Positions 1 through 64,000 of a stretch of DNA of 64,000 nt are shown one piece after another. The DNA lies in contig PERO01000020.1 of assembly GCA_002928875.1 (NCBI GenBank), forward strand, positions 186,001 to 250,000, read 5' to 3'. Numbering within the stretch: position 1 is the first letter of the stretch; each line of letters begins with the position of its first letter. This stretch comes from Methylobacterium sp. (GTDB lineage: Bacteria > Pseudomonadota > Alphaproteobacteria > Rhizobiales > Beijerinckiaceae). Under the pieces are notes generated by a model. It saw nothing but the letters and a program-made list of their open reading frames with translations, was not told where the DNA came from and did not search any database. The position numbers and the translations under genes were made by a program.

Positions 1-303
1 CATCGGGTCCTGGAAGATCATCGCGAGATCCTTGCCGCGCACGCGGCGCATGGCCTCGTCGTCGCGCGCGACGATCTCCTCGCCATCGAGCCGGATGGAG
101 CCGGAGACGATTCGTCCGGGCGGGTCGATCAAGCCCATGATCGAGAAACCGGTGACCGATTTGCCCGAACCGCTCTCGCCCACGATGCCCAGCACCTCGC
201 CGGCAGCAACCGAGAACGACACACCATCCACCGCCTTCACCACGCCCTCGCGGGTGAAGAAATGGGTTGCGAGGTTTTCAACCTCGAGTACGGGCCGGGT
301 CAT
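1..303 (-). CDS. Peptide-type ABC transporter ATP-binding protein (partial, N-terminal end)
   Basis: Only the first 101 codons lie in the window; the gene continues past its left edge. The protein opens MTRPVLEVENL and carries a Walker A motif (GESGSGKS, about residues 43-50) and, at the edge, the Q-loop FQDPM, typical of the OppD/DppD family that energises uptake of oligopeptides, dipeptides or nickel. The start ATG overlaps the stop of the upstream permease by four bases (ATGA), so the two are probably translationally coupled. It is the fourth gene of an importer operon read leftwards. The family is sure; the substrate cannot be told from the sequence. Confidence 0.93.
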   Translation of the reverse strand, partial: MTRPVLEVENLATHFFTREGVVKAVDGVSFSVAAGEVLGIVGESGSGKSVTGFSIMGLIDPPGRIVSGSIRLDGEEIVARDDEAMRRVRGKDLAMIFQDPM

Positions 304-1217
304 TTCTCGAGCCTCGGATTGAGCACGTCGCGCAGGCGGTCACCCACGAGGTTGATGCCAACGATGGTCAGCAGCAGCGCGACGCCGGGGAAGAAGCTGA
401 TCCAGTACTTGCCCGAGAGCATGTACTGGAAGCCGTTGGAAATCAGCACGCCGAGCGACGGCTCGGTCTGCGGCAGGCCGACGCCCAGGAAGGAGAGCGT
501 CGCCTCGAGGCTGATCGCATGCGCGGTCTGCACGGTGGCGATCACGATCACCGGGGCGAGGCAGTTCGGCAGGATGTGGCGCAGCATGGTGCGGGTATGC
601 GAGAGCCCCAGCGAGCGCGCGGCCTCCACATATTCCTTCCGCCGTTCCACCAGTGCCGAGCCGCGCACGGTTCGGGCGTAATAGGCCCATTGCACCACCA
701 CGAGCGCGAGGATGATCTTGTCCACGCCCTTGCCGAGCAAAGCCACGAGAATGAGCGCAACCAGCACCGAGGGCAGCGAGAGCTGCAGATCGACGATGCG
801 CATGATGACATTCTCGATCCGCCCGCCGAAATAGGCGGCGACGAGGCCGATCACGAGGCCGAGGCAGGCCGCGATCAGCCCGGAAACGAGGCCGACCATC
901 AGCGAGATCCGCAGGCCATAGAGAATGCCGGACCAGAGGTCGCGACCCACGCCGTCCGAACCGAGCCACATCGTGAAGCCGTCGAGCGCCTGCGCACCGG
1001 GCGGCTGGCGGCTGTCCATGATGTCGACGCGGCCGAGATCGTAAGGGTTCTGCGGCGCGATCAGCGGGGCCAGCACGGCCAGCAGCACGATCACGCTGAT
1101 GAGCGCGAGGCCGAACACCGCCACGCGATCTTCGAGGAAACGCTCGACGAAGCGGGCGAATTCGCCCTTCGCCTTTTGCGGCGCTTCGGCCTTTTTGGTC
1201 AGGGTGAGGTCGCTCAT
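300..1217 (-). CDS. Peptide-type ABC transporter permease, DppC/OppC family
   Basis: 305-residue inner-membrane permease. It has the DppC layout: a cytoplasmic N-terminus rich in Lys and Glu, a first membrane helix near residues 35-55, a periplasmic stretch, then five more helices. The cytoplasmic EAA loop, which contacts the ATPase, reads EAARSLGLSHTRTMLRHILPN in part (EAA...G near residues 198-205). It pairs with the DppB-type permease encoded just upstream; the start overlaps that gene's stop by four bases. The start ATG at 1217 directly precedes the family-typical charged N-terminus. Confidence 0.93.
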   Translation of the reverse strand: MSDLTLTKKAEAPQKAKGEFARFVERFLEDRVAVFGLALISVIVLLAVLAPLIAPQNPYDLGRVDIMDSRQPPGAQALDGFTMWLGSDGVGRDLWSGILYGLRISLMVGLVSGLIAACLGLVIGLVAAYFGGRIENVIMRIVDLQLSLPSVLVALILVALLGKGVDKIILALVVVQWAYYARTVRGSALVERRKEYVEAARSLGLSHTRTMLRHILPNCLAPVIVIATVQTAHAISLEATLSFLGVGLPQTEPSLGVLISNGFQYMLSGKYWISFFPGVALLLTIVGINLVGDRLRDVLNPRLEK

Positions 1218-2191
1218 TCGTTTTTCCCCGCAAGACGCACGCGCGGATCCAGCGCGGAGTAAAGGATGTCCACGATCAGGTTGATCGTCACGAAGAGCAG
1301 CACGACCACCATCACGTAGGCGACGATCAGGGGCCGATCGAGCCGCTGGATCGATTCGAGCAGCAGCTTGCCCATGCCCGGCCAGGCGAAGATCGTCTCC
1401 GTCACGATCGAGAAGGCGACAAGGCTGCCGAATTCGAGGCCCAGCACGGTGACGATGGGGATCATGATGTTCTTCAGGATATGCACGCCCACGATACGCC
1501 GGGGCGAGAGGCCCTTGGCGCGGGCGAACTTCACGTAATCCTGCAGGCTCGCCTCCCGCGTGCCGGAGCGCGCGAGCCGGATGACCAGCGAGATCTTGAG
1601 CAGCGCGAGATTGAGCGCCGGCAAGGCGATGTGCTTCCAGCCCTGCAGCGTGAGAAGCGAGGTCTCGATGCCGAGGATGGTCGTCGTCGGGCCGCGCCCG
1701 GTCGCCGGCAGCCAGCCGAGCATCACCGAGAAGAACATGATCAGCATCAGCCCCACCCAGAAGGTGGGCAGCGAGAAGCCGAGGATCGACCCCGCCATAA
1801 TGGCACGCGCCGCGGGGTGATCCGGCTTCAGCCCCGCGAAGAGGCCGAGGGGCATGCCGATCACGATCGCCATCACCAGCGCGACGAAAGCGAGTTCGAG
1901 CGTCGCGGGCATGCGATCGAGAATGAGGCCGATGGCGGAGCCGCCATGCACGTAGGAGCGGCCGAATTCCCCCTGCAGCACATCCGCCACGAACAGCATG
2001 AATTGCAGGTAGACCGGCTTGTCGAAGCCGAATTCGCGACGGACCTGCTCGACCTGCTCCTGCGTCGCATCGCCCGGCACCATCATCCAGACCGGATCAC
2101 CCACCACGTAGGTGCCGAAAAAGACGATGACGACCATGGCCAGCACGACAAACAGGGCCTGAGCCACGCGTCGGATGATGAAAGCCAGCAT
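1214..2191 (-). CDS. Peptide-type ABC transporter permease, DppB/OppB family
   Basis: 325-residue inner-membrane permease. The N-terminus MLAFIIRRVAQALFVVLAM is the classic DppB opening, with the first helix at once and a conserved periplasmic segment (GDPVWMMVPGDAT) after it. The EAA-like loop is near residues 205-225 (LQDYVKFARAKGLSPRR). I chose the ATG at 2191 rather than one 36 bases upstream because an AGGGGGTG ribosome-binding site sits just before it and it starts exactly at the first helix. It forms the heteromeric channel with the following DppC-type permease. Confidence 0.93.
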   Translation of the reverse strand: MLAFIIRRVAQALFVVLAMVVIVFFGTYVVGDPVWMMVPGDATQEQVEQVRREFGFDKPVYLQFMLFVADVLQGEFGRSYVHGGSAIGLILDRMPATLELAFVALVMAIVIGMPLGLFAGLKPDHPAARAIMAGSILGFSLPTFWVGLMLIMFFSVMLGWLPATGRGPTTTILGIETSLLTLQGWKHIALPALNLALLKISLVIRLARSGTREASLQDYVKFARAKGLSPRRIVGVHILKNIMIPIVTVLGLEFGSLVAFSIVTETIFAWPGMGKLLLESIQRLDRPLIVAYVMVVVLLFVTINLIVDILYSALDPRVRLAGKNE

Positions 2192-2281
2192 GAAACACCC
2201 CCTGCATGGGAGACGATCCCGCCCCATTGGCGGAACAACCGCATGCCTTCGCCGGGAAGGAGCGGATCACGGGTTGGAAGG

Positions 2282-2308
2282 GCCTCCGGCGGGCACGCCG
2301 CCGGAGGC
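2282..2308 (-). other. Intercistronic hairpin after the substrate-binding protein gene
   Basis: A perfect 11-base inverted repeat (GCCTCCGGCGG / CCGCCGGAGGC) with a five-base loop lies between the binding-protein stop and the first permease start. No T-tract follows. In ABC importer operons such hairpins usually protect the 3' end of the binding-protein message or terminate part of the transcripts, giving more binding protein than permease. The structure is seen directly; the function is inferred. Confidence 0.6.
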
Positions 2309-2319
2309 GCCGATCACGT

Positions 2320-3912
2320 TCAGCGCGTGATGGACATGGCCAGCGTGTATTCGTCGGTCCGGCCGATCACCTTCAGGCCCTTGCGCGCGGCCCAGGTGTT
2401 CTTGTTGTAATAGACGGGGATGAGGCCGACATCGTTGATGGCGACTTCTGTGCCCTGCGCGAGCAGCTTCGCACGCTCGCCATCGTTGACGGTCGCCAGC
2501 GCCTTCTTCAGGAGCGCATCCACTTCCGGGTTCGAATAGCGGCCGCGATTGGCCGAGCCGATGCCGGCCTGCGCATCGAATGTGCCCAGCAGCGGGCCCA
2601 GGCTGCCGGATGCCTCGCCAGTGCCGGCGCTCCAGCCCGCGAGGATCATCGAGAATTCCGGCGTGCGGTTCGGACCACCGGTCGAAGCGCGCGAGAAGAA
2701 CACCGCCGGCGGCAAGGTCTCGACCTTGGTGTCGATGCCGACGCGCGTGAACATCTGCGCCACGGCCTCGATCACCTTCGTGTCGTTGGGATAGCGCCCG
2801 TTCGGACCATGGATGGTCAGCGAGAAGCCGTTCGGGAACCCGGCCTCGGCGAGCAGCTTGCGGGCGCCATCGACATTATAGGCGACGGGCTTCAGCGTGC
2901 GCGAGGTGCCCTGGTAGATATCCGGCAGCAGCTGGCCCGCGACCACCGCCTCGCCTTCCATGATGCGATCGACGATCGCCTGCCGGTTCAGCGCCATCGA
3001 GAGCGCCTGGCGTACCTTGAGATTGTTGAACGGGTTCTTGATCGCGCTGCCGTCCTTCGCCTTGATGAAGGGCGTGTCGTCGCGCAGGCGATCCATGTGG
3101 AGATAGATCAGGCGGTTCGACAGCGCGCTCGAGACCGTGACGCGATTGTCGGATTTCAGCCGGGTCACATCCGCCGAGGGCACGTTCTCGATCACGTCGA
3201 CATCCCCGGAAAGAAGGGCGGCCACGCGGGTCGGATCGGCCTTGATGAAACGGAAGGTCACCTTCTCCCAGGCCGGCTTGCCGGCCCAGTGCGCGTCGTT
3301 GCGCTTCAGGACAAGGCGATCGCCCGGCACGAATTCCACGAACTGGTAAGGCCCGGTGCCGACGGTGCCCTTGCCGGCATTGAGGTCCTCGGTGGTGACG
3401 TTCGCAGCCGCCTTCGCCGACATGATCTCGATCTGGGCAAGATCGTTCAGCATCAGCGGATAGGGGCTGGGCGTCTTGATGCGCAGGGTGAGGTCGTTGA
3501 CCTTCTCCAGCGTCTTCCCACGGATGAACGAGGTCTTCGGCGCGGGCGATTTCGGAACGTTGGGGACGCGGTTGAAGGAGAAGATCACGTCATCGGCGGT
3601 GAACGGCGAGCCATCGTGGAACTTCACGTTCGGCCGCAGCGAGAATTCCCAGGTGAGGTCGTCGATCAGCTTCCAGCTTTGCGCGAGACCGACGCCGAGG
3701 CGCTGGAACTCGTCCTGCGAGATCAGAGTCTCGAAGATGTGGCGCGCCACCTGGTTGTTCGGGGTGAGGTTGTGGAAATGCGGATCGGCGGAGCTGGGCT
3801 CCGCGGCGAGGCCGATTTTGAGTTCCTGGGCCGTGGCAGCGCCGACCGGCATCGCGGCGATGCCGGCGAGCAGCGCGCCCGCGAAGGCCAGGCTGCGTCG
3901 TGTGATCGTCAT
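2320..3912 (-). CDS. ABC transporter substrate-binding protein, SBP_bac_5 family
   Basis: 530-residue periplasmic solute receptor of the DppA/OppA/NikA family. It begins MTITRRSLAFAGALLAGIAAM, a signal peptide with a twin-Arg and a hydrophobic core, probably cleaved after an Ala near residue 27. The mature part shows family landmarks: PSSADPHFHN near the N-terminus, FHDGSPFTADDVIFSF, and VRQALSMALNRQAIVDRIM. The start at 3912 is preceded by AGGGAGAG; an in-frame start 141 bases upstream would place a long charged leader before the signal peptide and is rejected. It is first in the importer operon and divergent from a LysR gene that may control it. Confidence 0.93.
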   Translation of the reverse strand: MTITRRSLAFAGALLAGIAAMPVGAATAQELKIGLAAEPSSADPHFHNLTPNNQVARHIFETLISQDEFQRLGVGLAQSWKLIDDLTWEFSLRPNVKFHDGSPFTADDVIFSFNRVPNVPKSPAPKTSFIRGKTLEKVNDLTLRIKTPSPYPLMLNDLAQIEIMSAKAAANVTTEDLNAGKGTVGTGPYQFVEFVPGDRLVLKRNDAHWAGKPAWEKVTFRFIKADPTRVAALLSGDVDVIENVPSADVTRLKSDNRVTVSSALSNRLIYLHMDRLRDDTPFIKAKDGSAIKNPFNNLKVRQALSMALNRQAIVDRIMEGEAVVAGQLLPDIYQGTSRTLKPVAYNVDGARKLLAEAGFPNGFSLTIHGPNGRYPNDTKVIEAVAQMFTRVGIDTKVETLPPAVFFSRASTGGPNRTPEFSMILAGWSAGTGEASGSLGPLLGTFDAQAGIGSANRGRYSNPEVDALLKKALATVNDGERAKLLAQGTEVAINDVGLIPVYYNKNTWAARKGLKVIGRTDEYTLAMSITR

Positions 3913-4057
3913 GGTACTCTCCCTGTTTTGTCGCGGGCCGCTCTTCTGGCGTCGCCGGACCTGTGTCCAGTCTGACAAGGCTCGCGGAAAAAGCCAGCGC
4001 CCTGAACGCCGAATTCCGCCAGCTTCCCTTTGCAAGCAGCCGCAGGATGACACTAAT

Positions 4058-4090
4058 ATTCATATCTGTTATTGTCACAGAAATTCATAT
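4058..4090. promoter_or_regulatory. AT-rich divergent control region with direct repeats (possible LysR site)
   Basis: The 198-base gap between the binding-protein gene and the LysR gene contains an AT-rich island, rare in this GC-rich window. Two identical ATTCATAT octamers (4058-4065 and 4083-4090) lie 25 bases apart, with a short CTGT...ACAG dyad between them. LysR regulators commonly bind AT-rich dyads next to their own gene, so this is the best candidate operator for the importer operon and the regulator. The repeats are seen; binding is inferred. Confidence 0.4.
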
Positions 4091-4110
4091 AACCAAGTTG
4101 CATTCGTGCT

Positions 4111-5067
4111 ATGCCAGAACCGAAAAACGACCGCCTCGAGCCTGCGGAAGCCCGTCGCCCATCCCTGCGCGAGCTGGAAATCCTGCGCACGCTGATCGCG
4201 CTGGGTAAGACCACCGCGGCCGCCGCCAAGCTCAACATCTCGCAACCCGCCGTGTCGCGCGCCATCGCGCAGCTTGAGGAGCGCACCGGCCTTGTCCTGT
4301 TCCGGCGGGAGAGCGGGCGACTGCTGGCGACGGCCGAGGCGCTGGCGCTTCACCAGGAGGCCGAGCCGATCTTCCAGACGCTCGAGCGGCTGGAGCGCGC
4401 GCGCTGGCGCCCGACGGACCGGGAGGCGAATCTCAGGATCGCAAGCCCGCCGACGCTGGCGCATCACTTCCTCAACCGCATGCTCGCGCGCTTCTCGGTG
4501 GAGGAACCCACGACGCGCGTGCATCTCGAAATCGGTTCGGGGATCGACGTGACGACCAAGGTCGCGGATGGCGATACCGATCTCGGCCTCATCGATGCCG
4601 GGGCCAACCATGCGGGCGTGCGCTTCATTCCGTTCCGGCTCGGCGAAGCGCATGTGATGCTGCTGAAATCGTCGCCGCTCTACCGGAAAGAGGTGTTCGA
4701 GCCGAAGGATTTCCACGATCTGCCACTGATCGCGCTGGTGCGACGCTTCAACTCGCGCATCATGCTCGACCGGCTGTTTCTGGGCGCGAACGTGACGCCG
4801 CGCATCCTGATCGAGGTGTCGACCTCGGCTGCGGCTTACGATTTCGTGCGGGCCGGCGCGGGATTGTCGATCGCGAACCCGTTCCCGATCGCTTTCCGGG
4901 GCGACCCGGATGTCGGCTTTCGCCCCTTCCGCCCGGTGGTGCCCTATGAGACCTCCTTCGTGCTGCCCGCGATGACGCCGCCGACGCCGGTTGCGCGCCG
5001 CTTCATCGATTTCGTCCGCAGACTCCAGGAGGAGGACGGCTACACCACCGCCCTGCGCGAGAGCTGA
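4111..5067 (+). CDS. LysR-family transcriptional regulator
   Basis: 318 residues. A winged helix-turn-helix occupies about residues 18-75, with the LysR signature LRELEILRTLIALGKTTAAA followed by LNISQPAVSRAIAQLE. The rest is a two-lobed ligand-binding domain (about residues 100-300). The gene is divergent from the ABC importer operon and ends one base before the stop of the convergent ureohydrolase gene. The position suggests it controls the importer, the ureohydrolase, or both; the ligand is unknown. Confidence 0.9.
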   Translation: MPEPKNDRLEPAEARRPSLRELEILRTLIALGKTTAAAAKLNISQPAVSRAIAQLEERTGLVLFRRESGRLLATAEALALHQEAEPIFQTLERLERARWRPTDREANLRIASPPTLAHHFLNRMLARFSVEEPTTRVHLEIGSGIDVTTKVADGDTDLGLIDAGANHAGVRFIPFRLGEAHVMLLKSSPLYRKEVFEPKDFHDLPLIALVRRFNSRIMLDRLFLGANVTPRILIEVSTSAAAYDFVRAGAGLSIANPFPIAFRGDPDVGFRPFRPVVPYETSFVLPAMTPPTPVARRFIDFVRRLQEEDGYTTALRES

Positions 5068-6111
5068 TCAGCGCTTCTTCAGGGCGAGGCAGACGAGGCT
5101 GACGATCTCAAACAGCATCTGCGCGCCGGCATGCGCGGTATTCGTCGTCGCGTCGTATTGCGGCGCCACCTCCACGACGTCGCCACCGATGATGTCGAGC
5201 CCCGCCGCGCCCCGGAGCAGCGCCATCGCCTCGCGGGAGGAGAGCCCGCCGATCTCCGGCGTGCCGGTGCCGGGGGCGAAGGCGGGATCGAGACTGTCGA
5301 TGTCGAAGGAGACATAGGTCGGTCCGCTGCCGAGAACCGCGCGGGCCCGGCGAATGGTCTCGTCCACGCCGAGGCGCTGGAATTCCTCGGCATGGATCAC
5401 GGTCATGCCGCTGTCGTAGGAGAATTCCCAGAGATATTCGGCATTGCCCCGGATGCCGATCTGGATCACCCGCTTCGGATCGAGCACGCCGGCCAGCACC
5501 GCCTCGCGGAACGGCCCGCCATGGTGGAAGCGCGTGCCCTCATAAGGGCCGCTCGTGTCGCAATGCGCGTCGATATGCAGCATGCCGACGGGCTGTTGCG
5601 CGCCCAGCGCCCGGAGGATCGGCAGCGTCATCGAGTGATCGCCACCAACCGCGACGGGTCTGCAGCCCGCCTCCACCAGCGGCCGGAAATAGCTTTCGAT
5701 ATCCTCGTGGCTCTGCTCCAGACTGTAGCGGGAGCGGAACGGCACATCGCCGAGATCGAACACGCCGGCTTCGGCCATCGGCACGATCTTGTGGACTTGA
5801 TGATAAGGCCCGATGCGTTCGACCTGCCGCACGGCGCGCGGGCCAAGGCGCGAACCGGGCCGGTTGGTGACGCCGAGATCCATCGGGACGCCGACCAGCG
5901 GGATCTCGATGCCGGCGAAATCGCGCCGGGTATGGGCGTCGAGTCGCATCGGCACATCGAGGAAGGTCGCAATCCCCTCATAGGGCTTGGCGCGGCGGTC
6001 ACCGCCCTGGAACAGCAGGTCCACGACCTTGCGGAAATTCGCATCCTGCACGTCGCCGGCCGAAGCCGCATCGTACTTCGCCCGCAGCCGCGCCAGTTCG
6101 TCGTCCGTCAT
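5068..6111 (-). CDS. Ureohydrolase (agmatinase / guanidinobutyrase-like)
   Basis: 347 residues; hydrolyses a guanidino compound to urea and an amine. All binuclear Mn-binding motifs are present: GGDHS, HIDAHCDT and SFDIDSLDPAFAPG. The sequence around DAHCDT, followed by RFHHGGPFREAVLAGVLDPKR and QIGIRG, resembles guanidinobutyrase and guanidinopropionase more than E. coli SpeB, so agmatine may not be the substrate. The start at 6111 follows GAGGAG; the longer in-frame extension runs into kup and is rejected. It abuts the LysR gene tail to tail and lies 73 bases downstream of kup on the same strand. Confidence 0.85.
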   Translation of the reverse strand: MTDDELARLRAKYDAASAGDVQDANFRKVVDLLFQGGDRRAKPYEGIATFLDVPMRLDAHTRRDFAGIEIPLVGVPMDLGVTNRPGSRLGPRAVRQVERIGPYHQVHKIVPMAEAGVFDLGDVPFRSRYSLEQSHEDIESYFRPLVEAGCRPVAVGGDHSMTLPILRALGAQQPVGMLHIDAHCDTSGPYEGTRFHHGGPFREAVLAGVLDPKRVIQIGIRGNAEYLWEFSYDSGMTVIHAEEFQRLGVDETIRRARAVLGSGPTYVSFDIDSLDPAFAPGTGTPEIGGLSSREAMALLRGAAGLDIIGGDVVEVAPQYDATTNTAHAGAQMLFEIVSLVCLALKKR

Positions 6112-6184
6112 GCCGCACTCCTCGCCGCGATGCCGCGAGGATGTCAGCCCGCCGGCACCCTGACAATACGGCGCCGGGCCGAAT

Positions 6185-8131
6185 TCACACGGTGACCTGC
6201 GCGCCGAGTTCCACGACGCGCCCCGTGGGGATGTGGAAGAAGTCCGTCGCGTTCGCCGCCATGCGCGACAGGAAGATGAAGAGATTGTCCTGCCAGAGCG
6301 GCATGCCGGAGGAAGCCGCCGGCTTGATGGTGCGGCGCGACAGGAAGAACGAGGTCTGCATGATATCGAAATCGAGCCCGCGTCGTCGCGCCAGCGCCAG
6401 GAAATGCGGCACGCGCGGCGTTTCCATGTAGCCCACATGCGCGATGATGAGCTTCACATCCTCGCTGAGTTCGTTGATCTCGAGCTTCTCGGCATCCGGC
6501 ACGCGCGGCGTGTCCTCCGTGCGGATGGTCAGGACGATGTTGCGCTTGTGCAGCACCTTGTTGTGCTTGAGGTTATGCAGCAGCGCGCCCGGCGCGGCCT
6601 CGGGGTCGCTCGTGAGGAACACGGCCGTGCCGGCCACGCGCACCGGCTTCGATTTCTCGAGCATCTTGATGAGGTCGGTCAGCGGCACGGAATCGCGGCG
6701 GGTCTTGTCGTAGACGATGCGCGTGCCGCGCACCCAGGTCCACATCATGGTGATGAGCACGAAGCCGAAGAGCAGCGGCATGTAGGCGCCTTCGGGGATC
6801 TTCAGGCAATTCGCGCCGAAGAAGACGAGATCGACCATCAGGAAGGGCATGCCGAGCGCCAGCACCTGCCAGTTCTTCCATTTCCACACCTTGCGCGCCA
6901 CGATGAAGAACAACGCGGTATCGGCGAGCATCGCGCCGGTCACGGCGATGCCGTAGGCGGAAGCGAGCGACGACGAGGTCTTGAAGGTCAGCACCAGCAG
7001 CACCACGCCCACCGCGAGGAAGCGGTTCACCGGCGCGATATAGATCTGGCCGAGCTGGGTTTCCGAGGTGTGGCGGATCTCGATGCGCGGCAGCAGGCCA
7101 AGCTGCACCGCCTGCTGCGTCAGCGAGAACGCGCCGGTGATCACCGCCTGGCTCGCGATCACGGTGGCGATGCCGGTGAGGATCACCAGCGGCAGCAGCG
7201 CCCATTCCGGCGCGAGCAGGAAGAACGGATCGGACACCATCTTCGGATTGTCCAGGTTCTTCAGCACGAAAGCGCCCTGCCCGAGATAGTTCAGCGTCAG
7301 CGCCGGAAACACGAAGAACAGCCAGGCAATGCGAATGGGGAAGCGGCCGAAATGGCCCATATCGGCATAGAGCGCCTCGGCGCCGGTAACCGCCAGAAAG
7401 ACCGAGCCCAGCACGATCAGGCCGATCATGCCGTGTTCGGCCACGAACAAGGCGGCGTAATAGGGGTTGAAGGCGGCGAGAATCCCGATGTCGTCCTCGA
7501 TATGCATGATGCCGAGGATCGCCAGAACGGTGAACCACACCACCATGATCGGCCCGAAGAATTTCGCGACACTGGCCGTGCCGCGCCTCTGCACCCAGAA
7601 CAACGCCAGCAGGATGCCGAGCGCGAGCAGGATGACGTTCCACTGGTTCTCGAAAGCGGGGTTGACGAGCTTCAGCCCCTCCGCCGCCGAGAGCACCGAA
7701 ATGGCCGGGGTGATGATGGAATCGCCATAGAACAAGGCGGCGCCCATCACGCCGAACAGGAAGACCGGCAGCGAGCGCCGGCCCACCGCCTTCTGCGCCA
7801 GCGCCATCAGCGAGAGCGTGCCGCCCTCGCCCTTGTTGTCGGCGCGCATAATGAAGACGACGTATTTCAGCGTCACCACCACCACGACGGCCCAGATGAG
7901 CAGCGAGACGATGCCGATGACCTCATTGCGGGTCAGGCCGTCGTCGGCGGCGTGGTGGAGCGATTCCTTCAGCGCGTAGAGCGGGCTCGTGCCGATATCG
8001 CCATAGACGACGCCCACGGAGCCCACGGCCAGCGCCAGCGTCCGCTTCAGGCCCTGCCCCTCGCCATGCGACCCGTGACTCTCGGGTTGTCCCGGGGTTC
8101 CCCCCTCGCCCGCAACGCCCGCCACGCCCAT
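6185..8131 (-). CDS. kup: Low-affinity potassium transporter Kup
   Basis: 648-residue K+/H+ symporter. The N-terminal signature VGVVYGDIGTSPLYALKE is at about residues 38-55, followed by about twelve membrane helices and a C-terminal cytoplasmic domain (about residues 480-648). Further family motifs include YGDSIITPAISVLSAAEG and ITGAFSLTQQA. The length matches bacterial Kup (about 620-650). The start ATG at 8131 gives a glycine-rich 25-residue leader before the conserved region; an internal start is possible. It probably secures K+ uptake in acidic conditions, as known for the family. Confidence 0.95.
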   Translation of the reverse strand: MGVAGVAGEGGTPGQPESHGSHGEGQGLKRTLALAVGSVGVVYGDIGTSPLYALKESLHHAADDGLTRNEVIGIVSLLIWAVVVVVTLKYVVFIMRADNKGEGGTLSLMALAQKAVGRRSLPVFLFGVMGAALFYGDSIITPAISVLSAAEGLKLVNPAFENQWNVILLALGILLALFWVQRRGTASVAKFFGPIMVVWFTVLAILGIMHIEDDIGILAAFNPYYAALFVAEHGMIGLIVLGSVFLAVTGAEALYADMGHFGRFPIRIAWLFFVFPALTLNYLGQGAFVLKNLDNPKMVSDPFFLLAPEWALLPLVILTGIATVIASQAVITGAFSLTQQAVQLGLLPRIEIRHTSETQLGQIYIAPVNRFLAVGVVLLVLTFKTSSSLASAYGIAVTGAMLADTALFFIVARKVWKWKNWQVLALGMPFLMVDLVFFGANCLKIPEGAYMPLLFGFVLITMMWTWVRGTRIVYDKTRRDSVPLTDLIKMLEKSKPVRVAGTAVFLTSDPEAAPGALLHNLKHNKVLHKRNIVLTIRTEDTPRVPDAEKLEINELSEDVKLIIAHVGYMETPRVPHFLALARRRGLDFDIMQTSFFLSRRTIKPAASSGMPLWQDNLFIFLSRMAANATDFFHIPTGRVVELGAQVTV

Positions 8132-8401
8132 GAAACGGCTCCGCCTGCTGTTCAGCCCCCGGCTCTGGAATCGATCCTGTCACGGATCGTCCTGGTCCGG
8201 AAGCGGCGCGGCTTATACACCCCTTTTCCGCAGCGCAACAGGGGGCGCATCAATCGAAACTTTCTTGCCCGAACCTGCAGAAAAAGGCTGGTATACCACG
8301 GCCAATTTGGGTAAGGCAGGCACGATCTTGCCCGACCGGAGAAGGCGCGGCGGCAGTTGTCGCGCGTGCAATCTCCCCCAAACCCAGGACGAATTGCCGC
8401 C

Positions 8402-9814
8402 ATGAGCGCCGCGCCGAAGACCCTTTACGACAAGATTTTCGACGATCACGTGGTCGATCGCCAGCCGGACGGCACCTGCCTGCTCTATATCGACCGGCAT
8501 CTCGTGCATGAGGTGACCTCGCCGCAGGCGTTCGAGGGCCTGCGCATGGCGGGCCGCCCGGTGCGCGCGCCGCAGAAGACCCTCGCGGTGGTCGATCACA
8601 ACGTTCCCACCTCCGATCGCACCAAGGGCATCGAGGAAGAGGAAAGCCGCATCCAGGTGGAAACGCTGGCGCAGAACGCCAAGGATTTCGGCATCGAATA
8701 CTATTCCGAGCGCGACAAGCGCCAGGGCATCGTGCACGTCATCGGGCCGGAACAGGGCTTCACCCTGCCGGGCACGACGATCGTCTGCGGCGACAGCCAC
8801 ACCTCCACGCATGGCGCGTTCGGCGCGCTGGCGCATGGCATCGGCACCTCGGAGGTCGAGCATGTGCTCGCCACCCAGACGCTGATCCAGAAGAAGGCGA
8901 AAAACATGCTCGTCGAGGTGAAGGGCAGCCTCGGCAAGGGTGTCACCGCGAAGGATATCGTGCTCGCGATCATCGGCGAGATCGGCACGGCCGGCGGCAC
9001 CGGCTCGGTGATCGAGTTCGCGGGCTCCGCGATCCGCGACCTGTCGATGGAAGGCCGCATGACCGTCTGCAACATGACGATCGAGGGCGGCGCGCGCGCT
9101 GGCCTCATCGCGCCGGATGAGAAGACCTTCGCCTATCTGAAGGATCGGCCGAAGGCGCCGAAAGGCGCGCATTGGGACAGCGCCGTGCGTTATTGGGAAA
9201 CGCTGAAAAGCGACGAGGGCGCGCATTTCGATCGCATCGTCACGCTCGATGCGAACAACCTGCCGCCCATCGTCTCCTGGGGCACCTCGCCGGAGGATGT
9301 CGTCTCGATCGCCGGCACCGTGCCCGATCCGGCGGCGATTGCCGACGAGGTGAAGCGCCAGTCGAAGGAGCGCGCGCTCGCCTATATGGGCCTGACGCCG
9401 GGCACGAAGATGACCGATATCGAACTCGACGTGGTCTGGATCGGCTCCTGCACCAATGGCCGCATCGAGGATCTGCGCGCGGTGGCGAAGGTCGTCGAGG
9501 GCAAGACCATCTCGAGCCGCCTCGCCTATGCGATGATCGTCCCGGGCTCCGGCCTCGTGAAGGAGCAGGCGGAAGCGGAAGGGCTCGATCGGATCTTCAC
9601 CGCCGCCGGCTTCCAGTGGCGCGAGCCGGGTTGCTCGATGTGCCTCGGCATGAACCCCGACCAGCTGAAGCCGGGCCAGCGCTGCGCTTCGACCTCGAAC
9701 CGCAATTTCGAGGGCCGGCAGGGCTTCAAGGGCCGCACGCATCTCGTCTCGCCGGCCATGGCCGCCGCGGCCGCAATTGCCGGTCGGTTTGTTGATATCC
9801 GGACGATGTCGTGA
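8402..9814 (+). CDS. leuC: 3-isopropylmalate dehydratase large subunit
   Basis: 470 residues. With LeuD it isomerises 2-isopropylmalate to 3-isopropylmalate in leucine synthesis. The protein begins [18 protein letters not shown] and has the aconitase-family motifs [33 protein letters not shown] and the 4Fe-4S cysteines (IGSCTNGR and [11 protein letters not shown]). I chose the ATG at 8402 over one 45 bases upstream because the family starts here; an AGGA lies about ten bases before it. A GTGA overlap couples it to the next small gene. The 270-base gap to the divergent kup gene holds promoters that I could not place with confidence. Confidence 0.97.
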
Positions 9815-10035
9815 GCAGCGACCCGCGCCCGCCGAAGATGGAACAGGGAGAGGGTTTCTTCTCCTCCTCGCTCGCGCGGGCGGCGGACCACTTTGCCGGG
9901 CAGGATGCGCTGAAGCAGAATGCCGAGCCGGCGGACAAGGTGGAGATCTGGGCGAAAAGGATCGGTCGGGGTTTGTCCCTGGTCGCCTTCGTGGCGCTTG
10001 CGTGGTATTTCGGCCATCAATTGAAGTGGTGGTGA
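9811..10035 (+). CDS. Small membrane-anchored protein of unknown function
   Basis: 74 residues from a GTG whose last two bases form part of the leuC stop codon (GTGA). The N-terminal two thirds are hydrophilic ([17 protein letters not shown]...), and one membrane helix follows near residues 53-69 ([17 protein letters not shown]). No family is recognised. The overlap with leuC, the short gap to the metallopeptidase gene and the continuous reading direction support co-transcription. Confidence 0.7.
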
Positions 10036-10045
10036 GAATTTCTCG

Positions 10046-10477
10046 ATGAGTGCAACGCAGCGTTTCCCTTCCGCCTCCTGGGCGCCGATGCAGGCGCCCA
10101 CCCTCGCCGATTTCGAGGAGATGGCCGCGCATGCCTATGAGGCGCTGCCGGAGGAATTCCGCAAGCTCTGCGGGCATATCGTCGTCAAGGTCGAGGAATT
10201 TCCCGACGAGGAAGTGATCGAGGCGATGGAGCTGGAAACGCCCTTCGACATTCTCGGGCTCTTCCAGGGCCACGGCCTCACCACGGCGGCGGCCATCCAG
10301 CATACGGGGCAGGAGCCGAACATGATCTGGCTCTATCGCCGCCCCATCCTCGATTACTGGGCCGAGCACGAGGAAACGCTCGGCGCCATCATCACCCATG
10401 TGCTCATCCACGAGATCGGCCACCATTTCGGCCTTTCCGATGACGACATGGAAAAGATCGAAGCCAAGGCGGGCTAA
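10046..10477 (+). CDS. Zincin-like metallopeptidase family protein
   Basis: 143 residues resembling the PF06262 group of short zincin-like proteins. The zinc motif [14 protein letters not shown] is near the C-terminus (about residues 122-135), with two histidines and Glu of HExxH followed by the third-ligand region. Upstream is the family's conserved acidic region with [18 protein letters not shown]. There is no signal peptide, so it is cytoplasmic. It lies between leuC and leuD, 11 bases after the small membrane gene, and is probably co-transcribed. The substrate is unknown; the link to leucine synthesis may be only positional. Confidence 0.85.
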
Positions 10478-10506
10478 CCCCTGAACCGAGACGGAAAGCA
10501 CGAGAG

Positions 10507-11112
10507 ATGCAGCCCTTCACGACCCTCACCTCCACCCCGGCGCCCATGAAGGTGGTCAATGTCGATACCGACATGATCATCCCCAAGCAGTTCCTCAAAA
10601 CGATCAAGCGCACCGGCCTCGGCAAGTCGCTGTTCTTCGAGATGCGCTATGACGAGAAGGGCAACGAGAACCCGGATTTCGTGCTGAACAAGCCGGCCTA
10701 TCGCAAAAGCGAGATCCTGATCGCCGGCGACAATTTCGGCTGCGGTTCCTCCCGCGAGCATGCGCCCTGGGCGCTTCTCGATTTCGGCATCCGCTGCGTG
10801 ATCTCCACGAGCTTCGCCGACATTTTCTACAACAACTGCTTCAAGAACGGCATCCTGCCGATCACGGTCAGCCAGGAAGAGCTCGACAAGCTGTTCGACG
10901 ATGCCGATCGCGGCTCGAACGCGACGCTGACGGTCGATCTCGCCGCGCAGGAGATCAAGGGCCCGGATGGCGGCACGATCCGCTTCGAGATCGATCCCTT
11001 CCGCAAGAAATGCCTGATGGAAGGCCTCGACGATATCGGCCTCACCATGGTGAAGAAGAGCGCCATCGACACCTATGAGGCCAAGGCGAAGGAAAATCGC
11101 GCCTGGCTGTGA
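10507..11112 (+). CDS. leuD: 3-isopropylmalate dehydratase small subunit
   Basis: 201 residues, the usual length for LeuD. It supplies the swivelling domain of isopropylmalate isomerase. Landmarks are [15 protein letters not shown] near the start, the [14 protein letters not shown] loop around residues 78-91, and [17 protein letters not shown]. It closes the leuC-orf-metallopeptidase-leuD run. Confidence 0.96.
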
Positions 11113-11120
11113 GAGTCATT

Positions 11121-11203
11121 GTCATTGCGAGGAGTAAAACGACGAAGCAATCCAGTCCTTCTTGCTGGATTGCCGCGTCGGGCAAAGCCATCCTCGCAAT
11201 GAC
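11121..11203. repeat. Interspersed palindromic repeat between leuD and the transglycosylase gene
   Basis: An imperfect 83-base palindrome. The outer arms GTCATTGCGAGGA (11121-11133) and TCCTCGCAATGAC (11191-11203) are exact complements, and so are the inner arms GCAATCCAG (11147-11155) and CTGGATTGC (11165-11173). The 'CATTGCGAG...GAAGCAATCC' wording matches repeats I know to be dispersed in alphaproteobacterial genomes. It starts nine bases after the leuD stop, so it could also act as a transcript end. The structure is seen; dispersal elsewhere in this genome cannot be checked here. Confidence 0.75.
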
Positions 11204-11292
11204 AGGTCAAGAGCCTGTGTTTTTTGCGGCTGGTTGATCTCCCTTAACCATACAGCCCTATTTTCGCGCGCATCTTGCCGGAGAATCCCGCC

Positions 11293-12462
11293 ATGCGCGC
11301 TTTTTCTTTGTCCGTCGCCCTGCTGATCGCCACTGCCGGCACCGCCTCGGCCGATTTCGCGTCCTGCGTCGCGGGCCTGCGCTCGGCCGCGACCTCGGCC
11401 GGGGTGCCGGGCGCGACCTTCGACCGCGTGATGCGCGGGGTCGAGCCGGATATGCGCGTCATCGAGCTGATGCAGAACCAGCCCGAATTCAAGACGCCGA
11501 TCTGGGATTACCTCGCGACCCTCGTGGACGACCAGAAGGTGAGCGAGGGACGGGCGCTGCTGCAGAAGCATTCTGCGCTCCTCGCGCGCATCGAGCAGGC
11601 CTATGGGGTGGATCGCCACACGGTCGTCGCGGTCTGGGGGGTCGAAAGCGATTACGGCAACATCTCGGGCGGCCGCTTCCTGCCGCAGGCCTTGTCGACC
11701 GCCGCCTGTTTCGGCCCGCGCCGGCGGGAGTTCTTTCGGGGTGAGCTGATCTCCACGCTGAAGATCATCGAACGCGGTGACCTTGCGGCGGAGAAACTGC
11801 GCGGCTCCTGGGCCGGCGCGTTCGGGCATACGCAATTCATCCCCTCGACCTATCTGCGCCTCGCCGTGGATTTCGACGGCGATGGCAAGCGCGATCTCGT
11901 GGATTCCATCCCCGATGCGCTGGCTTCCACCGCGAATTACCTGAAGAGATCCGGCTGGATCACCGGCGCGAGCTGGGGCTACGAGGTGAGGCTGCCCTCG
12001 GGCTATGCCGGGCCCTCGGGGCGCACGAACAAGTCCGGGGTCGATGCCTGGGCCTCGCGCGGCATCACGCGGCTCGATGGTTCGGCCGTCTCCGGCCTGC
12101 CCGCTGCCGGCCTGCTGCTGCCCGCCGGGCGGAATGGCCCGGCCTTCCTGGTGACGAAGAATTTCGACGCGGCCTATGCCTATAACGCCGCCGAGAGCTA
12201 TGCGCTGGCGATCTCCGTGCTGTCGGATCGCCTGCGCGGCCGCCCCGGTATCCGCACGCCCTGGCCGACGGATGATCGGGGGCTTTCCCGCGCCGAGCGG
12301 AAGGTCCTGCAGGAGCGCCTGATCGCGCGTGGCTACGATGTCGGCAAGCCCGATGGCGCCATCGGCGCGCTGACCCGCGCGGCGATCAAGGATGTCGAGG
12401 CGAAGCTCGGATTGCCGCAGACCGGACGCGCCGGCGGCAAGGTGTTCGACGCGCTGCAATGA
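11293..12462 (+). CDS. Lytic murein transglycosylase (MltB-type SLT domain with C-terminal PG-binding domain)
   Basis: 389 residues, exported by a signal peptide (MRAFSLSVALLIATAGTASA, cut after ASA). The catalytic domain (about residues 22-320) has the MltB-type motif VVAVWGVESDYG with the catalytic Glu, and GSWAGAFGHTQFIPSTY. A peptidoglycan-binding domain ends the protein (about residues 330-388). It cleaves the MurNAc-GlcNAc bond to give anhydro-muropeptides in the periplasm. The ATG at 11293 with GGAGA upstream is preferred to an in-frame TTG 18 bases earlier. Confidence 0.93.
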   Translation: MRAFSLSVALLIATAGTASADFASCVAGLRSAATSAGVPGATFDRVMRGVEPDMRVIELMQNQPEFKTPIWDYLATLVDDQKVSEGRALLQKHSALLARIEQAYGVDRHTVVAVWGVESDYGNISGGRFLPQALSTAACFGPRRREFFRGELISTLKIIERGDLAAEKLRGSWAGAFGHTQFIPSTYLRLAVDFDGDGKRDLVDSIPDALASTANYLKRSGWITGASWGYEVRLPSGYAGPSGRTNKSGVDAWASRGITRLDGSAVSGLPAAGLLLPAGRNGPAFLVTKNFDAAYAYNAAESYALAISVLSDRLRGRPGIRTPWPTDDRGLSRAERKVLQERLIARGYDVGKPDGAIGALTRAAIKDVEAKLGLPQTGRAGGKVFDALQ

Positions 12463-12673
12463 ACCTCGCGCCGGCCAAGAATCACCGAAATTCCCGATAG
12501 GAACCGCTGCGGGGCCATGGTATACCGCCGCTCGACCGGATCCTCGCCTGCTGCCTCAACCTCTTGTCATCGCTGACAAATCCAGGTTCTGAAGCCAGCG
12601 ATCGACCGGAAGGGACATTGCGCCGGTCGGCCCTTCTGCCGCATGACCGGCCCAACGGGGAAAGGTGTGCACC

Positions 12674-13783
12674 ATGGCGTCCTTCAATCTTCTGCTCCTG
12701 CCGGGCGACGGGATCGGCCCGGAAGTGGCCAACGAGGTGAAGAAGGTCACGGCCTTCCTCGGCTCGGCCGGCATCGCGCGTTTCGAGACCGAGACCGATC
12801 TTGTCGGCGGCTCGGCCTATGACGCGCATGGCGTGGCGATCACCGATGACGCGATGAAGCGCGCGCATCAGGCCGATGCGGTGCTGTTCGGCGCGGTGGG
12901 CGGCCCAAAATGGGCGGATGTGCCCTACCATGCCCGCCCGGAAGCCGGGCTGCTGCGCCTGCGCAAGGAGATGGAGCTTTTCGCCAATCTCCGCCCCGCC
13001 GTCTGCTATCCGGCCCTCGCGGATGCCTCGTCGCTGAAGCGCGAGGTGGTCGAGGGGCTCGACATCCTCATCGTGCGCGAACTCACTGGCGGGGTCTATT
13101 TCGGGGAGCCGAAGGAGATCGTCACGCTGGAGAATGGCGAGAAGCGCGCGGTCGATACGCAGGTCTACACCACGCACGAGATCGAGCGCATCGCCCGCGT
13201 CGCCTTCGATCTCGCGAAGGTTCGCCGCAAGAAGGTGACGTCGAGCGAGAAGCACAACGTCATGCGCTCGGGCGTGCTGTGGAAGGAAGTGGTCACGAAG
13301 GTCGGCAAGACCGAGTATCCCGATATCGAGCTGGAGCACCATCTCGCCGATGCCTGCGGCATGCAGCTCGTGCGCTGGCCGAAGCAATACGATGTCATCG
13401 TCTGCGACAACCTCTTCGGCGACATGCTTTCGGATGTCGCGGCCATGCTCACGGGCTCGCTCGGCATGCTGCCCTCGGCGTCTCTGGGCGCCCCGGATGC
13501 GATGACCGGCAAGCGCAAGGCGCTCTACGAGCCGGTGCATGGCTCGGCGCCGGATATCGCCGGCAAGGGCCTCGCGAACCCCATCGCCATGATCGGCTCC
13601 TTCGCCATGGCCTTGCGCTATTCCTGCGGGATGACCGAGGCCGCCGATCTCGTGGACAAGGCGATCGCCGACGTGCTCGCGAGCGGCATCCGCACCCGCG
13701 ACATCGCGCCGAAGGGCGTGAACGCGGTCGGCACGACAGAGATGGGCGATGCGATCGTCGGGGCGCTGAAGCGCCTCGCCTGA
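12674..13783 (+). CDS. leuB: 3-isopropylmalate dehydrogenase
   Basis: 369 residues. It oxidises and decarboxylates 3-isopropylmalate to 2-oxoisocaproate with NAD+. The family start [14 protein letters not shown], the GAVGGPKW loop, the [13 protein letters not shown] motif and the NAD/metal region [16 protein letters not shown] are all present. I chose the ATG at 12674 (GGGGAAAGG about nine bases upstream) over a GTG nine bases earlier. The lytic transglycosylase gene separates it from leuCD. A strong terminator follows. Confidence 0.97.
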
Positions 13784-13806
13784 GGCAAGCCATCCCGCCA
13801 AAACAG

Positions 13807-13834
13807 AAGGGGCCCTTGTGAGGCCCCTTTTTTT
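13807..13834 (+). terminator. Rho-independent terminator after leuB
   Basis: Eight-base stem AAGGGGCC / GGCCCCTT with a seven-base loop, followed by a run of Ts. It starts 23 bases after the leuB stop. Confidence 0.9.
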
Positions 13835-13856
13835 CGATCCGAAGCGGTTGTCGGGA

Positions 13857-14138
13857 TCAGCGGCGCAGGAATTCCGGCGCGGGATAATCCACCGGCAGGG
13901 CGCGACGCGGAAAACGTTCCGTCGCCCGGTTGGAAAAGGCCCGGCTGCCGGTCGGCTGGCTGGAGGCCTGGATGTCGTAGACATAGCCATGGCTGCCGCC
14001 CGGCTGGGAAACCTTGCCGGGATCGAGCCAGGAACGGGGCCGCGTCTCGATATAGAGGGTTTCGCGGGAAGGCGCCTCGGCCATCGCCGGCAGCGACAGG
14101 AGAGTGAAACCGGCCGCGAACAGGGATAGCATGCGCAT
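13857..14138 (-). CDS. Small secreted protein of unknown function
   Basis: 93 residues with a clear signal peptide (MRMLSLFAAGFTLLSLPAMAEA, likely cut after AMA). The mature part is hydrophilic and rich in Arg, Pro and Ser, and contains the short segment PGGSHGYVYDIQASSQP. No family is recognised. The ATG at 14138 has GGAGA six bases upstream. It converges on leuB across a shared terminator region. Probably periplasmic. Confidence 0.7.
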   Translation of the reverse strand: MRMLSLFAAGFTLLSLPAMAEAPSRETLYIETRPRSWLDPGKVSQPGGSHGYVYDIQASSQPTGSRAFSNRATERFPRRALPVDYPAPEFLRR

Positions 14139-14233
14139 GGAAATCTCCGCTGGAAACGTCGTCATTTCAAGCATCCACGCATACAGGTGAAAACCCGGTT
14201 AGGCGAGGGCCATCCCGGAAAGTTTATCACCCG

Positions 14234-15532
14234 TCAACGCCGCGCCGTCAGCTTCAGCGGCGGCACCGGGGCCTCGTGATCCATCCATGTGAGTTTGCGC
14301 CCGGTTTGACGCGCGGTGGAACAGGTCTGGCGCGATCGTTCGGCCTCGGCGAAGAACTTGCGAAGGGTCGTGTCGCGCCCTCCGGCCACGAGATCGAGCC
14401 GGTCGACGAAGCAGCTCATCGACACCCGGTCGACCGGGCGCTGGGGTGTCCCGCACAGCCAGCCGACCAGCGTCACGCCCACCATGTCGATTCGGCGGAA
14501 GGCGAGGCAGGCAGCCACGCCGTTCTCATGCCGCAGGGTGAGCTCGGCCGCCTCGACGGGCCCGAATTTCGTCCGGATGTCCTGCGGTCGCGCCATGCGT
14601 TCGATCACCAGCCGGTGCTCGGCGGCGCGCGCCGCGAGATCGGCGAAAAGCGGCTTCTCGGTCGGCGCATGGCCTTCGTGCCGTTCGACCACCAGCAGGG
14701 CGCCGGAGCGACGGGCTTCCACCTCGCCGGCCTCCGGTTTCGGCTGCCAGACAAGTGTATCCTGTCGCGACCGGTCCCGCTGCGCGACGCGATAGGCGAG
14801 CGACAATCCCGCGAGTTCGGGCGATTCGACATGATAGAGCGCGATGGGCTGGCGCACTGGCTGCCACGGGCGCTGCTCGGGCGGGAGCGCGGGCTCCGGG
14901 CTGCGCCGGATTTCGGGTTGGGCGGGTTGTGGCGCCGGCTCCGGCGCCCGTGCGGCAACCACGGCCGGCTCGGGCTCAATCGCCATGGCCTGGCGTTCGC
15001 GCTCGGGCAGGAGAAGCGCAAGGGCCAGTGCCAGCACGGCCAGCCCGAGAACGAGGGCCGATTTGCGGCTGTGCCGCACGATCTGATGTTCGGCTTCCGA
15101 CGCATGCAGCGGGCGGCTCATCGCATAGCGCAGGATCAGCACGAGCAGCACGGCGGCATCGCGCATGGCCACGAACCCGTCCGTGATGACCGCGCGCGCT
15201 GGCTGGAGAAGCAGGAAGGCGCGCCCGGCCGCCTCCTTCACGGAAGCCATATGCCGGGCCACGCGCCGCAACCGGACCTGTCCCCGCTTCCAGCGCCGGG
15301 CCATCCGGGCAACGAGGCGACCCAGGCGCGCGCGCGAGGAGTCATCCGGCGCGACGACGAACCGGTCGATCACGATCCCCAGATCCACCCGGCCTCCTGC
15401 CACGCGCACCCTCCCCTGTTTCAGGGCGCGACCATCGCCAATGGAAAGGGAAAGACGCGTTACCAAGCGAAACCCAGTTGGTTTCAGGGTGAATCGCCCG
15501 CTAACGCGCGCGACCCATCCCAAGGACGGCAT
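14234..15532 (-). CDS. Single-pass membrane protein with proline-rich linker, function unknown
   Basis: 432 residues from the ATG at 15532; a GTG 36 bases upstream is an alternative start. A basic N-terminal region (about residues 1-160) contains a hydrophobic stretch near 125-140. A clear membrane helix follows (about residues 160-178, SALVLGLAVLALALALLLPE). Next is an Ala/Pro/Glu-rich linker and a C-terminal domain of about 190 residues with several cysteines (for example CLAFRR, LCGT, SCFVD), which would lie in the periplasm. No family is recognised. Continuous coding bias over 1.3 kb supports a real gene. Confidence 0.7.
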   Translation of the reverse strand: MPSLGWVARVSGRFTLKPTGFRLVTRLSLSIGDGRALKQGRVRVAGGRVDLGIVIDRFVVAPDDSSRARLGRLVARMARRWKRGQVRLRRVARHMASVKEAAGRAFLLLQPARAVITDGFVAMRDAAVLLVLILRYAMSRPLHASEAEHQIVRHSRKSALVLGLAVLALALALLLPERERQAMAIEPEPAVVAARAPEPAPQPAQPEIRRSPEPALPPEQRPWQPVRQPIALYHVESPELAGLSLAYRVAQRDRSRQDTLVWQPKPEAGEVEARRSGALLVVERHEGHAPTEKPLFADLAARAAEHRLVIERMARPQDIRTKFGPVEAAELTLRHENGVAACLAFRRIDMVGVTLVGWLCGTPQRPVDRVSMSCFVDRLDLVAGGRDTTLRKFFAEAERSRQTCSTARQTGRKLTWMDHEAPVPPLKLTARR

Positions 15533-15791
15533 TGACTTTTCGCGAAATCTGGCGCTTCTCCGGGACACGGCGACCCTTCGCCGAGGAACCCCGACCCATG
15601 ATCCGCCTCACGACGAAAAAAACGCGTGTGACGAAACCGGCCACGAAAACGGGCACGGTGGGATAACGGTCGTCCTCGCTCTCGGGTCCTCCCCCGGCGG
15701 GGGAAAGGGCCAGCGGATCGGGTGAACCGGTCGCGCTTCGCTCCCGGGGGAGATGGTTCAGGGCAAGGCCCTCAAATCAGGAACGAAACCA

Positions 15792-16829
15792 ATGGGCTAC
15801 AAGGTTGCTATCGTTGGCGCCACCGGCAATGTGGGCCGGGAAATGCTGGATATCCTCGCCGAGCGGGCCTTCCCGGTCAGCGAGGTCGTCGCGCTCGCCT
15901 CGCAGCGCTCCGTCGGCCAGGAGGTCTCCTTCGGCGACCGCTCGCTGAAGACGAAGGTGCTCGACCATTACGATTTCTCCGACACCGATATCTGCCTGAT
16001 GTCGGCGGGCGGCGCGGTCTCGAAGGAATGGTCGCCGCGCATTGGCGCGCAGGGCTGCGTCGTCATCGATAACTCGAGCGCCTGGCGCTACGATCAGGAC
16101 GTGCCGCTGATCGTGCCGGAAGTGAATGCCGAGGCGGTGCGCGGCTTTGCGAAGAAGAACATCATCGCGAACCCCAACTGCTCCACCGCGCAACTCGTCG
16201 TGGCCCTGAAGCCCCTGCACGATGCCTTCGGCATCAGGCGCGTCGTCGTTTCCACCTACCAGTCGGTCTCCGGCGCCGGCAAGGAGGGCATGGACGAACT
16301 CTGGAGCCAGACCAAGGGCCGTTACGTGCCCGGCCAGGAAGTCGCGGCCAAGAAGTTCTCGAAGCCCATCGCCTTCAACCTGATCCCGCATATCGATGTC
16401 TTCATGGAAGACGGGTTCACGAAGGAAGAATGGAAGATGACGGTCGAGACCAAGAAGATCCTCGACCCCAAGATCAAGCTCACTGCGACCTGCGTGCGCG
16501 TGCCGGTCTTCATCGGCCATTCCGAAGCGGTGAATGTGGAATTCGAGAAGCCGGTGACGGCCGAAGAGGCCCGCGAAATCCTGCGCAAGGCGCCGGGCAT
16601 CCTCGTCATCGACAAGCACGAACCCGGTGGCTACATCACCCCGATGGAAGCGGCGGGCGAGGACGCGACCTACATCTCCCGCATCCGCGAGGATGGCACG
16701 GTGGAGAACGGTCTCGCCTTCTGGTGCGTCTCCGACAACCTGCGCAAGGGCGCGGCGCTGAACGCGATCCAGATCGCCGAGTGCCTCATCAACCGTGGCC
16801 TCATCAAGCCGCGCGCCAAGGCGGCGTAA
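15792..16829 (+). CDS. asd: Aspartate-semialdehyde dehydrogenase
   Basis: 345 residues. It reduces aspartyl phosphate to aspartate semialdehyde, the branch point to Lys/diaminopimelate, Met and Thr. The Rossmann start [15 protein letters not shown], the active-site Cys in [20 protein letters not shown] and the [14 protein letters not shown] segment are present. The ATG at 15792 (AGGA upstream) starts at the family N-terminus, and a longer in-frame start adds 13 unconserved residues. The preceding 259 bases contain nothing else that I recognise. Confidence 0.96.
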
Positions 16830-16848
16830 GTCACGATTGTTCCAAATG

Positions 16849-16876
16849 AAAAGGGCCGCTTCGCGCGGCCCTTTTT
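16849..16876. terminator. Terminator shared by asd and gltD
   Basis: Stem AAAAGGGCCGC / GCGGCCCTTTT with a five-base loop and a T-tract on the plus strand. Read leftwards it is followed by CTTTTCATTT, so it can also end the convergent gltD transcript. Confidence 0.85.
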
Positions 16877-16895
16877 GTTGCGCGGATCGCGGCCC

Positions 16896-18317
16896 TCAGC
16901 GCGGCAGCACGCTTTCGCCCATCAGCATTTCGTCGATGGCGCGCGCGGCTTGCCGGCCCTCGCGGATCGCCCAGACCACGAGGCTCTGGCCGCGGCGCAT
17001 GTCGCCGGCGGCGAAGATCTTCGGCTTGTCGGTGCGGTAATCGGTCTCGTTGGCGATGACGTTCGCGCGCTTGTCCATGGCAACGCCCGCTTCCGTGAGA
17101 AGCCCTTCCTTCACCGAGCCGGCAAAGCCGATGGCGAGGAAGACGAGATCGGCCTTGAGCACGAATTCCGTGCCGGGGATGGGCCGGCGCTTCTCATCCA
17201 CGCGGGCGCATTCCACGCCCGTCACCTTGCCGTTCTTGCCGATGATGCGAAGCGTCGCCGCCTGGAATTCCCGATCCGCGCCCTCGGCCTGCGAGGACGA
17301 TGTGCGGAATTTCGTGGGCCAGAACGGCCAGATCGTCAGCTTGTCCTCGAGCTCCGGCGGCTTCGGGCGGATGTCGAGCTGGGTGACCGACAGGGCCCCC
17401 TGCCGGAAGGCCGTGCCGATGCAATCCGAGGCCGTATCGCCGCCGCCGATCACCACCACGTTCCGGCCGCCCGCGAGCAGCGGCGCATCCGGGATCGGTT
17501 CGTTGCCCACGCGGCGATTGGACTGGGTGAGATAGGGCATCGCGTAATGCACGCCCTCCAGTTCCTGCCCCGGCAGGCCGGGATCGCGCGGCGCTTCCGC
17601 TCCGCCGGCGAGGAGAACCGCATCGAACTCGCGGCCGAGATCCTCGAGCTTCACGTTCACGCCGACATGCGCGTTGTAATGGAAGACGACGCCTTCGGCC
17701 TCCATCTGCTCCACGCGGCGGTCGATATGGTGCTTCTCCATCTTGAAATCAGGGATGCCATAGCGCAACAGGCCGCCAGCCTTGGGCTCGCGCTCGTAGA
17801 CATGCACCTCGTGGCCCACGCGGGCGAGCTGCTGCGCGGCCGCCATGCCCGCCGGACCCGAGCCGATGACGGCGACGCGCTTGCCGGTGCGCGTGGCGGA
17901 CATCTCCGGCTTGATCCAGCCTTCCTTCCAGCCGCGATCGGCGATGGCCTGCTCGACCGTCTTGATCGCGACCGGCATGTTCTCGAGGTTCAGCGTGCAG
18001 GCTTCCTCGCAAGGAGCGGGGCAGATGCGGCCGGTAAATTCCGGGAAGTTGTTGGTCGAATGCAGGTTCGCCAGCGCTTCTTCCCAGTCGTTCTGGTAGA
18101 CGAGGTCGTTCCAGTCCGGGATCTGGTTGTGCACCGGGCAGCCATTGGGGCCGTGGCAATAGGGCACGCCGCAATCCATGCAGCGCGCGGCCTGCTCGCG
18201 CACGTCCTTCTCGTCCATCGGCAGCGTGAATTCGCGGAAGTGGCGGATGCGATCCGACGCCGGCTGGTACTTCGCCTCGCGCCGGTCGATTTCCAGAAAA
18301 CCAGTGACCTTGCCCAT
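16896..18317 (-). CDS. gltD: Glutamate synthase small subunit
   Basis: 473 residues. It takes electrons from NADPH and passes them to GltB. N-terminal cysteines for Fe-S clusters ([16 protein letters not shown], and CPAPCEEAC) are followed by two dinucleotide folds: FAD at [20 protein letters not shown] and NADPH at [11 protein letters not shown]. The ATG at 18317 has AGGTGAG just upstream, and that site is immediately followed by a palindrome of the inserted GIY-YIG unit. Family proteins start MGKVTGFLE as here. Confidence 0.96.
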
Positions 18318-18327
18318 TGTTCTCACC

Positions 18328-18377
18328 TGTCATCCCGTGCGCTTCGCAGCATGGAATGCTGCGATGCAGACACGGGA
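18328..18377. repeat. Palindromic repeat, copy 1, on the gltD side of the GIY-YIG gene
   Basis: A near-complete hairpin. TCCCGTG (18333-18339) pairs with CACGGGA (18371-18377), and TCGCAGCAT pairs with ATGCTGCGA around a three-base loop. It shares two exact blocks, in inverted orientation, with copy 2 at 18721-18770: TGTCATCCCGTGCGC (18328-18342) and TGCGATGCAGACACGGG (18360-18376). It lies between the stop of the GIY-YIG gene and the gltD ribosome-binding site, touching the latter. Confidence 0.9.
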
Positions 18378-18380
18378 CCG

Positions 18381-18698
18381 TCATTCGTTACCGTTCTGCC
18401 GATCCCCGCAAAGCTCGCCGAAACGGTCGAGCCAATCGGGATTGTCCTTCTGGATCAGGGCGATCTTCCAGGCCCTGCGCCATTTCTTCAGTTGTTTCTC
18501 GCGGTCGATGGCCAACGCGGGTTCATCGAAGACTTCCCAGTAGACCAGCCGATCCACGTTGTAGTGCTGGGTGAAACTCCGAACCGCATGCGATTTGTGC
18601 TCCTGCACCCGCCGCACCAGATTGTTCGTCACACCAACATAGATTGGACCATCCCTGCGCGTCGCGAGCATGTAGACGAAGTAAGTTCCGCCAGACAT
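18381..18698 (-). CDS. GIY-YIG nuclease domain protein
   Basis: 105 residues, the size of stand-alone UPF0213/YhbQ-like GIY-YIG proteins. The GIY-YIG core is visible as YFVYMLA...GPIYVGVTNNLVRR (about residues 6-28), with the catalytic Arg in LVRRVQEHK and a later Glu in EKQLKKWRRAWK. The family uses one metal ion to nick or cut DNA. The ATG at 18698 has AGGAAA upstream; a longer frame would run through the palindrome. It is read in the same direction as gltB and gltD, so it would be part of their transcript. Confidence 0.9.
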   Translation of the reverse strand: MSGGTYFVYMLATRRDGPIYVGVTNNLVRRVQEHKSHAVRSFTQHYNVDRLVYWEVFDEPALAIDREKQLKKWRRAWKIALIQKDNPDWLDRFGELCGDRQNGNE

Positions 18699-18720
18699 AC
18701 CGCGATTTCCTGCTCGCGAT

Positions 18721-18770
18721 CCCGTGTCTGCATCGCACCACTGACGTGATGCGATGCGCACGGGATGACA
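18721..18770. repeat. Palindromic repeat, copy 2, on the gltB side of the GIY-YIG gene
   Basis: Inverted copy of the repeat at 18328-18377. CCCGTGTCTGCATCGCA (18721-18737) and GCGCACGGGATGACA (18756-18770) are exact complements of blocks in copy 1. Internally CATCGCA pairs with TGCGATG and CCCGTG with CACGGG, so it can fold as a hairpin. It starts near the ribosome-binding site of the GIY-YIG gene and ends seven bases from the gltB stop. Confidence 0.9.
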
Positions 18771-18777
18771 GCTCACC

Positions 18778-21700
18778 TCACTCTGCGGCCTGCAACTGCC
18801 GCGCCTTTTCCATCTCGCGCAGCGCACGGCGATATTCCACCGGCATCACCTTCACGAATTTGGTGCGGAAATCCGCCCAATGGTCGAGAATGTGCTTCGC
18901 GCGGGCCGAGCCCGTATAGCGCAGATGGTTGGCGACGAGCTGATGAAGGCGCTCCTCATCGTGGCGCGACATGTCGCCCATGATGTCGATGCGGCCCTTG
19001 AACTCAAGATCGCCGCCATGGTGGTGGAGGCGCTGCATCAAATCCTCCTCCTCCTCGACAGGTTCGAGATCGACCATCGAGAGGTTGCAGCGCGAGCGGA
19101 AGGTGCCATCCTCGTCGAGCACATAGGCGACGCCGCCCGACATGCCCGCCGCGAAGTTGCGGCCCGTCTCGCCGATCACCACCACCACGCCGCCGGTCAT
19201 GTATTCGCAGCCATGGTCGCCCACGCCCTCGACCACCGCGATGGCGCCCGAGTTGCGCACGGCGAAGCGCTCGCCGGCCACGCCACGGAAGTAGCACTCG
19301 CCGGAAATCGCGCCATAGAGCACGGTGTTGCCGACAATGATCGAGTTCTCCGCGACGATCGCCGCATCCGGCGCGGGATGGATGATCAGCTTGCCGCCCG
19401 AGAGGCCCTTGCCGACATAATCGTTGGCCTCGCCGATCAGCTCCATCGTCACACCGGCCGCGACCCAGGCGCCGAAGCTCTGGCCCGCCGTGCCGCGCAG
19501 GGTGATGCGGATCGTGTCATCCGGCAGGCCGGCATGGCCATGGCGCTTCGCGACCTCGCCCGAGAGCATGGCACCCGCCGCCCTGTCCCGGCTGAAGATC
19601 TTCTCCTCGATCGCGACCGGCGCACCGCCCTCGATGGCCGACATGGCCTTCGCGATCAGCTTGCGATCGAGCACGTCGGCGATCGGATGGTTCTGCCGCT
19701 CGGCATGCTTCCGCGCCACCGTCGCCGGAACATCCGGGCGGGCGAAGAGCTTCGAGAAATCGAGTCCCTTCGCCTTCCAGTGGTCCACGCCGGCGCGTGT
19801 GTCGAGCAGGTCGGTGCGTCCCGTGATCTCCGTCAGCGAGCGGAAGCCCATGGAGGCGAGGATCTCGCGCACCTGCTCCGCCACGAAGAAGAAATAGTTG
19901 ATCACGTGCTCCGGCTGGCCCTTGAAGCGCTTGCGCAGAACGGGGTCCTGCGTCGCCACGCCCACCGGGCAGGTGTTGAGATGGCACTTGCGCATCATGA
20001 TGCAGCCCGCCGCGATGAGAGGCGCGGTCGAGAAGCCGAACTCGTCGGCGCCGAGCAGCGCGCCGATGATCACGTCGCGGCCCGTGCGCAAGCCGCCATC
20101 GACCTGCAAGGCCACGCGGCCGCGCAGGCGGTTCTTCACCAGAACCTGCTGCGTTTCGGCAAGGCCCATCTCCCAGGGCGAGCCGGCATGCTTGATGGAG
20201 GTGAGCGGGGACGCACCCGTGCCCCCCTCATAGCCCGAGATTGTGATGTGATCCGCGCGTGCCTTCGCAACGCCGGCCGCCACCGTGCCGACGCCGACTT
20301 CCGAGACGAGCTTCACCGAGACATCCGCCGCCGGGTTGACGTTCTTCAGGTCGAAGATCAGCTGCGCGAGATCCTCGATGGAATAGATGTCATGATGCGG
20401 CGGCGGCGAGATCAGGCCCACGCCCGGCGTCGAATGGCGCACCTTGGCGATGACGGCATCGACCTTGTGGCCGGGCAACTGGCCGCCCTCGCCGGGCTTC
20501 GCACCCTGCGCGACCTTGATCTGCATGACATCGGAATTCACGAGATATTCGGTCGTCACACCGAACCGGCCCGAGGCCACCTGCTTGATGGCCGAGCGGC
20601 GCGGGTTGGGCTTGCCGTTGGGCAGCAATTCGAAGCGCGCGGCTTCCTCGCCGCCCTCGCCCGTGTTGGACTTCGCGCCGATGGCGTTCATGGCCTTGGC
20701 GAGCGTCTCATGCGCCTCGCGGCTGATGGAGCCGAAGGACATGGCGCCCGTGGCGAAGCGCTTCACGATCTCGCTCGCGGTTTCCACCTCGTCGAGCGGC
20801 ACCGGATTGCGACCGGTCTCGCCCGCCTTCTTGATATGGAAGAGGCCGCGAATGGTCTGGTAGCGGTTTTCGACCTCGTCGATGCGCTTCGCATAGGCAT
20901 CATAGCGGTCGCGCGCATTCATGCGCACGGCATGCTGAAGGTCCGCGACGACCTCCGAGGACCAGATGTGATCCTCGCCGCGCTGGCGCTGGTTGTATTC
21001 GCCGCCGACATCCAGGAACTTCCGCAGCACGAGGCTGTTCGAGAACGCCTCGCGATGCCGCTGCACCGTCTCCTCGGCGATTTCCTCGAGGCCCACGCCC
21101 TCGATGGTGGTCGCCGTGCCGAAGAAGAACTGGTTCACGAAATCGCTGGAGAGGCCCACGGCATCGAAGATCTGCGCGCCGCAATAGGATTGATAGGTCG
21201 AGATGCCCATCTTGGACATCACCTTCAGCAGGCCCTTGCCCGTCGCCTTGATGAAGCGCTTGACGATCTCGTCCTCGTCCACCTCCTCCGGGATTTCCAT
21301 GTCCGCCTTCATGGCGATCAGGGTCTCGAAGGCGAGATAGGGGTTGATCGCCTCGGCGCCATAACCCGCGAGGCAGGCGAAATGGTGCACCTCGCGCGCT
21401 TCGCCCGTCTCGATCACGAGACCGACCGAGGTACGCAGGCCCTTGCGGATGAGGTGATGATGCACGGCCGCCGTGGCGAGCAGGGCCGGGATCGGGATGC
21501 GATCCGGTCCCACCATGCGATCCGACAGCACGATGATGTTGTAGCCGCCATGCACCGCCGCTTCCGCGCGATCGCACAAGAGCTTCACGGCATCGTCCAT
21601 GCCCTTCGTGCCGCGGCCCGCCGGGAAGGTGATGTCGAGCGTCTTGGTGTCGAAACGGTCCTCGAAATGGCCGATGCAGCGGATCTTCTCGAGATCGCCA

Positions 21701-23562
21701 TTGGTGAGGATCGGTTGGCGCACCTCGAGCCGCTTGCGGCGCGAATTGCCCTCGAGGTCGAAGATGTTGGGACGAGGCCCGATGAACGAGACGAGGCTCA
21801 TCACCAGTTCCTCGCGGATCGGGTCGATCGGCGGGTTCGTCACCTGCGCGAAGTTCTGCTTGAAATAGGTGTAGAGCAGCTTCGACTTGTCGGAGAGCAC
21901 GCTCGGCGGCGTATCCGTGCCCATCGAGCCCACCGCTTCCTGCCCGGTGATCGCCATGGGCGACATCAGCAGCTTCAGGTCTTCCTGCGTGTAGCCGAAG
22001 GCCTTCTGCCGGTCGAGCAGGCTCACATCGGTGCGGCTCGCCCGCGGCTCGACCGGGCGGAGGTCTTCCAGCACGATCTGGCTGCGCTTCAGCCATTCCT
22101 TGTAGGGGTTCGCCTGGGCGAGCTGCGCCTTCATCTCCTCGTCGGAGACGATGCGGCCTTCCATCAGGTCCACCAGCAGCATGCGACCGGGCTGCAGGCG
22201 CCACTTGGTCACGATCTCGCTTTCCGGGAAGGGCAGCACGCCCATCTCGGAGGCCATGACGACGAGGTCGTCCTTGGTCACGAAGTAACGCGCGGGGCGC
22301 AGGCCATTGCGATCGAGCGTCGCGCCGATCTGCCGCCCATCGGTGAAGGCGATCGCCGCCGGGCCGTCCCACGGCTCCATGAGAGCCGCGTGATACTCGT
22401 AGAAGGCGCGGCGCTCCTCGCTCATCAGCGGGTTGCCGGCCCAGGCCTCGGGGATGAGCATCATCACCGCATGGGCGAGGCTGTAGCCGCCGCGCACGAG
22501 GAATTCGAGCGCGTTGTCGAAGCAGGCCGTGTCCGACTGGCCCTCGTAGGAGATGGGCCAGAGCTTGCCGATTTCCGCGCCGAAGAGTTCACTGTCCACG
22601 CTCGCCTGCCGCGCGGCCATCCAGTTCAGGTTGCCGCGCAGGGTGTTGATCTCGCCGTTATGCGCGACCATGCGATAGGGATGGGCGAGCTGCCAGGTCG
22701 GGAAGGTGTTGGTGGAGAAGCGCTGATGCACGAGCGCCAGAGCGCTTTCCACGCGGGGGTCGTTCAGGTCCTTGAAATAACCGCCGAGCTGGTTCGCCAG
22801 CAGCATCCCCTTGTAGACAACCGTGCGGCAGGACACGGAGACCGGATAGACACCCGACTTCGAACGCTCGATGCCGCGATAGATGATGTTCGACACGACC
22901 TTGCGGAAGATGAAGAGCCGGCGCTCGAAATCCTCCTCGCTGGTCACATCCGCGCCACGGCCGATGAAGACCTGCCGGTGGAACGGCTCGGTCGGCAGCA
23001 CGCTCTCGCCGAGATCGGAATTGTCGACCGGCACGTCGCGCCAGCCGAGCACAACCTGCCCCTCGGCTTGAATCGTCTCCTCGATGACCTTCACCGCGCG
23101 GGCGCGCGCATCGTCCTCGCGCGGCAGGAAATACTGCCCCACGGCATAATGGCCGGGCTCGGGCAAGGTGAAGCCGAGCTTCGCGCATTCCTCCGCGAAG
23201 AAGCGGTGCGGGATCTGCAGCAGCATGCCGCAGCCATCGCCCGCCTTCGGATCGGCACCCACCGCGCCGCGATGGTCGAGATTGGCGAGGATCGACAGGC
23301 CGTGCCGGATGATGGTGTGGCTCTTGCGGTTCCTGATATCCGCCACGAAGCCGACGCCGCAGGAATCCTTCTCGTGGCGCGGATCATAAAGACCCTCGGC
23401 CGGGGGCAGGCCAGGATCGCGGACGAGCATGGTTTCCGTCGCGCCGGTGAGCGCGCGCGTCACAAGCGAACGCGCCGGCATGGCGCGCGATTTGGCGGCG
23501 CGCCGAGCCGCGCGCTCGTGCTTCAAGCCGTCCATCTCGTTGTCGCGCCTGGTCATAGCCAT
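18778..23562 (-). CDS. gltB: Glutamate synthase large subunit
   Basis: 1594 residues. It releases ammonia from glutamine and transfers it to 2-oxoglutarate. The N-terminal class-II amidotransferase begins at Cys68 ([11 protein letters not shown]) after a 67-residue leader expected to be removed. Next come the central domain, the FMN domain ([18 protein letters not shown]), the 3Fe-4S cysteines ([15 protein letters not shown]) and the C-terminal beta-helix of GxGxG repeats (about residues 1330-1570). GAGGAAAGG sits five bases before the ATG at 23562. The partner gltD lies downstream beyond the GIY-YIG unit. Confidence 0.97.
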
Positions 23563-24020
23563 GCCCTTTCCTCATCTGTGGGCGGGAAATGCCCCGGCCC
23601 GATGTCGTTTTTCGATTGCCGCTCGATTCCGGATCGGAACCGGGGGCAAGAAAGCCGGCCGGCGGCAGAACAATCCCCTGGCCGGAGAACCCGGACAAGG
23701 TGAACGATCCGTCGACGGTCGGCTTGGTAGGTCAGCAACGCTGTCCTATTCCGTCGTGGACCTATACAGAATTGGCGCGCGGGCACAAGAGCCGCAACCC
23801 GCAAAATTTCGGTTTTTATTGCCACCCTTTCGATTTTTTTCGCAATTAAATTGCTCACAACCCCGATCATCGGCACTGAAGATTGCGATTGCCGCGTTTT
23901 CGCCGTGCAGGCCCGGCGCGGTCTGGACAAAGGTTGATGCGCGGGCTTGCGAGGTTAACGCCCCCCACCTAGCATTCCATATGGGAGCGCTTCGGCGCTC
24001 GGCGAGGGTGTACCGTTTTC
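23563..24020. other. Divergent intergenic region between gltB and the threonine aldolase gene
   Basis: 458 bases without a convincing gene. It holds a candidate gltB promoter (23761-23788), an AT-rich stretch near 23805-23870, and a small hairpin with a TTCG loop (GAGCGC TTCG GCGCTC, 23985-24000) shortly before the aldolase gene. I see no riboswitch or tRNA in it. Confidence 0.6.
23761..23788 (-). promoter_or_regulatory. Candidate sigma-70 promoter of gltB
   Basis: On the minus strand TTGTGC (23788-23783) is followed after 16 bases by TATAGG (23766-23761). Transcription would start about 190 bases before the gltB ATG. This rests on a consensus match only. Confidence 0.4.
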
Positions 24021-25103
24021 ATGATCTTCCAAAGCGACAATGTGGTGGGCGCGAGCGCGAAAGTGCTCGACGCCATCGTGCGTGCGAATGCCGGAACGGC
24101 CGGTTCCTACGGTGCCGACCCCTGGAGCCAGCGTTTCGAGCAGGCTCTTATGCAATTTTTCGATTGCCCTCTGGAGGTCTTCCTGGTGGCCACCGGAACG
24201 GCCGCGAATGCGCTCGCCGCAAGCACGATCTGCCCGCCCTGGGGCACGCTGCTGACCCATGCCGAAAGCCATGTGATGGACGACGAATGCGGCGCGCCCG
24301 AATTCTACATGGGCGGGGCGAAGCTCGTGGGCCTGCCCGGCATCGGCGGGAAGATCACGCCCGAGACGCTCGACGCCCATGTCGCGGCGGAACCGGGCGG
24401 CGTGCGCCGGCCGCCGCTGAAAGGCCTTTCCATCGCGCAAGGCACGGAATTCGGCCTCGTCTACACGCCAAACGAACTGAAGGCGCTGACCGCCGCCGCG
24501 CGCCGGCATGGCCTCAAGGTGCATATGGATGGAGCGCGCTTCGCCAATGCGCTGGTCTCGCTCGGCTGCACACCGGCCGAGATGACCTGGAAATCCGGCA
24601 TCGACGTGCTCTCGCTGGGCGGAACCAAGAATGGCTGCCTGATGGCGGAGGCGGTCGTGTTCTTCGATCGCAGCCTCGCGGAGGATTTCCGCTTCCGCCG
24701 CAAGCGCACGGGACAGACGCTCTCGAAGCAGCGGCTGATCGGCGCGCAGTTCGAAGCCTGGCTCGAGGGCGACCACTGGCGCGACCTGGCGAGCCACGCC
24801 AACGGCATGGCGCGGCGGCTGGCCGAGGGCCTCGCGGCGGTGCCCGGCCTGCGCCTCGCCTGGCCGTGCGAGATCAACGAGGTCTTTCCGGTCATGCCGC
24901 AGGCGCTGATGGACCATCTGATCGAGCAGGGCGCGCGCTTCTACGACTGGACGGACCTGTCGATGAACCCGGCCGATCGGCCCGGACCGGATGGGGTGGT
25001 CGCGCGGCTGGTTACGTCGTTTCTCACGACGGCGGACGAGGTCGACCGTATGGTCGCGCTCTCCCGCGATTTTATGACACAAAGGCGTGATGCGGCCGAG
25101 TAG
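24021..25103 (+). CDS. Low-specificity L-threonine aldolase-like PLP enzyme
   Basis: 360 residues of the beta-eliminating lyase fold (type I PLP). It is expected to cleave L-threonine or allo-threonine to glycine and acetaldehyde. Motifs are the start FQSDNVVGASAKVLDAI, TGTAANALA, HMDGARFANALVSLG, and the PLP lysine in DVLSLGGTKNGC. It is divergent from gltB and cytoplasmic. The family could also include related beta-hydroxy amino-acid aldolases. Confidence 0.92.
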   Translation: MIFQSDNVVGASAKVLDAIVRANAGTAGSYGADPWSQRFEQALMQFFDCPLEVFLVATGTAANALAASTICPPWGTLLTHAESHVMDDECGAPEFYMGGAKLVGLPGIGGKITPETLDAHVAAEPGGVRRPPLKGLSIAQGTEFGLVYTPNELKALTAAARRHGLKVHMDGARFANALVSLGCTPAEMTWKSGIDVLSLGGTKNGCLMAEAVVFFDRSLAEDFRFRRKRTGQTLSKQRLIGAQFEAWLEGDHWRDLASHANGMARRLAEGLAAVPGLRLAWPCEINEVFPVMPQALMDHLIEQGARFYDWTDLSMNPADRPGPDGVVARLVTSFLTTADEVDRMVALSRDFMTQRRDAAE

Positions 25104-25209
25104 TCGTGCGAATTCCTTGTTTTCGCCGAATTGCGCGGCTCTTTTCGCGATCCGTTAAGTTTCGTTCACCATGATGGCGCGCGAAACGGCCGATCCGGAG
25201 AATCCCACG

Positions 25210-25866
25210 ATGTCCGCCTTCCGCCTTCCCCTGCCTCGCGCGCTTGGCGCAGTCGCGCTCGCAGCCGGCACGTTTCTCGCCGCCGGCGGCGCGCAGGCGC
25301 AGGTCTTCTTCGAAACCTGGAGCGAGCGCTTCACGGTGCCGCTCTACGAACCCGCGCCCCGCTACCGCAGCTATCGCGTGGAGCGCGAGCGGCGCTTGCA
25401 TCCGTCCCTGATCATCGACGAACTCGAGGATCGCGGCTTCCGCAACCTCGTCGTGGTGGCGCGCCAGCCCGATGTCTACGTGATAGAGGGCGTGAGCCCC
25501 CGCACGGGCCGGGTGCGTCTCGTTGTCGATGCGTTTGATGGCGAAATCCTGCAGCGCGACGCCATCCGCCGCTCCGAGGCGGGCGTGGTCGGCGAGGATC
25601 GCGAGCCGACCGTCTCGACGCTTCCCGCATCGCCCTCGCGAATCGCAGTCCTGCCGACACCGCCGGTGCGGCGCGCGCCGGCGGTCACCGAGCCGGTTGC
25701 ACCGAAAGCCGAGGCTCCCGCCGTCGAGCCGCCGAAAGTCGCGGGGCCTCTGCCTGCGCCCGTCGCAGCACCCCAGCGCCCGGCGGCGCCGGCCCTGCCC
25801 GCGACGCGGCCACCGAGCGCCGACTGGAACCCGATCAATTCCGTGCCGGTTGCGCCGCTGCTCTGA
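25210..25866 (+). CDS. Secreted protein with Pro/Ala-rich C-terminus, function unknown
   Basis: 218 residues. The signal peptide MSAFRLPLPRALGAVALAAG... ends near GGAQAQ (about residue 35). A small folded segment follows (about residues 60-115, IIDELEDRGFRNLVVVARQPDVYVIEG... and LVVDAFDGEIL) with the rhythm of a PepSY-like domain, then about 100 residues of Ala/Pro-rich linker. The ATG at 25210 with CGGAGA upstream is chosen over an earlier ATG. It is probably periplasmic. The PepSY resemblance is only suggestive. Confidence 0.75.
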   Translation: MSAFRLPLPRALGAVALAAGTFLAAGGAQAQVFFETWSERFTVPLYEPAPRYRSYRVERERRLHPSLIIDELEDRGFRNLVVVARQPDVYVIEGVSPRTGRVRLVVDAFDGEILQRDAIRRSEAGVVGEDREPTVSTLPASPSRIAVLPTPPVRRAPAVTEPVAPKAEAPAVEPPKVAGPLPAPVAAPQRPAAPALPATRPPSADWNPINSVPVAPLL

Positions 25867-25894
25867 GCGGCTTCAACCCCGATCGGACAGCAAA

Positions 25895-25925
25895 AAGGGG
25901 CGCTTGCGGCGCCCCTTCGTTTTTC
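25895..25925. terminator. Bidirectional terminator
   Basis: Stem AAGGGGCGC / GCGCCCCTT, with a T-run downstream on the plus strand (CGTTTTT) and another on the minus strand (TTTTT). It lies between the convergent ends of the secreted-protein gene and hsp20 and can serve both. Confidence 0.85.
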
Positions 25926-25967
25926 ACGAATGTCTGGCTGGTCTCGAAGCCGCAGTTCCGTGTCCCG

Positions 25968-26426
25968 TCACGCCGCGAGCTGGGGGGCCGCATCGCGCGG
26001 GGCGTGGATCGGAACCTGCCGGGGCTTCTTCGCCTCGGGGATCTCGCGCACGAGATCGACATGCAGCAGGCCGTGCTCGAGGCGGGCGCCGGTCACCGTG
26101 ACGTGATCCGCCAGGCGGAAGCGGCGCTCGAACTGGCGGGCGGCGATGCCCTGGAACAGGAATTCCCGCTCGGCCTTGTTCTCTTCGCTGGCCTTCTCGC
26201 CACGGATGACGAGCCAGTTTTCCTTGGTCTCGATCGAGAGATCGGCCTCGGTGAAGCCGGCCACCGCGAGGCTGATCCGGTAGCCGTCCTCGGAGACCTT
26301 CTCGATGTTGTAGGGGGGGTAGCTCGCATTCCCGGCTTCGCCATTCTCGATCTGGTTGATCAGAGAGAACAGGCGATCGAAGCCCACGGTGGAACGGTAG
26401 AGCGGGGCAAGATCAAACGTACGCAT
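25968..26426 (-). CDS. Hsp20/alpha-crystallin small heat-shock protein
   Basis: 152 residues, an ATP-independent holdase of the IbpA class. It starts MRTFDLAPLYRSTVGFDRLF, the IbpA-type N-terminus. The alpha-crystallin domain (about residues 35-130) contains YNIEKVSEDGYRISLAVAGF and FQRRFRLADHV-like FERRFRLADHVTV, and the tail carries the IPI-type motif (VPIHAP). AAGGAGG lies just before the ATG at 26426. The gene has a heat-shock promoter and an RNA-thermometer-like leader. Confidence 0.94.
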   Translation of the reverse strand: MRTFDLAPLYRSTVGFDRLFSLINQIENGEAGNASYPPYNIEKVSEDGYRISLAVAGFTEADLSIETKENWLVIRGEKASEENKAEREFLFQGIAARQFERRFRLADHVTVTGARLEHGLLHVDLVREIPEAKKPRQVPIHAPRDAAPQLAA

Positions 26427-26516
26427 GGCATATCCTCCTTGTGAAGCGACACGCGATTTCCGGTCCGCCATCTGGCCGGACCGTTCGGTCCGTGCAGCCA
26501 TCATGGCCTGCACGAT
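26427..26516 (-). promoter_or_regulatory. ROSE-like RNA thermometer in the hsp20 leader
   Basis: The leader of about 90 bases folds into successive hairpins: GCAGGCC/GGCTGC (26511-26494), a perfect CGGACCG/CGGTCCG (26492-26477), and a last weak hairpin in which TCGCT (26449-26445) faces the ribosome-binding site AGGAGG (26439-26434). TCGCT fits the UYGCU motif that defines ROSE elements, whose non-canonical pairing hides the binding site until the temperature rises. ROSE leaders are known from rhizobial small heat-shock genes. Folding was done by eye. Confidence 0.75.
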
Positions 26517-26521
26517 CCTCG

Positions 26522-26550
26522 AATTGGGAAGTCGTTTTGCGGCTTTCAAG
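26522..26550 (-). promoter_or_regulatory. Sigma-32 (RpoH) type heat-shock promoter of hsp20
   Basis: On the minus strand CTTGAAA (26550-26544) and CCCAATT (26528-26522) are separated by 15 bases, matching the sigma-32 consensus (CTTGAAA, 13-17 bases, CCCCATnT) at nearly all positions. Transcription would start near 26515 and give the ROSE-like leader. Confidence 0.75.
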
Positions 26551-26636
26551 ACCGGCGCTCGCGTTTTTCAGCGATGAACGCGAGATGAACGGGGAAGCGT
26601 GCACCGGTTCAGGCACAGGGCCCTAGAAGGGGCATC

Positions 26637-27002
26637 ATGCCCCATGTCACCGTTCTCGAATCATCCTCCCTCCTGCCCCGCTGGCGCCGCCGCCCCGGTT
26701 TCTGGCTGGGCGTCTCGCTCGCCGGCGCGTTGCTGCTCGCCGGCACGGGCGCGCTGCTTGCGACCGGCCTCATAGCCGAGGCATCGGATACGGCGCGCCG
26801 CATCGTGCCGGAACGCGCGCCCCCCGTCGCGACCGGGGAGGTGGCTCCCCTGCACCTGCCGGGATTCCAGCGGCGCGGGAACCTGCTGACCGGGCACCTG
26901 ACCACCGAGGATGGCCGCCGCCTTCACCTCGTGATCGATGCGCGATCGAACACCATCATCGGCGCCAAGCTTGTGGAGCTTCCGGCCCCGGCCACACGCT
27001 GA
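26637..27002 (+). CDS. Single-pass membrane protein, function unknown
   Basis: 121 residues. A basic N-terminal tail precedes one membrane helix (about residues 23-45, WLGVSLAGALLLAGTGALLATGL), and a periplasmic domain of about 70 residues ends in DGRRLHLVIDARSNTIIGAKLVE, which has the look of a single PepSY-like unit. AGAAGGGG lies just before the ATG. It is divergent from hsp20. No family assignment is made. Confidence 0.7.
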   Translation: MPHVTVLESSSLLPRWRRRPGFWLGVSLAGALLLAGTGALLATGLIAEASDTARRIVPERAPPVATGEVAPLHLPGFQRRGNLLTGHLTTEDGRRLHLVIDARSNTIIGAKLVELPAPATR

Positions 27003-27075
27003 GGCTTGCCCGCCGATGCCGAATGGCGGCACAGTGACGACGCGGCGAAAGGCCGTGCGTTCGCCGGACAATTCC

Positions 27076-28080
27076 ATGCCTGACCTGTTGCCGATGCCGG
27101 CCGCGCTTTCCGAGCCGCCGGATGGCCTGCCCTTCCCGCCCCACGCGGTTGTTCCGATCGTCACGCGCGACGGTTACCGGCTGCGCGCGGCCGTGTTTCG
27201 GCCAGCCGGCGACGGGATGGGCAAGGGCACGGTGCTGCTGCTGCAGGGCCGGGCCGAGTTCATGGAGAAATACCGCGAGGTCTTCGGCGAATTGCTGGAG
27301 CGGGGCTTCACCGTGGTGAGTTTCGACTGGCGGGGTCAGGGCGGTTCCGAACGCCTGCTGCGCAGGGGCCTTGCGGGCCATGTCGAGGATTTCGACGATT
27401 ATCAGCTCGATCTCGAGGCCGTGATCGGCGAGATGCGGGCGCGTGGCCTGCCCGAGCCCTGGTCGATGCTCGCCCATTCGACGGGCGGCTGCATCGGCCT
27501 TCACCACATCGCGCGCGGGGCGTCGCCGTTCCGACGGGCGGTGCTGACCGCGCCGCTCATCGGTATTGCCGGACCGGGCGGCGGGCTCGCCGGGCAGTTG
27601 CTGTCGCGTGTGTGCTCGGCGCTCGGCTTCGCCACGCGGCGTATCCCCTTCGGCACCGACATGCCGCGCACGCAAGGCCCCTTCGAGGACAATCCCTTCA
27701 CGCGCGACCGGGCCCGCTACGCGACGATGCGCGGCTGGCTCGAAAGGCATCCGCATCTCGGCATCGGCGACCCGACCATCGGCTGGGTGGCCGCCGCCTT
27801 TCACGCGCTCGACCGCTTCGAGGCGGATGATTTCGGCCAGCGCGCGCGCACGCCCGTGCTGATGCTGCTCGCCGGCGCGGATATGGTGGTGAAAACCGCG
27901 ATGGCCGAGCGCCTGGCCCTCCGGTTCCGGGGTGCGACCGCGCTGGTTCTGCCCGGCGCGCGACACGAGATCCTGATGGAGACGGACGAGACCCGCGCCC
28001 TGTTCTGGGCGGCGTTCGATGCTTTCGTGCCCGGCGAGGAAATCCGTTCCGATCGGGAAGAGACAGTCGAAGGCGCCTAG
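27076..28080 (+). CDS. Alpha/beta hydrolase (lysophospholipase-like)
   Basis: 334 residues from the ATG at 27076; ATGs further upstream (such as 27016) would add an unconserved leader, and the start is uncertain. The alpha/beta fold shows the nucleophile elbow AHSTGG (Ser near residue 141), the preceding FDWRGQGGSERLL loop, an acid in LAGADMVVK and the catalytic His in PGARHEIL. This pattern is that of the PldB/monoglyceride-lipase group that cleaves lysophospholipids or monoacylglycerols. The true substrate is unknown. No signal peptide is seen, so it is probably cytoplasmic. Confidence 0.85.
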   Translation: MPDLLPMPAALSEPPDGLPFPPHAVVPIVTRDGYRLRAAVFRPAGDGMGKGTVLLLQGRAEFMEKYREVFGELLERGFTVVSFDWRGQGGSERLLRRGLAGHVEDFDDYQLDLEAVIGEMRARGLPEPWSMLAHSTGGCIGLHHIARGASPFRRAVLTAPLIGIAGPGGGLAGQLLSRVCSALGFATRRIPFGTDMPRTQGPFEDNPFTRDRARYATMRGWLERHPHLGIGDPTIGWVAAAFHALDRFEADDFGQRARTPVLMLLAGADMVVKTAMAERLALRFRGATALVLPGARHEILMETDETRALFWAAFDAFVPGEEIRSDREETVEGA

Positions 28081-28102
28081 GCCTGCAACCGGGATTCTGG
28101 CG

Positions 28103-28894
28103 TCAGGCCCGGCCGAGATGGGCGAGTGCCGCGGCATGCAGCGCCGGCGAGCCCGCCGCGACGATCCGCCCGCCCTCGCGGGCCGGCTGGCCGTCCCAGG
28201 TGGTGACGACGCCCCCGGCCCCCTCGATGATCGGGATCAGCGCCACGATGTCGTAGGGCTGGAGGCCCGCCTCGATCACCAGATCGACCTGCCCCGCCGC
28301 CAGCATGGCATAGGCATAGCAATCCGTGCCGTAGCGCGTCAGGCGGACGGCTTTCTCGACCGCCTCGTAGGCCGGGCGCTCCGATCCGGCGAACAGCCTC
28401 GGATCGGTCGTCATCAGCGTGGCATCGGCGAGGGTCTCGCATCCGCGCACCCGCAGTTCGCGCGTGCCCCGCGGGCCCTTCACCCAGGCCTTGGCGCCAT
28501 CGCCGAGGAACATCTCGCCGGTATAGGGCTGGTGCATCACGCCCAGAACCGGGCGGTTGTGGCGCATCAGCCCGATCAGCGTGCCCCAGACCGGCAGACC
28601 GCACAGGAAGGCGCGCGTGCCGTCGATCGGGTCGATCACCCAGACATGCTCGGCATCGAGCCGCTCATCGGCGAATTCCTCGCCCAGAATGCCATGCGAG
28701 GGGAAAGTCTCGAGAATGCGCCGGCGGATCACGGTTTCCGCCGCGCGGTCCGCCTCGGTCACGGGATCGAAGACGGTGCCCGTCGCGCGGCCCTTGTCCT
28801 GCACCGAGAGGGTGGTGCGGAAGAAGGGCAGGATGGCCTCGCCCGATTGGCGCGCAAGCGTTTCGATGAAGGCGGTGAGATCCACAGGGCGCAT
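28103..28894 (-). CDS. hisN: Histidinol-phosphatase of the inositol monophosphatase family
   Basis: 263 residues. The metal-binding motifs of the family are present: GEEF (Glu near residue 68), DPIDGTRAF (near 85-93) and the late Asp region (LQPYDIVALIPIIEGAGG). The wording DPIDGTRAFLCGLPVWGTLIGL is typical of the HisN branch, which replaces the HAD-type HisB phosphatase in many alphaproteobacteria, rather than SuhB (a true SuhB is at 62.5 kb). It would make histidinol in histidine synthesis. The ATG at 28894 starts at the conserved region. Confidence 0.82.
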   Translation of the reverse strand: MRPVDLTAFIETLARQSGEAILPFFRTTLSVQDKGRATGTVFDPVTEADRAAETVIRRRILETFPSHGILGEEFADERLDAEHVWVIDPIDGTRAFLCGLPVWGTLIGLMRHNRPVLGVMHQPYTGEMFLGDGAKAWVKGPRGTRELRVRGCETLADATLMTTDPRLFAGSERPAYEAVEKAVRLTRYGTDCYAYAMLAAGQVDLVIEAGLQPYDIVALIPIIEGAGGVVTTWDGQPAREGGRIVAAGSPALHAAALAHLGRA

Positions 28895-29076
28895 GGTGAA
28901 CTCGTGCAGCGAACTCTTGAAACGAACTCTTGGGGCAAACTCTCGAGGCGAAGTGCGGGGCCTTTCCGCGAATCGCGGATGCCGCCGCACAGCCTTGGCA
29001 GAGCCTGCACAAAAAACGAAGGCCGCGCCCGCAAGGTTGCGAACACGGCCAGGTGAAGTTCCCTTGCCGGGAACCC

Positions 29077-29105
29077 TTGTATTTTTTTGCAGTGCAATAT
29101 ATAAA
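29077..29105 (+). promoter_or_regulatory. Sigma-70 promoter of the small RNA
   Basis: TTGTAT (29077-29082), 17 bases, TATAAA (29100-29105). It lies in an AT-rich island with no gene for more than 260 bases downstream, and points at the terminator at 29171. Confidence 0.7.
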
Positions 29106-29111
29106 GAGATT

Positions 29112-29196
29112 GTCGCGGTTGACGTTGTCCCGCGGCATGCCCTCCTTGGGCGTTTCCTCCCTAGACTTTCAGGCCGCTTCGTGCGGCCTTTTTTTT
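29112..29196 (+). ncRNA. Small RNA resembling the alphaproteobacterial suhB/MmgR-like families
   Basis: A transcript of about 85 bases is bounded by a good promoter and a strong terminator within the 478-base gap between hisN and the formylglutamate amidohydrolase gene. It contains CCTCCTTGGGC and TTTCCTCCCTAG, two C/U-rich anti-Shine-Dalgarno motifs typical of trans-acting RNAs in Rhizobiales, and the wording agrees with my memory of the suhB/MmgR-like group. The Rfam suhB family is named for its position beside an inositol-monophosphatase gene, and the IMPase-family hisN lies next to it here. No open reading frame fits. The rest of the gap (28895-29076, 29197-29372) shows nothing recognisable. 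Confidence 0.7.
29171..29196 (+). terminator. Rho-independent terminator of the small RNA
   Basis: Seven-base stem AGGCCGC / GCGGCCT with a TTCGT loop, followed by eight Ts. Confidence 0.92.
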
Positions 29197-29372
29197 GCCT
29201 AATCGCCCGGTTGCACCGCGCTTTTCATACCTGCCACGGGTGTTTTTGCCCTTTTCGGGTCTTTTTCCCCTCTTTCAGCGCGAACGGCGAAATCTTGGCC
29301 GGTTGCCCCGGTCTCTCCCCGATTTTCGCATCCGGCCGGCGCGAGGACGCGTGGTCCCCCGCGTGACGGGGG

Positions 29373-30272
29373 CTATTCAGCAGCCTTCTGATAAAAATGC
29401 AAGTCCGACGTGCGGAATTCGAATGCCTGCTGTGCGAAAAATTTCGCGAAAACCACCTCGAGGCGTCGCGAGAGGCCGTGAAACCCGGAATGCGGTTCGA
29501 GGCTGTGCTCATCCATGTAGAGGGCGCGGTTGATTTCGATCTGGAAGGCGTCCCAGCCCAGTTCCGGCCGGCCATAGCACTCCGTGATGTAGCCGCCCGC
29601 GTAAGGCTGGTTGCGCTCGACCCGGAACCCCTCCTGCCGCGCGAATCCCTCGAAACATTCGATCAGTTCGGGACGGCAGGATGCGCCGAAGCGGTCGCCG
29701 ATCACGAGATCGGGCATCGGACCGGTGGTGCGGGAATTCGAGGGCATGGAATGGCAATCGATCAGGCAGGCCCGGCCGAAATGCCCGCGAAGCGCAGCCA
29801 GGGCCTGGTTCAGCCGCCCGTGATAGGGCAGGTAGAAATGCTCGATGCGCTCCAGCGCCTCGTCGAGGCCGAGCTTGCCGGCATAGATCTCGATCTGGTC
29901 GCCGATGACGCGCGGCACAGTGCCGAGCCCGCCCGCCACGCGCAACGAACGCGTATTGGCCTCCACCGGCAAAATCCCGGCGATCAGGCGCGGATCGAGT
30001 TCGAGCGGCTCGCGATTGAGATCGACGAAGGAGCGCGGATAATGCGCGAGCATCACCGTGGCGCCGGCGGCGACGGCCCGCTCGACCAGGCGGTCCACAT
30101 AGAGATCCGAGGCACGCCGCAGGACCTGTCGCGACAGCTGGCTGCGGGCCAGGAACGCCTCGGGGAAGTTTTCGCCCGAATGCGGGGAATTGACGAGCAC
30201 CGGAACACTTTCCGCGTCGGCCGGATGCAGCAGGGTGAACGTTTCGCCTGTTTCGATCCGGGGCATGCTCAT
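29373..30272 (-). CDS. N-formylglutamate amidohydrolase family protein (first of two)
   Basis: 299 residues. The family releases formate from N-formylglutamate at the end of histidine or related catabolism. Landmarks are VNSPHSGENFPEAF (metal His region), RSFVDLNREPLELDP, IDCHSMPS, and the late HIS/Glu region EINRALYM. The start is uncertain: ATGs at 30272 and 30266 and a GTG at 30299 are all possible, and AGGA favours 30272. A second, shorter family member lies at 35.4 kb. It may instead act on another N-acyl or peptide-like substrate. Confidence 0.88.
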   Translation of the reverse strand: MSMPRIETGETFTLLHPADAESVPVLVNSPHSGENFPEAFLARSQLSRQVLRRASDLYVDRLVERAVAAGATVMLAHYPRSFVDLNREPLELDPRLIAGILPVEANTRSLRVAGGLGTVPRVIGDQIEIYAGKLGLDEALERIEHFYLPYHGRLNQALAALRGHFGRACLIDCHSMPSNSRTTGPMPDLVIGDRFGASCRPELIECFEGFARQEGFRVERNQPYAGGYITECYGRPELGWDAFQIEINRALYMDEHSLEPHSGFHGLSRRLEVVFAKFFAQQAFEFRTSDLHFYQKAAE

Positions 30273-30464
30273 GCGTCGGGTAGGTTCCTTGCTGGACACG
30301 ACCTTCGCCGCAAAGCGGCATTCTCGTGCGGCGATCGCAGCGCTATGATGGCGGCTGCCGCGTGAATCGTCCAGCGCGGTCCTCTGGCCGGTTGCTTGCT
30401 ATACACCACATGTTTACCACGCGCCCCTAACCATCCTGTCAGATTCCGAGACAGGTCAGACGAG

Positions 30465-30830
30465 ATGAGCATGACCAAGATCCTCCTGGCCGAAGACGAC
30501 AACGACATGCGGAAGTTCCTCGTCAGGGCGCTGCAGAATGCCGGCTTCGACGTGGCTTCCTTCGACAATGGCCGTTCGGCCTATCACCGGCTGCGCGAGG
30601 AGCCGTTCGAACTCCTGCTGACCGATATCGTCATGCCGGAAATGGACGGGATCGAACTCGCCCGCCGCGCGACCGAGCTCGATCCGGACATCAAGGTGAT
30701 GTTCATCACGGGCTTCGCGGCCGTGGCGCTCAATCCGGAATCGAATGCGCCGAAGGATGCGCGGGTGCTCTCGAAGCCCTTCCATCTCAAGGACCTCGTG
30801 AACGAGGTGAAGCGGATGCTCGCCGCGTGA
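30465..30830 (+). CDS. cpdR: CpdR-type single-domain response regulator
   Basis: 121 residues consisting only of a receiver domain: acidic pair EDD near residue 10, phospho-acceptor Asp in LLTDIVMPEMDG, and Lys in LSKPFHLKDLVNEV. The VMFITGFAAVALNP segment is the hallmark of CpdR, which in Caulobacter, when unphosphorylated, brings ClpXP and its substrates to the cell pole and so controls CtrA turnover. The phosphate would come through the CckA-ChpT relay (known biology). The ATG at 30465 is chosen; an ATG six bases later is also possible. Confidence 0.93.
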   Translation: MSMTKILLAEDDNDMRKFLVRALQNAGFDVASFDNGRSAYHRLREEPFELLLTDIVMPEMDGIELARRATELDPDIKVMFITGFAAVALNPESNAPKDARVLSKPFHLKDLVNEVKRMLAA

Positions 30831-30861
30831 CGGGATTTCGGCGCGCGGCCGGCTTTTCCCC

Positions 30862-30890
30862 TTGCCCTTTGGGGGAGAGCTGACTATAGA
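30862..30890 (+). promoter_or_regulatory. Sigma-70 promoter of tRNA-Val
   Basis: TTGCCC (30862-30867), 17 bases, TATAGA (30885-30890). The tRNA begins 39 bases further on. Confidence 0.7.
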
Positions 30891-30929
30891 GCCGCTTCCC
30901 GTCCGACAGGGGCTACCCTGGCGGCCGAA

Positions 30930-31004
30930 GGGCGCGTAGCTCAGCGGGAGAGCACTACATTGACACTGTAGGGGTCACAGGTTCAATCCCTGTCGCGCCC
31001 ACCA
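30930..31004 (+). tRNA. tRNA-Val (anticodon GAC)
   Basis: 75 bases including the encoded CCA (31002-31004). The acceptor arms GGGCGCG and CGCGCCC pair fully. The D-arm GCTC/GAGC, anticodon stem CTACA/TGTAG with loop TTGACAC, and T-arm ACAGG-TTCAATC-CCTGT are all present. The anticodon GAC is at 30962-30964. Confidence 0.97.
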
Positions 31005-31087
31005 TTTTCACCCGGTTCCGGTGGCGTTTTGCGGCCGAAACTGGATGTTCGAAACGAAAGGGCTCCGGCCCGGCTGGAGTTGAGACG

Positions 31088-31213
31088 ATGAAGATCAGGA
31101 ATTCGCTCAAGTCGCTGATGAAGCGCCACCGCGACAACCAGATGGTTCGCCGCCGGGGCCGCGTCTACATCATCAACAAGACGCAGAAGCGCTACAAGGC
31201 GCGCCAGGGCTGA
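31088..31213 (+). CDS. rpmJ: 50S ribosomal protein L36 (C-minus, zinc-free form)
   Basis: 41 residues, beginning [20 protein letters not shown] and ending YKARQG. It is strongly basic, as L36 must be. It contains no cysteine, so it is the zinc-independent (YkgO-type) form, which is normal for alphaproteobacteria. It lies 83 bases after tRNA-Val and before a terminator, perhaps in one transcript. Confidence 0.95.
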
Positions 31214-31270
31214 GCCACGGGCGGAAGTCCGGGGCCTCGTTCGCGGGGCAATCTCTGTCGGATCGGGTGA

Positions 31271-31296
31271 AAGGGCGCTAACAACGGCGCCCTTTT
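31271..31296 (+). terminator. Terminator after rpmJ
   Basis: Stem AAGGGCGC / GCGCCCTT with an eight-base loop and TTTT after it, 57 bases past the rpmJ stop. Confidence 0.75.
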
Positions 31297-31377
31297 GGTG
31301 TTTGCGGTGCCCCATGCTGCGGACCGGGCGACGCGGCTGGCCTTGACGGATCGGCGGGGCCGCGTCACCCTTCACCC

Positions 31378-31980
31378 ATGATGAAGCGCATCGCCCTGTT
31401 CGTGCTGATCGGCTTTCTCGGCGCGACGCCCCTCGTGCCGGTGCAGACTGCACTGGCGCAGACCCCCGGCACGGAACCGCCAGCCACCCGACAGAGTGAC
31501 CGCGAGCGGCTCGACCGGCTGTTCGAGCGGCTGAAGAATGCAGCCTCGCCCGAGGCCGCGAAGGTGGTCGCCCACCAGATCGAACAGCGATTCGAGCGCT
31601 CCGGCAGCGATACCGCCGATCTGTTGTTGCAGCGGGCCAAGCAGGCGATCGAATCGAAGAATTTCGATCTCGCGCTCGATCTCCTCGATTTCATCATGAC
31701 GCTGAAGCCGGATTGGGCCGAGGCCTATCACCGCCGCGCCATCGTGCATTTCCTGCTGAAGGACGAGGACAGCGCCCTGCGCGACATCCGCCAGAGCCTC
31801 GCCCACGAGCCGCGTCATTTCCATGCACTCGCCGGCCTCGGCCAGTTGCTGCAGACGATGGGGCAGCGCAAGCAGGCCTACCAGGTCTATCGTCGGACGC
31901 AGGAGGTCTATCCGCAATTCCCGGATCTCGACAAGGTCATGGAGCGGCTGAAGCTGGAGGCCGAAGGGCAGCCGATCTAG
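31378..31980 (+). CDS. Exported TPR protein
   Basis: 200 residues. The signal peptide (MMKRIALFVLIGFLGATPLVPVQTALAQ) is followed by a charged helical region and two to three tetratricopeptide repeats (about residues 85-190; for example FDLALDLLDFIMTLKPDWAEAYHRRA and DEDSALRDIRQSLAHEPRHFHAL). It would act as a protein-binding scaffold in the periplasm. It converges on pyk; the 16-base gap has no clear terminator. The partner is unknown. Confidence 0.83.
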   Translation: MMKRIALFVLIGFLGATPLVPVQTALAQTPGTEPPATRQSDRERLDRLFERLKNAASPEAAKVVAHQIEQRFERSGSDTADLLLQRAKQAIESKNFDLALDLLDFIMTLKPDWAEAYHRRAIVHFLLKDEDSALRDIRQSLAHEPRHFHALAGLGQLLQTMGQRKQAYQVYRRTQEVYPQFPDLDKVMERLKLEAEGQPI

Positions 31981-31996
31981 GCCGCCCTCGCCGGTT

Positions 31997-33421
31997 TCAA
32001 TCCTCCGCGCTCACGAAGGTGATGCGCAGCATGTTCGTCGCGCCCGGCGTACCGAAGGGAACGCCCGCGACAAGGATGATTCGCTGGCCGGGATTGGCGA
32101 ATTCCTGCTCGCGCGCCGCATGTGCTCCGGCATGGGCCATGTCGTCGATATTCGGCGGGTCGTCGCCCACCACCGCATGCACGCCCCAGACCAAGGCGAG
32201 CCGCCGCGCGGTGTTCTGCGAGGTCGTGAGCGCGAGGATCGGCGTGTAGGGCCGCTCGCGGGCGATCCGCAAGGCCGTCGCGCCGGACGCCGTCCAGGCC
32301 ACGATGACGCGCAGATCCAGCGTCTCGGCGACGGAGCGCGCGGCCGCCGCGATGGCATCCGCGCCCGTCGGTTCCGGCGGCGAACGCTGCCCCGCGAGCA
32401 GCACCGGATAATTCGGGTCCTTCTCCACCGCCTCGATGATCTTGTTCATCGTCTCGACGGCCTCGAACACGAACTTGCCCGCCGCACTCTCGGCCGAGAG
32501 CATCACGGCATCCGCGCCCTCGAAGACGGCGGTTGCGACATCCGACACCTCCGCCCGCGTGGGCGTGGGGCTGACGATCATCGATTCGAGCATCTGGGTC
32601 GCCACGACCACCGGCTTGCCGAGCTTGCGTGCCATGCGCGTGATGCGCTTCTGCAGGCCGGGCACCACCTCCAGCGGCAGTTCGACACCGAGATCGCCGC
32701 GCGCGACCATCAGCGCATCCGAGAGCTCCATGATTTCCTCGAGCCGCTCGATCGCCTGCGGCTTCTCGAGCTTCGCCATCACCTGCGCGCGGCCACGGGC
32801 GATCTTCTTCACCTCCGCCACATCATCCGGGCGCTGGACGAAGGAGAGCGCGATCCAGTCCACCCCCGCTTCCAGCGCCGCCGTGAGATCGGAGCGATCC
32901 TTGGGCGTCAGCGCCGAGGTCGGGAGGATGGTATCCGGCAGGCTCACGCCCTTCTTGTTGGAGATGGGGCCGGAAAATTCCACCCGGATCACCACCTTCT
33001 TCGGCTCCGCCTCGACCACGACGAAGATCAGCTTGCCGTCATCGATCAGCACGCGATGACCCACGCGCAATGATTCGAGGATTTCCGGATGCGGCAATTG
33101 CACGCGCGTCGCGTCTCCGGGCGTGGGATCGCCGTCGAGCGTGAAGAGCTGGCCCTTTTCCAGCATCACCGGCGGATTGGCGAAGGTGCCGACGCGCAGT
33201 TTCGGCCCCTGCAGATCGGCGAGGATGCCGATGGGCCGGCCGGTTTCCTCCTCCAGCCGCCGCAGCTGCTTCACGCGGGCTTCCAGCACCTCGTGGCTCG
33301 AATGGCTCATGTTGATGCGAAAGACATCGGCGCCGGCCTCGAACAGGCGGCGGACGGTGGCGTCATCCTGGGAGGCGGGCCCCAGGGTGGCGAGAATTTT
33401 CGTGCGTCGGTTGCGTCTCAT
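31997..33421 (-). CDS. pyk: Pyruvate kinase
   Basis: 474 residues. It makes pyruvate and ATP from phosphoenolpyruvate and ADP. Motifs are TKILATLGPAS, FRINMSHSS, ADLQGPKLRVG, the catalytic Lys in VMAKLEKPQA, and MVARGDLGVELPL. The C-terminal domain (about residues 350-470) is complete. It lies downstream of a glycerate kinase gene on the same strand, an arrangement known from tartrate/glycerate utilisation (ttuD-ttuE). Confidence 0.96.
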   Translation of the reverse strand: MRRNRRTKILATLGPASQDDATVRRLFEAGADVFRINMSHSSHEVLEARVKQLRRLEEETGRPIGILADLQGPKLRVGTFANPPVMLEKGQLFTLDGDPTPGDATRVQLPHPEILESLRVGHRVLIDDGKLIFVVVEAEPKKVVIRVEFSGPISNKKGVSLPDTILPTSALTPKDRSDLTAALEAGVDWIALSFVQRPDDVAEVKKIARGRAQVMAKLEKPQAIERLEEIMELSDALMVARGDLGVELPLEVVPGLQKRITRMARKLGKPVVVATQMLESMIVSPTPTRAEVSDVATAVFEGADAVMLSAESAAGKFVFEAVETMNKIIEAVEKDPNYPVLLAGQRSPPEPTGADAIAAAARSVAETLDLRVIVAWTASGATALRIARERPYTPILALTTSQNTARRLALVWGVHAVVGDDPPNIDDMAHAGAHAAREQEFANPGQRIILVAGVPFGTPGATNMLRITFVSAED

Positions 33422-33511
33422 GGTTCCCTGAGCCTGGCCCTCTTCGTGTCCTGCCCCGGCAGGTGACTGGCCAGCACTTGGAAACCTGGGACCGGGAACG
33501 GTCGCAGAGCC

Positions 33512-33955
33512 TCAGGGCCGGCTCGTGACGAGCCCGCCATCGCCCAGTTCCACCGTCCAGTCGCTTTGTTGCCCGGTATCGATCTCGATGAAACCGGCGC
33601 GCTCGAACCCTCGCGCATAGCAATCCAGCGGCCCACGGATCGAAAACTCGGTATCGCGGACACAGAGGATATTGGTCCCGCTCCAATCCCCCCCGCGATC
33701 ATAATCCACGGCATGCAGATAGAAAAAGCGGGAATTGAGCTGCCCGCGAATAATTGTTTCGCAGCGGCCGGGCTTGAGGTTGAACCAGCCCTCCGTCACC
33801 CAGACCGGCCCGTCGAGATAGCCGATGGCGACGCCCACGCGCCCCGACGTGGTGTTGCAGAGGCGAAGATCGGCCATGGCCGGTGCCGGCAGGCCGACAA
33901 GCCCGGCCAAAGCGAGGCCGGACACGAGGGCCATGCTCCGCATCGCGCTTCTCAC
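33512..33955 (-). CDS. Exported DUF1036 protein
   Basis: 147 residues. The signal peptide ends at APAMADLRLCN. The DUF1036 core is clear: LCNTTSGRVGVAIGYLDGPVWVTEGWFNLKPGRC... with conserved Trp, Gly and Cys residues, then FYLHAVDYDRGG. Its function is unknown; in this lineage it is repeatedly found between pyk and carbohydrate genes. A GTG start at 33955 overlaps the glycerate kinase stop (GTGA); an ATG at 33943 is the alternative. Confidence 0.85.
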   Translation of the reverse strand: MRSAMRSMALVSGLALAGLVGLPAPAMADLRLCNTTSGRVGVAIGYLDGPVWVTEGWFNLKPGRCETIIRGQLNSRFFYLHAVDYDRGGDWSGTNILCVRDTEFSIRGPLDCYARGFERAGFIEIDTGQQSDWTVELGDGGLVTSRP

Positions 33956-35274
33956 GCCTTGCCCCCGCAGAGGATCACGCGCAGATCATTGGCGTTGGTG
34001 AAGGTCGGGCCCGGCACGTAAAGATCTCCCAGAGCACGGAAGAAAGCACTGGAATCGTTATTCTCCAGCATCGTGGCGGCATCAAGCCCTGCAGCGCGGG
34101 CGCGCGGCAGAGTGGTCGCATCCACGAAGGCGCCGGCCGGGTCTTCGGCACTGCCCACGCCGCCATCGGTGCCGTCCGTATCGGCGGCGAGCGCCACGAT
34201 GCCCGGTGCACCGCCCAGCCCGAGCGCCAGCGCCATCGCATATTCCTGGTTCGGCCCGCCCCGCCCCTTGCCGCGGATCGTGACCGTGAGTTCCCCGCCG
34301 GAGAGGAAGGCGAGCTTCTCGCCCGCTTCGGCGGCAAGCGCACGCGCGGCATGCGCGGTCGCGACGTCGCGGGCCTCGCCTTCGAGTTCGGCCCCGAGAT
34401 CGACCACGCGATAGCCCAAAGCCTCGGCCTTCTTCCATGCCGCCTGCCAGGCATCGGCCGGCCTCGCGGCAACGATCGCGCGGGAGCGGGCGAAGCAGGC
34501 ATCGCCCGGCTTGGGTGATTCGCTTTGCGCATCCTCCAGCACGGCGCGGATGCTCGCGGCCGGCTGGAGATTGTAGCGCGCGATGACGGCGCGGGCTTCC
34601 GCGAGCGTGGACGGATCGGGAATGGTCGGCCCCGAGCCGATGAGGCTCAGTTCATCGCCGGGCACATCGGAGAGCGCGAGCGTGACGATCTCCGCGCCGT
34701 TCATCAGCGCCGCGAGCCGCCCGCCCTTCACGCGGCTGACATGCTTGCGCAGAACGTTGATCTCGCCGATGGGCACGCCGGCGCGCAGCATCTGCCGGGT
34801 GAGATCCTGCTTCTCCGCAAGGGTGATCGCGCCCATCGGCGCCACGAGATTGGCCGAGGCGCCACCGGAGAGCAGGAAGATCACGAGATCATCAGGCAAG
34901 ACGGCCCTCGCCCGGCGCATCATCTCGGCGGTGGCGGCCAGACCCGCCTCGTCCGGCACCGGATGGCCCGCTTCCCGGCCATCGAGGATCGCCAGGGGGC
35001 GGCCATAGCCGTGCCGCGCGATCGCGAGACCCGACAGCCGGTCCGGCCCGAGGCCCTGCGCGCGGTAATGGGCCTCGGCGGCTTCCGCCATGGAGCCCGC
35101 CGCCTTGCCGGCGGCGAAAACCACGACGCGCTGGTTTTCGCGCGGCCGGGGCAGATGCGGCGGCAGGAACATCGCAGGCTTCACCGCCTCGATCGCGGCT
35201 TCGACAATCCGCCGGGCGTCACTGCGCAGGCGGGCGGACAATTCGGAAGAGGGAGCACTCATGGAGGAGGCCAT
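33952..35274 (-). CDS. ttuD: Glycerate 2-kinase, MOFRL family
   Basis: 440 residues. It phosphorylates D-glycerate to 2-phosphoglycerate (older literature calls the family hydroxypyruvate reductase TtuD). The N-terminal domain has FAAGKAAGSMAEAAE and LLSGGASANLVAP; the C-terminal MOFRL domain has LSGGELTVTIRGKGRGGPNQE and DGTDG. With pyk downstream it converts glycerate to pyruvate through enolase. The start at 35274 is chosen; an ATG 12 bases later is also possible. Confidence 0.92.
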   Translation of the reverse strand: MASSMSAPSSELSARLRSDARRIVEAAIEAVKPAMFLPPHLPRPRENQRVVVFAAGKAAGSMAEAAEAHYRAQGLGPDRLSGLAIARHGYGRPLAILDGREAGHPVPDEAGLAATAEMMRRARAVLPDDLVIFLLSGGASANLVAPMGAITLAEKQDLTRQMLRAGVPIGEINVLRKHVSRVKGGRLAALMNGAEIVTLALSDVPGDELSLIGSGPTIPDPSTLAEARAVIARYNLQPAASIRAVLEDAQSESPKPGDACFARSRAIVAARPADAWQAAWKKAEALGYRVVDLGAELEGEARDVATAHAARALAAEAGEKLAFLSGGELTVTIRGKGRGGPNQEYAMALALGLGGAPGIVALAADTDGTDGGVGSAEDPAGAFVDATTLPRARAAGLDAATMLENNDSSAFFRALGDLYVPGPTFTNANDLRVILCGGKA

Positions 35275-35369
35275 AGGGGCAGGAATTTCGGTCCGGGTGG
35301 GCGATTTCGTCGTTGATCCCTTCTGCCCTTTGGTAGAGAACGCCGCAACAGCGAAGAGGACATTCCCCC

Positions 35370-36161
35370 TTGTGGATCGCCCGCGAAAAGGCCGAAGCCT
35401 ACGAGATCATCGCCGGGAAGGCCGATTCCGGCCTGCTGGTGCTCTGCGACCACGCGACACCGATCATCCCGCCGGAATATGCCGATCTCGGCCTCTGCGC
35501 CACGCAGCTCTCGCGCCATATCGCCTATGATATCGGCGCGGCCGATGCCTCCCGACAGATCGCCGGGGAATTCGGCTGCCCCGCCGTGCTCAGCCGGTTC
35601 TCGCGCCTGCTGATCGATCCCAATCGCGGCGAGGACGACCCGACCCTGGTGATGCGCATCGCCGATGGCGCGCTGGTTCCCGGCAATGCCCGCATCGGCG
35701 ACGACGAGATCGAGGCGCGGATCACCCGGTTCTACCGGCCCTATGACGACGCCATCGCCCGCACCATCGCGGCGATGCGCGCAACGGGGAAAAACCCGGT
35801 CATTCTCGCCATGCATTCCTTCACGCCCGAGATGAAGGGCCGCAAGCGCCCCTGGCACATCACGGTGATCTGGGATTTCGATCCAAGGCTCAACGTGACG
35901 CTGCTCGAGGCCCTGGCACGCGAGCCCGATCTCGTGGTGGGCGACAACGAACCCTATCAGGGTGGCTATCGCGGCGACACGCTCGATCGCCATGTCATAG
36001 GCGCCGGCCTCGCGCATGCGCTGGTGGAGATCCGGCAGGATCTCATCGGCACGGAAGCGCATGCCCGTGCCTGGGGCAAGCGCCTCGCCGGCATCCTGCG
36101 GCCTCTGCTCACGAACCCGGATCTTTACGAGGCGCGGATCCATGGCAGCCATCCCGCTTGA
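35370..36161 (+). CDS. N-formylglutamate amidohydrolase family protein (second of two)
   Basis: 263 residues of the shorter family branch: CDHATPIIPPEY, SRFSRLLIDPNRGEDDPTL, MHSFTPEMKGRKRPWH and DNEPYQGGYRGDTLDRH hold the conserved metal ligands. The only in-frame start at the conserved N-terminus is a TTG at 35370, with AGAGGA nine bases upstream. It is divergent from the glycerate kinase gene and followed by gapR. The exact substrate is unknown. Confidence 0.88.
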   Translation: MWIAREKAEAYEIIAGKADSGLLVLCDHATPIIPPEYADLGLCATQLSRHIAYDIGAADASRQIAGEFGCPAVLSRFSRLLIDPNRGEDDPTLVMRIADGALVPGNARIGDDEIEARITRFYRPYDDAIARTIAAMRATGKNPVILAMHSFTPEMKGRKRPWHITVIWDFDPRLNVTLLEALAREPDLVVGDNEPYQGGYRGDTLDRHVIGAGLAHALVEIRQDLIGTEAHARAWGKRLAGILRPLLTNPDLYEARIHGSHPA

Positions 36162-36269
36162 ACCTTGCGGCCGCGGTGAAAGACGGGGACAGCGACCATT
36201 GGGCGCTTGATCGCCGGGCGCGCCTCCGGCACTCCCCTTCCCAACCGTCCTGATCGAGAGAGAACAGCC

Positions 36270-36515
36270 ATGGATGACATTTCCGCCGCCGGCGCCGGCC
36301 AGCTCAAATCCATCATCGAGCGCATCGAGCGTCTCGAGGAGGAGAAGCGCAACATCGCCTCCGACATCAAGGACGTCTATGCCGAAGCCAAGGGCCAGGG
36401 CTACGACACGAAAATCCTCCGCAAGGTGATTTCGCTGCGCAAGAAGGAGCCGCATGAGCGGCACGAGGAAGAGGCGCTGCTCGAAACCTACCTCAACGCA
36501 CTCGGCATGGCGTGA
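36270..36515 (+). CDS. gapR: GapR chromatin protein (DUF2312)
   Basis: 81 residues, nearly all of the DUF2312 domain: [21 protein letters not shown], then [20 protein letters not shown], and a C-terminal acidic helix. In Caulobacter this protein, GapR, binds overtwisted DNA ahead of replication forks and transcribing polymerase and stimulates gyrase and topoisomerase IV. The length and motif order agree. The ATG at 36270 is the family start; a longer in-frame start adds an unconserved leader. Confidence 0.93.
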
Positions 36516-36518
36516 GAG

Positions 36519-38363
36519 CTACTCGCCGGCCTGCGTGAACCGCGCCGTCATGGGCCGGATGAACCGCCCTGCGAACCGCCCGCCCCCCTCGGTGGCGGGC
36601 GTTGTCTTGCCGAGAACCATCGCGACGACGGCGCGCTTCACCTCACGCTCCACCGGCGGCGGCGCGACGTTCACGACATGGCTCGGCCGCGCGTTGCGGG
36701 CCGATTCCGCCGCGATCAACGCCGCGAGGTCACCCTTGCCGCCCGCCTCCACGGCCAGTTTCACCGGCACCGGCGGACGCGGATTGTTGGCCGGACGCGG
36801 CCCATCCGACGCCACGGCAGGCGCGACCCCGCCAGCGCGCGAACGGACCGGTGGCAGCGGCAGATTGACGGCGGCATAGGCCGGTTCGCGGGCCGATGAC
36901 GGCTCCGCTGCTGGCACGGGCGGGGGCGTGGCGGGTGCAGCCACGACCGGCGCAACGGAGGCCACCTCGTAAACCGGCGCGCTGCGCCGTGGCGGCAGGG
37001 CGAGTTCAGGCGCGGCGACGAGACGCGGTTCCCCGGCTGGCGCGGGTGCCGGCGGCACGGCGGCGACGGAGGCAACCTCTGCGACAGGAGCGCTGCGCCG
37101 CGGCGGCAAGGCGAGTTCAGGCGCGGGCGCGAGGGACTCGGCCGGCGGCGCGAGGCTCGCGACCTGCGGCGGGGCGGGCGAAACGGCGGGCGCTGTCGGC
37201 GCCTGGGCAAGCGCGGTCGGCCGCGGCGGCGGGAGCGGCAGATCGGCCGGAACGGGCCCGTCGGCGGCAACCGGAGCCGTATCGCCGAGCCCGCGCGGAC
37301 GGACGGGCGGGAGCGGCAGGGCTGCCACTTCCGTCGGCGCGGCCTGCACCGGGTTCGGCGAGGCCGGAGGCGGCGCGGCGGCAGCGCTTCCCGCCGGCGC
37401 GGCGGCCGGCTCGCTGCAGGGCTGCGGGCGCAATTCGGTCTGGCGCGGTGTCGGTGCGAAAGCCGTCACCGCGCCGGGCTGGACGGTTGCCACCATTACG
37501 TTGTCGCTTGAGGCAAAGGGCGGTGGCGCAGCGGCGGCGACGGCGTTTCGCGCATTCCGGCCACGCGCGGGGGCAGCGTCGGACCCGCCATCATCCTCCT
37601 CGCCGGAGCCGAAGAGCAGGGCCCAGAGCGACTTGCCGCGATTGGCGATCACGGTGTCATAATCCAGCGCCGAACCGCCGCGCGCCTGCACCTCGGCCAG
37701 CGCGAGCTGGTAATTCGCGAGCGGAATGCCGTCGGCGGGAATATGCACGGTCTTCCCGTCCGGGAAGAGGCGTTCGAGCTGCTCGCGCGGCATGCGCGGC
37801 CAGGAGCGCACGGTGCCGACATCGAGATGCACGAAAGGCGAACCGGCCGTGGGATAATAACCCACGCCGCCGCGCTGCAGGCGCATGCCGATTTCGCGCA
37901 CCTTGGCCATGGAGACGCCGGGGATGTGAAAATCCATCGCGTTGCCGCGCGTGTGATGACTGTTCTTGGCCACGGCGCGGGAACGCCGCGCGAGCATCGC
38001 GTTGGTGTTCGGCGACCGGTAGGCCGAGACGACGCGGATCGGCTCGGTCGCGCCGACCTCGCGATAGGCATACCAGACGATGTCGAAGAGCTGCGGGGCC
38101 ATCGCCACCTGCTCGTCGTTGCGCCAGTCGCGCAGGAAATGGTTCAATTGGGACAGCGCGTTGCTGTCAAAGGCACCGTCGCGCCGGAATGTCACGCGCA
38201 GGCTCTCGCGCGTATGGGCGTGGTAGAGTTCGAGGGTGCGTGTATCGCCATTCGCGACGGCATCCTGCGTGCCGCGCGCGCCGAGCAGGATGGCGCAGGC
38301 GGCAAGGACGACCGACAGGGTGCGCTTGTGCATCGCGATGCTGCGGAGCCGCGGCTCGATCAT
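36519..38363 (-). CDS. DUF882 murein peptidase (M15-like) with long proline-rich tail
   Basis: 614 residues. After a signal peptide or anchor (about residues 1-37), a DUF882/peptidase M15 domain spans about residues 40-235. It includes VVSAYRSPNTNAML and the zinc ligands His137 and Asp144 (HTRGNAMDFHIPG) and His179 (FVHLD). Relatives such as MepK cut peptidoglycan cross-links. The last 330 residues are low-complexity Ala/Pro/Arg with a repeating LPLPPxR motif. The ATG at 38363 with GGGGG upstream is preferred; other in-frame ATGs lie at 38462 and 38333. Confidence 0.85.
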   Translation of the reverse strand: MIEPRLRSIAMHKRTLSVVLAACAILLGARGTQDAVANGDTRTLELYHAHTRESLRVTFRRDGAFDSNALSQLNHFLRDWRNDEQVAMAPQLFDIVWYAYREVGATEPIRVVSAYRSPNTNAMLARRSRAVAKNSHHTRGNAMDFHIPGVSMAKVREIGMRLQRGGVGYYPTAGSPFVHLDVGTVRSWPRMPREQLERLFPDGKTVHIPADGIPLANYQLALAEVQARGGSALDYDTVIANRGKSLWALLFGSGEEDDGGSDAAPARGRNARNAVAAAAPPPFASSDNVMVATVQPGAVTAFAPTPRQTELRPQPCSEPAAAPAGSAAAAPPPASPNPVQAAPTEVAALPLPPVRPRGLGDTAPVAADGPVPADLPLPPPRPTALAQAPTAPAVSPAPPQVASLAPPAESLAPAPELALPPRRSAPVAEVASVAAVPPAPAPAGEPRLVAAPELALPPRRSAPVYEVASVAPVVAAPATPPPVPAAEPSSAREPAYAAVNLPLPPVRSRAGGVAPAVASDGPRPANNPRPPVPVKLAVEAGGKGDLAALIAAESARNARPSHVVNVAPPPVEREVKRAVVAMVLGKTTPATEGGGRFAGRFIRPMTARFTQAGE

Positions 38364-38489
38364 GCCCCCAACCCAACCTGTTTCCTGCCGTGCCACCCCG
38401 GCCGGCAATTTAAGCCGGCTCCATGCCTGCCAAAGGTGGCGGAAAAACGCCTGCCGCTCCATGATATCGCGCAAGCCGTTCGATGCCAA

Positions 38490-40676
38490 TCAGAGCGACA
38501 GGGCGCGACGGATGCGGGCGTCATGCCCGTAAATGTCGGGTTTGCTCACGAGATTGCCGTGCTCATCCACCGTGAGCGTGAAATAGGCGAGGTGCACCGG
38601 CACCGTCTCGTTGAGGCGGATCGTGCGTTCGCCGCCGCCGACCATGGCGCGCAATTGCCGCTCGCTGAGGCCCTGCTTGCGCAGGAGAAGCCGTTCGGCC
38701 AGCGCGAATGGCTGGTCGACGCGCACGCAGCCCGAGCTCAGCGCCCGCGCATCGTTGCGGAACAGATGTCGGCCCGGCGTATCGTGCAGATAGACTGCAT
38801 GCTGGTTCGGGAACATGAATTTCACATGCCCCAGCGCGTTGCGGTCACCGGGCGGCTGGCGCACCGAGATCGACTTGCCGTTGCGGATCACCTGATACCC
38901 CATGCGCTCGGCATAGGTCGGGTCCGCGGCGAGCTTCGGCAGCACGTCCTTCCGGAGGATGGTGGGCGGGATATACCAGGAAGGATTGACCACCAGGAAT
39001 TCCATCTTGTCGGAGAAAACCGGTGTCTGGCGTTCCGGCTTACCGACGATCACGCGTGTCTCGAAGATGCGCGCGCCCTCGTCCATGATCTCGAGACGGA
39101 ATTCGGGAATGTTGACGAAGATGTGGGTGCGGCCGAGATCCGGCGGCAGCCAGCGCCAGCGTTCCATGTTGGCGATGAGCGTTGCCACGCGGTCATCCGG
39201 CGCGGCTTTCGCCTTCTCTTCGCGCGTCACCGGCGCATCGAGATCCTGCAGCAGGGCACGGGTGCGCGGGGTGATGCGGCCATCGGGCTTCAAGCCGTTG
39301 GCGCGCTGGAATTCGCGCACGGCATCGGCCAGGGCGGGATCGTAGACCGGCTGGTCGCCGGCCGGCAGGCCGAGGCGGCGACGCAGATGCGGCACGCGCT
39401 GATCCTCCTGGCCGGGCACGAGCAGCGCGCCATCCATGAAATTGGCGGGCAGCACGGCGCGGAGTTCGGCGGGCTTCAGGGCGCTCGCCGTCGTCTCGGG
39501 CTCATGCGCCGGCTCGGCGCGGAGGCGGGCGAGCGCCTGCTTCAGCGCGCGGTAGCCCTCGTGTTGCGGATTATACTGCGCGAGCACTTCGCGCAGCGCC
39601 CCGGCCGTCCCGGCTTGTGCCGCGCGATCCAGAACCTCGCCGGCCGGAGGCAGGAAAAGCTCCGGGGTCAGCATGGCGGAAAGCTTCGTGGGTTCGAGCC
39701 GGCCACCGCGCGCATCCTGGGCATAGGTCACGGCGGCGAGGCTCAGAAGCAGATCGATTTCCGCGCGCTTCTCTTCCGTGATCGCCTCGGATTTCGTGAG
39801 ATCGGACAGCGAAACCGGCAGAACGGAAAGCAGGCGGTTCGCATCCAGCCCATCCTCACCGGCGGCGGAGAGCTGCGCGACGAGCCCGCCCACGGATGTC
39901 GCAAGGCCGCCATCCGGTTTCAGCCAGAGCGCCTGCCAGTCGCGCGCCTCATAGGCCGCGACGATCTGTTCGCTCACCGAGGGCTTGAGCTTCAGGCGCT
40001 GGCGATGCGGCTCGATCAGGCCTTTCGCGGCCTCCGGCGCGATGGCCAGCCGGTAGGGCAGCGGGGCGAGCGGTTCGGCACGCTGCGGCGGCTCGACCTT
40101 CAGCGAGGAGAGATCGAATTCCGGGGGAGCCGGGCGCTCGATGATGATCGGACCGGCCTGAAGCGGCGGCGCGGGCTCGGCGGCGACGCCGTCGGCCGGT
40201 TTCTGGCGTTCGAGAATCGACAGATCGAAGGCCGGTGCCGGTGGTGTCTCGATGACGATGCGGTCGAGGCTCGCAGCCGGCGCGGCCGGCGTTTCCGTGG
40301 AAACGGGCTTTTCGCTGCCGGTCTCGGCCGGCGGGGATGTGAGGCTCGCGCGGCGCTGTTCCTCCAGCTCGGCGGGCATCACCGGCGCAGCGGGGGGACC
40401 GAGGTGGGGAAGCACCAGCGAGCCCTCGCTGGCAGGGCGTTCGATGGGAACGGTCACGGCCGGTGCGGCGGCATGCGTGACGGGACCGGATGCCGAACCG
40501 GCTTGCAGGGAGTTCCCGTCAGCCGGCGATTGCGCCGAAGCGGTGGAGGCGAGCAGCAGGCCCGAAAGCCAGGTGACGGCGCAAAGGGCCCGGCCCGCAG
40601 GAGCCATTCTCCTCGCCGAACGCGGTCCGTGACGCGTCATTCCAGCCTCAAGTCCTTCGGAAACCGGGCCAATCAT
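38490..40676 (-). CDS. L,D-transpeptidase (YcbB/LdtD-like) with PG-binding domain
   Basis: 728 residues. A signal/anchor segment (about residues 30-48) is followed by a Pro/Ala-rich region (50-205), a scaffold domain (about 205-415), a peptidoglycan-binding domain (about 420-475) and the YkuD catalytic domain (about 515-655) with His631 and the nucleophile Cys650 (ARALSSGCVRV). This architecture is that of YcbB, which forms 3-3 cross-links between stem peptides. GGGAGAG precedes the ATG at 40676. It is a neighbour of the DUF882 murein peptidase on the same strand; both remodel the wall. Confidence 0.92.
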   Translation of the reverse strand: MIGPVSEGLEAGMTRHGPRSARRMAPAGRALCAVTWLSGLLLASTASAQSPADGNSLQAGSASGPVTHAAAPAVTVPIERPASEGSLVLPHLGPPAAPVMPAELEEQRRASLTSPPAETGSEKPVSTETPAAPAASLDRIVIETPPAPAFDLSILERQKPADGVAAEPAPPLQAGPIIIERPAPPEFDLSSLKVEPPQRAEPLAPLPYRLAIAPEAAKGLIEPHRQRLKLKPSVSEQIVAAYEARDWQALWLKPDGGLATSVGGLVAQLSAAGEDGLDANRLLSVLPVSLSDLTKSEAITEEKRAEIDLLLSLAAVTYAQDARGGRLEPTKLSAMLTPELFLPPAGEVLDRAAQAGTAGALREVLAQYNPQHEGYRALKQALARLRAEPAHEPETTASALKPAELRAVLPANFMDGALLVPGQEDQRVPHLRRRLGLPAGDQPVYDPALADAVREFQRANGLKPDGRITPRTRALLQDLDAPVTREEKAKAAPDDRVATLIANMERWRWLPPDLGRTHIFVNIPEFRLEIMDEGARIFETRVIVGKPERQTPVFSDKMEFLVVNPSWYIPPTILRKDVLPKLAADPTYAERMGYQVIRNGKSISVRQPPGDRNALGHVKFMFPNQHAVYLHDTPGRHLFRNDARALSSGCVRVDQPFALAERLLLRKQGLSERQLRAMVGGGERTIRLNETVPVHLAYFTLTVDEHGNLVSKPDIYGHDARIRRALSL

Positions 40677-40776
40677 GTTCGTGTCTCTCCCATGCGGGGC
40701 CGATTCCTGCAAGGGCAGGGAATTGCGGATTTCGCCGGCTGTGGCAGGAATGGCGCGCCGCCCCCCTGCCTTTGCC

Positions 40777-42279
40777 TCACGCGGCGCGGGTATCGCCGTC
40801 GAGGTCGTCGCCATCCGGATCATCCGTCGCGATGCCCAGTTCCTTCAGCTTGCGATAGAGGGTGGAGCGCCCGATGCCGAGCTTGCGCGCGACCTTCGAC
40901 ATCTGGCCCCGGTAATGATCGAGGGCGAAGCGGATCGTCTCGCTCTCGACATCGCCCAGCGGGCGGACATCGCCCATCGGATCGAGCAGGGTCAGCGCGG
41001 ACGGATCCTTGATCTCGACACGCACGATCTCGCGCTCGGCCATCGGATGGGGAGCGGGCGTCGCCGCGAGCGGCGGGATGCGCACCTCGTAGCCGCTCAC
41101 CACCTGCGCGACCTGCGGCAGGTGCTCGACGGTGATCTCGTCGCCCTCGCAGAGAATGACGGCCCGGAACATGGTGTTCTCGAGCTGGCGCACGTTGCCA
41201 GGCCAGTGGAAGCTCTGCAGGAGCTGCATGGCCTCGGCGGAAATCCCGCGGATCGTGCGCCCCTCCTCCGCCGCGAAACGCGCGATGAAGCGGCGCACCA
41301 GCGTGGGGATGTCCTCGCGGCGATTGCGCAAGGGGGGAATCGCGATCGGGAAGACGTTGAGGCGGTAATAGAGATCCTCGCGGAACTTGCCCTGCCGCAC
41401 GCAATCGAGCAGGTCCTTGTTCGAGGCCGAGACGAGGCGGATATCGACCTTCACGGTCTTGCGGCCGCCGACGGGATCGACCTCGCCTTCCTGGATTGCG
41501 CGCAGCAATTTCACCTGCGCATCGAGGGGCAATTCCGAGACTTCGTCGAGGAAGAGCGTGCCGCCCGAGGCTTCGACGAATTTGCCGAGATGCTTCTCGG
41601 TCGCGCCGGTAAATGCCCCCTTCTCGTGGCCGAAGAGGATGCTCTCGACGAGATTGGCTGGGATCGCGCCGCAATTCACCGTCACGAAGGGCTTGCCGCG
41701 CCGGTCGCTCGCGCCCTGCAAGGCACGGGCAAAGACTTCCTTGCCGACGCCGGATTCGCCTTCGAGGAGGACGGGGATGCCGGATTTCGCGGCCCGCTCG
41801 CCGAGCCGGATGGCGCGGGCCATGTCGGGCGATGACGAGGCGAGATCGGTGAATTGCAAGGCGCCCGAGCCCCGCTTCGAGAGCCGGCGCACCTCACCTT
41901 CGAGCGCCTCGACGCGCAGGGCATTCTTGATCGAGACCTGCAGGCGCTCGGCCCCCACCGGCTTCACCACGAAATCGGTCGCGCCGGCGCGCATCGCGCT
42001 GATCACGGCGTCGATGGAGCCATGCGCGGTCTGCACGATCACCGGCGGTGCGTCGTCCATCGCCTTGAGGCGCGCGAGGACACCCATGCCATCGAGATCG
42101 GGCATGACGAGATCGAGCACCATGGCGTCGATCTTCGGCTTGGCGCGATCATTGAGGCGGTCCAGCGCCAGCACCCCGCTCTCCACCGGCTCGGGCTCGT
42201 AGCCGAAGCGGCGCACCATCTCGGTGAGCAGACGACGCTGGACGGGATCGTCATCGACGACGAGGAGAGTGGCGCTCAT
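40777..42279 (-). CDS. Sigma-54-dependent response regulator, NtrC family
   Basis: 500 residues. Receiver domain (about 1-120; phospho-acceptor Asp56 in LDLVMPD, Lys106), AAA+ domain (about 145-380) with Walker A GESGVGK (174-180), the sigma-54 contact loop GAFTGA (221-226) and Walker B TLFLDE (241-246), then a Fis-type helix-turn-helix near the C-terminus (MSKVARKLGIGRSTLYRKL). No sensor kinase is adjacent, so the input signal is unknown. It lies upstream of the two wall-enzyme genes in the same direction, but 100 bases apart. Confidence 0.95.
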   Translation of the reverse strand: MSATLLVVDDDPVQRRLLTEMVRRFGYEPEPVESGVLALDRLNDRAKPKIDAMVLDLVMPDLDGMGVLARLKAMDDAPPVIVQTAHGSIDAVISAMRAGATDFVVKPVGAERLQVSIKNALRVEALEGEVRRLSKRGSGALQFTDLASSSPDMARAIRLGERAAKSGIPVLLEGESGVGKEVFARALQGASDRRGKPFVTVNCGAIPANLVESILFGHEKGAFTGATEKHLGKFVEASGGTLFLDEVSELPLDAQVKLLRAIQEGEVDPVGGRKTVKVDIRLVSASNKDLLDCVRQGKFREDLYYRLNVFPIAIPPLRNRREDIPTLVRRFIARFAAEEGRTIRGISAEAMQLLQSFHWPGNVRQLENTMFRAVILCEGDEITVEHLPQVAQVVSGYEVRIPPLAATPAPHPMAEREIVRVEIKDPSALTLLDPMGDVRPLGDVESETIRFALDHYRGQMSKVARKLGIGRSTLYRKLKELGIATDDPDGDDLDGDTRAA

Positions 42280-42524
42280 GCGGGGCGGATTCACTTCTGC
42301 TTCAGCCTGCAACCCGGAGGGCAGGTGCTGCGTTGAGTTGTTTCGTTCTGAAGCGAGTGTCGCGGACGCGCGTAAACAGGCTGTAAATCCTGTCACCGAA
42401 CGCGCCCCTCCATTGCAAATCGCATCGGCTTGCGCCATCTGGCAGGAAGCGCGAACGCGCGCCGTCAAGAATACGGAAACACCTGTCGAATCCGCATTTT
42501 TCCGGCAAAACAAAGGGGAAAGAC

Positions 42525-44372
42525 ATGCCGAACGGTTTGGGTCGCGAGACGCTCCTGCGTGCGAAGGCCACCGGAAGCGGGGCCGAAAAAATGCTGGGCG
42601 CGTTGCCGGAATGGCGGCTCTCCGACCTCTATCCCGGCATGGATTCGGCGCGCTACAAGACCGATCTGGCGGAAGTCGAGCGCGAATCAGCCGCCTTCGC
42701 CGCGCGCTATCGCGGCCATCTCGCGGCACTTGCCAGCGGGGCGGAAGGCGGCCAGGCCCTGTTCGAGGCCGTCGAGGCCTATGAGAAGATCGAGGATCGC
42801 CTCGGTCGCATCATCTCCTATGCCGGCCTCATCTACGCGACCGACACCACCAACCCGGCCCATGGGAAATTCTACAGCGACGCGCAGGAGCGGGTGACGA
42901 CGATCTCGTCCGATCTGCTGTTCTTCACCCTCGAACTGAACCGCCTCGAGGATGCGCTGGTCGACCGGCTCTGCACGACGGCACCGCTCGACCATTACGC
43001 GCCCTGGCTGAAGGACCTGCGCAAGGACAAGCCCTTCCAGCTCGAGGATCGCATCGAGCAGGTCTTCCACGAGAAGTCGGTCACCGGCCGCGGCGCCTGG
43101 AACCGGCTCTTTGATGAAACCATGGCCTCGCTGCGTTTCGAGGTCGATGGCGAGACGCTGACCCTCGAACCCACCCTGGGACGCCTGCAGGACACCGACG
43201 GCAAGAAGCGCAAAAGTGCCGGCGAGGCCCTCGCCAAGACGCTGAACGAAAACCTCCGGCTCTTCACGCTCATCACCAACACGCTCGCGAAGGACAAGGA
43301 GATCTCCGATCGCTGGCGCGGCTTCCAGGATGTCGCGGATAGCCGGCACCTCGCCAATCGCGTCGAGCGCGAGGTGGTGGATGCGATGGTCTCGGCCATC
43401 GAGGCGGCGCATCCGCGGCTTTCGCATCGCTATTATGCGCTGAAGGCGAAATGGTTCGGGCAGGACAGGCTCGAGTTCTGGGATCGCAATGCGCCGCTGC
43501 CGAAGGTGGAGCAGCGGACGATTCCCTGGGAGGAGGCGCGCGACACGGTGCTCGATGCCTATGCGGGCTTCTCGCCTGACATGGCGGGGATCGCGCGGCG
43601 TTTCTTCGACGAGAGCTGGATCGACGCGCCCGTGCGTCCCGGCAAGGCACCGGGCGCCTTCGCGCATCCCACGGTGCCTTCCGCGCATCCCTATGTGCTG
43701 GTGAACTATCTCGGCAAGCCGCGCGACGTGATGACTTTGGCCCATGAACTCGGCCACGGCGTGCATCAGGTGCTCTCCGGGCCAAACGGCGCGCTGATGG
43801 CCCCGACGCCGCTGACGCTCGCGGAGACGGCAAGCGTCTTCGGCGAGATGCTGACCTTCCGGAAGATCCTCGGTGAAACGACCGACAAGGCCCAGCGCAA
43901 GGCGCTGCTGGCCTCGAAAGTCGAGGACATGATCAACACGGTGGTGCGGCAGGTGGCGTTCTACGCCTTCGAGCGCCGGGTGCACACGGAGCGCCGCAAG
44001 GGCGAACTCACGACCGAGCAACTCAACACCATCTGGCTCGACGTGCAGGCGAAGAGCCTCGGCCCCTCCATCCATCTCGGGCCGGGCTATGAAGTGTTCT
44101 GGGCCTATATCCCGCACTTCATCCACTCGCCCTTCTATGTCTATGCCTATGCCTTTGGCGATTGCCTCGTGAATTCGCTCTATGGCGTCTACCAGAAGGC
44201 CGATCCGCGTTTCGTGGACAACTACTTCGCGCTGCTGAAGGCCGGCGGCACGAAACATCACGCGGAATTGCTGGCCCCCTTCGGGCTCGATGCGCGCGAT
44301 CCCGCCTTCTGGCAGATCGGCCTCGGCGTCATCGACGGGATGATCACCGAACTGGAGACGATGGAAGGCTGA
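42525..44372 (+). CDS. pepF: M3-family oligoendopeptidase (PepF-like)
   Basis: 615 residues, the length usual for oligoendopeptidase F. The zinc motif is TLAHELGHGVHQ (near residues 407-418), with the downstream Glu in LAETASVFGEMLTF. Upstream segments (WRLSDLYPGMDS, and FDETMASLRFEVDG) match the M3B branch. It hydrolyses short peptides in the cytoplasm. AAAGGGGAAAGAC precedes the ATG. It is divergent from the sigma-54 regulator. Confidence 0.93.
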   Translation: MPNGLGRETLLRAKATGSGAEKMLGALPEWRLSDLYPGMDSARYKTDLAEVERESAAFAARYRGHLAALASGAEGGQALFEAVEAYEKIEDRLGRIISYAGLIYATDTTNPAHGKFYSDAQERVTTISSDLLFFTLELNRLEDALVDRLCTTAPLDHYAPWLKDLRKDKPFQLEDRIEQVFHEKSVTGRGAWNRLFDETMASLRFEVDGETLTLEPTLGRLQDTDGKKRKSAGEALAKTLNENLRLFTLITNTLAKDKEISDRWRGFQDVADSRHLANRVEREVVDAMVSAIEAAHPRLSHRYYALKAKWFGQDRLEFWDRNAPLPKVEQRTIPWEEARDTVLDAYAGFSPDMAGIARRFFDESWIDAPVRPGKAPGAFAHPTVPSAHPYVLVNYLGKPRDVMTLAHELGHGVHQVLSGPNGALMAPTPLTLAETASVFGEMLTFRKILGETTDKAQRKALLASKVEDMINTVVRQVAFYAFERRVHTERRKGELTTEQLNTIWLDVQAKSLGPSIHLGPGYEVFWAYIPHFIHSPFYVYAYAFGDCLVNSLYGVYQKADPRFVDNYFALLKAGGTKHHAELLAPFGLDARDPAFWQIGLGVIDGMITELETMEG

Positions 44373-44409
44373 AATCGGGTCGGCGGAAGGTGCGGCGTCG
44401 CGCATTTCC

Positions 44410-44459
44410 GTTATACGGATTGTAAAACGGCGATATCCGCGTTATACACTCCGTATAAC
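44410..44459 (+). promoter_or_regulatory. Promoter and palindromic operator of the AbrB/Doc pair
   Basis: A perfect 10-base inverted repeat, GTTATACGGA (44410-44419) and TCCGTATAAC (44450-44459), encloses a sigma-70 promoter: TTGTAA (44420-44425), 17 bases, TATACA (44443-44448). A third half-site GTTATAC (44441-44447) overlaps the -10. Binding of the antitoxin complex here would block RNA polymerase, the usual autoregulation of toxin-antitoxin operons. Confidence 0.75.
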
Positions 44460-44475
44460 AACCGAGGGTCTCGCC

Positions 44476-44736
44476 ATGAACAAGCCGACCGCCAAGCCCG
44501 AATCCGATCCGCATGTGCTGCAGATCCGCAAGATCGGCAATTCCCTCGGCCTCATCCTGCCGAAGGAATTGCTCGCGCGGCTGAAACTGCAGGAAGGCGA
44601 CAAGCTACACGTGATCGAGCAGCCGGAGCAATCGGTGAAGCTCACGCCGTTCGATGACAGGCACGCGCGGGCCATGGCGATCGCCCGCGAGGTGATGCAG
44701 GAATATCGCGACACCTTCCGCGCGCTGGCGAAGTAA
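44476..44736 (+). CDS. AbrB/MazE-type antitoxin
   Basis: 86 residues. A SpoVT-AbrB swapped-hairpin DNA-binding domain covers about residues 14-60 (LQIRKIGNSLGLILPKELLARL, then EGDKLHV). The C-terminal tail is charged and helical, fitting a toxin-binding segment. It precedes the doc-like gene by 12 bases and follows a palindromic operator. AbrB-type antitoxins paired with Doc toxins are a known combination. Confidence 0.9.
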   Translation: MNKPTAKPESDPHVLQIRKIGNSLGLILPKELLARLKLQEGDKLHVIEQPEQSVKLTPFDDRHARAMAIAREVMQEYRDTFRALAK

Positions 44737-44748
44737 GGCATTCATGCC

Positions 44749-45150
44749 GTGACGACGGAAAACAACGAGCCCTTCTGGCTCGACTCCGAAATGCTGATCG
44801 ACATGCATCACGAGCAACTGATGCAATTCGGCGGGCCGGAAGGCATCCGGGATCGTGGGATGCTGGATTCGGCTCTGGGTCGTCCACAGAACAAATTCGC
44901 CTATGGCGAGCGAGACATGGCGGCTCTGGCCGCTGCCCATGCCTTCGGGATCGCGCGCAATCATCCGTTCGTCGATGGCAACAAGCGGGCGGCCTTCCAC
45001 GCCATGATGGTGTTCCTGCGCATCAATGGCATTGCCTTCGCCCCGAGCCCGGCCGAGGCAACCGTAATCATCCTCGATTTGGCAGCCGGGGAGGTCAACG
45101 AAGACGGCCTGACCCGCTGGATCCGGGACAATTGGCCTCGGGGCGGATGA
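44749..45150 (+). CDS. doc: Doc-type toxin (Fic/Doc family)
   Basis: 133 residues, starting at a GTG twelve bases after the antitoxin stop. The Fic-fold active motif HPFVDGNKRAA (His72 to Arg80 and on) is of the Doc variety, in which the second Gly-rich part of the Fic motif is missing. P1 Doc phosphorylates EF-Tu and stops translation; the same activity is likely here. The N-terminus (LDSEMLIDMHHEQLMQFGG) is also typical of Doc. All key residues are present, so the toxin is probably functional. Confidence 0.92.
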   Translation: MTTENNEPFWLDSEMLIDMHHEQLMQFGGPEGIRDRGMLDSALGRPQNKFAYGERDMAALAAAHAFGIARNHPFVDGNKRAAFHAMMVFLRINGIAFAPSPAEATVIILDLAAGEVNEDGLTRWIRDNWPRGG

Positions 45151-45216
45151 CTTTCCGGCGATCCGTCCCCATCTCCGGGGCGTAACGATGGCAAAGTCCT
45201 TCTGAAACGGCACCCC

Positions 45217-46575
45217 ATGTCCGACACTGAACAGAACCGCTTTTCCGCGCGTGCCTCGCGCTATGCCCGCGTCGGCGCGAATGTCGGCGGGGTCGCCGCG
45301 CGCATCGCCGGCGGCATGCTCGTCGGCCGGTCGTCGGATGGCGATCGGCGGAACGCGGCGGCGCTCACGGCGGCGCTTGGCGGCTTAAAGGGCCCGCTGA
45401 TGAAGGTCGCGCAGCTGATCGCGACGATCCCGGAAGCCGTGCCGGCGGAATATGCCGAGGAGCTGCGCAAGCTGCAATCCGAGGCGCCACCCATGGGCTG
45501 GGCCTTCGTGAAGCGCCGGATGACCGCCGAACTCGGTGCCGACTGGATGAGCCGCTTCGGCGCTTTCGAGAAGGAACCCGCCGCCGCCGCATCGCTCGGG
45601 CAAGTGCATCGCGCGACCACGCTCGATGGCCGTCGCCTTGCCTGCAAGCTGCAATATCCCGACATGGAATCGGCGGTCGAGGCGGACCTGAAACAGCTCG
45701 ACCTATTGTTCTCGCTGCATCGGCGCATGTCGAACGTGATCGATACCCGCGAGATCAAGCAGGAAATCGCGGCGCGCATCCGCGAGGAGCTGGATTACAC
45801 CCGCGAGGCAAAGCATGCCCGGCTTTATCACTCGATCTTCGATGGCGACGATCTCGTCCGCGTTCCGAAGGTCGAGGATGACCTTTCCACGCGCCGCCTG
45901 CTGACGCTCGAATGGCTCGATGGCGAGAAGATGCTCGCCTTCAAGGGCGAGAGCGAGGATGTGCGCAACCGGCTCGCGACGGCCCTGTTTCGCGCCTGGT
46001 GGCATCCCTTCGCGCAGGTCGGCATCATCCATGGCGACCCGCATCTCGGGAATTACACCGTGTTTCGCGATGCGGACGGCGCGCCATCCGGCATCAATCT
46101 GCTCGATTACGGCTGCATCCGCATCTTTCCGCCCACCTTCGTCGGCGGTGTCATCGCGCTCTATCACGGCCTTCTGACGAACAATCGCGCGCAGATCGTC
46201 TCGGCCTATGAGACCTGGGGCTTCAAGAACCTCAGCCACGACCAGATCGACGTGCTTTCGCTCTGGGCGCGTTTCATCTTCGGGCCGCTGCTGGATGACC
46301 GCGTGCGCACCATTGCCGATGGGGTGTCGCCGGGGGAATATGGCCGCAAGGAGGCCTTCCAGGTGCATCAGGCCTTGAAGGAGAAAGGCCCGGTGACAAT
46401 TCCGCGCGAATTCGTCTTCATGGACCGCGCGGCGATCGGCCTGGGCGGCGTTTTCCTGCATCTCGATGCCAGGTTGAATTTTCACCGGCTTTTCAACACC
46501 GAGATCGAAGCCTTCACGGTCGCCGCCGTGGCCGAGCGGCAATCCGCGAAACTGGCCCGCTTCGGCCTGCCGTAA
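45217..46575 (+). CDS. ABC1/ADCK (UbiB-like) atypical kinase family protein
   Basis: 452 residues. Family marks are the N-terminal LKGPLMKVAQLIAT (the KxGQ element, here KVAQ), the Ala-rich nucleotide loop PAAAASLGQVHRA, the Lys in LACKLQYPD, the ExD element EELDYTREA, and the catalytic HGDPHLGNY and DYG motifs. Homologues (UbiB, Coq8) support ubiquinone synthesis through ATPase activity on lipid-bound complexes. Its place here next to respiratory genes fits such a role, but a ubi gene is not adjacent. Confidence 0.9.
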   Translation: MSDTEQNRFSARASRYARVGANVGGVAARIAGGMLVGRSSDGDRRNAAALTAALGGLKGPLMKVAQLIATIPEAVPAEYAEELRKLQSEAPPMGWAFVKRRMTAELGADWMSRFGAFEKEPAAAASLGQVHRATTLDGRRLACKLQYPDMESAVEADLKQLDLLFSLHRRMSNVIDTREIKQEIAARIREELDYTREAKHARLYHSIFDGDDLVRVPKVEDDLSTRRLLTLEWLDGEKMLAFKGESEDVRNRLATALFRAWWHPFAQVGIIHGDPHLGNYTVFRDADGAPSGINLLDYGCIRIFPPTFVGGVIALYHGLLTNNRAQIVSAYETWGFKNLSHDQIDVLSLWARFIFGPLLDDRVRTIADGVSPGEYGRKEAFQVHQALKEKGPVTIPREFVFMDRAAIGLGGVFLHLDARLNFHRLFNTEIEAFTVAAVAERQSAKLARFGLP

Positions 46576-46600
46576 CGGCACGGATACGTTGCAGGCTGCA

Positions 46601-46629
46601 TTGCGCGCGAAAGGGCTTTAAGCTAGAGG
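46601..46629 (+). promoter_or_regulatory. Candidate promoter of the oxidase-subunit/transhydrogenase run
   Basis: TTGCGC (46601-46606), 17 bases, TAGAGG (46624-46629), 39 bases before the subunit IV start. This is a consensus match only. Confidence 0.35.
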
Positions 46630-46667
46630 CGAGAGCAGGTTCCTGCCGATCTGGAGAGACGACGACC

Positions 46668-46880
46668 ATGGCTGCCCACAATCCCGACAACCAGGCCCCG
46701 GCAATGGATTACGCCGAGCACGAGAAAACCTTCTCGCTGTTTGCCGAACTGATCAAATGGGGCACGGCCTTGTCGCTTATTCTCGTGCTTCTGGTCGGCG
46801 CGATCTGGGGCCCGCTGCCCTGGATCTTCACGCTCGTCGTCTCGGCGCTCATCGTCGGCGTCATCGCCAAGTTATTCTGA
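46668..46880 (+). CDS. aa3-type cytochrome c oxidase subunit IV
   Basis: 70 residues. The N-terminal half is hydrophilic with the family pattern MDYAEHEKTFSLF; a long hydrophobic region (about residues 28-70) follows, with the last helix ending at the C-terminus. This matches the small bacterial COX IV accessory subunit (PF07835-like) of aa3 oxidases. The other oxidase genes are not in the window. It is 70 bases upstream of pntA, a common arrangement in Hyphomicrobiales. Confidence 0.85.
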   Translation: MAAHNPDNQAPAMDYAEHEKTFSLFAELIKWGTALSLILVLLVGAIWGPLPWIFTLVVSALIVGVIAKLF

Positions 46881-46950
46881 GGACCGGGCTGACCGCGCGA
46901 CAACAAGCGCGGCGCCATCCTCCGATCATCGCTCATCCCGGGGAGACACG

Positions 46951-48087
46951 ATGCGCATTGCCGTTCTCGATGAAACCAAGGCGGGCGAACCCCGCGTCGC
47001 CGTGACGCCCGACACGATCGCGAAACTCAAGGGCCTCGGCGCCGAGATCGCGATCGAGAAAGGCGCCGGCTCGGGCGCCGACATCCCCGACGCGGCCTTC
47101 GAAGCCGCAGGCGCTGCTGTCGGCACCGCCGCCGCGACGCTGAAGGGCGCGGATATCCTGCTCGCGGTCCGCCGTCCCACGGCGGAGGTCGCCGGCAAGC
47201 TCGCCAAGGGTGCGATCGTCATCGGCATGCTCGATCCCTATGGCGATGCCGAGGGCATGAAAGCCGTGGCCGAAAAGGGCGTCACGGCCTTTTCCATGGA
47301 ACTGATGCCGCGCATCACCCGCGCGCAGGTGATGGACGTGCTGTCCAGCCAGGCGAACCTCGCGGGCTATCGCGCGGTGATCGACGCCTCGGCGATCTTC
47401 GGCCGGGCCTTCCCGATGATGATGACCGCCGCCGGCACCGTTCCCGCCGCCAAGGCCTTCGTGATGGGCGCGGGCGTGGCCGGCCTGCAGGCCATCGCGA
47501 CCGCGCGCCGCCTCGGCGCGATCGTCACGGCGACCGATGTGCGCCCCGCCGCGAAGGAGCAGGTCGCCTCGCTCGGCGCAAAGTTCATCGCGGTCGAGGA
47601 CGAGGAATTCAAGGCGGCCGAAACCGCCGCCGGCTATGCCAAGCCCATGTCCGCCGAATATCAGGCGAAACAGGCCGCACTCGTGGCCGAGCATATCGCC
47701 AAGCAGGACATCGTGATCACCACGGCGCTCATTCCGGGCCGGCCCGCGCCGCGCCTCGTCAGCGCCGCGATGGTCGCTGCGATGAAGCCCGGCTCCGTCA
47801 TCATCGACCTCGCGGTCGAGCGCGGCGGCAATGTCGAGGGTGCGAAGGCGGGCGAGATCGTCACCACGGCCAACGGCGTGAAGATCGTCGGTTATCTGAA
47901 CGTCCCCGGGCGTCTCGCGCCCACCGCTTCCTCGCTTTACGCGAAGAACCTCTTCGCCTTCCTCGAGACCCTCGTGGACAAGAAAGAGAAGAAACTCGCG
48001 GTGAACTTCGAGGATGAACTCGTGAAGGCCACGTGCCTCAGCCGCGACGGGGCGCTGGTGCACCCCATCTTCGCGCCCAAGGCTTAA
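46951..48087 (+). CDS. pntA: NAD(P) transhydrogenase alpha-1 subunit (PntAA, NAD-binding)
   Basis: 378 residues. It is the soluble NAD(H)-binding domain I of the proton-translocating transhydrogenase. It opens MRIAVLDETKAGEPRVAVTP, with the NAD-binding VMGAGVAGLQAIATARRLGA at about residues 170-190 and DLAVERGGNVEG. Unlike E. coli PntA it stops before the membrane helices, which are encoded by the next gene. Transhydrogenase uses the proton gradient to make NADPH from NADH. Confidence 0.95.
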   Translation: MRIAVLDETKAGEPRVAVTPDTIAKLKGLGAEIAIEKGAGSGADIPDAAFEAAGAAVGTAAATLKGADILLAVRRPTAEVAGKLAKGAIVIGMLDPYGDAEGMKAVAEKGVTAFSMELMPRITRAQVMDVLSSQANLAGYRAVIDASAIFGRAFPMMMTAAGTVPAAKAFVMGAGVAGLQAIATARRLGAIVTATDVRPAAKEQVASLGAKFIAVEDEEFKAAETAAGYAKPMSAEYQAKQAALVAEHIAKQDIVITTALIPGRPAPRLVSAAMVAAMKPGSVIIDLAVERGGNVEGAKAGEIVTTANGVKIVGYLNVPGRLAPTASSLYAKNLFAFLETLVDKKEKKLAVNFEDELVKATCLSRDGALVHPIFAPKA

Positions 48088-48124
48088 GCGAACCGGCAGA
48101 TAACGGGCAGGAAAAGAGGCAAGC

Positions 48125-48562
48125 ATGTCGAACCCAGCTCTGGAACAGGCGAAAGCCGCTCAGGCCGCCGCGGAAGCCGCGCTCGCGAAAGCGCAGGCCG
48201 CCATCGCCGCCGCCGAGAAAGTGGCGGATGCCGGCGGTGCCGCCGCCGCGGTCGCCACCGGCGGCCTCGTGGACCCCACGGTCTTCCGCTTCGCGATCTT
48301 CGTGCTCGCGATCTTCGTGGGCTATTACGTGGTGTGGTCGGTGACCCCGGCCCTGCACACGCCGCTGATGTCGGTGACGAACGCCATCTCCTCAGTGATC
48401 GTCGTGGGCGCGCTGCTCTCGGTCGGCGTGCCGCTGCTGGCGGATGGCGCGGGCGCGGCCCGGCTCTTCGGCTTCATCGCGCTCATCCTCGCGAGCGTGA
48501 ACATCTTCGGCGGCTTCCTCGTCACGAGCCGCATGCTCGCCATGTACAAGAAGAAGGGCTGA
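48125..48562 (+). CDS. pntAB: NAD(P) transhydrogenase alpha-2 subunit (PntAB, membrane)
   Basis: 145 residues. The first 50 residues form an Ala-rich helix, followed by [44 protein letters not shown], the conserved domain II opening, and further helices to the C-terminal [14 protein letters not shown]. It holds the alpha-side membrane helices of the proton channel. It lies 37 bases after pntA and five bases before pntB. Confidence 0.94.
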
Positions 48563-48567
48563 CGCCG

Positions 48568-49968
48568 ATGAGCGCCAACATCGCGAACCTGCTCTATCTC
48601 GCCTCGGGCGTGCTCTTCATCCTCGCTCTGCGAGGCCTGTCGCATCCCTCGACCTCCCGCCAGGGCAACATCTACGGCATGGCCGGCATGGGCATCGCGG
48701 CGGTGACGACGCTGATGCTCTCGCCGCCCTCCGGTCTCTCGGGCTGGGGCCTTGCCATCCTCGGCGTCGCGATCGGCGGCGGCATCGGCGCCTTCATGGC
48801 GAAGCGCGTCGAAATGACGAAGATGCCGCAACTCGTGGCCTTCTTCCACGCGCTCGTCGGCCTTGCGGCGGTGTTCGTGGCGGCAGCGGCGCTCTATGCC
48901 CCGCAGGCCTTCGGGATCGGCGCGGTCGGCAAGATCAGCGGCGCGAGCCTGTTCGAGATGAGCCTCGGTGTCGCCATCGGCGCGCTGACCTTCACCGGCT
49001 CCGTCATCGCCTTCCTGAAGCTCGACGGGCGGATGAGCGGCAAGCCGATCATGCTGCCGCAGCGCCATGCCATCAACATCGCGCTCGCCGTGATTCTCGT
49101 CGTGCTGATCGTGATCTTCATCGTCACGGAAAGCCACGCGGTCTTCTGGCTCATCACCATCGTCGCTCTGGTGCTCGGCGTGCTGCTGATCATCCCCATC
49201 GGTGGCGCGGACATGCCGGTCGTCGTCTCGATGCTGAACTCCTATTCGGGCTGGGCAGCGGCCGGCATCGGCTTCACCCTCGGCAATCTCGCGCTGATCA
49301 TCACCGGCGCGCTGGTGGGCTCCTCGGGCGCGATCCTCTCCTACATCATGTGCAAGGGCATGAACCGCAGCTTCATCTCGGTCATCCTCGGCGGCTTCGG
49401 CGGCGAGACGGCCGCGGCGGGCGGCGCGAAGGAAGAGCGCCCGGTGAAGCAGGGTTCGGCGGATGATGCCGGCTTCATCATGAAGAACGCCTCGAAGGTC
49501 ATCATCGTGCCGGGCTACGGCATGGCGCAGGCCCAGGCGCAACACGCGTTGCGCGAGATGGCCGACACGCTGAAGAAGGAAGGCGTCGAGGTCAAATACG
49601 CGATCCACCCCGTCGCGGGCCGCATGCCCGGCCACATGAACGTGCTGCTGGCGGAAGCCAACGTGCCGTATGACGAGGTCTTCGAGCTCGAGGACATCAA
49701 CAACGAGTTCGCGCAGGCCGACGTCGCCTTCGTGATCGGCGCCAACGACGTGACGAACCCCTCCGCCAAGACCGACCCGGCCTCGCCGATCTTCGGCATG
49801 CCGGTTCTCGATGTCGAGAAGGCGAAGACCGTGCTCTTCATCAAGCGCGGCATGGGCTCGGGCTATGCGGGTGTCGAGAACGAACTTTTTTTCCGCGACA
49901 ACACGATGATGCTCTTCGGCGACGCCAAGAAGGTCACCGAGGAAGTCGTGAAGGCGCTGGCGCATTGA
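48568..49968 (+). CDS. pntB: NAD(P) transhydrogenase beta subunit
   Basis: 466 residues. About eight or nine membrane helices (to about residue 265, with the channel His region and SYSGWAAAGIGFTLGNLALIITGALVGSSG) are followed by the NADP(H)-binding domain III: VPGYGMAQAQAQHALREM, HPVAGRMPGHMNVLLAEA and GANDVTNPSAK. I chose the ATG at 48568, at the family start, over longer in-frame starts that overlap pntAB. Confidence 0.96.
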   Translation: MSANIANLLYLASGVLFILALRGLSHPSTSRQGNIYGMAGMGIAAVTTLMLSPPSGLSGWGLAILGVAIGGGIGAFMAKRVEMTKMPQLVAFFHALVGLAAVFVAAAALYAPQAFGIGAVGKISGASLFEMSLGVAIGALTFTGSVIAFLKLDGRMSGKPIMLPQRHAINIALAVILVVLIVIFIVTESHAVFWLITIVALVLGVLLIIPIGGADMPVVVSMLNSYSGWAAAGIGFTLGNLALIITGALVGSSGAILSYIMCKGMNRSFISVILGGFGGETAAAGGAKEERPVKQGSADDAGFIMKNASKVIIVPGYGMAQAQAQHALREMADTLKKEGVEVKYAIHPVAGRMPGHMNVLLAEANVPYDEVFELEDINNEFAQADVAFVIGANDVTNPSAKTDPASPIFGMPVLDVEKAKTVLFIKRGMGSGYAGVENELFFRDNTMMLFGDAKKVTEEVVKALAH

Positions 49969-50007
49969 GGCCTGCCGAAACGGGCGAGCCAGCGCGAAAT
50001 TCGAGCA

Positions 50008-50045
50008 GAAGGCGCCGGCGGGGCTTGATCGCCCCCGGCGCCTTC
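50008..50045 (+). terminator. Hairpin after pntB
   Basis: Strong stem GAAGGCGCCGG / CCGGCGCCTTC enclosing further G:C pairs. It has only a short pyrimidine stretch (TTCTCC) and no true T-run, so it may end transcription poorly or protect the 3' end. Confidence 0.55.
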
Positions 50046-50059
50046 TCCATGTCTGGTGC

Positions 50060-50911
50060 ATGATGGAAACCGCGTTGTCCAAACCCGCCGGCACGCCCCT
50101 GTGGCGGCGCATTCTTGCCGGTCTCGTCTGGGCAGCCGTCGCAGCGTATCTCGGCGCGGCGGGCTACATGACGGCCTTCCAGCGCAGCTTCCTCTACAAG
50201 CCCGCGCCGGAATGGCAGGCCCCGGCCGATTCGGCCCTTACCGGCGCCGAACGCATCGAAATCAAGGCCCCGGATGGCACGGTGCTCGTGGGCTGGTGGC
50301 TGCCGCCGAAGCGCGATGACAGGCCGGTCTATCTCTATTTCCATGGCAATGCGAACGGGCTCTCGCGTCGCGCGACCCGCTTCGGTTACATGGCTCGGGA
50401 CGGCTCGGGCGTGCTCGCGATGTCCTATCGCGGCTATGGCGGCTCCGGCGGCGCACCGAGCGAAGCCGCGATCCACGCCGATGCCGGCACGATCCATGCC
50501 GAACTCGCGCGGCGGGTCGCCCCGGAACGGATCGTGCTGTTCGGCGAATCGCTCGGCAGCGGTGTCGCCTTGCGGCTCGCAGCACAGGTGAAGGCGAAGG
50601 GCGTGATCCTCGACAGCCCCTATCTCTCGGTGATGGAGCGCGCCCGTGCCCAGTATCCCTGGCTGCCGGTCTCGTTGCTGCTGGCCGACCAGTTCCGCTC
50701 CGACCAGTTCATCCGGCAGGTGGACGAGCCCGTCCTCATCCTCCACGGCACCGCCGATGATCTCATTCCGGTGGAGGATTCCGAACGGCTCGCGGCGCTC
50801 GCGAAACCGAGGCAGGTCACGCGGAAGCTCTATCCGGGCGAGCGGCATGTGGTGCCGCTCGATCGCGGGCCGATGCCCGATATTCTCGCCTGGCTGCAGG
50901 CGATTCCCTGA
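50060..50911 (+). CDS. Membrane-anchored alpha/beta hydrolase (BEM46-like)
   Basis: 283 residues. One N-terminal membrane helix (about residues 18-38) precedes an alpha/beta-hydrolase domain with the oxyanion segment YFHGNANGLSRRA, the nucleophile elbow FGESLGSG (Ser near residue 160), the acid in LHGTADDLIP and the His in GERHVVP. This is the layout of the BEM46/YfhR group of membrane-bound serine hydrolases; the substrate is unknown. The first of two adjacent ATGs is used. Confidence 0.87.
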   Translation: MMETALSKPAGTPLWRRILAGLVWAAVAAYLGAAGYMTAFQRSFLYKPAPEWQAPADSALTGAERIEIKAPDGTVLVGWWLPPKRDDRPVYLYFHGNANGLSRRATRFGYMARDGSGVLAMSYRGYGGSGGAPSEAAIHADAGTIHAELARRVAPERIVLFGESLGSGVALRLAAQVKAKGVILDSPYLSVMERARAQYPWLPVSLLLADQFRSDQFIRQVDEPVLILHGTADDLIPVEDSERLAALAKPRQVTRKLYPGERHVVPLDRGPMPDILAWLQAIP

Positions 50912-50914
50912 CGA

Positions 50915-51781
50915 TCAGAGACCGGCCGTGCGGATGCCCTCGCGGGCGGTGCGGTTGTTCGGATCGATCGCCATTGCGCGCTGGAAGCTCTCGGCGGCTT
51001 CGTTCTTCTTGCCCTGCCGGCTCAGGGCCACGCCGCGCAACGCCCAGCTATCGGCATTGCGATTGTCGATGTTCAGCGCCGCGTTGAAATCCTCGAGCGC
51101 GTCGTCGACCTTGTCGGTCGCGAGCCGGCTCTGGCCGCGCGCGAGGAAAGGCGGCGCGACATAGGGGTTGCGGTCGATCGCGGCATCGAAATCCGACAGC
51201 GCCAGATTGTGCTGGCCCTGGCTCTGATAGGCGAGGCCGCGGCTGTGATAGGCCTCGGCGCCCTCGGGATTGAGGCGGATGACCTCGCCGAGATCGGTGA
51301 TGGCCTGCCCGAGATTGCCCTGCACGCGCGCCAGGTTGCCGCGCGCGAGATAGGCCGCGTAATAGCGTGCATCGGACTGGATCGCGCGGTTGAAATCGGT
51401 CAGCGCCTCGGCGTTGCGACCCGACTGGCGATGCGCCAGCCCGCGATTGGTATAAGCCGCGGCATATTCGGGGTTGAGCTGCAACGCCTTGGTGAAATCG
51501 GTGATCGCCTCGTTGAACCGTCCCGAACGCGCGAAAGCCACGCCGCGGGTGTTGTAGGCCTGCGGATCGTTCGGGTTGCGGCGGATCACCTCCGTCAGCG
51601 AGCCGATATTGGCCTGCTGGGCCGGCGCGTTGCTGGGATCGTCGATCTCGGCCACGGAAGGCGTGTTCAGCGACGTCACCGATTCACAGGCCGCCAGACC
51701 AAGCGCCACCATCATCGGCACGGCGAAACGCCATGCGCGCCTGCCGCGCTGCGGCCATGCCACAGCCATCGTCCCGTTCAT
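50915..51781 (-). CDS. TPR-repeat lipoprotein
   Basis: 288 residues. A lipoprotein signal ends in VALGLAAC (Cys32). At least six tetratricopeptide repeats follow (about residues 65-285), with typical wording such as PQAYNTRGVAFARSGRFNEA and PEYAAAYTNRGLAHRQSGRN. The architecture resembles NlpI, a scaffold for murein hydrolases. GGAGG lies just before the ATG at 51781. It converges with the hydrolase gene, with three bases between stops. Confidence 0.9.
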   Translation of the reverse strand: MNGTMAVAWPQRGRRAWRFAVPMMVALGLAACESVTSLNTPSVAEIDDPSNAPAQQANIGSLTEVIRRNPNDPQAYNTRGVAFARSGRFNEAITDFTKALQLNPEYAAAYTNRGLAHRQSGRNAEALTDFNRAIQSDARYYAAYLARGNLARVQGNLGQAITDLGEVIRLNPEGAEAYHSRGLAYQSQGQHNLALSDFDAAIDRNPYVAPPFLARGQSRLATDKVDDALEDFNAALNIDNRNADSWALRGVALSRQGKKNEAAESFQRAMAIDPNNRTAREGIRTAGL

Positions 51782-51928
51782 GCCGGCCTCCAACAACAAA
51801 AAAGCGCCCGTTCGATCTCGGACGCCTTCCTCAAGGCTTGGTCGCATTCGGCGCAACACCTTCCCGAACGAAAAGGCGCAACAGCACGGATTCGCGAGGA
51901 TCGCCCACCCGAGGCGATCCTTGCACGA

Positions 51929-52159
51929 TCACTTCGCCTTTTTCGGGGCAGCGGCAATCAGGCCTTCGCGCTGCATGCGCTTGCGGGCCAGCTTGCGGGC
52001 GCGGCGCACGGCCTCGGCCTTCTCGCGGGCACGCTTCTCGGACGGCTTCTCGTAATGACCGCGGAGCTTCATCTCGCGGAAAATGCCCTCACGCTGCATC
52101 TTCTTCTTCAGCGCGCGGAGAGCCTGATCGACATTATTGTCACGAACGAGAACCTGCAC
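51929..52159 (-). CDS. rpsU: 30S ribosomal protein S21
   Basis: 76 residues. [22 protein letters not shown] at the start and the long basic helix [24 protein letters not shown] are diagnostic of S21. The start is a GTG at 52159, preceded by GGAGC; upstream in-frame codons are not conserved. The alphaproteobacterial C-terminal extension ([13 protein letters not shown]) is present. Confidence 0.96.
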
Positions 52160-52298
52160 GTTTGCTCCGTCCAGTCTTGAATTGAGGGAACATCGAACCC
52201 GGTAAAACCGGATTTCGACGCGAGTGCGGGCGGATAGCACAGCTACCAGGGCTTGTCCACGCCGCAAAACAGGAAATTTCGGTGCCGAACCCGCCTAT

Positions 52299-53378
52299 TC
52301 AGCCAGGAAATACCAGCCGGGTCGCGTGGCCCATCTTGCGGCCGTCGCGGATCTCCGCCTTGCCGTAGAGATGGATCTTCGTCGTGGGCTCGGCCGCGAG
52401 CGTCGCCCAGCGCGACGTCCCCTCGCCCACAAAGTTCAGCATCTCGACATCGGCGAAGCGGGTCGGCGCCCCGAGCGGCCAGCCGGCAATGGCCCGGATA
52501 TGCTGTTCGAACTGGCAGGTGATGGCACCATCGAGGGTCCAGTGCCCGGAATTGTGCACGCGCGGCGCGATCTCGTTGACGATCACGTCCTCGCTCTCGC
52601 CCTCGCCGACCACGAAGAACTCCACCGCGAAGGTGCCGACATAGCCGAGCCCCTCGCCGATGGCGCGGGCCGCCGCGATGGCCTTCGCCTGCGTGGCCGG
52701 CGCGATGCGGGCCGGGGCGACGGAGCGATCGAGAATGTGGTTGCGATGCTCGTTTTCCGTCACGTCGAAGGGCGCGAAATCGCCATCGGCCTTGCGCGCC
52801 GCAACCACCGAGACCTCGCGCGAGAAGCGCACGAACCCCTCGAGAATGGCCGGCGCGCCCTTCATCTCGGTGATCGCGGCGGCAGCCTCGACCGCGGCCA
52901 GGATCTTCATCTGCCCCTTGCCGTCATAACCGAAGCGCCGCGTTTTCAGGATCGCCGGCACGCCGATCCGGGCGATAGCGGCATAGAGCGCCAGTTCGTT
53001 CGGGACATCGGCGAAAGGCGCGGTGCCGAGGCCGAGACGGGCGGCGAAGGTCTTCTCCGCGAGGCGGTCCTGCGCGATCTCCAGCGCATCGGCGGAGGGT
53101 GCGACGGGCACGCGGGAGGCCAGGAAGCGCAGGGCCGCCACCGGCACATTCTCGAATTCGAGCGTGACGAGATCCACCGCCGCGGCGAACATCGCCAGCG
53201 CGGCCTCGTCCTCATAGGCGGCTACGGTATGCGCCCTCGCAACCTCGAAGGCCGGTGAAGCCACCTCGGGACAATAGATGTGGCAATGAAACCCCAGCCG
53301 CGCGGCCGCGATGGCGAGCATGCGGCCCAGCTGGCCGCCGCCCAGGATTCCGATGGTCGCGCCGGGCTTCAGCATCAT
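52299..53378 (-). CDS. purK: N5-carboxyaminoimidazole ribonucleotide synthase
   Basis: 359 residues of the ATP-grasp fold. It carboxylates AIR with bicarbonate in purine synthesis. The opening [17 protein letters not shown], the [12 protein letters not shown] loop and the [15 protein letters not shown] motif are present. The first ATG overlaps the purE stop (ATGA). Confidence 0.96.
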
Positions 53379-53869
53379 TCGTCTTTGGGAAACTCGGCCA
53401 CGGAGGCGGTCTGCTTCTCGCGGAATTCCTCAAGCCGCATCGCGAGATCGGGATCGTTCAAGGCGAGGATCTGCGCGGCGAGCAACCCGGCATTTATGGC
53501 GCCCGGCTTGCCGATGGCGAGCGTGCCGACCGGGATGCCGCCCGGCATCTGCACGATGGAGAGCAGCGAATCCTGTCCCGACAGCGCCTTCGATTCCACC
53601 GGAACGCCGAGAACCGGCAGCGTCGTCATCGCGGCCGCCATGCCCGGGAGATGCGCGGCACCGCCGGCCCCCGCGATGATGACCTTGTAGCCGCGCGCCT
53701 TCGCCGCTCGCGCAAAATTGAACAGCCGCTCCGGCGTGCGATGGGCGGAGACGATCCGCGCCTCATGGGCCACGCCGAGCCGCTCGAGCTGGTCGGCGGC
53801 ATGCTTCATCGTCGGCCAATCGGACTGGCTGCCCATGATGATCGCGACGGGGGGAACGGCCTTGGCCAC
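53375..53869 (-). CDS. purE: N5-carboxyaminoimidazole ribonucleotide mutase
   Basis: 164 residues. It converts N5-CAIR to CAIR after PurK. Motifs are [21 protein letters not shown] and [15 protein letters not shown]. Two GTG codons are possible starts: the one at 53878 would directly abut GAGGAG, while the one at 53869 sits nine bases after it and gives [13 protein letters not shown], so I chose 53869. purE and purK form an operon. Confidence 0.94.
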
Positions 53870-53979
53870 GGAAGCCACCTCCTCGGGGCAGCGGGCCAGC
53901 GGAAGAAGACCCGGAGAAGGCCCAGCCGGTTAGGCGAAAGCCCGCAGTTTTGCAAGAGAATTGCCCAATTGAGCCATGA

Positions 53980-54198
53980 TCAGGCGATGATATCCGGGGT
54001 AAGCCGATCCTGCAGGACGATCAGGCGATCCTTGAGGTGCAGCTTCCGCTTCTTGAGGCGCTGCACCTGAAGCTGATCCACGGCGCCAAGCTGCTCCAGC
54101 GCGGCGATCGCGGCATCGAGATCGCGATGTTCGATCTGCAGGCGGTGAAGCTCGCTGCGGAGGAGTTCGCGTTCCTCATCGCTCAGCGTTTCACGCAT
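53980..54198 (-). CDS. YdcH-like protein (DUF465), first of a divergent pair
   Basis: 72 residues, one helical hairpin: SDEERELLRSELHRLQIEHRDLDAAIAAL, then VQRLKKRKLHLKDRLIVLQDRL. Conserved Lys/Leu spacing in the second helix marks the DUF465/YdcH family. Function unknown. It lies 111 bases upstream of purE on the same strand, with a head-to-head second copy at 54391. Confidence 0.85.
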   Translation of the reverse strand: MRETLSDEERELLRSELHRLQIEHRDLDAAIAALEQLGAVDQLQVQRLKKRKLHLKDRLIVLQDRLTPDIIA

Positions 54199-54390
54199 GA
54201 CAGAACCCCGGCCCGGACCACTGCACCAGCATGGCCGCATTCCGGCCAAATCTCGACTGGGTTAATCGCCCGCCCGCCGGTTGTCCACATCCGTTAAGCG
54301 CGAGGAAAGGGCGCGACGAATTCCGCTTGCAGCCATCGCCCGATGTGCCACACTCACTTTCGTCGGCATAACAAATGGAGGTGTCGACCA

Positions 54391-54585
54391 ATGTCGCAAA
54401 GCTCGCATCTTGCTCAATTGGAGCGGAAGCATCGTGCCCTCGACGACGAGCTCCGGGTGGAGCTTGCCCACGCCGCTAGAAATGAAGCGCGCATCGCCTC
54501 GATCAAGCGGCAGAAGCTGGTCCTGAAGGACCAGATCACGCGTATGAGAACGGGCAAGCCGCCCGAAAATCGTCAACTTCACTAA
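54391..54585 (+). CDS. YdcH-like protein (DUF465), second of a divergent pair
   Basis: 64 residues: HLAQLERKHRALDDELRVELAH, then IASIKRQKLVLKDQITRM, the same helical-hairpin family as the gene at 53980. GGAGGTG lies before the ATG at 54391, so the longer frame starting at 54343 is rejected. The two genes point away from each other across 192 bases that should hold both promoters. Function unknown. Confidence 0.85.
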   Translation: MSQSSHLAQLERKHRALDDELRVELAHAARNEARIASIKRQKLVLKDQITRMRTGKPPENRQLH

Positions 54586-54671
54586 GCGTTTCATCGGTTG
54601 AGACCACCGGGCTCCGGCCCGATCGGCATCGCGTCTGTGCGCGGTGATCGCGAGGTCATGCCTGTATGCCC

Positions 54672-54714
54672 GAAAGAAATCCCGCCCCCGGTTTGTCGCC
54701 GGGGGCGGGCATAC
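54672..54714 (-). terminator. GC-rich hairpin downstream of the small secreted protein gene
   Basis: Ten-base stem CCCGCCCCCG (54681-54690) / CGGGGGCGGG (54700-54709). Read on the minus strand it is followed by ATTTCTTT, so it can end the transcript of the gene at 54764. An alternative fold pairs GTATGCCCG with CGGGCATAC. Confidence 0.65.
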
Positions 54715-54763
54715 GCGTTTGGGAGTATGGGTTCAGCGGCAGGGCCGCCGGGCTTGCGGGCCG

Positions 54764-54976
54764 TTATTTGCCCGAGCTACCGCCGCGGCCCGGATCGAGA
54801 TTGGCGACGATGATCGGGCGAGGAGCGATGGAAGTGGTCGCGGCGAAGGACTGCGTCAAACCGATACCCGACGTCGCTTGGATCGCTGCGGCGCCGAGCG
54901 GCCGCGCGTCGCGGGCCAGCGTCTGGGTCACCACAGCCGCGCCAAGAGCCAGGAGCGGGAGAACAAGGGTCTTCAT
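54764..54976 (-). CDS. Small secreted protein of unknown function
   Basis: 70 residues. It starts MKTLVLPLLALGAAVVTQTLA, a signal peptide or short anchor, followed by about 48 residues with no charged clusters, ending NLDPGRGGSSGK. GAGGAGA precedes the ATG at 54976. No family is recognised. Divergent from tkt. Confidence 0.6.
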   Translation of the reverse strand: MKTLVLPLLALGAAVVTQTLARDARPLGAAAIQATSGIGLTQSFAATTSIAPRPIIVANLDPGRGGSSGK

Positions 54977-55228
54977 GAGAAATCTCCTCGATGGATGATC
55001 GGGTCGCCGGTTCGGGCGCCTTTCCGATCGGGCGCGGGCCTTGCCGCTGCCTCCACCACGAAATAGCGCTTGCGGAGCATCACCCGCCAATCAAGCCGTG
55101 GCGGCATACGACCTCCGGTTGATCGAGCAAATGTGTGCCTCAGTGCCATTTTGAGGCAAAATCGGCCCTTGCTTTGCCACAATTGGTGAAGCTGTCGTGC
55201 GATCCCGGCCTTTTCCGCCCCAATCTCG

Positions 55229-55256
55229 TTGACAGGCAGGGTCAGGCTGATAACAA
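55229..55256 (+). promoter_or_regulatory. Sigma-70 promoter of tkt
   Basis: TTGACA (perfect -35, 55229-55234), 16 bases, TAACAA (55251-55256), about 40 bases before the tkt ATG. The rest of the 321-base gap 54977-55297 shows no gene or other clear element. Confidence 0.7.
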
Positions 55257-55297
55257 CCGCGCCGCGGACCCAGACGTGACAGAAAGCGGGATGATCG

Positions 55298-57286
55298 ATG
55301 ATTGCTCGTCGTGAGCACGACGCGATGGCCAACGCCATCCGCGCCTTGGCCATGGATGCCGTCGAAGCGGCGAAATCCGGCCATCCCGGCCTCCCCATGG
55401 GCGCCGCCGACATCGCCACGGTGTTGTTCCGCGACCATCTGAATTTCGATCCCGCCCATCCGCACTGGCCGGATCGCGACCGTTTCGTGCTTTCGGCGGG
55501 CCACGGCTCGATGCTGATCTACGCGCTTCTCCACCTTATCGGGGTGAAGGATGTCACGATCGACCAGCTGAAGAACTTCCGCCAACTGGGCTCGATCACT
55601 GCCGGGCATCCCGAGCACGGACACACGCCGGGCGTCGAGACGACCACCGGCCCGCTGGGCCAGGGCCTCGGCAATGCGGTGGGCATGGCGCTCGCCGAGC
55701 GCATCCTCGCGGCGCGCTACGGCAAGAACATCGTCGACCATTACACCTATGTGCTCGCCTCGGACGGCGACCTGATGGAAGGCATCAGCCAGGAATCCAT
55801 CACGCTGGCGGGGCATCTGCAGCTCAACAAGCTGATCGTGCTGTTCGACGACAACGGCATCTCGATCGACGGCGCGATTTCCGTCTCGGATTCGACCGAC
55901 CAGCTGAAGCGCTTCGAGGCCGCAGGCTGGAATGCCGAGCGTATCGACGGGCATGATCCGGAAGCGATCAACGCCGCCATCCTGCGCGCGAAGAAGAGCG
56001 ACAAGCCGAGCCTCATCGCCTGCGTCACCACCATCGGCTATGGCGCGCCGACGAAGGCCGGCAAATCCTCCTCGCATGGCTCGCCGCTCGGTGCGGATGA
56101 GCTGAAGGGGGCCAAGGAAAAGCTCGGATGGACGCATGGTCCCTTCGAGATCCCAACCGAGATCCGCAAGGCCTGGGGCGTGGTCGGCAGCCGTGGCGCG
56201 GCCACCCGCGCGGCCTGGCAGGAGCGGCTCGGCAAGGCGAAGCCGAAGACGCGTTCGGAATTCGAGCGCGTGATGGCCGGCGCGCTGCCGAAGGGTCTTG
56301 CGAAAGCGCTGAAGGCCTTCAAGTCAGAGGCCGCGACAACGAAGCCGGAAGTCGCGACCCGCAAGGCGAGCGAGATGGTGCTCGAGGCGATCCAGCCCGC
56401 CTTGCCGGAACTGCTCTCGGGCTCCGCGGACCTCACCGGCTCGAACAACACCAAGACCAAGGGCATGGCCGTGGTGAAGGCCGGCGCATATGACGGCGCT
56501 TTCGTGCATTACGGCATTCGCGAGCACGGCATGGCGGCCGCGATGAACGGCATCGCGCTGCATGGCGGGTTGATCCCCGCTTCGGGCACCTTCCTCGTCT
56601 TCTCGGATTACTGCCGCCCCTCCATCCGCCTCTCGGCGCTGATGGGCCAGCGCGTGATCTACGTGATGACGCATGATTCCATCGGCGTGGGCGAGGATGG
56701 CCCGACCCACCAGCCGGTGGAGCATCTTGCGGCCTTGCGCGCGATCCCCAATCTCGATGTCTTCCGCCCCTGCGACGTGACGGAGACGGCGGAAGCCTGG
56801 GAACTCGCGGTCACCACGAAGGATCGCCCCGCGCTGATCGCGCTGACCCGCCAGAACCTGCCGCAGCTGCGTTTCGACAACGGCGCGAAGAACCTCTCCG
56901 CGCTCGGCGCCTATGAACTCGCTGGGGCCGATGGTCGCGCCGAGGTGACGCTCTTTGCCACCGGCTCGGAAGTGTCGCTGGCCATGAAGGCCCGCTCGAT
57001 GCTGCTCGCCGAGGGCATTCTCGCCCGCGTCGTCTCCGTGCCGTCGTTCGAGCGCTTCGCCGCACAGCCCGAGGCCTATCGCAAGAAGGTGGTGGGTCGC
57101 ACGAAGGTGAAGATCGCCATCGAGGCCGCCATCCGGCAGGGCTGGGATGCCATCATCGGCTCGGACGGGCATTTCATCGGCATGGAGGGCTTCGGTGCCT
57201 CCGGCCCCATCCAGAAGCTCTATGCGCATTTCGGCATCACGCCGGAGGCGGTGGTGGCGAAAGCGAAGGCTGCCCTGAAGCGCTGA
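55298..57286 (+). CDS. tkt: Transketolase
   Basis: 662 residues, the usual transketolase length. It transfers two-carbon units in the pentose-phosphate and Calvin cycles. Motifs: the early [46 protein letters not shown], the TPP motif around [12 protein letters not shown], and the pyrimidine-domain [18 protein letters not shown] and [20 protein letters not shown]. First gene of a carbon-metabolism cluster. A GC-rich hairpin without T-run (57294-57321) separates it from gap. Confidence 0.97.
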
Positions 57287-57344
57287 ACCCTTTCGGGCGG
57301 CCTTCACCGGATGGCCGCCCGCCCCGATCGTGAAGGAGAAGATC

Positions 57345-58355
57345 ATGACCACGAAGGTTTTCATCAACGGCTTTGGCCGCATCGGCCGCAACGTGCTGCG
57401 CGCGATCGTGGAATCGAAGCGCAAGGACATCGAGGTCGTCGGCATCAACGATCTCGGCCCGGTGGCGACCAATGCCCATCTGCTGCGCTTCGACTCCGTG
57501 CATGGCCGCTTCCCGGCCACGGTGGATGTCGATGGCGATTTCATCGTCGTCGCCGGCAAGCGCATCCGCGTCACCGCGATCAAGGACCCGGCCCAGCTTC
57601 CGCACAAGGAACTCGGCGTGGATATCGCCATGGAATGCACGGGCATCTTCACCACGAAGGAGAAGGCCTCGGCGCATCTCGCGGCTGGCGCGAAGCGCGT
57701 GCTGGTTTCGGCCCCGTGCGATGGCGCCGACAAGACCATCGTCTTCGGCGTGAACCATGACAGCCTCACGGCGCAGGATCTCGTCGTGTCGAACGCCTCC
57801 TGCACCACGAACTGCCTCGCGCCGGTGGCGGCGGTGCTGCACAATGCGGTGGGCATCACGCAGGGCTTCATGACCACGATCCACGCCTATACCGGCGACC
57901 AGCCCACGCTCGACACGATGCACAAGGATCTCTACCGCGCCCGCGCCGCCGGCCTCTCGATGATCCCAACCTCGACCGGTGCCGCGAAGGCCATCGGCCT
58001 CGTGATCCCCGAGCTCAAGGGCAAGCTCGACGGCACCTCGATCCGCGTGCCGACGCCGAATGTCTCGGTGGTGGATTTCAAGTTCATCGCCAAGCGCAAG
58101 ACGTCGGTGGAAAAGATCAACGAGGCGATCGTCAAAGCCGCGAAGCGCGGTCCGCTGAAGGGCATTCTCGGCTATACCGAGCAGCCGAACGTCTCCATGG
58201 ACTTCAACCACGACTCGGCCTCGTCGACCTTCGCGCTCGACCAGACCAAGGTGATGGACGACAAGTTCGTGCGCGTCCTCTCGTGGTATGACAACGAGTG
58301 GGGCTTCTCGAACCGCATGTCCGACACCGCCGTGGCGATGGCGAAGCTGATCTGA
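57345..58355 (+). CDS. gap: Glyceraldehyde-3-phosphate dehydrogenase
   Basis: 336 residues. [16 protein letters not shown] starts the NAD-binding domain; the catalytic Cys is in [12 protein letters not shown] (near residue 153), and [20 protein letters not shown] and [12 protein letters not shown] follow. GAAGGAG lies before the ATG at 57345. It sits 58 bases after tkt, in a cluster with pgk and fba. Confidence 0.97.
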
Positions 58356-58409
58356 GCGTAAAGAGGCAGGGGCCATCCGTTTCGTTTCATTCCCCAGGAG
58401 GGGTGCACC

Positions 58410-58826
58410 ATGATCGACCGCATTGAACCGAACATTGGCATCGACCCCACGGCGGAACCGGCCCCTGCCCCCTCGCCTGCGCCCAAGCCCCCCACGATGG
58501 CAACGCCCTCCCCCAATTCGCGCGGCGCGCTCGACCAGCTCGCGCGGATCGAGGACAAGATGGCGCGGATGGAAGAGAAGTTCGCGCGCACCGAGGCCCT
58601 CGTGGCCCGGGCGCAGGACGGGCTCGACCGTGCCGCGACGCGCGTGGAAGGCGCGGCCCGCTCGGTGGATGCGGCGGAACTCGCGACCGAGGTGACCCAG
58701 TTGCGGGCTGAGGTGGCGAAGGTTCCGCGGATCGGCGGCCTGGTGATAACCGGCCTCGTGACATCGCTCGCGACGGCCATCCTCTTCGTTTTGCTGCTGA
58801 AATTTATGCCTGGCCTCCTGCAATGA
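58410..58826 (+). CDS. Coiled-coil protein with C-terminal membrane anchor, function unknown
   Basis: 138 residues. A Pro/Ala-rich start (residues 8-30) is followed by a predicted coiled coil (about residues 38-105, for example [21 protein letters not shown]) and one C-terminal membrane helix (about 113-132, [20 protein letters not shown]). CAGGAGGGG precedes the ATG. Its stop overlaps the pgk start by four bases, so the two are probably coupled. No family is recognised. Confidence 0.75.
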
Positions 58827-60025
58827 GCTTCAAGACCCTCGACGACCTCGCCGCCGCCGGCAAACGTGTGCTGGTGCGTGTCGATCTCAACGTGCCCATG
58901 GAAAACGGCCGCGTGACCGATGGCACGCGCCTCGACCGCATCCTCCCCACCCTGCACGATATCGCCGGCAAGGGCGGCAAGGTGATCCTGCTGGCGCATT
59001 TCGGCCGCCCCAAGGGCGAGACCTTCGAGGAGCGCGCCAACCCGGCCGAGAGCCTGAAACCGGTGGCGGATGAACTGGCGAAGCGGCTTGGCCAGCCCAT
59101 CGCCTTCGCCGAAAACTGCATCGGCAAGCCGGCCGAGCGTGCCGTCGCCGCGATGCAGGACGGCGATGTGCTCTGCCTCGAGAATACCCGCTTCCACAAG
59201 GCGGAGGAGAAGAACGGCGAGGCTTTCATCGCCGCGCTCGCGAAGCTCGGCGACGCTTATGTGAACGACGCCTTCTCGGCCGCGCATCGCGCGCATGCCT
59301 CGACGGAAGGCCTCGCGCGGGTGCTGCCCGCTTTTGCCGGCCGCACGATGGAAGCCGAACTCAACGCGCTTGATGCGGCTTTGGGCCAGCCGAAGCGCCC
59401 GGTGATGGCGATCGTTGGCGGCGCGAAGGTTTCGACCAAGCTCGACCTCCTCGGCAATCTCGTCGCCCGCGTCGATTGCCTCGTCATCGGCGGCGGCATG
59501 GCCAACACCTTCCTCGCCGCGCGCGGCGTGAAGGTTGGCAAGAGCCTCTGCGAGCATGACCTCGCGGAAACCGCCCGCGAGATCGAGAAGAAGGCGAAGG
59601 CGGCAGGCTGCGAGATCCTGTTGCCCACGGATGGCCTGCTCGCGAAGGAATTCAAGGCCAATCCGCCGCATCGCGCGGCTTCGGTGGATGATGTCGCGGC
59701 GGATGAGATGATCCTTGATGCGGGCCCCGCTTCCGCGAAGGCGATCGCCGCGAAACTCGCGAGCATGAAGACACTGGTCTGGAACGGACCGCTCGGCGCC
59801 TTCGAACTCGCGCCTTTCGATACGGCGACCGTCACGATCGCGAAGGAAGCGGCGCGGCTCACGAAGGCGGGCGGTCTCGTTTCGGTCGCGGGCGGCGGCG
59901 ACACGGTCGCGGCGCTCAACCATGCTGGCGTGGCGGATGACCTGAGCTACGTCTCGACCGCCGGCGGTGCCTTCCTCGAATGGATGGAAGGCAAGGAACT
60001 GCCGGGCGTGAAGGCTTTGGGGTGA
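58823..60025 (+). CDS. pgk: Phosphoglycerate kinase
   Basis: 400 residues. Motifs: [55 protein letters not shown], the nucleotide site [11 protein letters not shown] and [11 protein letters not shown]. The ATG overlaps the stop of the preceding coiled-coil gene. Confidence 0.97.
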
Positions 60026-60032
60026 CGCGGAG

Positions 60033-60482
60033 ATGAACCAAGCCAGCAAATTCGAGGCGGAATTGAAACTTCGAATATTGCTTGGATTGGCTGTCGCGCC
60101 TCTGCTGGCGAGCCTCGCAGCTGCTGTTGCGACAACTCTAGTTTCTGGAAACAACTTTAATTCGGTCTTTATCGTCTGGGGTTTCCTCTATGTATTTGGC
60201 GGCTTGCTGGGAACGCTTATCGTCGGCGTCCCTGCACTATTGATATTTTGGAATCGCATCAGACATAGTCTTCGCAATGCCTGCATCGTTGGGGCAATCG
60301 CCGCGTTGGTTCCATTTCCATTGCTGATGATCTGGAAGACAACCGGTGCCAAAGGCATGCCATCCCCGAGCCTGATCAGTCTTGCCGTTGCCGTGATGAG
60401 TGCAGTGGCGGGCGCTGTCGGAGGAGCCGTGTTCTATGCCATCGCATTGCGCCATCGGAAGACATCACAGAGTGGATCTTGA
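60033..60482 (+). CDS. Small multi-pass membrane protein of foreign composition
   Basis: 149 residues with four likely membrane helices (about residues 13-35, 46-68, 80-100, 112-138) and short polar ends. No family is recognised. Its base composition is clearly more AT-rich than its neighbours, with codons such as CTA, ATA, TTT and AAT that are rare in the rest of the window. An AT-rich hairpin follows its stop. These are signs of recent acquisition into the pgk-fba interval. The gene starts seven bases after pgk. Confidence 0.65.
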   Translation: MNQASKFEAELKLRILLGLAVAPLLASLAAAVATTLVSGNNFNSVFIVWGFLYVFGGLLGTLIVGVPALLIFWNRIRHSLRNACIVGAIAALVPFPLLMIWKTTGAKGMPSPSLISLAVAVMSAVAGAVGGAVFYAIALRHRKTSQSGS

Positions 60483-60487
60483 ATAGC

Positions 60488-60511
60488 TTTACTACAGAAT
60501 TATGTAGTAAA
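60488..60511 (+). other. AT-rich hairpin after the foreign membrane gene
   Basis: Perfect nine-base inverted repeat TTTACTACA / TGTAGTAAA with a six-base loop, six bases after the stop of the gene at 60033. No T-run follows, so termination is uncertain. It may mark the edge of inserted DNA. Confidence 0.45.
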
Positions 60512-60624
60512 ACTACCATTTCAACCAAGAATTTTCAGCCTCTCCCATCGTCCTGCTGGCGGGTTGGGCAAGGTTGCGCTATGCGCGGGGCCATTCACTG
60601 CAACATCCGGGAGTCAGGATAACC

Positions 60625-61692
60625 ATGCCTCGCATCACGATGCGCCAGCTGCTCGACCACGCCGCCGAGAACGATTACGGCGTGCCGGCTTTCAACATCA
60701 ACAACATGGAACAGGCGCTTGCCATCATGGCGGCCTGCGATGCGGTCGATGCGCCCGTGATCATCCAGGCCTCGCGCGGCGCCCGCTCCTATGCCAACGA
60801 CATCATGCTGAAGCACATGATGGATGCGGTGACCGAGATCTACCCGCATATCCCGGTCTGCGTGCATCTCGACCACGGCAACGAGCCCGCGACCTGCATG
60901 ACCGCGATCCAGGCCGGCTTCACCTCGGTGATGATGGATGGCTCGCTGAAGGCCGACGGCAAGACCCCCGGCGACTGGGATTACAATGTCGGCGTGACGA
61001 AGCGCGTGACCGAGATGGCCCATCTCGGCGGTATCTCGGTGGAAGGCGAGCTTGGCGTGCTGGGCTCCCTCGAATCCGGCGAGGGCGAGAAGGAAGATGG
61101 CCACGGCTTCGAGGGCAAGCTTTCCCACGACCAGCTCCTCACCAACCCGGACGAGGCGGTGAAGTTCGTGCAGGAAACCAAGGTCGATGCGCTGGCGATC
61201 GCCATGGGCACCAGCCACGGCGCCTACAAGTTCTCGCGCAAGCCCGACGGCGCGATCCTCGCGATGCACGTGATCGAGGAAATCCACCGCAAGCTGCCGA
61301 ACACGCATCTCGTGATGCATGGTTCGTCATCCGTGCCGCAGGAATTGCAGGACATCATCAACCGGTACGGCGGCAAGATGAAGCCGACCTGGGGCGTGCC
61401 GGTGGAAGAGATCCAGCGCGGCATCAAGAACGGCGTCCGCAAGATCAACATCGACACCGACAACCGCATGGCGATGACCGGCCAGATCCGCCGCATCCTC
61501 GCGGAGGAGCCGGGCGAATTCGATCCGCGCAAGTACCTCAAGCCCGCGATGGAAGCGATGACGAAGCTCTGCCGCCAGCGGCTAGAGGAGTTCAACACCG
61601 CCGGCCAGGCCTCGAAGATCAAGAAGGTGCTGCCGCTCTCGGAAATGGCGAAGCTCTATGCCAAGGGCGCGCTCGACCCCAAGGTCGCGTAA
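60625..61692 (+). CDS. fba: Fructose-bisphosphate aldolase, class II (Calvin-cycle subtype)
   Basis: 355 residues. The protein opens [24 protein letters not shown]. Zinc ligands are in VHLDHGNEP, the region [23 protein letters not shown] and the later HGSSS, and substrate-binding [11 protein letters not shown] and [12 protein letters not shown] are present. This long class II form is usual in Calvin-cycle operons and also works in glycolysis/gluconeogenesis. The ATG at 60625 has AGGA upstream; an in-frame start 51 bases earlier is rejected. Confidence 0.96.
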
Positions 61693-61781
61693 CAGCCTCC
61701 GGGCGTGATCTGGCGCGGGCGTCCGAAGGGGCGTCCGCGCTTTCGTTTTCAAGAGCCGGCTTTCATGTCATAGGGATGCGC

Positions 61782-62417
61782 ATGGTTCCGCAATTCATGC
61801 TCATTGCGCCGGAAATCGACGATCCCGCGCCCTTCCTGCCCCGCTTCCAGGCGCTGGCCTCCACCGGCGCGCTGGCCGTGGCCTGGCTCGACGTGACGGC
61901 CGAGAGCGATGCCGCGCTGAAGCGCAAGCTCGAGATGCTCGCAAAGCCCCTGCAGGAGGCGAATGTCGCCTGCCTGATCGCGACCCCGAAGGACCCGCGC
62001 CTTGTCGCGCGGCTCGGCCTCGATGGCGCGCATGCGCAGGTCTCCGACGATCTCGGCGCGCTGGTGGAAGCCTTGAAGCCGCAGCGCATCCTCGGGGTCG
62101 GTGGCTTGCGCTCGCGTCACGAGGCGATGGAAGCGGGCGAGCGCGATATCGATTACGTCATGTTCGGCGAGCCGCGCCCGGATGGCTTCGTGCCGCCGCT
62201 GGCACAGACCATCGAGCGGGCGGAATGGTGGGCGACGATCTTCAACGTGCCGTGCGTCGCCTATGCGCCGGATCTGGATGCGGTCGCGCCGCTCACCGCC
62301 ACCGGCACGGAATTCATCGCCGTCGGCCCCTGGCTGTTCGAGGCGGATGACCCGGCCGCCCTGCTGGCCGAGGCGCGGCGGATCGCGAAATCGAACGTGC
62401 TCGAACGCGCCGATTGA
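61782..62417 (+). CDS. Degenerate thiamine-phosphate synthase (ThiE)-like protein
   Basis: 211 residues predicted to form a TIM barrel with ThiE-like order: LIATPKDPRLVARLGLDGAHAQ, ILGVGGLRSRHEAMEAGERDIDYVMFGEPRPDG, and a C-terminal FIAVGPWLF. The canonical ThiE phosphate/pyrophosphate motif (GPxFxTxTK) is replaced by MFGEPRP, so it may not make thiamine phosphate. The ATG at 61782 with AGGG upstream is chosen; an ATG six bases earlier is possible. It lies between fba and suhB. Confidence 0.75.
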   Translation: MVPQFMLIAPEIDDPAPFLPRFQALASTGALAVAWLDVTAESDAALKRKLEMLAKPLQEANVACLIATPKDPRLVARLGLDGAHAQVSDDLGALVEALKPQRILGVGGLRSRHEAMEAGERDIDYVMFGEPRPDGFVPPLAQTIERAEWWATIFNVPCVAYAPDLDAVAPLTATGTEFIAVGPWLFEADDPAALLAEARRIAKSNVLERAD

Positions 62418-62516
62418 TCGCGCGGGGTTGAAAATCCACGCCATCCGGGGCATTGGCTGCGCCTCGCTTCCCTACCCTGCAGCGCGGCAACGCGCGCCCC
62501 GATTGGACTCCTTTCC

Positions 62517-63329
62517 ATGATCCGCTCGCCGCTGATGAACGTGATGACTGCCGCCGCCATCAAGGCCGGCAAGGCCCTGAAGCGCGATTTCGCGGAGATC
62601 CCGAGCCTGCAGGTCTCGCGGAAAGGCCCGGGTGATTTCGTTTCGGAAGCGGACAAGCGCGCGGAGAACATCCTGCATCAGGAACTCTCCCGCGCGCGGC
62701 CCGGCTACGGCTTCCTGATGGAGGAACGCGGCGTGGTCGAGGGGCCGGATAAATCCCACCGCTTCATCATCGATCCGCTCGATGGCACGACGAATTTCCT
62801 GCGCGGGCTGCCGCAATTCTCGATCTCCATCGGGCTTGAGCGCGACAACGAGATCGTCGCGGGCATCGTCTACAATCCGGTGACCGAAGAGATGTTCATC
62901 GCCGAGAAGGGCGCCGGCGCCTTCGCGGTGGGCCCCACGAGCCGGGACAATTACCGTCTCCGCGTCTCGCAGACGCGCGAAATCTCCGAGAGCGTCGTGG
63001 GCTGCGGCATCCCGCATGCGATGCGCGGCGATCACGGCCTTTTCCTGCGCGAACTTGCCGGCATCATGCCGCGCGTCGCGGGCATCCGGCGCATGGGGTC
63101 GGCGGCGCTCGATCTCGCCTTCGTCGCCTGCGGGCGCTTCGACGCGTTCTGGGAGCACAACCTCTCGCCGTGGGACATGGCGGCCGGCATCCTGCTCGTG
63201 CGCGAGGCCGGCGGCTTCGTGAGCACGGTCGATGGTTCGCCGGATATCTTTGCGAAACGCTCGGTGCTGGCGGCGAATGCCAACCTGGCCGAACCGGTCC
63301 GCGAGCTTCTGGCTGTCGCCCGGGCTTGA
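62517..63329 (+). CDS. suhB: Inositol-1-monophosphatase family protein SuhB
   Basis: 270 residues. The metal motifs EERG (near residue 70), IDPLDGTTNFLRGLPQFSISIG and the late SPWDMAAGILLVREAGG are exactly of the SuhB branch (compare the HisN branch at 28.1 kb). In E. coli SuhB also helps ribosome assembly and NusA-dependent transcription. It is read in line with fba and the ThiE-like gene, about 100 bases downstream. Confidence 0.94.
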   Translation: MIRSPLMNVMTAAAIKAGKALKRDFAEIPSLQVSRKGPGDFVSEADKRAENILHQELSRARPGYGFLMEERGVVEGPDKSHRFIIDPLDGTTNFLRGLPQFSISIGLERDNEIVAGIVYNPVTEEMFIAEKGAGAFAVGPTSRDNYRLRVSQTREISESVVGCGIPHAMRGDHGLFLRELAGIMPRVAGIRRMGSAALDLAFVACGRFDAFWEHNLSPWDMAAGILLVREAGGFVSTVDGSPDIFAKRSVLAANANLAEPVRELLAVARA

Positions 63330-63396
63330 TCCACGGGTTGCCAATCCGCCTCGAACACGGTTGACTGCGCGCCATTGCGAGGCGACCGGAGGATTC

Positions 63397-64000
63397 ATGG
63401 CGAGCGTTCGCGAAAGCCAAGCCCTTTCGACACCAGGGCTCTATCTGTTCCGGATGGTGGTGTTTCTGGCCTTGGCAGGCGTGCTGGGCTTCGTGCTCCA
63501 ACGGCGCATCATCGAAGCCTTCTGGTTCAACCCGCTGCTGAACGGCCTGATCGGCCTCGTGCTGTTCCTGGGCGTCGTTTTTGCGTTCGCGCAGGTCTTC
63601 CGTCTCTACCGCGAGGTGCGCTGGGCGAATGCCCGCCGGGCGGGCGAGGATGCGAAACCGGTGGCGGAGCCCATCCTGCTTGCGCCCATGGCAGCCTTGC
63701 TGGGCGACAAGGCCGGCCGCGCCGGCATTTCCACGATGACCCTGCGTTCGGTGCTCGATTCCATCGGCGGCCGGCTCGATGAAAGCCGGGATATCGGCCG
63801 ATACCTCACCGGCCTGCTGATCTTCCTCGGCCTGCTCGGCACCTTCTGGGGCCTGATCGAGACCGTGTCCTCCATCGGTGGCGTCATCGAGAAACTGCCG
63901 AGCGGGGGCGAGAACAACGCGCTGTTCGACGAACTGAAGCGCAACCTCGCGGCACCGCTCGGGGGCATGGGCATCGCGTTCTCCTCCTCGCTGTTCGGGC
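63397..64000 (+). CDS. MotA/TolQ/ExbB-type proton-channel protein (partial, N-terminal)
   Basis: The first 201 residues are in the window; the gene runs past the right edge. Two membrane helices (about residues 15-35 and 48-72) precede a cytoplasmic part. The segment YLTGLLIFLGLLGTFWGLIETVSSIGG and the later LAAPLGGMGIAFSSSLFG are typical of the MotA/TolQ/ExbB family, which couples proton flow to work in the envelope. CCGGAGGATTC precedes the ATG. Which branch it belongs to cannot be decided from this part. Confidence 0.8.
   Translation, partial: MASVRESQALSTPGLYLFRMVVFLALAGVLGFVLQRRIIEAFWFNPLLNGLIGLVLFLGVVFAFAQVFRLYREVRWANARRAGEDAKPVAEPILLAPMAALLGDKAGRAGISTMTLRSVLDSIGGRLDESRDIGRYLTGLLIFLGLLGTFWGLIETVSSIGGVIEKLPSGGENNALFDELKRNLAAPLGGMGIAFSSSLFG

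Follow-up and report, generated by a model that had tools for sequence, protein, structure and literature searches.

RAYTs are HUH tyrosine enzymes (IS200/IS605-like) that go with GTAG-tagged repeats, and DNA cutting is the established activity of GIY-YIG enzymes. Site-specific single-stranded GIY-YIG nucleases (Ssn) were reportedly described in a Nature Communications (Nat Commun) paper of 2025 by Chenal, Veyrier and colleagues, in which the Neisseria enzyme is said to cut the NTS repeat in single-stranded DNA, with an effect on natural transformation.

According to the portions available of the survey by Di Nocera et al. (2013; PMC3733652), CGTC-tagged REPs carry a CGTC or TGTC tag and a stem starting with AT, form head-to-head dimers with the tags outside, and occur in five phyla, with rickettsial and Neisseria repeats included. 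In these portions of the survey the repeats are apparently without a dedicated transposase, RAYTs or other transposases are proposed as mobilisers, and the four published families have stems of 8-9 bp and loops of 4-5 bp (PMC3733652). The passages found in PMC6006769 and PMC12306157 were citations of this survey and, among the literature matches listed, no title or abstract connected genes of the GIY-YIG type to REPs, whether CGTC-tagged or not.

A GIY-YIG gene between two palindromes at gltBD

Within the window, i.e., the whole 64,000-nucleotide stretch of Methylobacterium sp. DNA that was analyzed, the upstream operon gene gltB (18778..23562, stop codon at 18778-18780), a GIY-YIG endonuclease gene (18381..18698) and gltD (16896..18317) are all located on the minus strand. 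The extent of gltB was taken from its open reading frame (ORF); the start of gltD was placed, using its ORF and a reading of the junction, at the ATG before GKVTGF (18317), with an earlier GTG start at 18326 in the ORF list as the alternative. Translation and the Pfam model PF01541 identified the product of the GIY-YIG gene as a bare catalytic domain of 105 amino acids. As the initial annotation had stated, two mutually inverted palindromes of about 50 bases flank this gene in the gltB-gltD gap: the inverted-repeat search and folding placed a TGTC-tagged REP beside gltD (left copy, 18328..18378, plus strand, tag outward on the gltD side) and its inverted copy beside gltB (right copy, 18719..18770, minus strand, tag outward on the gltB side and 7 nt from the gltB stop). 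The word CTCACC was read on either side of the unit as a direct repeat of 6 bp, at 18322..18327, where it overlaps the ribosome-binding region of gltD, and at 18772..18777; this repeat may be due to chance. Elsewhere in the window, positions 29132-29203 (plus strand) matched the suhB/mmgR small RNA family in Rfam (63.7 bits, gathering threshold 41), and a tRNA-Val is located at 30930-31004.

The outer arms of the two palindromes (18327-18351 and 18747-18771, 25 nt) and their inner arms (18357-18380 and 18717-18740, 24 nt) were each 92% complementary in the inverted-repeat search, and by reading the copies have in common exact blocks of 16 nt (CTGTCATCCCGTGCGC) and 18 nt (TGCGATGCAGACACGGGA), rather than of the 15 and 17 nt originally given. 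Both copies follow the same plan from outside to inside, namely TGTCATCCCGTGCGC, a variable hairpin tip, and GCAGACACGGGA; the consistent arm order noted earlier was therefore upheld, with the TGTCAT tag outside and the GCAGACACGGGA arm toward the gene. The tip sequences are unlike between the copies yet paired in each, which together with the constant outer arms suggests that the hairpin may be recognized by arm sequence plus structure. The 701-bp stretch contained 24 inverted 12-mer matches, and none of 190 segments of this length drawn at random from the window had more than 9. Folding as single-stranded DNA (ssDNA) gave energies of -20.5 and -21.8 kcal/mol (z -5.6 and -6.8), with none of 200 shuffles as stable, and a two-part stem with a long apical hairpin. 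Both window copies thus have the tag (TGTCAT, pointing outward) and the head-to-head arrangement of CGTC-tagged REPs but not the 8-9 bp stem and 4-5 bp loop; because its stem is longer and two-part, the window repeat falls outside the four published families.

The protein belongs to the GIY-YIG superfamily (PF01541, E 9.2e-17) and has the conserved core residues; the columns invariant in 38 sequences include Y9, G17, Y20, G22, R30, H34, E67, and N86, some of which we take to be the catalytic core. Its fold was predicted with a mean pLDDT of 87.7, and the closest solved structure was UPF0213 1zg2 (fold E 1.5e-4, profile E 1.6e-9), with Slx1 ranking next in the fold comparison at a non-significant level. 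The NCBIfam search with the window protein gave no match. A defence or phage family was rejected as an identity for the nuclease, given that the PADLOC and PHROGs searches returned no match and 50,697 phage records a single weak one. The features of RAYTs were not found: the window gene is GIY-YIG rather than an HUH transposase, and GTAG palindromes bracket none of the 130 homologues described below.

Three GIY-YIG matches were obtained in the source assembly (3.24 Mb): the window gene, a gene on C13 (43% identical), and a match at C1:55209 lying within a 707-aa frame that looks like UvrC, judged on its length. In this assembly, which is about 84% complete, the search for the palindrome recovered only the two window copies, an outcome that the initial annotation had not foreseen; half-matches with one mismatch were located at C1:519400 and C7:104089.

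Palindromes beside homologous nucleases

Homologues of the nuclease (E <= 1e-10) were found in 221 of the 397 genomes of the order. Two sets of loci were combined for the bracketing analysis: an order set of 60 loci with about 8 kb per side (the 61 best-scoring listed, minus one near a contig end, the window's own locus being left out) and 80 named loci, the best of 586, that a protein pattern alone had picked out in genome contigs. Removal of 3 duplicates and of 7 loci less than 300 nt from a contig end resulted in 130 testable homologues. The detector searched within 300 nt of the match for YGTC with a stem of AT plus 6 nt, a loop of 2-45 nt, and at most one mismatch.

Palindromes with their tags pointing outward were detected on both sides of 67 of the 130 homologues, compared to 14 of 1226 other ORFs of the same loci, which form a rough control because they were called by a simple longest-ORF caller; the proposed pair of a nuclease and flanking hairpins with outward tags therefore holds well past the window locus. 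Such bracketing was seen in 24/60 loci of the order set, 22/39 further alphaproteobacteria, and 21/31 others, with host groups classed from record titles. At least one side carried a palindrome in 101 of the 130 homologues (132/1226 control ORFs, 8/88 small isolated ORFs), and tags pointed inward on both sides in 22 (13/1226 control ORFs). When any 9-nt stem sequence was allowed, YGTC bracketed 66/130 homologues, and the control tags with the same stem bracketed 4 (CTGY), 2 (GACR), 1 (YCTG), 1 (YTGC), and 0 (GTAG). Many of the loci missed by the detector showed the tag variants GTCGTCC, GTCACCC, or GTGTCCC (30 loci read by eye). Among the bracketed non-alphaproteobacterial loci were metagenome-assembled genomes named Omnitrophota, Parcubacteria, Deltaproteobacteria, Armatimonadetes, and Chloroflexi, names that are subject to possible binning errors, and one 'Planctomycetaceae' locus (L186) had Bradyrhizobium-like repeats by eye.

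On a Planktothrix agardhii plasmid (NZ_LR882964.1; L316) the neighbors of a homologue are a type IIL restriction gene and, on the other side, drmA of DISARM, and TGTCATTCTGAGTGAAACGAAG repeats that the strict detector missed surround it. On a replicon of Azospirillum lipoferum 4B (NC_016623.1, 1489-1782; L317) a homologue separates sufB from sufC, again in a conserved operon, and is flanked on both sides by palindrome dimers in head-to-head arrangement.

It could be argued that small genes happen to fall in repeat-rich gaps and that the hairpins are terminators or mRNA ends, since the gltBD gap and a Bradyrhizobium gap (see below) collect other inserts and repeats. We regard this as very improbable, because bracketing depends on tag and orientation and was found for only 1 of the 88 small isolated ORFs, and because the left and right copies match: of the 72 loci at which both 8-nt arms were found, the window's among them, 45 had identical arms, compared to 8.4% of between-locus pairs.

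The repeat arms are coupled to the lineage of the nuclease. Nuclease and arm distances were correlated over 107 loci (Mantel 0.24) and over 22 Bradyrhizobium-group loci (0.60; p 0.0002 each). On a quick nuclease tree of the 107 loci, in which the protein is short and many forks lack resolution, the 7-nt arms changed 47 times, compared to 69.2 (sd 1.9) after free shuffling and 58.2 (sd 1.6) after shuffling within host families, for which code f36 was taken as Nitrobacteraceae and family-less loci were binned by phylum or as unknown; none of 300 within-family shuffles was as low. In the Bradyrhizobium group, where the nuclease kinds were sorted by eye and 8 of the 30 listed loci were left out for want of a strict palindrome, one kind had CGTCCG, CGCCCG, or GCCCCG arms in 7 of 7 genes, and the other, broad kind had ATTCCGGG arms in 14 of 14 genes, with one further gene having ATCCCGGG; genome G389 carries both kinds (L075 and L088). 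Since the window's repeat family also adjoins nucleases of other branches (L092, L321, and L326), the pairing is not strict. By eye, many clade-A loci (L258-L277, including L260) have a whole head-to-head dimer on each side, and these dimers join two unlike stems, GCCCCG and CGTCCG.

The match between nuclease tree and repeat arms suggests a separate repeat family as the target of each GIY-YIG lineage. It also bears on the idea that the gene is a passenger picked up by another transposase that moves CGTC REPs in trans, as would agree with the RAYTs or other transposases suggested as mobilisers in the available portions of the 2013 survey (PMC3733652). This is improbable in our view, as a mere passenger need not track many unlike repeat families by lineage.

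Copies of the window repeat also occur apart from the gene. Described as TCATCCCGKGCGC N8-34 GCAGAYMCGGGA, the repeat was found in 65 copies in 11 of the 397 genomes of the order, with 0 control matches, and 63 of these copies are in 10 genomes other than its own. Among the 25 loci returned, 6, at four places (G000, G062, G176, and G298), had a nuclease homologue within about 1.5 kb and 19 did not. Lone palindromes of the same family, which the initial annotation had suggested, thus exist in other genomes and not in the source genome. Covariation was assessed using 38 distinct 48-nt copies of the 58 listed, with other lengths excluded. The apical stem covaries: 77 cells were changed on both sides of a pair, compared to 24.7 (sd 4.9) in shuffled and at most 12 in slid alignments, and the covariation score over the 38 copies was 0.308 compared to 0.128. 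Two of the five measures were no higher than in the shuffles, namely the number of doubly changed pairs (8 vs. 7.0) and that of further pair types (20 vs. 20.4).

Presence, loss and possible mobility of the unit

In the genus, homologues were found in 10 of 17 genomes (window genome counted); those besides the window gene were 41-48% identical, and most were flanked by palindromes of different families (by eye). All 17 gltBD junctions were read, and the gene was found there in the window genome alone and was missing from the 16 others. The initial annotation had held that its reading would fall if the gene sat at gltBD in all relatives and no further palindromes were present in the genome; the second situation was encountered and the first was not. 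The 77 C-terminal residues of gltB had a match in 60 of 60 genomes of a family sample, from which 50 gltBD loci were read with gltD in reach at 46. At these 46 junctions the gene was present in two, the window genome and G423 (L138), whose gene is 63% identical to the window gene and is accompanied by palindromes that, by eye, follow the arm design of the window copies. The gap was at most 18 nt in 15 of the 46, and it was filled by gene-less palindrome dimers in L117, L123, and L129 (detector) and in L116, L127, and L128 (by eye). A third gltBD copy of the gene was found in a different family (G066, L054); its palindromes are of the window's own kind, but with the tag AGTCAT on the one read. 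The gene thus recurs at gltBD in two genera besides the window's, and none besides these three cases was found when 142 loci were checked for gltB adjoining the nuclease gene. In the tree, L054 is the sister of the window gene (88/92, short of the support marked by a star in the tree tool), and L138 falls in an 11-row clade with the window gene (95/86).

A clean empty gltBD site was not found in the other genus genomes: their gaps are unlike, non-alignable stretches of 100-170 bp or, in three, hold part or all of another gene, which by eye resembles a glutathione S-transferase in L114 and L152, with a shorter remnant in L156; this other insertion in L114 and L152 indicates that the junction tolerates inserts. 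Presence at gltBD is patchy, and the three scattered cases may reflect either a preference of the unit for this junction or the loss of an old insertion in most lineages. Vertical descent of a single old gltBD insertion would still be compatible with the sister relation and the shared clade in the tree.

The insertion site of the clade-A gene of G508 was compared in the Bradyrhizobium group, in which its flank is present in 113 of 117 genomes. The 30 loci read comprised 1 with the clade-A gene, 7 in which the sequence retrieved held a different GIY gene, and 22 without; in L296, L300, L304, and L308 the start of this different gene is visible in the gap, where repeats of the GTCGTCCCTGCG type or variants precede it. 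The nearest genome to G508 (G546, flank 95% identical) has no gene and carries different repeats at the site, which is therefore not a clean empty site. In L178 the gene at the common Bradyrhizobium site has its flanks exchanged, i.e., it is inverted relative to L179 and others.

Presence and absence at one site, as seen for mobile elements, was hence observed both at gltBD (1/17) and at the Bradyrhizobium site (8/30), a pattern that loss of an old insertion would also give. Over 73 bracketed loci, with duplicate loci left in, the longest shared flank word had a mean of 1.30 compared to 1.24 when shuffled, and target-site duplication as a rule was rejected. In 71 loci the flanks showed a weak excess of similarity over shuffles, both in inverted orientation (5.60 vs. 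4.78, p 0.002; 4 of the 71 loci exceeded the 99% level) and in direct orientation (5.06 vs. 4.76, p 0.02).

Repeat copy number was surveyed for another repeat family in the 117 Bradyrhizobium-group genomes. Mean copies were 13.2 in the 37 genomes with a clade-A nuclease, 6.3 in the 64 without, and 7.1 in 16 intermediate ones (13.2 vs. 6.3, p 6e-6, uncorrected for kinship). One genome (G537) contains 33 copies of the GTCATCGTCCGCG..CGGACGAT repeat and no GIY-YIG match at E <= 1e-12; either repeats outlive the nuclease or a different enzyme is at work. A simple copy-number law was discarded, as clade-A genomes hold twice the repeats, yet nuclease-free genomes can hold many; the link between the number of repeats and the presence of the nuclease is a loose one.

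The self-spreading unit proposed in the initial annotation did not find confirmation in these data, which contain no general target duplication, no empty site with exact borders, and, in G537, many repeats without the nuclease. Self-spreading is plausible from the sequence patterns, and active mobility of the unit itself is a possibility that we hold with some reserve.

Relation to Ssn, RAYTs and CGTC-tagged REPs

A homologue 49% identical to the window protein was found in an N. gonorrhoeae chromosome filed among plasmids, and on its flanks CGTCATTCCCGCG..CGGGAAT repeats occur in either orientation. These repeats agree with the reported NTS consensus, and this homologue may be Ssn itself. Two records, NZ_CP119140.1 and NZ_CP119142.1, are listed in PLSDB as Neisseria gonorrhoeae plasmids, and their size of about 2.17 Mb points to chromosomes. 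Because the gonococcal homologue and its flanking repeat agree with what is reported of Ssn, cutting of its own palindromes is the best inference for the window enzyme, which by this analogy is probably of the single-strand-specific Ssn kind; the enzyme and repeat together are most likely a further member of that kind. A nuclease-hairpin pair with cutting directed by the hairpin is accordingly the reading that we consider likely.

Under the proposed mechanism, the small GIY-YIG endonuclease would recognize the two head-to-head, TGTC-tagged (CGTC-type) REP hairpins bracketing its own gene and would cut the palindrome once this is single-stranded, as on the lagging strand or in transforming DNA. 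Such cuts followed by repair or recombination could lead to turnover and spread of the bracketed gene and, in trans, of gene-less palindrome dimers.

The same enzyme could instead serve its host by tuning the uptake or recombination of repeat-bearing DNA, in which case the pair would not be mobile and the nearby repeats would be a few of its many sites in the genome. This would fit the reported role of Ssn in natural transformation in Neisseria, the arrays of such repeats among which the gonococcal homologue sits, and the retention of one site across many Bradyrhizobium-group genomes; it fits less well with the gene being present in some genomes and missing from others at gltBD and at the Bradyrhizobium site, with the symmetrical outward tags near the gene, and with a window genome that has no other palindrome copy to act on. 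We therefore view a host-serving function as credible though rather doubtful.

Extending the reading of a nuclease acting on its flanking hairpins, it may tentatively be proposed that CGTC REPs have their missing dedicated enzymes in the GIY-YIG nucleases, spreading their own gene and gene-less dimers in many phyla. A second REP-mobilising system, chemically unrelated to RAYTs and based on single-strand cutting at YGTC-bounded hairpins, is likewise conceivable, if somewhat short of probable. The window locus is one case of a broad nuclease-hairpin pattern that makes the old question of the CGTC-REP enzyme testable. Should every GIY-YIG lineage indeed target a repeat family of its own, the origin and spread of CGTC REPs could be tested at the bench and flanking palindromes would predict the targets of many small nucleases. 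The gene is GIY-YIG and not RAYT, and part of the different mechanism that the initial annotation envisaged for it may already be published in the Ssn work. If that work covers the enzyme, the present analysis adds the connection to the REP superfamily at large, a pairing specific to lineages, and gains and losses within conserved operons, gltBD being one.

By both profile and fold, the closest solved structures are those of UPF0213/YhbQ-like proteins (1zg2 and 1ywl), Slx1, and the UvrC N-domain. The unit resembles Ssn/NTS in its small GIY-YIG protein and in the expected repeat flanking the gonococcal homologue, and differs in that the window repeat is unlike NTS, forms a long two-part hairpin, has two genomic copies, and is set in the gltB-gltD gap. 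With RAYT/REP and REPIN systems it has in common a single-domain nuclease gene amid inverted hairpins, and gene-less trans copies in some genomes; in contrast to these, it combines GIY-YIG with YGTC tags, GTAG palindromes bracketing none of the 130 homologues. It is like the CGTC-tagged REPs, as presented in the available portions of the 2013 survey (PMC3733652), in the TGTC tag, the intergenic location, the head-to-head dimer with tags outside, and the stem that starts with AT in one window copy and nearly so in the other, and is distinguished from them by a gene inside the dimer and by a longer, two-part stem.
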